Below, piece by piece: positions 1 to 22,395 of a stretch of 22,395 bases of DNA. The stretch covers positions 1 through 22,395 of the IMG/VR virus record IMGVR_UViG_3300046305_000009. One strand, 5' to 3'. The notes below the pieces were generated by a model. The model saw nothing but the letters and a program-made list of their open reading frames with translations, did no database searches and was not told the origin of the DNA. Origin of the DNA: a virus. Both the position numbers and the translations under genes were made by a program. The first letter of the stretch is position 1, and each line of letters starts with the position of its first letter.

Positions 1-372
1 TTGTGCTTTTAGCCCAAAAAATACAACCGAATTAATGCGGCTAGTTAAATTAATTTTGCAATAAATTTCATCAAAACCAACTGATTTTGTTTGAGATGAG
101 TCGTCAAACATTGCATACTTATTCTCAGTTCTTAAGAATAGCCAATGCGTTGGTGGATTTTCAGGGTCGCTGTTGTTATCAGACGTGGGGATTTTATAGT
201 TATTGGAATTTTGCGCGATAATTGCCCGCCAAAACTTGTTTTGATAAAAAACCTCGTCACCTATATTGTACGTAAAAAATCTGTTCCAAAATGCCGTAGT
301 TCTAGGAACGTTTAAATTGCTTTCAGCTAAATTCGCATCATTGATATTTATTGGCGTGATTTTATTAAGCAT
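1..372 (-). CDS. Tail-associated protein downstream of tape measure, N-terminal part (runs off the window)
   Basis: An open frame starts with ATG at 372 and stays open for 124 codons to the window edge, so the C-terminus is missing. The start overlaps the tape measure stop by 8 bases, which suggests translational coupling; the Shine-Dalgarno is weak. Residues 35-51 (YNIGDEVFYQNKFWRAI) resemble the short aromatic-rich repeats of chitin/carbohydrate-binding-type modules found in phage tail proteins. Residues 76-96 carry a W-x-n-K-Y-A-M-F-D-x-S-x-Q-T pattern that I recognise from tail proteins encoded next to tape measure genes. From position and pattern it is probably a tail-tip or baseplate protein. 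The exact role is not clear. Confidence 0.75.
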   Translation of the reverse strand, partial: MLNKITPININDANLAESNLNVPRTTAFWNRFFTYNIGDEVFYQNKFWRAIIAQNSNNYKIPTSDNNSDPENPPTHWLFLRTENKYAMFDDSSQTKSVGFDEIYCKINLTSRINSVVFFGLKAQ

Positions 373-3300
373 TTGCCACTTTCAAGCCATCGTTTTGAAT
401 AATTGCCAATGTTTTCACAATGCTTTTTAGGTCGTCTTTAATGTCTAAGCCAAACTTTTGCACAGTTATTAACATGTCTTGTTCTTCGGTTGTTTTGTCT
501 TTTTTCGCTGCTTGCTTTTCAGCATTAGCCTGTGCAAATTGATTTTGATTATTACTTGTAACTGTGTTTGCGTAGTCTTGTGTAAAGTATTGGTCGTTAG
601 CCGCATCTTTACCACGCGCCTTGCCAGTTGCTAAGTAGCCAATGTAATCAATGTACGTTTTAAAGCCGTCTGTTTTAGTCGCAGCATAAAGCTCTTGAAA
701 AGACGCTTTGATTGCATCCGCCGCATTAGTCGCATTGTCTTTAATATCAAGCCATGCTGTCGTGAGTGAAGGCAAAGCGTTTGCAAGCTCTAAGCCGCTT
801 TTCGTTGAATAGTCTAAGCCCTGCGCTAGTTTGATTAACTCTTCGCGGCTAGTCGGGGCTGTTAGTCCTAAACTGGCAAACGCATCTGACAATGCCTTGA
901 CTTTTAGTGCTTCTTGCTCTGACTCGCTAGACAATGCAAATATAGAGCCTTGCACACCTGTTTTAAGTGAGTCTACAGCCGCTTGATATGCTGCAAATTG
1001 TTCTCTAATTCCAAACAAATCTGCAAACTGTTTAACGCCTGTAGCGGTAGACTTGTCAATATCTTTAAGAAGCGTATCAAATTCTGCCAATGATGCTGGA
1101 AGCTTTACGCTTGCAGGCAATATAGTTTCAACGTATTTTGTGACGCTCTCATAAACCGTTTGCGTTGCTGATTTAATCGCGCTAGACGCTTGACCAAGCC
1201 CTGCGCTAACGATAGAGCTTAGAGAAAATCCATTGTTGCCATTAGCGCCAAATAGCGTTTGCAATGCTGTAGGTTTAGGCGCAACTGTAGCAGGTTTAAC
1301 GACTTCTACCTGTTCTGTCACGGCTGTAGTGATGACAGTACCAAGCGCATTATTAAGCGTAGTGCCGAAAGAGTCGCGCACATCTAGCAATGCCTGTGCA
1401 GGCGATTTAAATGCTAACGCTGCACTAGCAAGGCTGTTCACAAAAGTTGCTAACGCATCACCAACTTTGCCAGTTGCTTTTGAAACTTCTGCCGCTTTTC
1501 CTACAGTTAAACCGAAACGTTCGGCTAATTCTTTCTGTGAGTTTTGCAGGCTTACACTTGCATTAATCAAATTAACAACTTGCGTTTTATCAGTAATGCC
1601 AGCAAATAAATCTTTAATGCCTTGCTCAACTTTTGTTTGCTGAATAGCATTAACAATTGTTTCGCCTAGCACAGTTTCTACTAGCGCCTCAAATGTTTTT
1701 TGTACGTTTTTAGCTCTGCCTTTTTCGCCAGCGCTTACGCTTCCGCCATCAAAAGTAGCTGAAAATAACCCATAAGAACTTTTGCGTTTTTGCAACAAAT
1801 CAGCCTGTGTTTTAATAGCATCGTCTAGCGCAAAGCCTTTTAAGAAGCTACCAAGCGTTAACGCAAATTGTTCAGACAACCCTGCTAATTGCTTTTCTGC
1901 GCCTAATGGCTTGTATTGCTGTGCGCCTGTCGCTGACGTAAATGTGCCGTTGTCATAAGCGCCAAGCACTTGAGAGCTGAAGCGGGGTATTTTCTTTTTG
2001 CCAAATAATCCGCCAACAAAGCTACCCAAAGCAGCGCCAATTGGCCCACCTATTGCCGCGCCAATTGCTGTAAATGCAGCGCCTTTAATGTTTCCTTGTA
2101 ACAGCTGTAAAGCAGCGCCAGCATAAGGCAAAGCGCCGGTAATTGCGCCAGCGTTAGCGCCAATCAGCCCACCTAAGCTATCTAAAATTCCACCATTTCC
2201 AGTAGCTATTAATGTGCCTAACTTTTCAATTCCGCTCGTAATAAAGCTAGTACCATTGCCAAAAGCATCGCCTAGCCCACTAAATCCATTATCTAAAATG
2301 CCAGACAAGGATTTAATTCCGTTGCCATCAAAAAGGCTTGAAATGCCGCCAGCACTAGCATTTTGACTAAACAGCCCTGCAAGTGTTGCTAATATGCCTT
2401 TTAAGCCGCTGCCTTGCAAAAAGAAATCTACGCCAAACCGAATTACAGACGCTTTGGCACTATTAATAAGCGACTTATAGAATGTTTTAAAGCTGCCCTT
2501 GCCGTTTTCTAGGCTTCTTACAATAGAGTCGCTTATTGAGTTGTAAATGCTATCGGCTGTTTGTTCTGCGTCTTTTGCAATCTCTTCTTGAGCGCGTTTA
2601 GCCTCTTTTATCAGGTTGTCTGTTTGTTCTTTATCAATTTTAAATGAGTTAAGTCGCGCATCCGCCTCAATATTTTTATTCTTAATTTCAATTAATTTAA
2701 CGTACTCTTTATTTTGTGCATCAATAGCGTTTATTGCATCTTGCACATAGCCATTATTTTCGAACTGTAGCGCGTTTGCTTTTAAGAATGCTGCATTACT
2801 TTCATTTATTGCGATTGTTTCTTGAATGCGAGCGACTTCTCTATCATTAATTCCAGCCGCGCCAATCCTTAACAAATCAATTTCGCGCTCTGTATTTTCT
2901 AGCTGTTCTTTACCTGCATTTACCGATGCTGCAATATTATCCTGAACAACACGCAATGATTTTGCATATTCGTATTCTGCAACTTCACCAGCTCGTAAAA
3001 TATCAAAATGCTCACTTAGCTTTCTTGCGCGTTCTTCTTCGGTCTTGCGTAGCGCATCTGTAGCATCTTTTGCAGACTTTTTAATGGCAGAACCAGCTTT
3101 AATTTGCTCGTTTAATCTAGCATCGAAGCCGCCTTCGCCTTCTTTTCTAGCAATATTAAAATTAGGCGATATTCTAGATTGTGCAGTATTGCCACTTGCA
3201 GGCGATATTTGCTGATTAGATATAATGCCAAGCTGTCTTTTTAGCGCGTTAAGTTCCGCCCTATCTTTTGCTTGCGCTGCGTTAAATGCGTTTAAACGAG

Positions 3301-4435
3301 ATGCTTTAGTAGCAGCACTTTCAATTAAAGAGCTTTCAGGGATGCGGCTATCTATTCTGTCCTGTAAAAACAATGCTCTTGTTTTTTGGCTTTGTTTTGA
3401 TGATGGGTCAAGCGGCTTAAGCTTATCAATTAATCCCAATATAGAATTAAGCCCAGCAGTTACCGCCTCAACACCAGTAATTGCAACTGTAATTACCCCT
3501 GAATTAGCAATAGCAAATTTAAAGTCGCGCCATGAATTAGACAAACGGTTTAAAGATGCCTGTGCGCTACCTGCTGCACTTTGTGGGCTATCGCCCAATG
3601 TTTTCGTTAATTCTGCTGCAAATTTAGGCAAAAACTCATCAGATACAAGTTCACCAGCTTTGAGCATATCACCTAGCTTTTCAGTCGTAACGCCCATTGC
3701 GCGAGCTGCTATTTGGAATGCGCCAGGCAATCTTTCGCCTAACTGCCCTCTTAGCTCTTCGGCGCTTACTGTGCCTTTGCTGATAATCTGTTCAATTGCT
3801 TTAAGTGCGCCGCCTGTTTCGTCTGCGCTTAATCCTAAAACTGTAGAAGCTTTTGCAATTGACTCAAAAATATCTCGTGTCTTTTGCCCTTCTAGTGCGG
3901 TGCCTTTTGATGCAGCCGAAAACTTAGCGTAAGCGATTGCCGTGGATTGAAACTCAAGCCCTAATAAAGCTGTCGTATCTTTTAGATATGCGATTTCTTT
4001 TGCAGCATTTGCAGCGCTGCCAGTAGAAAACTTAAGCGTGTTGTTTAGCTTTTCTACGCTAACAGCGACTGGCAATAAAGCAACTCCAAGCCCAGCAATG
4101 CTTCCAGCAATTCCAGCAACTCCAAGACCAGCAATTCCAGCAGCAGCCCCAATCCCAGCAATTTTAGTGATAATGCCAGAGATTCCTAACGATGCTGCTC
4201 GAGACCCTGTAACAAAGCTTAATAAAGTTGAAGATGCTTGCTGCTGATTTTCTCTTAAGGCTTTATTTTGCCTTATGATTGAATCAGTAATTTCACGGCC
4301 TTGTCTGTCGTAAATCTTGCCTAAGTCACGGATGCTATCTTCTGTTTTTTTCCCTTGCGCGGCCAAGTCTGCTAGGCTTTTCTTGCCTTTTTCGACTTGG
4401 CTACTGTCTACCTGAATAATTAAAGCGTCTGACAT
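365..4435 (-). CDS. Tail tape measure protein
   Basis: This 1356-residue protein is the largest in the window and follows the tail chaperone genes, the normal place for the tape measure. It sets tail length and leads DNA ejection. Residues 1-70 are charged and helix/coiled-coil-like. Residues 84-126 form a long hydrophobic Gly/Ala/Ile stretch. Residues 130-280 match the conserved N-terminal tape-measure domain, with an SAEELRGQLGERLPGAFQIAA block around 224-244. A second Gly/Ala-rich hydrophobic region containing GAAIGGPIGAALGSFVGGLFG lies in the middle of the protein, and helical Ala/Lys/Gln-rich segments run to the C-terminus. At the usual 1.5 angstroms per residue this length predicts a tail near 200 nm. 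The start ATG at 4435 has AAAGGA five bases upstream and lies two bases after the previous stop. Confidence 0.95.
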   Translation of the reverse strand: MSDALIIQVDSSQVEKGKKSLADLAAQGKKTEDSIRDLGKIYDRQGREITDSIIRQNKALRENQQQASSTLLSFVTGSRAASLGISGIITKIAGIGAAAGIAGLGVAGIAGSIAGLGVALLPVAVSVEKLNNTLKFSTGSAANAAKEIAYLKDTTALLGLEFQSTAIAYAKFSAASKGTALEGQKTRDIFESIAKASTVLGLSADETGGALKAIEQIISKGTVSAEELRGQLGERLPGAFQIAARAMGVTTEKLGDMLKAGELVSDEFLPKFAAELTKTLGDSPQSAAGSAQASLNRLSNSWRDFKFAIANSGVITVAITGVEAVTAGLNSILGLIDKLKPLDPSSKQSQKTRALFLQDRIDSRIPESSLIESAATKASRLNAFNAAQAKDRAELNALKRQLGIISNQQISPASGNTAQSRISPNFNIARKEGEGGFDARLNEQIKAGSAIKKSAKDATDALRKTEEERARKLSEHFDILRAGEVAEYEYAKSLRVVQDNIAASVNAGKEQLENTEREIDLLRIGAAGINDREVARIQETIAINESNAAFLKANALQFENNGYVQDAINAIDAQNKEYVKLIEIKNKNIEADARLNSFKIDKEQTDNLIKEAKRAQEEIAKDAEQTADSIYNSISDSIVRSLENGKGSFKTFYKSLINSAKASVIRFGVDFFLQGSGLKGILATLAGLFSQNASAGGISSLFDGNGIKSLSGILDNGFSGLGDAFGNGTSFITSGIEKLGTLIATGNGGILDSLGGLIGANAGAITGALPYAGAALQLLQGNIKGAAFTAIGAAIGGPIGAALGSFVGGLFGKKKIPRFSSQVLGAYDNGTFTSATGAQQYKPLGAEKQLAGLSEQFALTLGSFLKGFALDDAIKTQADLLQKRKSSYGLFSATFDGGSVSAGEKGRAKNVQKTFEALVETVLGETIVNAIQQTKVEQGIKDLFAGITDKTQVVNLINASVSLQNSQKELAERFGLTVGKAAEVSKATGKVGDALATFVNSLASAALAFKSPAQALLDVRDSFGTTLNNALGTVITTAVTEQVEVVKPATVAPKPTALQTLFGANGNNGFSLSSIVSAGLGQASSAIKSATQTVYESVTKYVETILPASVKLPASLAEFDTLLKDIDKSTATGVKQFADLFGIREQFAAYQAAVDSLKTGVQGSIFALSSESEQEALKVKALSDAFASLGLTAPTSREELIKLAQGLDYSTKSGLELANALPSLTTAWLDIKDNATNAADAIKASFQELYAATKTDGFKTYIDYIGYLATGKARGKDAANDQYFTQDYANTVTSNNQNQFAQANAEKQAAKKDKTTEEQDMLITVQKFGLDIKDDLKSIVKTLAIIQNDGLKVANA

Positions 4436-4437
4436 TT

Positions 4438-4791
4438 TTATCCTTTGTTTTCTCTCATGGTTTCCAATGCCGTGCTTTCCATAATTCTAATATCTTGAAA
4501 TATATTATCGCGCTCTTTAAATGGCACTTTTAGCCTGCGCCATATTTCAGGTAATACGTTGTAATCTAGCCCTGTAGCACCATTCATGCCTGTACGCCAT
4601 TGTGTACCAATGCAAGAGAAAACTTGATATGACAGCCAGTTATCAGGCCATAACTCGAATTCAACAAGCCCCATATCCATGAGCTGCTCATGCCCATAGT
4701 CAGACAATGCAGAGCCTATGCTTTCAATTTCTGCAATTTTAGCCGCCCGATTAAAGTCAGGGGAATAAAGCACCCTGACAGCGGCTTCTAG
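4438..4791 (-). CDS. Tail assembly chaperone, -1 frame extension (GT-like; DUF1799-like)
   Basis: As a free ORF this begins only at a GTG (4773), giving 111 residues, and it has no good ribosome site. Its frame is open upstream to 4791, exactly where a slippery A AAA AAC ends in the preceding chaperone gene. A -1 slip would fuse the 127 residues of that gene to 117 residues read here, giving about 244 in total. The segment has the DUF1799-type pattern: FELWPDNWLSYQVF, then TQWRTGMNGATGLDYNVLPEIW, then a helical C-terminus. The family is found beside tape measure genes. By analogy with lambda gpG/gpGT, the longer product would bind the tape measure and help load tail tube subunits. Independent translation from GTG cannot be excluded. 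Confidence 0.85.
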   Translation of the reverse strand, partial: LEAAVRVLYSPDFNRAAKIAEIESIGSALSDYGHEQLMDMGLVEFELWPDNWLSYQVFSCIGTQWRTGMNGATGLDYNVLPEIWRRLKVPFKERDNIFQDIRIMESTALETMRENKG

Positions 4792-4797
4792 TTTTTT
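4741..4797 (-). promoter_or_regulatory. -1 programmed ribosomal frameshift signal: slippery site plus nested stem-loop
   Basis: The in-frame codons GTA AAA AAC TAG (4799-4788) contain the heptamer A AAA AAC directly before the stop codon. Four bases after the heptamer a structured element begins. Its outer stem is AGCCGC (4786-4781) paired with GCGGCT (4746-4741). Its inner stem is GTCAGGG (4779-4773) paired with CCCTGAC (4762-4756) around a 10-base loop. Slippage leads straight into the DUF1799-like frame. Slippery site, downstream structure and gene context all agree with a lambda G/GT-type signal. Confidence 0.85.
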
Positions 4798-5171
4798 ACG
4801 CGACCCTCAAGAATTGTAATGCGATATGTTTCGTTGATTGCTTTTGCCGCGCTAGGGAATTCGTTCAACAAAGCCGTTAAATTTTCTTTATTAAACTCAT
4901 CTTCTAAATCCCAGCCGTCAGCAATTTTAAGCATAAACTCAACTGTGCTAACATCTTGCTGTTTTAGCATTTCTGCTACTTTTAACACTTCATCTTTTTT
5001 AGATTTTTTTTGTTCTACAGGCGCTAAGATTTCATCTAGCAATTCCGCGTACTGTGAGCGCGTTCTGTACTTGTAGCTAATTTCAATGGTGACTTCTTCC
5101 CCATCCAGCCGCAAAAAACTCACTTCTTGTTTAAAATTTACTGGTGAATTACCTAGTTGTAACTTTGCCAT
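4788..5171 (-). CDS. Tail assembly chaperone (gpG-like)
   Basis: This 127-residue protein sits between the tail tube gene and the tape measure. It has the profile of small phage tail assembly chaperones: a beta-rich N-terminus (LRLDGEEVTIEISYKY), a charged central region with a lysine run (EQKKSKKDEV), and an acidic helical C-terminal half (ADGWDLEDEFNKENLTALL). It should act in the cytoplasm during tail assembly and not stay in the virion. The start ATG at 5171 has AAAGGA about ten bases upstream. The last sense codons, AAA AAC before TAG, are part of the predicted frameshift site, so the gene should yield a short abundant form and a longer fused form. Confidence 0.85.
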   Translation of the reverse strand: MAKLQLGNSPVNFKQEVSFLRLDGEEVTIEISYKYRTRSQYAELLDEILAPVEQKKSKKDEVLKVAEMLKQQDVSTVEFMLKIADGWDLEDEFNKENLTALLNEFPSAAKAINETYRITILEGRVKN

Positions 5172-5194
5172 GATTTATTATCCTTTATAGTTTG

Positions 5195-5225
5195 TAAAAA
5201 GAACCGCCCCTAGCTAAAGGGCGGC
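5195..5225 (-). terminator. Intrinsic terminator after the main tail tube gene
   Basis: On the minus strand CCGCCC (5224-5219) pairs with GGGCGG (5209-5204) across a nine-base loop, followed by TTCTTTTT. It lies 15 bases after the tail tube stop and before the chaperone gene, where it could lower expression of the chaperone and tape measure relative to the tube protein. Confidence 0.8.
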
Positions 5226-5239
5226 TTCAAGCATTATTG

Positions 5240-5887
5240 CTAAACTGCGTAACGTACTGGGCGACCTAATAATGAAAAGCTTGCATTAACGACGTTAATA
5301 TTGCCTTTGCTTAGTGTCGGCGTTTCATTTAGGAATGCGTAACCATTGTAGTAAGCCGTAGAGCCGCCCGGATAAGCTGCACGTAATGCGCGAATTGCAC
5401 GACTATTGCTTGCTGCTTTTAATGCAACGTAACCCGGCAATGACGGGTCATCACCAATCGTTAATTCAATGCTTTGTGCTGTTGATCCTGTAGGAATTTG
5501 TGACTCGAAATCATTTTCCAAAAACTCGTAAGTTGCATAATTAGGCTCACCGCCAGAAGTTGACAAGTCTGTCACTTGCGTAATTTGTGTGAAGCCCGTT
5601 ACTTTACGAACTGTGCCTGTGCCTGTGCCTGCTGGATAATCCAATAGGACTGTAGAGTCCTCACCCTCAAGATTAAAAGTATTTGCAGTTACACCGCTTA
5701 CGCGGAATACGCGGCCTGCTAGCTTTTGCCAGCCTAAGTTACATTCGATAATGTCGCCATTCACCAAGCCGTGAGCATTGGATGTAATGACTGGAGGGGC
5801 TGCGTTTGTTGCCGCTGTTACTACTAAGTTAGAGCCGTAAGATGTTGCAAGTGAAAATAACACGCCGTTTGGTAGTTGTACTGCCAT
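5240..5887 (-). CDS. Major tail tube protein
   Basis: This 215-residue, beta-rich protein (MAVQLPNGVLFSLATSY...) lies just upstream of the tail chaperones, the normal place of the siphovirus tube subunit that polymerises around the tape measure. Residues 30-55 contain a SNAHGLVNGDIIEC stretch of a type common in tail tube families. The C-terminus (SKGNINVVNASFSLLGRPVRYAV) looks like the closing strands of a tube fold. I chose ATG 5887, which has AAGGAA six to seven bases upstream. The 17 codons before it, back to 5938, run through a terminator hairpin and are not credible. Terminator hairpins flank the gene on both sides. Confidence 0.85.
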   Translation of the reverse strand: MAVQLPNGVLFSLATSYGSNLVVTAATNAAPPVITSNAHGLVNGDIIECNLGWQKLAGRVFRVSGVTANTFNLEGEDSTVLLDYPAGTGTGTVRKVTGFTQITQVTDLSTSGGEPNYATYEFLENDFESQIPTGSTAQSIELTIGDDPSLPGYVALKAASNSRAIRALRAAYPGGSTAYYNGYAFLNETPTLSKGNINVVNASFSLLGRPVRYAV

Positions 5888-5923
5888 GATGTTTCCTTTA
5901 TAAAAAATTGCCTGTTTATGGGC

Positions 5924-5948
5924 GAAAAAAAACCGCATTTAAGCGGCT
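5924..5948 (-). terminator. Intrinsic terminator in the leader of the tail tube gene
   Basis: On the minus strand AGCCGC pairs with GCGGTT (including one G-U pair) around TTAAAT, followed by eight consecutive T (5932-5925). It is an unusually good terminator for a site within a structural operon, only about 40 bases before the tail tube start. A much weaker GCC/GGC hairpin followed by six T lies at 5903-5923. Confidence 0.8.
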
Positions 5949-5954
5949 GGTAAC

Positions 5955-5966
5955 GCCCTCGCGGGC
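5955..5966 (-). other. GNRA-tetraloop hairpin
   Basis: On the minus strand GCCC-GCGA-GGGC forms a four-pair all-GC stem closed by a GCGA loop, which fits the GNRA class. It sits between two terminator-like hairpins in the leader of the main tail tube gene. A role in RNA stability or processing is inference. Confidence 0.6.
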
Positions 5967-5990
5967 AAACAAAAGCTGCAATTACAGCCT
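5967..5990 (-). terminator. Intrinsic terminator after the first tail-tube-like gene
   Basis: On the minus strand AGGCTG pairs with CAGCTT (one G-U pair) around TAATTG, followed by TTTTGTTT. It begins seven bases after the TAA at 5999-5997. Confidence 0.65.
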
Positions 5991-5996
5991 TTATTG

Positions 5997-6428
5997 TTAG
6001 GTTTCTAAAACTTCAGATGTTAAATTTAATACATACTTGCGTTTTACAATAGCATTGGGTTCACCGCGATTTTTAATATCTTGACTTGACTCTGCTGTAA
6101 AAAATGTAATTTCGCCATTGCGCGAGGCTATTTTAAAAGAAGATGAACGATAAAGCTTTGTAACAAGCTCCAGCAAGTCTTGTCCTGCGTCGGTAATTTT
6201 AATTGTTTCAAGCTGAATTGTTTGTGAGGCCGTTCCGACTTTTTTGTCGTGTGGCACAAAGCCAATCAGATTAACGCGAGCTGTTTCATAAACATTACCA
6301 ACATCGCTAAAATTTGATACGCCACCAATTCTAGTGAATGTTAAAGCGTTATAGCCTGCTAATGTTTTATTTAATGGCGTTTCTTGGCTTATATATAAAA
6401 GTGTGCCGTTTGTTACAAATGGGGTCAT
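5997..6428 (-). CDS. Tail-tube-like protein (second tail tube paralogue)
   Basis: This protein has 143 residues from ATG 6428, chosen because AGGGG lies six bases upstream and the start overlaps the preceding stop as ATGA. An upstream ATG at 6449 is less likely. The order of its motifs matches phage tail tube proteins: an N-terminal arm (MTPFVTNGTLLYISQETP), ALTFTRIGGVSNFSDVG, a polar middle with KITDAGQDLLELV (the DAGQ segment is typical), and a C-terminal beta segment (KRKYVLNLTSEVLET). It lies between the tail terminator gene and the other tube gene, so the phage seems to encode two tube-fold proteins. This one may be the minor or the true tube subunit; sequence alone does not settle it. 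Confidence 0.7.
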   Translation of the reverse strand: MTPFVTNGTLLYISQETPLNKTLAGYNALTFTRIGGVSNFSDVGNVYETARVNLIGFVPHDKKVGTASQTIQLETIKITDAGQDLLELVTKLYRSSSFKIASRNGEITFFTAESSQDIKNRGEPNAIVKRKYVLNLTSEVLET

Positions 6429-6832
6429 AGCTCGCCCCTGTAGAAGCATGAAATTGGCAACACATAATTATTGTCTTCAATAATAGGCGGGGCAATACTC
6501 ATAGGTTCTGTAATGTAAATATTAAAGCTACCTTCTTTAAAGTAAACAGGATATAGCGCATCTAATGCAAGCGCTAGATTGGCTGAATATGCTGTGCCAC
6601 TATTCAAAGGCTGCACAATAGAAACTTGAAATATACCATCATATCCCCTATGTGTTCCTTCTATAAATTCCGAATCTGTCCGCGCTGGGATTAAATGCGC
6701 GCGTAAATAACGATTATTTGCAGGCGGTATAAATGCGCGGTTCTCGTAAGCTATTGGCAATGGTGGTGATTGCAATGCTGCCCATGTTGCTAGGCGACTT
6801 TCAAAAGCTGTTCTTATAATAACATTACTCAT
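6425..6832 (-). CDS. Tail terminator protein (gpU-like, DUF4128-like)
   Basis: This 135-residue protein begins with an N-terminal helix (NVIIRTAFESRLATWAAL) and a segment of the type P-I-A-Y-E-N-R-A-F-I-P-P, then a beta region with YLRAHLIPA, GIFQVSIVQPLNSG and a C-terminal PISCFYRGEL. This is the layout of DUF4128/lambda gpU-type proteins, which form a ring that caps the tail tube and joins it to the head. The gene overlaps both neighbours by four bases (ATGA type), which fits tight stoichiometric coupling with the HK97 gp10-like and tube-like genes. Confidence 0.8.
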   Translation of the reverse strand: MSNVIIRTAFESRLATWAALQSPPLPIAYENRAFIPPANNRYLRAHLIPARTDSEFIEGTHRGYDGIFQVSIVQPLNSGTAYSANLALALDALYPVYFKEGSFNIYITEPMSIAPPIIEDNNYVLPISCFYRGEL

Positions 6833-7215
6833 TTAACTGCTTTTCTAATAAATCGCCTAAATTCCAATACGGTTAAACGCACCATTCCTTGAGGGGCTTG
6901 GTTTGAATATCCATTCTCTAGTCTTTGTGCATACGGCAAGCTATTGCTAATGTATGTTATTTTTTTGCTATCGAACTTGGTTAGCTCGCTATTTGCTTTT
7001 GCAATGGTATCGCTACCGCTTTTATCGTCAGGGCTTTGGATGTTTGCATCCACTTCACCAAATCCTAATTGCCAGTTACCTCGAAATGTGCCTTTATCTA
7101 CAGGCGACTTTTCAACAACGCTAGAAAAAACGTCAATAATTACCTTTTTAGCAACTGCATCGGCATTAGCGCTTGATTTTTCAGTAAGCTTTTTAAGATG
7201 CAATGTAAAGCTCAT
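6829..7215 (-). CDS. HK97 gp10-like / minor tail protein Z-like
   Basis: This 128-residue protein shows the gp10/gpZ-type signature: a helical N-terminus, then VVEKSPVDKGTFRGNWQLGFG around residues 33-53 (S-P-V-D-K/T-G-x-x-R-x-x-W is the family hallmark), then ITYISNSLPYAQRLENGYSNQAPQGMVR around 85-112, with the typical Y-A-x-x-x-E-x-G-x-S-x-Q-A-P-x-G-M core. Such proteins act at the head-tail junction during tail completion. It overlaps both neighbouring genes by four bases. Confidence 0.85.
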   Translation of the reverse strand: MSFTLHLKKLTEKSSANADAVAKKVIIDVFSSVVEKSPVDKGTFRGNWQLGFGEVDANIQSPDDKSGSDTIAKANSELTKFDSKKITYISNSLPYAQRLENGYSNQAPQGMVRLTVLEFRRFIRKAVK

Positions 7216-7556
7216 TTACGCACAATCAATTCATAAAGCACATTAACGCCAGCAGGCTCTAGAGCTTTAACATCTACAATGCTATAAACTTTATCGCCTA
7301 CCATTAATCTATCTATCGGTTCAGGTATTGTATTAACGATAATTAACACTTGTTGGTCACTTGCTTTAATCAGCCCATTACTAATAGACGATACGCCATT
7401 GGATATTGCAAAAATAACACCCATGCCAATTGTATCTGTATCGCTAACAAGCAATCCTGTATCAATGTCGTACACTTCTTTAGACACCGTCATTGGTTGA
7501 CCGAATTTAGTTAATAGCTTTAATGCTGTAGCAGCAGTTTTGTCATAATCAAACAC
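7212..7556 (-). CDS. Head-tail connector / stopper protein
   Basis: This 114-residue protein is placed between the DnaT-like adaptor and the gp10-like gene, where siphoviruses encode the head closure (stopper) protein. It has a short helical N-terminus (TAATALKLLTKFGQPMTVS) followed by a beta-rich body (GMGVIFAISNGV, QQVLIIVNTIPEPI, VGDKVYSIVDVKALEPAGVNVLYELIVRK). The last part, in which a small protein reports a residue then 'V-x-x-L-x-P-A/G', is typical of this class. Function is assigned from gene order and this fold pattern. It overlaps its neighbours by four to eight bases. Confidence 0.7.
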   Translation of the reverse strand: MFDYDKTAATALKLLTKFGQPMTVSKEVYDIDTGLLVSDTDTIGMGVIFAISNGVSSISNGLIKASDQQVLIIVNTIPEPIDRLMVGDKVYSIVDVKALEPAGVNVLYELIVRK

Positions 7557-8052
7557 GCTGTACAGCCTTAAATGCGCCGCCAGCAGCAGCCGTCATTAGT
7601 GGTGCTAATAAGTTATCAACACTTCTAAATCGCGTATATTGAACGCTGTAATTGTCGTATTCAACTTCAATAGCACCAACTTTTTCACGCTTAATGCCTT
7701 GCGTTAAATCAGGGGCTAGATTGCCTTGAGCGGCTTTGTATGCCAATTCAGCCGTTGCCTTAATAACTAATGTTGGTATTGTTGTGCTTGATACTTCGTA
7801 ATCGTTTAAATATGCGCCAATACGAGGCCACGATAGCGCTTGCATTGCACTTACCCTGCGGCCTTTGAATATGCCTCCGTAAACCTGCTCAAAGTAATCA
7901 CTAGCGCGTCTTAATGCCTGTTCTTTTTGTTCAGTATTTAAAGAAGCCCACGGCGCACACCCTCTTAGGCTATGCCATGAGTCAGCATAGGCAACCGAGC
8001 ATAACGTTTCGCTTGTTGCACTACCAGTGCCAGTTTCAAGGATTATTGCCAT
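7549..8052 (-). CDS. Head-tail adaptor with DnaT-like ssDNA-binding-type domain
   Basis: This 167-residue protein matches the DnaT-like head-tail adaptor pattern: N-terminal ETGTGSATSETLCSVAYADSW (small residues, then A-Y-A-D), a helix with NTEQKEQALRRASDYFEQVY, then GRRVSAMQALSWPRIGAY, where Q-A-L-x-W-P-R is the clearest hallmark, and a helical middle with KATAELAYKAAQG. These proteins bind below the portal; the 'DnaT-like' label reflects a family match and not replication work. It starts at the stop of the repeat protein (overlap of one base), consistent with its place in the connector cluster. Confidence 0.8.
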   Translation of the reverse strand: MAIILETGTGSATSETLCSVAYADSWHSLRGCAPWASLNTEQKEQALRRASDYFEQVYGGIFKGRRVSAMQALSWPRIGAYLNDYEVSSTTIPTLVIKATAELAYKAAQGNLAPDLTQGIKREKVGAIEVEYDNYSVQYTRFRSVDNLLAPLMTAAAGGAFKAVQRV

Positions 8053-9560
8053 TATGGATAAGTTCTTTCAATGTTTGTTAATGGGTAAAACACTTCAACG
8101 CCTTCAAGTGGCCTAGTGTCTGCGCCTGTTAATGCGTATGTTTGGCTAACTCCCATAATGGGATAATCACAATCAATGCCAGAAAGCGGATATTTGCCAA
8201 CAACTTTGCCATTAATGCTTAATGTGCCTTGCACATAGCTTGCATCACTCCCACTAAGAGCTGCGCTTAATGCGGACGCCAACTGGCCTTGCGTTATTGA
8301 TATGCTTTGTCCTGTCAACGGCACATCAATGATGCTTTGAATGTCAGCCGTTAAGTTGCCTTGTGTTAAGCCGTTCTGCTCACCACTTAATAACCTTGTA
8401 ATTGCCGCGCCAAAATCAGACTGGCTAAACAAGCTTACTAATGCGCTTAATTGGCTACCAATGCTTTTAGATAGTGAACCTTGTGCAATTGTTTCGCTTG
8501 CGCCTGTTAATGCCTTGCTTGCTGTAGCCTTTACTTGCCCTGTTGCTTGCGTTTGAGTTACAGCCGATAGTAGCACACTAGCAACTGATTTAATCGCACC
8601 TTGCGACACAGCTATAGCTTGTCCTGTTAGCTGTACTAGCGTATCCAAGCTAGGCGTTAATGTGCCTTGCGACTGCGTTTCATTTTGCCCAGCAAGTGCT
8701 TTGCTATTGTTTGCTGTGAATGCACCATTTTGCACAGTTTCTAACAGCGCACTAATAGCTTTATTAATTGTTGACGCTAATATCCCTGCGCTAACAGTTT
8801 CGACTTGTCCTGTCGCTGAAACTGATTGCGTATTGCCTAATGTTCCTTGTGCTTCAGTTTCCGCTAAACCTGATAGCGATTTTGCGTTTGTAGCAATTAA
8901 TGTGCCTTGCGTATAGCTATAAGACTGCCCTGTTAAACTGACAAATATAGGCGCTACAATGTTAGGCGTTAAATCGCCTTGCGTTATGCTGCCAAATATG
9001 CCTGTAATAGCTTTGCTAATGCCAGCAAACAATGTGCCAGCACTTTCACTTTGCGTTTGCCCGCTTACAACAACTGTTTGTAGTTTGCTTACATCGCCTT
9101 GCGATTCTGTTTCGTTTAATCCGTTTAGTAATGTTATGCCATTAACACTTAAAATGCCTTGCAATCTTGACTGTGATTGTCCTGTTAATGCTATTGAGTT
9201 TGTCGAGCTTAAATTGCCTTGCGTGTAAGAATATGACTGCCCTAATAGCGCCACCAATATAGGGGCTACAGTATTAGGCGTTAGGTTGCCTTGCGTAATA
9301 CTTTGCGTGTTAGCTGGTATAACATTGCTTGCATTGGCTATTACATTGCCTTGACTTATAGCATAATTCGCACTAAGTATGCTTGTTATTGCTTGTTTGG
9401 CTAACTGCCCTTGTGTTAATGCTACGCTACTGCTTGCAATATAGGCATTAGAAACTGTCGCCAAATTGCCTTGTGTTGCAGTTGATGGTATACCTGATAA
9501 TGCGACTGTTATTGCAGCCGTACCACCTCCACCAGCCCTAAATAATAGTAATAGCGACAT
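8052..9560 (-). CDS. Repeat-rich virion surface protein with 20-residue repeats
   Basis: This 502-residue protein begins MSLLLLFRAGGGG, a start seen in phage repeat proteins of this genome position. Residues 13-446 consist of 21 units of mostly 20 residues, with consensus [LVIF]-x(7)-[AS]-L-[TS]-G-x(6)-[TS]-Q-G-x. Every fifth unit has a two- to four-residue insertion beginning LTPN or LTA, giving a super-repeat of about 104 residues. Residues 457-502 change to a roughly ten-residue repeat with Y-P-L-x-G. The sequence is rich in Gln, Ser and Thr and almost free of Cys and charge, as in fibrous beta-repeat proteins. It lies between probable decoration proteins and the connector genes. A fibre or head/neck surface role is inference; no enzyme motif is visible. 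Confidence 0.8.
   Translation of the reverse strand: MSLLLLFRAGGGGTAAITVALSGIPSTATQGNLATVSNAYIASSSVALTQGQLAKQAITSILSANYAISQGNVIANASNVIPANTQSITQGNLTPNTVAPILVALLGQSYSYTQGNLSSTNSIALTGQSQSRLQGILSVNGITLLNGLNETESQGDVSKLQTVVVSGQTQSESAGTLFAGISKAITGIFGSITQGDLTPNIVAPIFVSLTGQSYSYTQGTLIATNAKSLSGLAETEAQGTLGNTQSVSATGQVETVSAGILASTINKAISALLETVQNGAFTANNSKALAGQNETQSQGTLTPSLDTLVQLTGQAIAVSQGAIKSVASVLLSAVTQTQATGQVKATASKALTGASETIAQGSLSKSIGSQLSALVSLFSQSDFGAAITRLLSGEQNGLTQGNLTADIQSIIDVPLTGQSISITQGQLASALSAALSGSDASYVQGTLSINGKVVGKYPLSGIDCDYPIMGVSQTYALTGADTRPLEGVEVFYPLTNIERTYP
8055..8192 (-). repeat. C-terminal ten-residue YPLxG repeats
   Basis: Residues 457-502 of the repeat protein contain five short units: YPLSGIDCD, YPIMGVSQT, YALTGADTR, PLEGVEVF and YPLTNIERT. 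They differ in length and consensus from the 20-residue units before them. Confidence 0.7.
8223..9560 (-). repeat. 21 tandem 60-bp coding repeats (20-residue TQG units) with a five-unit super-repeat
   Basis: Unit ends (the residue after QG) fall at 32, 52, 72, 92, 116, 136, 156, 176, 196, 220, 240, 260, 280, 300, 322, 342, 362, 382, 402, 426 and 446. The long units begin at residues 93, 197, 301 and 403, so a higher-order repeat of 104, 104 and 102 residues is present. At the DNA level the plus strand shows recurring TTGCCTTGCG-like blocks. Confidence 0.85.
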
Positions 9561-10304
9561 TTAAGCCGCCGTGTATTCGTTCCAATCAACAGACGCAATA
9601 TAAGCGTCAGTCGCAGGTATGCCAGTTGTCACCGTTGCTGCATCTAAAAATATAGCCAAGCCTTCACCTGCCGCCAATGTGATGTCAGTATCACCTACAA
9701 AAAACTCTACCGTGTCCATGATTTCATAGCCAACGGCGCTAAGTATTCTGGGCGCGTAAGCTTGCGCCAGTGTAACTGTCGGCGTTAAAGTTAGCGTAGT
9801 AGCTGAAAGCGTGCCATCCGCCGAAGCGTCACCCGTCGCCGTCACAGACGCGTTCGAAGTTTGTGCTGTTTTCACAGCATTTTTAGTAAGCACTGTGCCG
9901 TTTGTTTGTACCGTGGTATAGCGAACAACGCGAATAACAGGCGGTACAACTGTAACGGCTTTTACGACGCTTGAAAGCATATCAACACGCAAACGGTTTA
10001 CATCAACCAATATGGTTGAGCCTACCGCGTTATGTATTGATAAAATCTTTTGTGAAGTTGCAGCGCGGCCATTGGTTTTAAATGAACAAGTTCGACCCCA
10101 AAAGCTAATATTGCGCTTGCTATCAGTATCAACAGGCAATGGGAATTGTGCCGAAACGTCACGGTGTGTATTATCTACGCCAAAGCCTGCTTTAATGCGC
10201 TGGACTTTTACGCCACTAGACGCGCCGCCATTTATCGTAGTGACATCATCGGTTGCAATGACATCACCGCCAGTACCAGCAGGAATGGTGGTGTTGTCAG
10301 CCAT
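9561..10304 (-). CDS. Virion structural protein (conserved phage head-region protein)
   Basis: This 247-residue protein opens with TTIPAGTGGDVIATDDV, a start shared by conserved phage proteins encoded near capsid genes, followed by a HRDVSAQFPLPVDTDSK region and a long beta-rich, Thr/Val-rich body ending DAYIASVDWNEYTAA. It has no signal peptide, no membrane segment and no catalytic motif. It abuts the repeat protein gene (no gap) and overlaps the preceding gene by one base, so the three are probably translated together. I infer a head decoration, fibre or neck component; the exact role is not known. Confidence 0.65.
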   Translation of the reverse strand: MADNTTIPAGTGGDVIATDDVTTINGGASSGVKVQRIKAGFGVDNTHRDVSAQFPLPVDTDSKRNISFWGRTCSFKTNGRAATSQKILSIHNAVGSTILVDVNRLRVDMLSSVVKAVTVVPPVIRVVRYTTVQTNGTVLTKNAVKTAQTSNASVTATGDASADGTLSATTLTLTPTVTLAQAYAPRILSAVGYEIMDTVEFFVGDTDITLAAGEGLAIFLDAATVTTGIPATDAYIASVDWNEYTAA

Positions 10305-10756
10305 TAAGCTATTCTCAATAAGCCAGTAGTCGCGTCATTGGTTGGCATCGTAAGAGAAAAGTTACTTGCCGTGACGTTTTGAGAACCGAAAGTATAAACA
10401 CCAACGCCCCTATTTGCCTGCGCTGAATTATAAAGCAATGTAGCATCAAACGCGCTTGCAGAAGTTAAACCAGTCCATGCAAATGCCGCACTAGGCGTAC
10501 TAAATGCGGTTGTGCCTGTACTTGCAGGCGCTATCCATGTAAAAGTAACGCCGCCAGCCGTGTATCCTGTGCCTGTCAGCTCGTTAGTTGCTGTGTATGC
10601 TGTGCTTGCTGCATTCATAGTAGCAGATGCTAGATACAACGCCGCCTTAAATGTATCTGCTGTTGTTGCAGCTCTAATAACGGTAACTCCGAATGCGTGA
10701 AGTCCGTTTAATTGTTCAACTTTAAAACTGGTGCAAACTGATTGGGTGTTAGCCAT
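10304..10756 (-). CDS. Conserved phage structural protein, decoration-like
   Basis: This 150-residue Ala/Thr-rich beta protein begins SVCTSFKVEQLNGLHAFG. It contains ATTADTFKAALYLASATM, then GTGYTAGGVTFTW, FAWTGLTSASAFDATLLYN and a C-terminal TMPTNDATTGLLRIA. I recognise this series of motifs as a widespread uncharacterised phage protein that follows the capsid gene. There are no enzyme motifs. The abundance of small residues and the position suggest a capsid decoration or similar virion protein, but that is inference. The ATG at 10756 has AAAGGA upstream (AAAAGGATAGATT), and the gene ends on the start of the next one. Confidence 0.65.
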   Translation of the reverse strand: MANTQSVCTSFKVEQLNGLHAFGVTVIRAATTADTFKAALYLASATMNAASTAYTATNELTGTGYTAGGVTFTWIAPASTGTTAFSTPSAAFAWTGLTSASAFDATLLYNSAQANRGVGVYTFGSQNVTASNFSLTMPTNDATTGLLRIA

Positions 10757-10767
10757 AATCTATCCTT

Positions 10768-11007
10768 TTAATTAATGCTGCCTTGTTTAATGTAAAGCTC
10801 AGTATCTTTCGGCACTTTGTAAACATGACAGCCATCTTTTACAATTACGCCCATATAAGTGTAATACTCTCTTAGCTTAATTTCGCCTGTAGAAAATTGC
10901 CACTCCACTTTGTAATCTAAATCTTTAATAGGCAAGTTACCTTTGACTGTGTAGATCAAATCTACATCTCTCGTTAACCAATTAATTAATTTTGCTTTAA
11001 TGTTCAT
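10768..11007 (-). CDS. Small hypothetical protein between capsid and decoration genes
   Basis: This protein has 79 residues from ATG 11007, which has AAAAGG five bases upstream; a GTG at 11013 falls within that site and is less likely. The sequence is a short helix (MNIKAKLINWL) followed by an alternating beta pattern (VDLIYTVKGNLPIKDLDY, VEWQFSTGEIKLREYYTYMGVIV). I do not recognise a family. It follows directly after an intrinsic terminator, so its transcription depends on read-through or on an unseen start. A small virion or accessory role is possible. Confidence 0.55.
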   Translation of the reverse strand: MNIKAKLINWLTRDVDLIYTVKGNLPIKDLDYKVEWQFSTGEIKLREYYTYMGVIVKDGCHVYKVPKDTELYIKQGSIN

Positions 11008-11028
11008 ATTCACCTTTTACAATATCAA

Positions 11029-11057
11029 TAAAAAAGCCCACTATTGCTAATGGGCTT
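11029..11057 (-). terminator. Intrinsic terminator between small head-region genes
   Basis: On the minus strand AAGCCCA (11057-11051) pairs with TGGGCTT (11040-11034) around a ten-base loop, running into TTTTTTA. It lies about 60 bases after the 59-residue ORF and 20 bases before the next gene. Confidence 0.8.
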
Positions 11058-11114
11058 GATATTGATGCTACGATTTACGATGTTTACGCCTTTTTCTGAC
11101 GTAGCTTATATTTC

Positions 11115-11294
11115 TCATAACTGTGTTACTTTGCGCGATTGCCGAACCATTTTACCTTCTTGCGGAGGGGGCAATTTGTCTGCGTTTTCACGATTCCATT
11201 TTGACACCTCAGCAAAAGTCATAAGGTTTTCAGTGACTTCGGATTGTTCAGATTCTTGCGTTTCAGCCGTAACTTCATTTTGTTTTTTAGCCAT
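11115..11294 (-). CDS. Small 59-residue hypothetical protein
   Basis: The ATG at 11294 is preceded by TAGGAATTTATT, where AGGA lies about seven bases upstream and overlaps the stop of the homing endonuclease gene; the frame ends at TGA 11117-11115. The protein begins MAKKQNEVTAETQESEQSEV and is acidic and disordered at first, then has a possible helix (MTFAEVSKWNRENADKL), a PPP turn and a basic C-terminus. Short Lys/Glu-rich proteins of this look are common just after the capsid gene in related phages. No function can be assigned. In the absence of the homing gene it would directly follow the major capsid gene. Confidence 0.65.
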   Translation of the reverse strand: MAKKQNEVTAETQESEQSEVTENLMTFAEVSKWNRENADKLPPPQEGKMVRQSRKVTQL

Positions 11295-11303
11295 AATAAA
11301 TTC

Positions 11304-12104
11304 CTATTCATAGTTTTGTAATTCACGCATTTTTTGCCAATTAGGGTATGTAGGTGAATTAATCCGAACATTTACCCCTGATACGCTCATAGCATGGGCT
11401 TGTGCAATATATTTTAAGCTATCAAATTCAACGCCATCAACTGTGTATTTGTAAGGAATGCCCTTTTTAACTTTTGTTGAAAGTGTGTAATCCACATCGC
11501 CTTTTGAATTGTAATATCGTTTTTTTGCCACATTGTAATTAATGCCCAACTGTCTGCACCAGTTAGGCAACGTGTCGGTAACGCCTTCGCGTGTTATCAC
11601 AATGTTATTGCGTTTGTTATTAGACTGCTCGACAAATGATGCCCATCTGCAATTTTCTTTTGAGTAATTTAATGAGTTATCAATACGCTCAATAGAATGC
11701 CCTTGAGTTGGCGGCTCGCCCATGTCAGCTAGAAAGTTTTCAAAGCTTTCTTTCCATCTATCACAAACCGTTATACCGCGACCACCATAGTCAGCGTAAC
11801 GACTATCTTTTTGGTAGTAGCATCTCCTTTTCATGGCAGACCATGTGTAGTAGACCTTAGGAACATTTAATCCATTATGTCCTGACAGCCCATGAGTTTT
11901 TTTAGCTGCTGATTTTCTTTCTTTCGTACAAATTTTGCAGCGCGTTACATTGCCAGCTTTTAAGTTTATCTCATCTGCGATGTGATAATTTCCACAAACG
12001 CAGTTGCATTGCCAAAAAGTTAATTGTGTTCCGCCTTTAGATTTTCTTGTGCTTCTTTCAATAACTGTTAGCAATCCAAAAACATCGTCTTTTTGAACCT
12101 TCAT
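11304..12104 (-). CDS. HNH homing endonuclease, free-standing
   Basis: This 266-residue protein has three parts. An N-terminal zinc-finger-like region carries C33, C35, C37, C56 and C59. A central HNH nuclease has YYTWSAMKRRC at 85-95, YGGRGITVCDRW at 106-117, SIERIDN at 137-143 and NCRWAS at 151-156, followed by a conserved N163 region. Two C-terminal DNA-binding repeats of the NUMOD/HTH kind lie around 173-207 (PNWCRQLGINYNVAKKRYY) and 221-260 (GVEFDSLKYIAQAHAMSVSGVNVRI). Such enzymes cut DNA at specific sites and spread their own gene among phages. It splits the usual link between capsid gene and following head genes, and it has its own apparent promoter and translation control hairpin, as expected for a mobile gene. 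Confidence 0.92.
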   Translation of the reverse strand: MKVQKDDVFGLLTVIERSTRKSKGGTQLTFWQCNCVCGNYHIADEINLKAGNVTRCKICTKERKSAAKKTHGLSGHNGLNVPKVYYTWSAMKRRCYYQKDSRYADYGGRGITVCDRWKESFENFLADMGEPPTQGHSIERIDNSLNYSKENCRWASFVEQSNNKRNNIVITREGVTDTLPNWCRQLGINYNVAKKRYYNSKGDVDYTLSTKVKKGIPYKYTVDGVEFDSLKYIAQAHAMSVSGVNVRINSPTYPNWQKMRELQNYE

Positions 12105-12107
12105 TCA

Positions 12108-12141
12108 ATACTCTCCCTTTAGCTAACATAAGAGAGAGTAT
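12108..12141 (-). promoter_or_regulatory. Hairpin occluding the homing endonuclease ribosome binding site
   Basis: On the minus strand ATACTCTC (12141-12134) is the exact complement of GAGAGTAT (12115-12108), with an 18-base loop. The Shine-Dalgarno GGAG (12116-12113) lies at the edge of the 3' arm, eight bases before ATG 12104, so long transcripts from upstream should hide most of it. Confidence 0.6.
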
Positions 12142-12145
12142 AACA
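12137..12145 (-). promoter_or_regulatory. Possible extended -10 promoter for the homing endonuclease gene
   Basis: On the minus strand TG-T-TATACT matches the extended -10 form TGnTATAAT. No good -35 is visible at the usual spacing (AGTATT or TAGTAT). A start about seven bases downstream would fall in the loop of the hairpin, so this transcript would lack the 5' arm and leave the ribosome site free. Confidence 0.45.
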
Positions 12146-12150
12146 TAGTT

Positions 12151-12169
12151 CCTCAGAAAAATACTAAGG
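12151..12169 (-). other. Short hairpin after the major capsid gene
   Basis: On the minus strand CCTTAG and CTGAGG pair (one G-U) around TATTTTT, close after the capsid stop at 12178. No T-run follows, so it is not a normal terminator; it could stabilise the 3' end of capsid mRNA. Confidence 0.35.
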
Positions 12170-12177
12170 GATTTGAT

Positions 12178-13191
12178 TCAATTAGTTACTAAAAAGGCAA
12201 TCGGCACTTGTTTGCGCTCATCAAATACACGAGTCCAGTTACTTACAGCTTGCAACTCTGCTAGTGTTGGTGTAACGCCAGCAACTGAGGTTGAGTTAAA
12301 TGCGTAGCCAAATGGATGTAATAACCATGTTTTGCGAGAATGTAATACTTCTACGCCGCCGCCGTTTCCTTGAGCCTCTTCACGATTTACTGCAACTGGA
12401 TTAGGGTGTGAGCCTTCACCATAACCAAACGCTCCAGCACCATATAAAACGCTTGTATATTCCAGCAATGTAGATGTAGCGTTGGTAACAACAGGCATAC
12501 CATCATCAATAATAATACGTTTGCCTAAGAATGTTGGGACAAGTAACGAGCCGTTACTGTCTTTGATAAAATCAATATCATCATTATCAATCATGCGTTT
12601 GTAGATATTTGAATGCACGGCAATTGCGCCTGTGTTTTCGTAGCTATCGCCTAGCGTGAAAGCCGCGCTGGTAAAGTTTGAGCGTGTAAAGCCGTTAGTT
12701 GCCGCCGCAGCGCCTGCTGTTGTACGAGCCGCATTAAACACCATATCACCGCCATTGCCAGCAATGTTATCAGCAAGTAAGCCGCGTGTGGTTGCAATTA
12801 AACGAGCTTGCAATTGACGAGTCCAGTATTCATCTACACGGCGCGCAATGCGCTGCATTGGGTCGCTTCCTGCTATCTCGCCAGTTAAATCAGCCGTTGA
12901 CCATGAGTTATTTACGTATGCAATACGTGCAATTTGGTCGCCTGCACTTACTTTTGCAGGAACGGCTAAAAGTGCAGGGTCGTCACTTGAATAATTAGGC
13001 TCACTATTAGCCAAATCCTTCCAAAAAGGGAGGTCAACAATACGCCCGCCGCTATTAGCTTTAGCGTTAAGAGCTGCGTTTGTAGTGATGATGCCTGAGT
13101 CGTAAAATGCTGTTTTTTCTGCTGTATTAACAGCCATGTAGTCTAAAAATACTTTTGGTTCGATAATGTCGGTTAAACGTGATAATGCCAT
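12178..13191 (-). CDS. Major capsid protein
   Basis: This 337-residue protein lies directly after the scaffold gene, in the canonical position of the head shell subunit. The start (MALSRLTDIIEPKVFLDYMAVNTAEKTAFYDSGI), a long polar loop region, MQRIARRVDEYWTRQLQARLIATTRGLLADN around 113-143 (spine-helix-like), a GDSYENTGAIAVHSNIYKRM segment and the late RKTWLLHPFGYAF segment fit the coat proteins of this class, which probably have the HK97 fold. No N-terminal protease-type delta domain is seen in this chain; the separate scaffold serves that role. The ATG at 13191 lies 14 bases after the scaffold stop, with AAAGGAAAC before it, consistent with high expression. Confidence 0.9.
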   Translation of the reverse strand: MALSRLTDIIEPKVFLDYMAVNTAEKTAFYDSGIITTNAALNAKANSGGRIVDLPFWKDLANSEPNYSSDDPALLAVPAKVSAGDQIARIAYVNNSWSTADLTGEIAGSDPMQRIARRVDEYWTRQLQARLIATTRGLLADNIAGNGGDMVFNAARTTAGAAAATNGFTRSNFTSAAFTLGDSYENTGAIAVHSNIYKRMIDNDDIDFIKDSNGSLLVPTFLGKRIIIDDGMPVVTNATSTLLEYTSVLYGAGAFGYGEGSHPNPVAVNREEAQGNGGGVEVLHSRKTWLLHPFGYAFNSTSVAGVTPTLAELQAVSNWTRVFDERKQVPIAFLVTN

Positions 13192-13204
13192 GATTTAGTT
13201 TCCT

Positions 13205-13837
13205 TTAAGTTGACGCGGCTTTTAATGCCTCGTATTTGGTCGGGTCAGAACGAAATAGCGCAGTGCGCTCATCGCTGCCCATATCTTTAAATGCCTTATT
13301 TGTTGCGTTTTGGTTTCCTCCTTGCGCGCCGCCGCCATTGTTATTTGGTGCTGCTACAAAGTGTTTACCTTCATCTGTAGTTGCCCACTCTTTTAAGTGT
13401 TCGCTAATAGGCTTATCGCCTACCATTGAAATGCGAACGCCGTCTTTAGTAACAACTTGAACTTGTGCTGCTAGCATCGCCTTTGCAGCTTTTAAATTAA
13501 TCGCATTCGTTACGTTAATGCTTGCCAAGCCTTCTGTTAAATCTCGCTCGCGTTGCATATTAACTGTGACTTGAGACTCTGTCTCAAGCGTTTTAACTGC
13601 TTTGTCGCGTTCTTCTGCAAGTTTTTTAGTTTGCTTATCTGCATCAGCTAACTTAGTCTTAAAGGCTTCATTTTCAGCTTGCAATGCGCTGTAGTCGTTT
13701 GGGTCAATTGTTTGGCCTTTCCGTAATTCCGCTTTTGCTTTTGTTAAATCTGCTTTTAAACCGTTGTTCGTATCTGTTAGAGCCGTCATTGACTCGGTCA
13801 GCTCTGTAACTTTTGCTTGTAATTCTTCTAACGTCAT
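13205..13837 (-). CDS. Capsid scaffolding protein
   Basis: This 210-residue protein is strongly predicted coiled coil from about 1 to 105 (LEELQAKVTELTESMTALTD, ADLTKAKAELRKG, LADADKQTKKLAEERDKAV), then has a short folded part (INLKAAKAMLAAQVQVVTKDGVR), a Gly/Asn-rich linker (PNNNGGGAQGGNQN) and a C-terminal helix (MGSDERTALFRSDPTKYEAL). This layout, directly before the capsid gene, is that of phage scaffolds that guide procapsid assembly and then leave. The leader before ATG 13837 is unusual: three evenly spaced hairpins, with GAAAGG seven bases before the start. Confidence 0.85.
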   Translation of the reverse strand: MTLEELQAKVTELTESMTALTDTNNGLKADLTKAKAELRKGQTIDPNDYSALQAENEAFKTKLADADKQTKKLAEERDKAVKTLETESQVTVNMQRERDLTEGLASINVTNAINLKAAKAMLAAQVQVVTKDGVRISMVGDKPISEHLKEWATTDEGKHFVAAPNNNGGGAQGGNQNATNKAFKDMGSDERTALFRSDPTKYEALKAAST

Positions 13838-13850
13838 GATGATACCTTTC

Positions 13851-13905
13851 GCAGCACTGCTGCATCTCTATGTGGCACAGCCACCTTGCCTAGCGGTACA
13901 ACCGC
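13851..13905 (-). other. Three evenly spaced 13-nt hairpins in the scaffold leader
   Basis: Reading the minus strand, GCGGT-TGT-ACCGC (13905-13893), GTGGC-TGT-GCCAC (13884-13872) and GCAGC-AGT-GCTGC (13863-13851) each have a five-pair stem and three-base loop, and are separated by exactly eight bases (21-nt period). Stem sequences differ but pairing is kept. The last hairpin is next to the GAAAGG ribosome site of the scaffold gene. Confidence 0.75.
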
Positions 13906-13938
13906 AAATAAAAAAGCCACCCGTTTAAGAGTGGCTTT
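13906..13938 (-). terminator. Intrinsic terminator before the scaffold/capsid genes
   Basis: On the minus strand AAAGCCAC (13938-13931) pairs with GTGGCTTT (13920-13913) around a ten-base loop, ending in TTTTTTATTT. It separates the portal/minor head genes and small ORFs from scaffold and capsid, and stands just before the three short hairpins. Confidence 0.8.
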
Positions 13939-13965
13939 CTGTGAAACTTAAAATTTATTTCAAGT

Positions 13966-14169
13966 TTAGTGTTTTAATATCTCATTAATAATACTCATTT
14001 GAGTGTTTAGCTTTGAAGATATAGCAGCATCTAAACTGACGCAAAAATCATCAACTTGCAATTTAATATTATCCAAATAAGGGGCAATAGACCCATCTTC
14101 ATATTTTTCAAATCTGATAAGAGATGCTTCTAAAAGTTTTCTATAATCATTTGAATGTATTTTTATCAT
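13966..14169 (-). CDS. Small hypothetical protein (67 residues)
   Basis: This short protein begins MIKIHSNDYRKLLEASLIRF and contains an acidic middle (EKYEDGSIAPYLDNIKLQVDDF) and a helical C-terminus (SSKLNTQMSIINEIL). The ATG at 14169 follows AAAAAATT with no strong Shine-Dalgarno, though the previous stop is only six bases away, so coupling is likely. I do not recognise a family. It is the last gene before an intrinsic terminator. Short accessory genes here, between minor head and scaffold genes, are typical insertion points for phage-specific cargo. Confidence 0.5.
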   Translation of the reverse strand: MIKIHSNDYRKLLEASLIRFEKYEDGSIAPYLDNIKLQVDDFCVSLDAAISSKLNTQMSIINEILKH

Positions 14170-14175
14170 AATTTT

Positions 14176-14418
14176 TTATTCCAATTCTACTGGCAAAACG
14201 TTAAAACAATCAAAGCCTGTTTCATCATTGCCATAAGCCTCTTTTAAGTATGTGAATAATTCGCCATTAAGATTTAGCCTTCCATTTTTCCATTGGCCTT
14301 TTAAAAACAAGTGTAATTTTGCTAATTCTAATTGCGCTTTTTCATTATCATAAAACCCCCTTAAAAATAAGGGAGGGCAATCGTCACGTTCTGCATATAA
14401 AATATAAATTGTTTTCAT
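14176..14418 (-). CDS. Small hypothetical protein (80 residues)
   Basis: This protein begins MKTIYILYAERDDCPPLFLRGFYDNEKAQLELAKL..., a beta strand, short loop and helix pattern with a later FTYLKEAYGNDETGFDCFNVLPVELE. The opening resembles small phage or host proteins that report 'I-x-Y-A-x-x-D-x-x-x-x-I/L-R-G-F-Y-x-x', but I cannot name a family. Its ATG overlaps the stop of the zinc-ribbon gene by one base (TAATG), so it belongs to the same coupled string. Role unknown. Confidence 0.55.
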   Translation of the reverse strand: MKTIYILYAERDDCPPLFLRGFYDNEKAQLELAKLHLFLKGQWKNGRLNLNGELFTYLKEAYGNDETGFDCFNVLPVELE

Positions 14419-14594
14419 TACTTACATAATACTAATTTTTTTTGCATAAAGCAATGCAAACAATAATTAACCGTATCGCCGCATGTTTTAGCTTTAAATG
14501 TTGTATGGCTACCACATGAAACGCATTGCGGATATTGTTTTACTTTGGCTAATGTGCTTTTCTTAATTGCGTTATTGCTTACAACTAAATTCAT
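14418..14594 (-). CDS. Small zinc-ribbon protein (58 residues)
   Basis: The ATG at 14594 overlaps the TGA of the gpF-like gene (ATGA) and its TAA overlaps the next ATG, so this ORF is held in the operon by coupling on both sides. The 58-residue protein starts MNLVVSNNAIKKSTLAKVKQ, then has Y-P-Q-C-V-S-C-G (C24, C27), C38 and Y-C-L-H-C (C45, C48), ending KKLVLCK. Two CxxC pairs 18 residues apart fit a single zinc-ribbon fold. A DNA- or protein-binding role is possible. Conserved cysteine spacing and perfect coupling argue that it is a real gene. Confidence 0.75.
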   Translation of the reverse strand: MNLVVSNNAIKKSTLAKVKQYPQCVSCGSHTTFKAKTCGDTVNYCLHCFMQKKLVLCK

Positions 14595-15658
14595 AAGCCA
14601 GCCAATCTAAACGCTTCAGCATCTCGTAGCCTTAACTTTTCAATGGTGTATTCATGCCCTTGCTTGCTTATAAATCGCGTCAATGGCAATTCTCCTTTGC
14701 GAAATAATGTAGCCTTAGTTATGCCTAGCACATCGTTTTGCCTTGCAACTGATTGCTTACGTAGCCATGCCTCGTAAGTTAATGATGCAGGAACTTGCCC
14801 ATCAATGCTTGCGCGGGTGCTTGCGCCAAATTCTTTTATGTTTAAGCCTAGCTCTTTAAATGACTTAGTAACTGCCACGTAACGGCTTCTGCACCTAATA
14901 TGTGCAGGGATAGCAGGCTTCGGCTTATCTAGCCCATATACCATTCCATCATGAGAGCTACAGAACAATGTAGTCCTGGCATCTAGTGTTGCTGTATAGC
15001 GCAAACCTTTTAATATGCTTGCATTTGCTTTAAATATTGATTGCTGTGTAAAGTCGCTAGTATGTGCAATCGCAGTCAACACAATACTCTCAGCATACTT
15101 GCGCGATATTTTTAACAATCCATCCTCGTAGTTTAATGCGCCTGTGCCGCGTATTCTTTTCACTATATCGCTAATCGTTTGGCTTTCAACATATCCCATG
15201 CGTACAGCATCACGAATTAATGCAGCTCTATGCCCGTCTAAGCCTTGCATCCATTCTTTCAGCAATCTACCTTGAAATGGTCTTGCTAATGCAGCTGCAT
15301 AAACCGCTTCATGCGTAACCGTTGCTATTGGCACTGGTATCGTAACGCTTAATAGCTTTTGCTGATAGCCAGCCTCGTAAGCAACTAACTGCTTAAGTTC
15401 GCTATTTAATTCCGTTGCTACACTATCGTAAGCGCGTGTATTAATCTCACGTACAGATTTTAGCAATGACTCTAGTCGTTCAACTGTAAATCTATCACCA
15501 GGCAATCTTTCTAGTTGCCTAGTTAATTCTGTCATTAAGTCAGCATCTACTTTATTAAGCAGTTTAATCATGCGCTTGACCACACTATTGCTGTAGCCTA
15601 ATAGGTCTATTTGGTGCGCTATGGACTCATCAAACAATCGTTCGTTTGCTGTCGCCAT
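14591..15658 (-). CDS. Minor head protein, Mu gpF / SPP1 gp7-like
   Basis: This 355-residue protein directly follows the portal gene, where the Mu gpF/SPP1 gp7 family is encoded. The N-terminal 100 residues are helical (head-binding region). The C-terminal domain carries the family signature: ATLDARTTLFCSSHDGMVYG at 223-242, then KPKPAIPAHIRCRSRYVAV at 246-264, with C233, H236, D237, H253 and C256 as likely conserved residues. The protein is packaged in small copy number at the portal vertex and is thought to help DNA ejection or connector assembly. The ATG overlaps the portal stop by one base, and its stop overlaps the zinc-ribbon start. Confidence 0.9.
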   Translation of the reverse strand: MATANERLFDESIAHQIDLLGYSNSVVKRMIKLLNKVDADLMTELTRQLERLPGDRFTVERLESLLKSVREINTRAYDSVATELNSELKQLVAYEAGYQQKLLSVTIPVPIATVTHEAVYAAALARPFQGRLLKEWMQGLDGHRAALIRDAVRMGYVESQTISDIVKRIRGTGALNYEDGLLKISRKYAESIVLTAIAHTSDFTQQSIFKANASILKGLRYTATLDARTTLFCSSHDGMVYGLDKPKPAIPAHIRCRSRYVAVTKSFKELGLNIKEFGASTRASIDGQVPASLTYEAWLRKQSVARQNDVLGITKATLFRKGELPLTRFISKQGHEYTIEKLRLRDAEAFRLAGL

Positions 15659-17049
15659 TATAACAACCCTGTTAGCGTTTCTTTCTCACTATCAAGCGCT
15701 GCTGTATAGTCATCATAAACAATCTTTTCGCTTAGTATTTCACCGCGTTTAAGCGCATGAAATAGCTCTTCTTTAGGGATAGCGCCTGCTTGCCATGACT
15801 TAACAATAGCGTCTAAATCTTGACTGGTCATTGCTACAGGCAAGAAGTCTGTAGATAGCTTGATGCTTATTTCGCCATCAATGCCAGCCCATTGTGCGAT
15901 AAACTCAAGCATATCCTGTAAGTTTTGTGATACTAGATTAGCCATTGAAGCCAATACGCTAGTTTCACCATTAGAACGCATTAGCAATGTTGCTGCTGCT
16001 TCTACGCCAGCTTTATCAGGGGCTAAGAACCTAGCGCCAATAGCCGCCATTTGCGCCTCTTTAAGCTTTAAGTTATCCAGCAAAGCGCCTAAGCCTTGCC
16101 CTGTAAACTCTAAAAATCCCCATTTTGCGTTAGGGTCTGGACTTGTAATTGCCCCCGCGCTACCAATTCTAACGACTTCGTTATCACCAAATGTGAAGCC
16201 TGCCAATATAGGCGTAGGCAAGCCAGCAAAATGACATCCGCGCTCGTAATCAGCATTAACGCGGTAATGCGCCAAGTTTAAATCTGCTAACGGTTCTATT
16301 GGAGGGGCTTTTAGCTTGAGGCTGTTTTCTTTTGCGCCAAACGCCCAAAATGGGATAAAGCCAATAGGCGCATTATTCATTAATGGTGTAATAGTTTCAA
16401 CCAACACCCACTTATTGCCTTTGTCTATCTTGCGGTATATCTCTTGTAGATAAACACCATCAATCAATAGCAATGCGCGTATTTGTGGCTCTTGCTTATA
16501 TTCAAACTCGTTGATTTTGGTTTCGTGCGTTTCCATCAACTTAACCATGACAGGCTGCATAACGTTATTAATGCGCTTTTCTTTCCAGTCTAAAATTGAC
16601 TCAGCAGTATAGCCAGACACATACGGGCGCAAGTTTAATGCGCTAGCTATTGCCGCGCTTGCAGGCTGTTCGCTTACTGCTGGATACTCAACAAGCAATC
16701 CATAACGCCCAGTCTCTACAACTTCACGCATGACGTGCATAGCCATGCCTTCAATAGGCGTGCCAGCTATGTCTATATCGTCAATAACAGACTGTAGGCC
16801 AGCAGGAACTTTCACTTCCAGCCGCTTGCGAAACACCATGCCAACTAATCCGTCTAGTGTACGACCAGCAGCATTAAAGTATGTAGCACGCAGCTTATAT
16901 GAGTTGTAATCGTCTACAGTTTGACCTGTTAGCCTTGGCAAAAATAGCTCACCGCCTGCATGTGCGGAAGACTGCCCTGCGCAAGCAGCGCGACAACGTG
17001 CCCACTTTTGCGCGTATCCGTCATAGTGTTGGTGAGTGTTATCGTTCAT
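15658..17049 (-). CDS. Portal protein (DUF4055-like)
   Basis: This 463-residue protein follows TerL, the usual place of the portal, the ring through which DNA enters and leaves the head. The sequence fits the DUF4055 portal type: after a short N-terminus it has GGELFLPRLTGQTVDDYNSY, then ATYFNAAGRTLDGLVGMVFRK at about 75-95, RYGLLVEYP, a middle with PIGFIPFWAFGAKENSL, HYRVNADYERGCHFAGLPTP, and a tunnel-loop region with GFLEFTGQGLGALLDNLKLKEAQMAAIGARFLAP. The C-terminal part contains acidic helices. ATG 17049 overlaps the TerL stop (ATGA). Confidence 0.9.
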   Translation of the reverse strand: MNDNTHQHYDGYAQKWARCRAACAGQSSAHAGGELFLPRLTGQTVDDYNSYKLRATYFNAAGRTLDGLVGMVFRKRLEVKVPAGLQSVIDDIDIAGTPIEGMAMHVMREVVETGRYGLLVEYPAVSEQPASAAIASALNLRPYVSGYTAESILDWKEKRINNVMQPVMVKLMETHETKINEFEYKQEPQIRALLLIDGVYLQEIYRKIDKGNKWVLVETITPLMNNAPIGFIPFWAFGAKENSLKLKAPPIEPLADLNLAHYRVNADYERGCHFAGLPTPILAGFTFGDNEVVRIGSAGAITSPDPNAKWGFLEFTGQGLGALLDNLKLKEAQMAAIGARFLAPDKAGVEAAATLLMRSNGETSVLASMANLVSQNLQDMLEFIAQWAGIDGEISIKLSTDFLPVAMTSQDLDAIVKSWQAGAIPKEELFHALKRGEILSEKIVYDDYTAALDSEKETLTGLL

Positions 17050-18287
17050 AAGCCTAATATAGCTATTCGTTGTGTGTGTGTAATAATCGGATATTTATAA
17101 GCAATAAAATATGTAGCAGCGTCAATCACATGATCTAATCCGCTTGACTTGTCAGGATCGCCGCTCTTGTCGTATGCCTGCTTCTCGACCGACTCAGTTA
17201 ACGCAGGGCAAGCATCTGTATTAACGTACAACCTACGCTTACCATTGCTGTTAATCATTGCATTAGTCGCCAATACGCGGTCTTTAATCGCGGGGTTACG
17301 ACTATTAACCAATACTGTAAATTTAGCTTGCCTTAATATGCTTAAGTCTGACTCACTAGCATTATTGCTTTTACGCGCATTGCCGCTTGCATCAGGGTAT
17401 ATATAAATTGCATGGTTAGGGTAACGCGCCTTTATAACCGCACACATAGCAGGCGTGTCAAATACGTCTGTAAATTCATGCACAGCATGTGGGTTAGTAT
17501 CACGCAACACATAAACAACTGCTGCCATTTTGGTAACGTTAAAGTCTAGCCCTATGTGTAATGGCTCGTTATTTTCGATAACTGTATTGCAATAATTAAG
17601 CGCTCTATCAAATTCAGCATAGACGCTGCCAGCCGTTAGGTTGACAAACTCACCATCTAAATAAGCTGCTAATAAATTAGTTGAGTACGTGTTTTGTAAA
17701 TTCTTAATGTAATCATCTGGCAAATTGGCAGCGTTATCGCTAGTTTTAGCTTTATATAGCTCGTAGCCTTCTGTTTTATTCTTTTGCCACCTGTCATAAA
17801 CAAATCTAAATCCTTCAGGCGTTGTTGCTACTGCTACAGTATTGGCTACCTTTTTACCGCTTGCAGTAAATGCTTTTTGTCTATTACGCGCGATTACCTT
17901 ATTCCAAACATCACGCGCCTTGTCTGTCGGTAATGTGTCTAGCTCGTCAATCAAGCTATGGGCTACTTCATACCCAACTATTCGCGATGGGTTATCCATT
18001 GTGCGAAAGATAATATCGCCAATATCTGTTTGCATTGTAGCTTTTTGCTGATTAAGCTTATAGTTCAATCCTAGCCGTTCAAACATAGCAGGAAACCGCT
18101 TGTAAGCAATATCCTCTACCAAACCATACGTGGGCAAGTAGTATGCTACGTCTTGATTGGGGCATAAGCGCTTTAATCGCATTATGCGAGCTATGCCTGC
18201 TGCTGTCTTTCCGCTACCAAATCCACCACAAAAAGCAGGGAATGGCGCTTTAGAGTAAACAAACGCTTCTTGCGATGGTGTAAACAT
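17046..18287 (-). CDS. terL: Terminase large subunit (packaging ATPase and nuclease)
   Basis: This 413-residue protein has both terminase domains. The ATPase has Walker A GGFGSGKT at 21-28, a Q-motif-like start (PSQEAFVYSKAPF), Walker B SLIDELD at 111-117 (D114, E115) and a coupling-type VAVATTPEGF at 151-160. The RNase-H-like nuclease has GLDFN at 246-250 (D248), IYPDASG at 296-302 (D299) and GLDHVIDAATYF at 383-394 (D385, D389). It cuts concatemer DNA and drives it into the procapsid. The start abuts the TerS stop with no spacing. All catalytic residues expected for the family are present, so it should be active. Confidence 0.95.
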   Translation of the reverse strand: MFTPSQEAFVYSKAPFPAFCGGFGSGKTAAGIARIMRLKRLCPNQDVAYYLPTYGLVEDIAYKRFPAMFERLGLNYKLNQQKATMQTDIGDIIFRTMDNPSRIVGYEVAHSLIDELDTLPTDKARDVWNKVIARNRQKAFTASGKKVANTVAVATTPEGFRFVYDRWQKNKTEGYELYKAKTSDNAANLPDDYIKNLQNTYSTNLLAAYLDGEFVNLTAGSVYAEFDRALNYCNTVIENNEPLHIGLDFNVTKMAAVVYVLRDTNPHAVHEFTDVFDTPAMCAVIKARYPNHAIYIYPDASGNARKSNNASESDLSILRQAKFTVLVNSRNPAIKDRVLATNAMINSNGKRRLYVNTDACPALTESVEKQAYDKSGDPDKSSGLDHVIDAATYFIAYKYPIITHTQRIAILGL

Positions 18288-18734
18288 TTAGCCTAGAAAG
18301 TCTGTATCTTTTAGCGGCTCAAGTGTTCGCGTTGATACGTTTGTATTTTCAGTAGCAGCGCCCAATGCAAGCCTGCTAATCTTTTGTGCTATATCATAAG
18401 TGCCAGCTAATGCTTTAAGCTCGTTAGCAGTAGTGACTACTTGCATTAATTCGGATGCTTTTTGTCGTAATGCTTGCGCCGCACTTAAATCTATTTCGTT
18501 TAACTCTATTAGCCTATCTACTTTTGCAGATATTGTTGCATCATTTGCCTGTTTTGTTGCAACTTCTTGAATAGTGTTGCGTAAGCGTTGCCAATCTTCA
18601 CGACTTGAGCGGCTTCTTAGCGTAACATCTTTAACATTATATTTTTTGGCTAAGTCAGCAAATGTTAAATAGCTATTCGCATAATCTGTTTTAATTACTA
18701 GCCAGTCTATTGACGGCTTTTGTGTGTCCGTCAT
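18288..18734 (-). CDS. terS: Terminase small subunit
   Basis: This 148-residue protein precedes TerL directly, as is usual. Residues 12-45 (VIKTDYANSYLTFADLAKKYNVKD, then TLRSRSSREDWQRLR) form a helix-turn-helix of the type seen in small terminases that bind the packaging start site. The rest is helical, with a leucine-rich assembly region (DRLIELNEIDLSAAQALRQKASEL) and a polar C-terminus that would contact TerL. It is the first gene after the late promoter and terminator. The ATG at 18734 is preceded by AAGG (TATAAGGCTTGT), eight to nine bases upstream. Confidence 0.85.
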   Translation of the reverse strand: MTDTQKPSIDWLVIKTDYANSYLTFADLAKKYNVKDVTLRSRSSREDWQRLRNTIQEVATKQANDATISAKVDRLIELNEIDLSAAQALRQKASELMQVVTTANELKALAGTYDIAQKISRLALGAATENTNVSTRTLEPLKDTDFLG

Positions 18735-18744
18735 ACAAGCCTTA

Positions 18745-18774
18745 TAAAAAAATAGCCCACTTATTAGGCGGGCT
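18745..18774 (-). terminator. tR'-like intrinsic terminator at the start of the late operon
   Basis: On the minus strand AGCCC (18774-18770) pairs with GGGCT (18758-18754) around an 11-base loop, followed by A and seven T. It lies about 45 bases after the expected start of the late promoter and 10 bases before the TerS gene, so late transcription must read through it. Confidence 0.85.
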
Positions 18775-18812
18775 GAATGTGCTGCTTCGGAGTTTCTTAC
18801 ATAAAAATACTA

Positions 18813-18851
18813 ATTTATACTATTTATACTCGCATTATCGAATAGTGTCAA
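18813..18851 (-). promoter_or_regulatory. Late promoter (pR'-like), sigma70 consensus
   Basis: On the minus strand a perfect -35 TTGACA (18851-18846) and -10 TATAAA (18828-18823) are spaced by exactly 17 bases. The -10 lies in AGTATAAAT, which is repeated immediately in tandem (18830-18822 and 18821-18813). The second copy falls near the expected transcription start and could act as a -10-like pause element, as Q proteins need. It is the best promoter I found in the window. Confidence 0.85.
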
Positions 18852-18868
18852 TATATTTTAATTATTTT

Positions 18869-19048
18869 TTATTTAGCCTTAAAAAATTCTGCAAAATTTG
18901 TGCAATCAATAGCATAAACAACCATAATTTTTGCTATATCATTTCTATCCAATATAATTTGGACCGATATTACGCCTTCTGTTTTCATTCCTTGCACTTT
19001 TAGCAAGTCTATTGCCAATTCGTTCCCTAATTTAGTTTGAATTGTCAT
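18869..19048 (-). CDS. Small hypothetical protein between the antiterminator and the late promoter
   Basis: This protein has 59 residues from ATG 19048, where GGAT lies about eight bases upstream; a further ATG at 19066 (65 residues) has AGG only three to four bases before it. The sequence is MTIQTKLGNELAIDLLKVQG, then GVISVQIILDRNDIAKIMVVYAID and CTNFAEFFKAK, a mixed alpha/beta pattern that I cannot assign. It sits where lambdoid phages often carry small DNA-modifying, regulatory or morons genes beside Q. The stop lies about 20 bases upstream of the -35 box. Real expression is likely but the function is unknown. Confidence 0.5.
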   Translation of the reverse strand: MTIQTKLGNELAIDLLKVQGMKTEGVISVQIILDRNDIAKIMVVYAIDCTNFAEFFKAK

Positions 19049-19070
19049 ATTTTTTATCCATAACATTTAC

Positions 19071-19469
19071 CTATCTATCCAGTAAATAATCTAACAAATC
19101 TCTATGTACTTTGCCTATCTTATAACTAACAGTAGATTGACTTAGCTTAAAATGTGTTGCTACGCTTGTTTGATTACTTAATCTGCTATATACAGCCTTG
19201 CGTATGCCATTGTCTTTTTGTTGCCATGCAATGTTATAGCAAAGGCTGATGCAATCAAACGTAAGCTTATCGCTTGCTAGTAGCTTAGTCATAAATCGGT
19301 CAACCTCTAGAGCATCATTGTCAAAATCAGCGCCACCGTTAATCGTGCCTCGTATCTGTATTAAATTTGTATATGTTGCTTTTTTCGGGTATCCATTGCA
19401 TCCTAAATCTTTTTTTAATAGCCATTCTGACCATAATAATAATTTGTGATTAGCGTAGTTTATTTGCAT
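19071..19469 (-). CDS. Late-gene antitermination protein, Q-like
   Basis: This 132-residue protein matches the small Q-type antiterminators (phage 21-like): LLWSEWLLKKDLGCNGYPKK at 11-30 (W-x-x-W with a following G-Y-P), NDALEVDRFMTKLLASDKLT at 51-70, and a C-terminal HTH (TSVATHFKLSQSTVSYKIGK, 101-120) like sigma region 4. Q proteins bind DNA at the late promoter and convert RNA polymerase to a terminator-resistant form. Placement supports this: the gene ends about 220 bases before a consensus promoter that is followed by a terminator and the late genes. AAGGG lies about six bases before ATG 19469. Family match is by pattern, so the label is probable, not certain. Confidence 0.75.
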   Translation of the reverse strand: MQINYANHKLLLWSEWLLKKDLGCNGYPKKATYTNLIQIRGTINGGADFDNDALEVDRFMTKLLASDKLTFDCISLCYNIAWQQKDNGIRKAVYSRLSNQTSVATHFKLSQSTVSYKIGKVHRDLLDYLLDR

Positions 19470-19478
19470 TAAATGCCC

Positions 19479-19673
19479 TTACTTCTTTTGTTCGCCATAG
19501 ACAAAGTTCCCGATTGTTTGAATATCAACTTGCCACAAAATACTAAGCTGCTTAATCTGTTCTGTACTTAAATATAGCCCTTGTTTAGTTACCCATAAAT
19601 TACGTTTTATGTCGTGTAATTCTTGCGCTGTAGCAGGATTAACTAATTGATGTTTAGCTAGACTTGACTGCAT
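19479..19673 (-). CDS. Small hypothetical protein (64 residues)
   Basis: This short protein has AKHQLVNPATAQELHDIKRNLW and then TKQGLYLSTEQIKQLSILWQVDIQTIGNFVYGEQKK. The second half looks like a helix-turn-helix-type segment, with STEQIKQLSILWQVDIQTI in place of a recognition motif, so DNA binding is possible but not proven. The ATG overlaps the stop of the preceding gene by one base, and its stop is nine bases before the antiterminator start, so the two are co-transcribed. I do not recognise a family. Confidence 0.5.
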   Translation of the reverse strand: MQSSLAKHQLVNPATAQELHDIKRNLWVTKQGLYLSTEQIKQLSILWQVDIQTIGNFVYGEQKK

Positions 19674-20128
19674 TACACAATATTAAAGCTAGAGCCCACA
19701 TACACTTTGCTTCTACTTGTTAGCCTTAAATTATGTTTCATAACGCCACTATATGCTTTGCCATTTTGAGTTTGTATTTTGCTTACATTGCCGAATAATT
19801 GATCATATTTATTATTATATACTATCTGTTCGTCATGCTTTAATACAATTCCGCTTTTAATTCTAGGCTTATTTGCAATTCTAATTTTATCAACAAAATC
19901 TATTGTAAGTATTTCTGCCGCTTTATAAAACGCAGGCTGTTCTTTTGTACATCTAATCGCATGTTTTGATTTTTGCAACCGCCATATAGAATAATCAACG
20001 TCTGATATAGATATACTATAACCTTCAAATAACAATGCCTCATAAATATCACGCGAGCGCATCATTTTATCTTTATTTGCAATTAAAACGTTAGCAACCA
20101 GCGCTTTGCGCGATACTTGATTAATCAT
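19673..20128 (-). CDS. Hypothetical protein with winged-helix-like N-terminus
   Basis: This 151-residue protein begins with KALVANVLIANKDKMMRSRDIYEALLFEGYSISISDVDYSIWRLQKS in its first 60 residues, a pattern of helices and a final strand that looks like a winged helix (start helix, R-S-R-D-I-Y turn, recognition helix). A basic C-terminal half follows (IRIANKPRIKSG, MKHNLRLTSRSKVYVG). I cannot name a family. It is in the nin-like block, coupled to the VRR-NUC gene by an ATGA overlap. A DNA-binding regulator is the most likely role by inference. Confidence 0.5.
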   Translation of the reverse strand: MINQVSRKALVANVLIANKDKMMRSRDIYEALLFEGYSISISDVDYSIWRLQKSKHAIRCTKEQPAFYKAAEILTIDFVDKIRIANKPRIKSGIVLKHDEQIVYNNKYDQLFGNVSKIQTQNGKAYSGVMKHNLRLTSRSKVYVGSSFNIV

Positions 20129-20490
20129 TTCATCCCCTCAGTTAAATAATTTTCAATTGCGTTTTTAGCATCTATCCAATCATAGCAAACAATTGTCAGT
20201 GCGCCTGCATTGTTAGCAATTAATTGAAATGCTAACTGCCCATCTGTTAATTTGTTAACGCCGTATTTCATTTCAATATACATACCAGTAAAGCCTTTTC
20301 TTGCAACTTCCATGCGTAAATCCCAAATACCAGCCCTAACGCCTTCACTTTTTAATACTGCCCCTGTAAGTGCCGTTCTTGCGCCACCGTTAGGGATTGC
20401 AAATAACGCATTAATTGGCAAGTTAAATTGCTTATGCCCTGCACTATCCCACCATGATATTAATGCTTTTTGATGTTTAGACTCACTCAT
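20125..20490 (-). CDS. VRR-NUC domain nuclease
   Basis: This 121-residue protein is a single VRR-NUC-type PD-(D/E)xK nuclease. Visible motifs are ESKHQKALISWW at 3-14, FAIPNGGARTALTGAVLKSEGVRAGIWDL at 30-58 (I-P-N-G-G, then G-x-x-D with D57) and YIEMKYG at 71-77 (E73, K75), followed by Q85 in LTDGQLAF. The order G-x-x-D...E-x-K...Q is complete. These enzymes cut branched or flap DNA; in phages they occur in recombination and replication clusters. Here it lies between a Ref-like nuclease and unknown genes, overlapping each by four bases. Confidence 0.88.
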   Translation of the reverse strand: MSESKHQKALISWWDSAGHKQFNLPINALFAIPNGGARTALTGAVLKSEGVRAGIWDLRMEVARKGFTGMYIEMKYGVNKLTDGQLAFQLIANNAGALTIVCYDWIDAKNAIENYLTEGMK

Positions 20491-20786
20491 AGCTTACCCT
20501 CTAATAACTTTTTAGTTTCCATGATTAAACTTTCCTGGGTACCATATTTAGCCTCAAACCTACGCTTAAACGGATGAATTGCTATCATATTCTTATCGTT
20601 GCCTGTTCCGTCTTGGTGATGCCCTGCACATAGCGCAATTACTTTCATGTGCGCGCTTTTTTTAGTGCGACCGTCGCAATGATGTATTGATACTAGCATA
20701 TTTCGATAGCCGTCAATGCGACAAGCAATGCAGCCTAATTGCGCTATAGCATCCCAATACTTTTTCTCGGCTTTAGTCGGCGTCAT
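20487..20786 (-). CDS. Ref-like (RecA-dependent nuclease family) HNH protein
   Basis: This 99-residue protein matches the phage P1 Ref-type nuclease core: LGCIACRIDGY (C19, C22), IHHCDGRTKKSAHMKVIALCAGHHQDGTG (H35, H36, C53, H56, H57) and IAIHPFKRRFEAKYG (H71). The four Cys/His pairs would bind zinc and the H-H of the GHH segment gives the HNH active site. Family members cut DNA in RecA-dependent fashion or act in recombination. It overlaps the Ntn hydrolase stop by 14 bases and the VRR-NUC start by four, so the three are one transcription unit. Confidence 0.8.
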   Translation of the reverse strand: MTPTKAEKKYWDAIAQLGCIACRIDGYRNMLVSIHHCDGRTKKSAHMKVIALCAGHHQDGTGNDKNMIAIHPFKRRFEAKYGTQESLIMETKKLLEGKL

Positions 20787-21219
20787 TGTCTAATGTAAAA
20801 AAATCATAGCCATTACCACAGTCTCTAGATAATGTATTTGTCATCTCAACGGCTTGTATAGCGGTAAGCCCGCATTTCATACATGCTAACGCAAAATCCT
20901 GCCCTGAGCCAAATGCCATTTTTTCATCTAATAATTTAATTGGTGTATCTAAATGGCTGTATTTATAAATCCCTGTTTTGTCTATCGCGATGCAATAGGC
21001 ATGAGAATTTTCAGCATGTCCGTTTTCAGGATATTCATCGCCATATACGAGATGTCTTACTATTTTCATACCAGTTACAGCGTCGCCAGTGATTCCCAAT
21101 AACGTAGCAACTCCATTAATATTGGCTTTAAATATTTTATTTGTGGTTTGTTTTAATGAATATTGCGTAGCAAGCCTATCTGCTGCCAATGTTTTTCCAT
21201 CCCATGCTATTACTGTCAT
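20773..21219 (-). CDS. HslV/proteasome-like Ntn hydrolase
   Basis: This protein has 148 residues from ATG 21219; a GTG at 21228 would add three residues and block the N-terminal nucleophile. The start MTVIAWDGKTLAADRLAT follows the Ntn threonine pattern: removing Met leaves Thr as N-terminus. Aligned with HslV and proteasome beta subunits, T2, D14 (of AAD) and K28 (NKIF) match the T1, D17 and K33 triad, and MAFGSGQDFALACMKCG at 101-117 matches the GSG loop with its serine. RDCGNGYDF (132-140) could give the last conserved Asp. It is therefore a probable peptidase. It lies in the nin-like block between NinB-like and Ref-like genes; no partner ATPase is seen here. Confidence 0.8.
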   Translation of the reverse strand: MTVIAWDGKTLAADRLATQYSLKQTTNKIFKANINGVATLLGITGDAVTGMKIVRHLVYGDEYPENGHAENSHAYCIAIDKTGIYKYSHLDTPIKLLDEKMAFGSGQDFALACMKCGLTAIQAVEMTNTLSRDCGNGYDFFTLDNDAD

Positions 21220-21265
21220 AAATAACACTTTAAATAACTGTTATGTTGATAAAAAATAATATTTG

Positions 21266-21625
21266 TCATTCTATCCAGCATCCAATCTCACTAGCCCACC
21301 GCCCAATGTTATCTTGATATTCTGCCATCTCTTTTGTATCTAGCTTAGTTGTTGATTTAATAAACTCTTGTACAATACCATTGACTGATTTCTGATAACG
21401 CAAATACTTGTATCCCATAAGTTGATGAACCTCCTCTGCATCAATGCCTAAATGTTCTGCAAGTGTTTTGTAAACATGCCCCCATAATCGGCTATTTTGG
21501 TCAATACTGCGCTTGCTTTTCTTAGGTTTGACGCTGACATGCCAAATAATTGTTGGTGCTAGTGCGTCTAGTTTAGCATTTAAACCAGCGCGATTGTGTG
21601 GCATTAAATCATATTCTATGTTCAT
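21266..21625 (-). CDS. ninB: NinB-like recombination protein
   Basis: This 119-residue protein shows the NinB (lambda Orf) pattern: IIWHVSVKPKKSKRSIDQNSRLWGHVYKTLAEHLG at 26-60, with R-S-x-D-Q-N-x-x-L-W/G as the hallmark, then the helical AEEVHQLMGYKYLRYQ and a C-terminal EFIKSTTKLDTKEMAEYQDNIGRWASEIGC. NinB binds single-stranded DNA and stimulates recombination in place of host RecFOR. The ATG overlaps the stop of the membrane protein (ATGA). Neighbouring nuclease genes strengthen the recombination assignment. Confidence 0.85.
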   Translation of the reverse strand: MNIEYDLMPHNRAGLNAKLDALAPTIIWHVSVKPKKSKRSIDQNSRLWGHVYKTLAEHLGIDAEEVHQLMGYKYLRYQKSVNGIVQEFIKSTTKLDTKEMAEYQDNIGRWASEIGCWIE

Positions 21626-22293
21626 TTAAATTTGCGCTTAAATATTACTGCTAATCCACTTATAAACAGCCATATACTAGCAGGTAGAGGCGTTTCCATT
21701 GGCTCTTTAACGTTCACTAGCGGATTATCTTTACAATGCCATGCGCGTGAATTTAAGCACAGAATAGGCGCAGATTGGACTAAGTAATTGCCATTAGCAA
21801 TGCCATTAAAGCCACCATTAAAGCTTGCTACAGCATAGCTAGCATTTACATAATTACTTGCAAAGTTTGTCATTTGAGACGGATGCACAAAAAATCTATC
21901 AAGCGTACCGCCCAATTTTGCGGGCGCAGTAATATCAGGTAACTTTTCTACAAATATAGTTTCAACTGGTGTAATTGTGCATAAAGGCTCTACAATCGCA
22001 GGCTTAAATTTGTGCTTCTTAACTTTTTTTGCTTTAATCGGCGTCTTAGCAACGCAAGCGCTTTGTTTTTCATATTTAGTAAAGCAACTTTCTACGCATG
22101 ATTTTAAGCCTAATGTTTGCGCGTTAGATCTTGTTGATATTACAAACAATGAAAGCGTGACAAGCAATATCATAGATCCCCTATAGAAATATTTATTTAT
22201 GCTTACTTGCCATTTTCTTTCAATTCCAATCCCAAAAAACACACCACTTAACCATGCCATAGCAATTGAAATCAACATTTTTTCTATTCCCAT
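21622..22293 (-). CDS. Membrane protein with PEP-CTERM-like C-terminal sorting signal
   Basis: This 223-residue protein has two N-terminal hydrophobic segments, 5-24 and 41-53, the second followed by a possible signal peptidase site (RSNA-QT, 55-60). A Lys-rich stretch (84-98) and six Cys outside the N-terminus (66, 70, 80, 105, 179, 187) come next. The last 23 residues, TPLPASIWLFISGLAVIFKRKFK, match the tripartite PEP-CTERM layout: a P-x-P type motif (PLP), a hydrophobic helix, then basic residues. The PLPAAVWLF variant is known from methylotrophs and other gram-negatives. Such tails are sorted by exosortase to the cell surface. ATG 22293 has AAGGA six bases upstream. An internal ATG at 22173 follows AGGGGATCT and would give a form starting at the second hydrophobic segment. 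Confidence 0.7.
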   Translation of the reverse strand: MGIEKMLISIAMAWLSGVFFGIGIERKWQVSINKYFYRGSMILLVTLSLFVISTRSNAQTLGLKSCVESCFTKYEKQSACVAKTPIKAKKVKKHKFKPAIVEPLCTITPVETIFVEKLPDITAPAKLGGTLDRFFVHPSQMTNFASNYVNASYAVASFNGGFNGIANGNYLVQSAPILCLNSRAWHCKDNPLVNVKEPMETPLPASIWLFISGLAVIFKRKFK

Positions 22294-22321
22294 TTTCTAT
22301 CCTTAATATCTAATAATGTTT

Positions 22322-22395
22322 TCATAACTTCTCAACAGAATCAAAAAGTTTATCAATCTGCCCAATTACAAATTCAGAAGATGTTTTTGTTGTTT
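22322..22395 (-). CDS. Partial gene, C-terminal end only
   Basis: An open minus-strand frame enters from the right edge and ends at TGA 22324-22322. The visible part is TSSEFVIGQIDKLFDSVEKL, a short amphipathic helix with no family signature. It lies 28 bases before the membrane protein gene. Because only 24 codons are in the window, it could be any upstream delayed-early gene, and the frame is supported only by being open and by the regular spacing. Confidence 0.45.
   Translation of the reverse strand, partial: TTKTSSEFVIGQIDKLFDSVEKL

Follow-up and report, generated by a model that had tools for sequence, protein, structure and literature searches.

The window analysed here, a 22,395-base virus record, encodes on its minus strand a terminase, a portal and a major head protein, as expected of a tailed phage, together with a 223-aa predicted secreted or membrane protein that carries a VPLPA-type PEP-CTERM-like tail (21622..22293, minus strand). 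In the best reading of this gene, which we consider probable, it is a phage accessory gene for an exosortase-type surface protein that is co-expressed with the ninB recombination block.

The 223-aa open reading frame (ORF) has the C-terminus EPMETPLPASIWLFISGLAVIF-KRKFK followed by the stop codon; the protein sequence ends in TPLPASIWLFISGLAVIF-KRKFK. The tail proper (PLPASIWLFISGLAVIFKRKFK; residues 202-223, 21625..21690, minus strand) consists of PLPA (residues 202-205), a hydrophobic core of 13 residues (SIWLFISGLAVIF; residues 206-218, 21640..21678) and a basic end, KRKFK, that is predicted from the sequence to be cytoplasmic (residues 219-223, 21625..21639). An earlier note on this DNA had described PLPASIWLF, a hydrophobic helix and KRKFK at the C-terminus, at 21622-21696 (residues 200-223 plus the stop codon), and the ORF translation is exactly as claimed there. 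A helix spans residues 205-221 in a low-confidence AlphaFold model. A PLPA/PEP motif, a hydrophobic helix and a basic cluster are thus all found at the extreme C-terminus. The core is the shortest of those compared: it has 13 residues, whereas the cores of 25 bacterial tails span 14-17 and those of 18 phage tails 15-16.

This short core is among the features that would also suit an ordinary inner-membrane protein, such as a lysis-timing or DNA-injection-blocking factor, in which the C-terminal helix and basic end serve as a stop-transfer anchor, PLPA is coincidental and no exosortase is involved; others are the profile scores, which lie under cut-off, and two N-terminal hydrophobic segments, like those of small phage membrane proteins. 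We judge this explanation unlikely, as PLPASIWLF matches over nine residues and is spaced roughly as expected from the basic C-terminus, motifs of this kind are concentrated in exosortase-bearing genomes, and their occurrences on phage contigs are either complete sorting tails or noise outside such a context.

When the whole protein was compared with the 18,950 models of NCBIfam, the only matches were TIGR03370 (VPLPA-CTERM; 16.6 bits, E=0.006, cut-off 25.35) and TIGR02595 (PEP_CTERM; 9.4 bits, E=2, cut-off 16), both at the extreme C-terminus. With the 32-aa tail alone, the E-values were 3e-4 for TIGR03370 and 0.08 for TIGR02595, and PF07589 matched at 14.1 bits (E=0.05, cut-off 20.7). The profile search of the C-terminus proposed in the earlier note therefore returns all three models, each with a score under its curated cut-off. 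As none of these cut-offs is reached, we call the protein PEP-CTERM-like and keep it out of TIGR03370. What holds of the claim of a phage-encoded PEP-CTERM tail is that a PEP-CTERM-like tail of the VPLPA type is present on a phage gene, and that tails of the same kind recur in phages (discussed below); the sub-cut-off matches stop short of formal membership.

The low TIGR03370 score is weak counter-evidence on two grounds. Among 10 bacterial proteins with the same C-terminal motif, all from genomes with an exosortase, two scored 28.6 and 32.3 bits and eight gave 11-20 bits or no match; a sub-cut-off score is therefore normal for the WLF subtype. In addition, when 51 virus records were searched in six frames with TIGR03370, the window came first (19.2 bits, 4.6e-5), with a runner-up at 10.4 bits. 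A profile made from 25 bacterial tails gave 34.6 bits for the window and at best 9.3 bits for the other 13,397 phage ORFs (13,398 in total), a comparison that is partly circular because the 25 tails were chosen by a pattern derived from the window's own motif. Chance, that is, a random hydrophobic C-terminus that happens to resemble the motif, could be argued from the modest full-length E-value of 0.006. We consider it very improbable: the sole NCBIfam matches are sorting-tail models at the extreme C-terminus, the window is a clear outlier among the 51 virus records, a comparable tail is absent both from the other records and from the rest of the 13,398 phage ORFs, and the reversed pattern described below matches only two genomes.

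In bacterial genomes, the motif tracks exosortase. We sampled 274 gammaproteobacterial genomes, all of the class to which a terminase-bearing Burkholderiaceae MAG belongs; 92 of the 274 have a PF09721 exosortase. A DNA pattern for PLPA[AST]xWLF was present in 28 of the 274, and 24 of these 28 have an exosortase: the pattern occurs in 24/92 exosortase-bearing versus 4/182 exosortase-free genomes (Fisher p=2.7e-9, uncorrected for kinship). A reversed-pattern control matched 2/274 genomes. Nearly all of the bacterial pattern matches inspected are C-terminal tails, and one, L290, is an identical PLPASIWLF tail in an exosortase-bearing genome (G193).

No exosortase was confirmed in viral contigs in a scan with two short patterns, from which we infer that the host would supply the enzyme. 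Of 10 genomes with a related terminase, only two have an exosortase, which counts against the preferred reading. In the nearest of them by terminase (G001), the exosortase adjoins its own PEP-CTERM partner and so may be part of a dedicated pair. Naming the host through the terminase was attempted and rejected: the matches lie in Burkholderiales and other betaproteobacterial genomes and are too distant for a host to be assigned.

The ORF at 21622-22293 looks real, since a Shine-Dalgarno-like AAGGA (22300..22304, minus strand) precedes the ATG at 22293 and the stop codon overlaps the start codon of ninB. At 22173, an internal ATG has a Shine-Dalgarno-like site of its own (AGGGGA, 22177..22182, minus strand), which suggests that two forms, of 223 and 183 aa, may be made. 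Translation from this internal ATG would give the signal peptide MILLVTLSLFVISTRSNA-QT: residues 41-58 (22120..22173, minus strand) form a signal-peptide-like segment, MILLVTLSLFVISTRSNA, followed by QT as a putative signal peptidase I-like end. If translation starts at the first ATG (22293), an additional hydrophobic segment (residues 5-23, 22225..22281, minus strand), present only with this start, lies ahead of the signal-like segment at 41-58, an arrangement that is unusual among PEP-CTERM proteins.

The body of the protein holds six cysteines (residues 66, 70, 80, 105, 179 and 187) and is not resolved by single-sequence AlphaFold (mean pLDDT 45), which places helices at the N- and C-termini only. 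Whole-protein homologues were found neither in INPHARED or PHROGs nor in IMG/VR or the GTDB genomes, the latter two having been scanned with exact 8-residue patterns that detect close relatives only. A body without a homologue counts against the PEP-CTERM reading; as a rule, PEP-CTERM proteins show little homology beyond the tail (PMC1569441). In related phages, the position adjoining ninB is occupied by other genes. This, and the absence of a detected relative of the body, fits an accessory gene.

The tail gene stands upstream of three genes of the recombination block, all on the minus strand: a NinB/Orf-type recombination mediator (21266..21625), an HslV-family (Ntn-hydrolase) peptidase-like gene (20773..21228) and a Ref-like RecA-dependent nuclease (20487..20786). 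The terminase large subunit, a phage hallmark, follows (17046..18287, minus strand). Because the stop codon of the tail gene and the ATG of ninB overlap (ATGA), these two genes are probably translationally coupled, and the gene order makes expression ahead of the virion proteins likely. The earlier note placed the gene in a delayed-early block among recombination genes; its position in a same-strand block with ninB, the HslV-like peptidase and the Ref-type nuclease supports this placement, and the term delayed-early is drawn solely from gene order.

These neighbours also bear on whether this is a host gene that the phage has picked up, as a moron or as transduced cargo, encoding a recently acquired PEP-CTERM protein that serves the host only and has no role in infection. 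Such an origin is compatible with the tail as a sorting signal and differs from the preferred reading as to the beneficiary. It would account for a body without phage relatives and for the other neighbours of the related ninB genes, and PEP-CTERM proteins have been described from bacteria (PMC1569441). The pattern scan, however, gave no bacterial relative, the ATGA overlap couples the gene to ninB within a phage operon, its G+C content resembles that of the adjoining genes, and similar phage proteins recur; we therefore regard this origin as somewhat unlikely.

Two other genes of the window deserve mention. The product of 11304-12104 (minus strand), which adjoins the major head protein gene, is a possible homing-endonuclease-like protein with a weak match to the I-TevI DNA-binding domain, and 8052-9560 (minus strand) encodes a 502-aa protein with degenerate LTGQSxSxTQGxL repeats and no Pfam match.

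Similar tails recur on phage contigs. The PLPA[AST]xWLF pattern is present in 70 IMG/VR contigs. The matches comprise at least 34 complete PLPAxxWLF tails (a hydrophobic run and a basic end, preceded by an open frame of at least 60 residues), many of them near-copies of each other, two that are cut (L226 and L249) and 35 that are out of context. Most of these phage-contig tail proteins begin with a signal-peptide-like stretch, and several exceed the TIGR03370 cut-off (two genes of L190, and L188, L244, L197 and L209, with 32.2 bits in each of the last two). Phage genes are found on the same contigs: terminase, RecE-type exonuclease and integrase on L190; T7-like DNA polymerase, primase-helicase and ribonucleotide reductase on L197; a head/protease gene on L227; and primase on L244. 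Some tail-bearing IMG/VR contigs may include host DNA; about 10 were checked, among which L392 has no phage-family match. A tblastn search of INPHARED isolates returned no such tail, using short queries whose matches the BLAST low-complexity filter may hide.

A second pattern, VPEPxTWAM, occurs in at least 120 IMG/VR contigs, with 107 of the 124 matches listed passing the tail test; some of these tails are near virion structural, tail fibre, helicase or endolysin genes. Proteins of this type are abundant on L313-L432, where a family beginning ATLQIEVFDNGTLIDN recurs on many contigs. Two further observations concern individual contigs. On L190, a temperate-phage contig, two consecutive PEP-CTERM genes (12449-13795; 29.1 and 31.3 bits) lie downstream of the integrase and resemble lysogenic-conversion cargo. 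The T7-like contigs L197, L201, L208 and L209 encode, between nuclease/replication genes, a protein of 94-102 aa with a strong VPLPA-CTERM tail and no obvious signal peptide.

Under the preferred reading of an exosortase-type surface protein, the product would be exported through its N-terminal signal sequence, presumably by the Sec route, and the C-terminal PLPASIWLF...KRKFK helix would keep it spanning the inner membrane. A host exosortase acting on VPLPA-type tails would recognise PLPA at the periplasmic face and cut the tail near it, and the cysteine-containing body might then be passed to the outer surface or matrix. These export, retention and cleavage steps follow the published PEP-CTERM/EpsH model (PMC1569441), and for the tail protein they are a proposal. 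Production would probably take place alongside the ninB/Ref recombination genes, ahead of the virion proteins, as the gene order suggests. The likeliest benefit would be an altered surface of the infected cell that excludes other phages or changes adhesion or the matrix; superinfection exclusion, biofilm change and receptor masking, as suggested in the earlier note, are plausible candidate effects, as is a changed matrix.

A single gene of this kind is a modest find; that similar tails recur across phage contigs is of greater interest. The dozens of other phage contigs with similar tails suggest that phages may borrow host machinery to alter the surface of the infected cell. We tentatively extend this to a wider proposal, which may or may not hold: that genes for exosortase substrates are common in both temperate and lytic phages of exosortase-bearing Gram-negatives, and that these phages, during infection or lysogeny, rely on the host sorting enzyme to reshape the cell surface or the matrix, for instance to keep other phages out. 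If phages do repeatedly carry such substrates, superinfection exclusion and control of the matrix become possible roles for PEP-CTERM proteins, and phage genetics would offer a way to test what these tails, whose purpose is poorly understood, are for.

Studies of exosortase/PEP-CTERM systems have dealt with bacteria, where the systems are linked to the formation of exopolysaccharide and flocs, and no report of phage-encoded PEP-CTERM proteins was found in the open-access literature searched, the coverage of which is incomplete. With the VPLPA-CTERM (TIGR03370) and PEP-CTERM (TIGR02595, PF07589) exosortase substrates of Gram-negatives, the window protein shares PLPA, a hydrophobic helix and a basic end at the very C-terminus, as well as a putative N-terminal export signal and a body without homology. 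Unlike them, it is phage-encoded, scores under cut-off and has a core 1-4 residues shorter than those of the compared tails. The PEP/VPLPA-CTERM proteins of other phage contigs (L190, L188, L244, L236, L197/L209, L376 and others) likewise have exosortase-type tails on phage contigs, but their bodies are different, being mostly those of Gly/Ser/Thr-rich secreted proteins, and the proteins of the T7-like L197 and L209 have no obvious signal peptide. In Gram-positives, prophage-encoded LPXTG surface proteins are known, such as SasX of Staphylococcus. There, as proposed for the window, a phage gene and a host sortase would together lead to display on the cell, whereas the enzyme and the signal are unrelated and the site of display is the Gram-positive cell wall.
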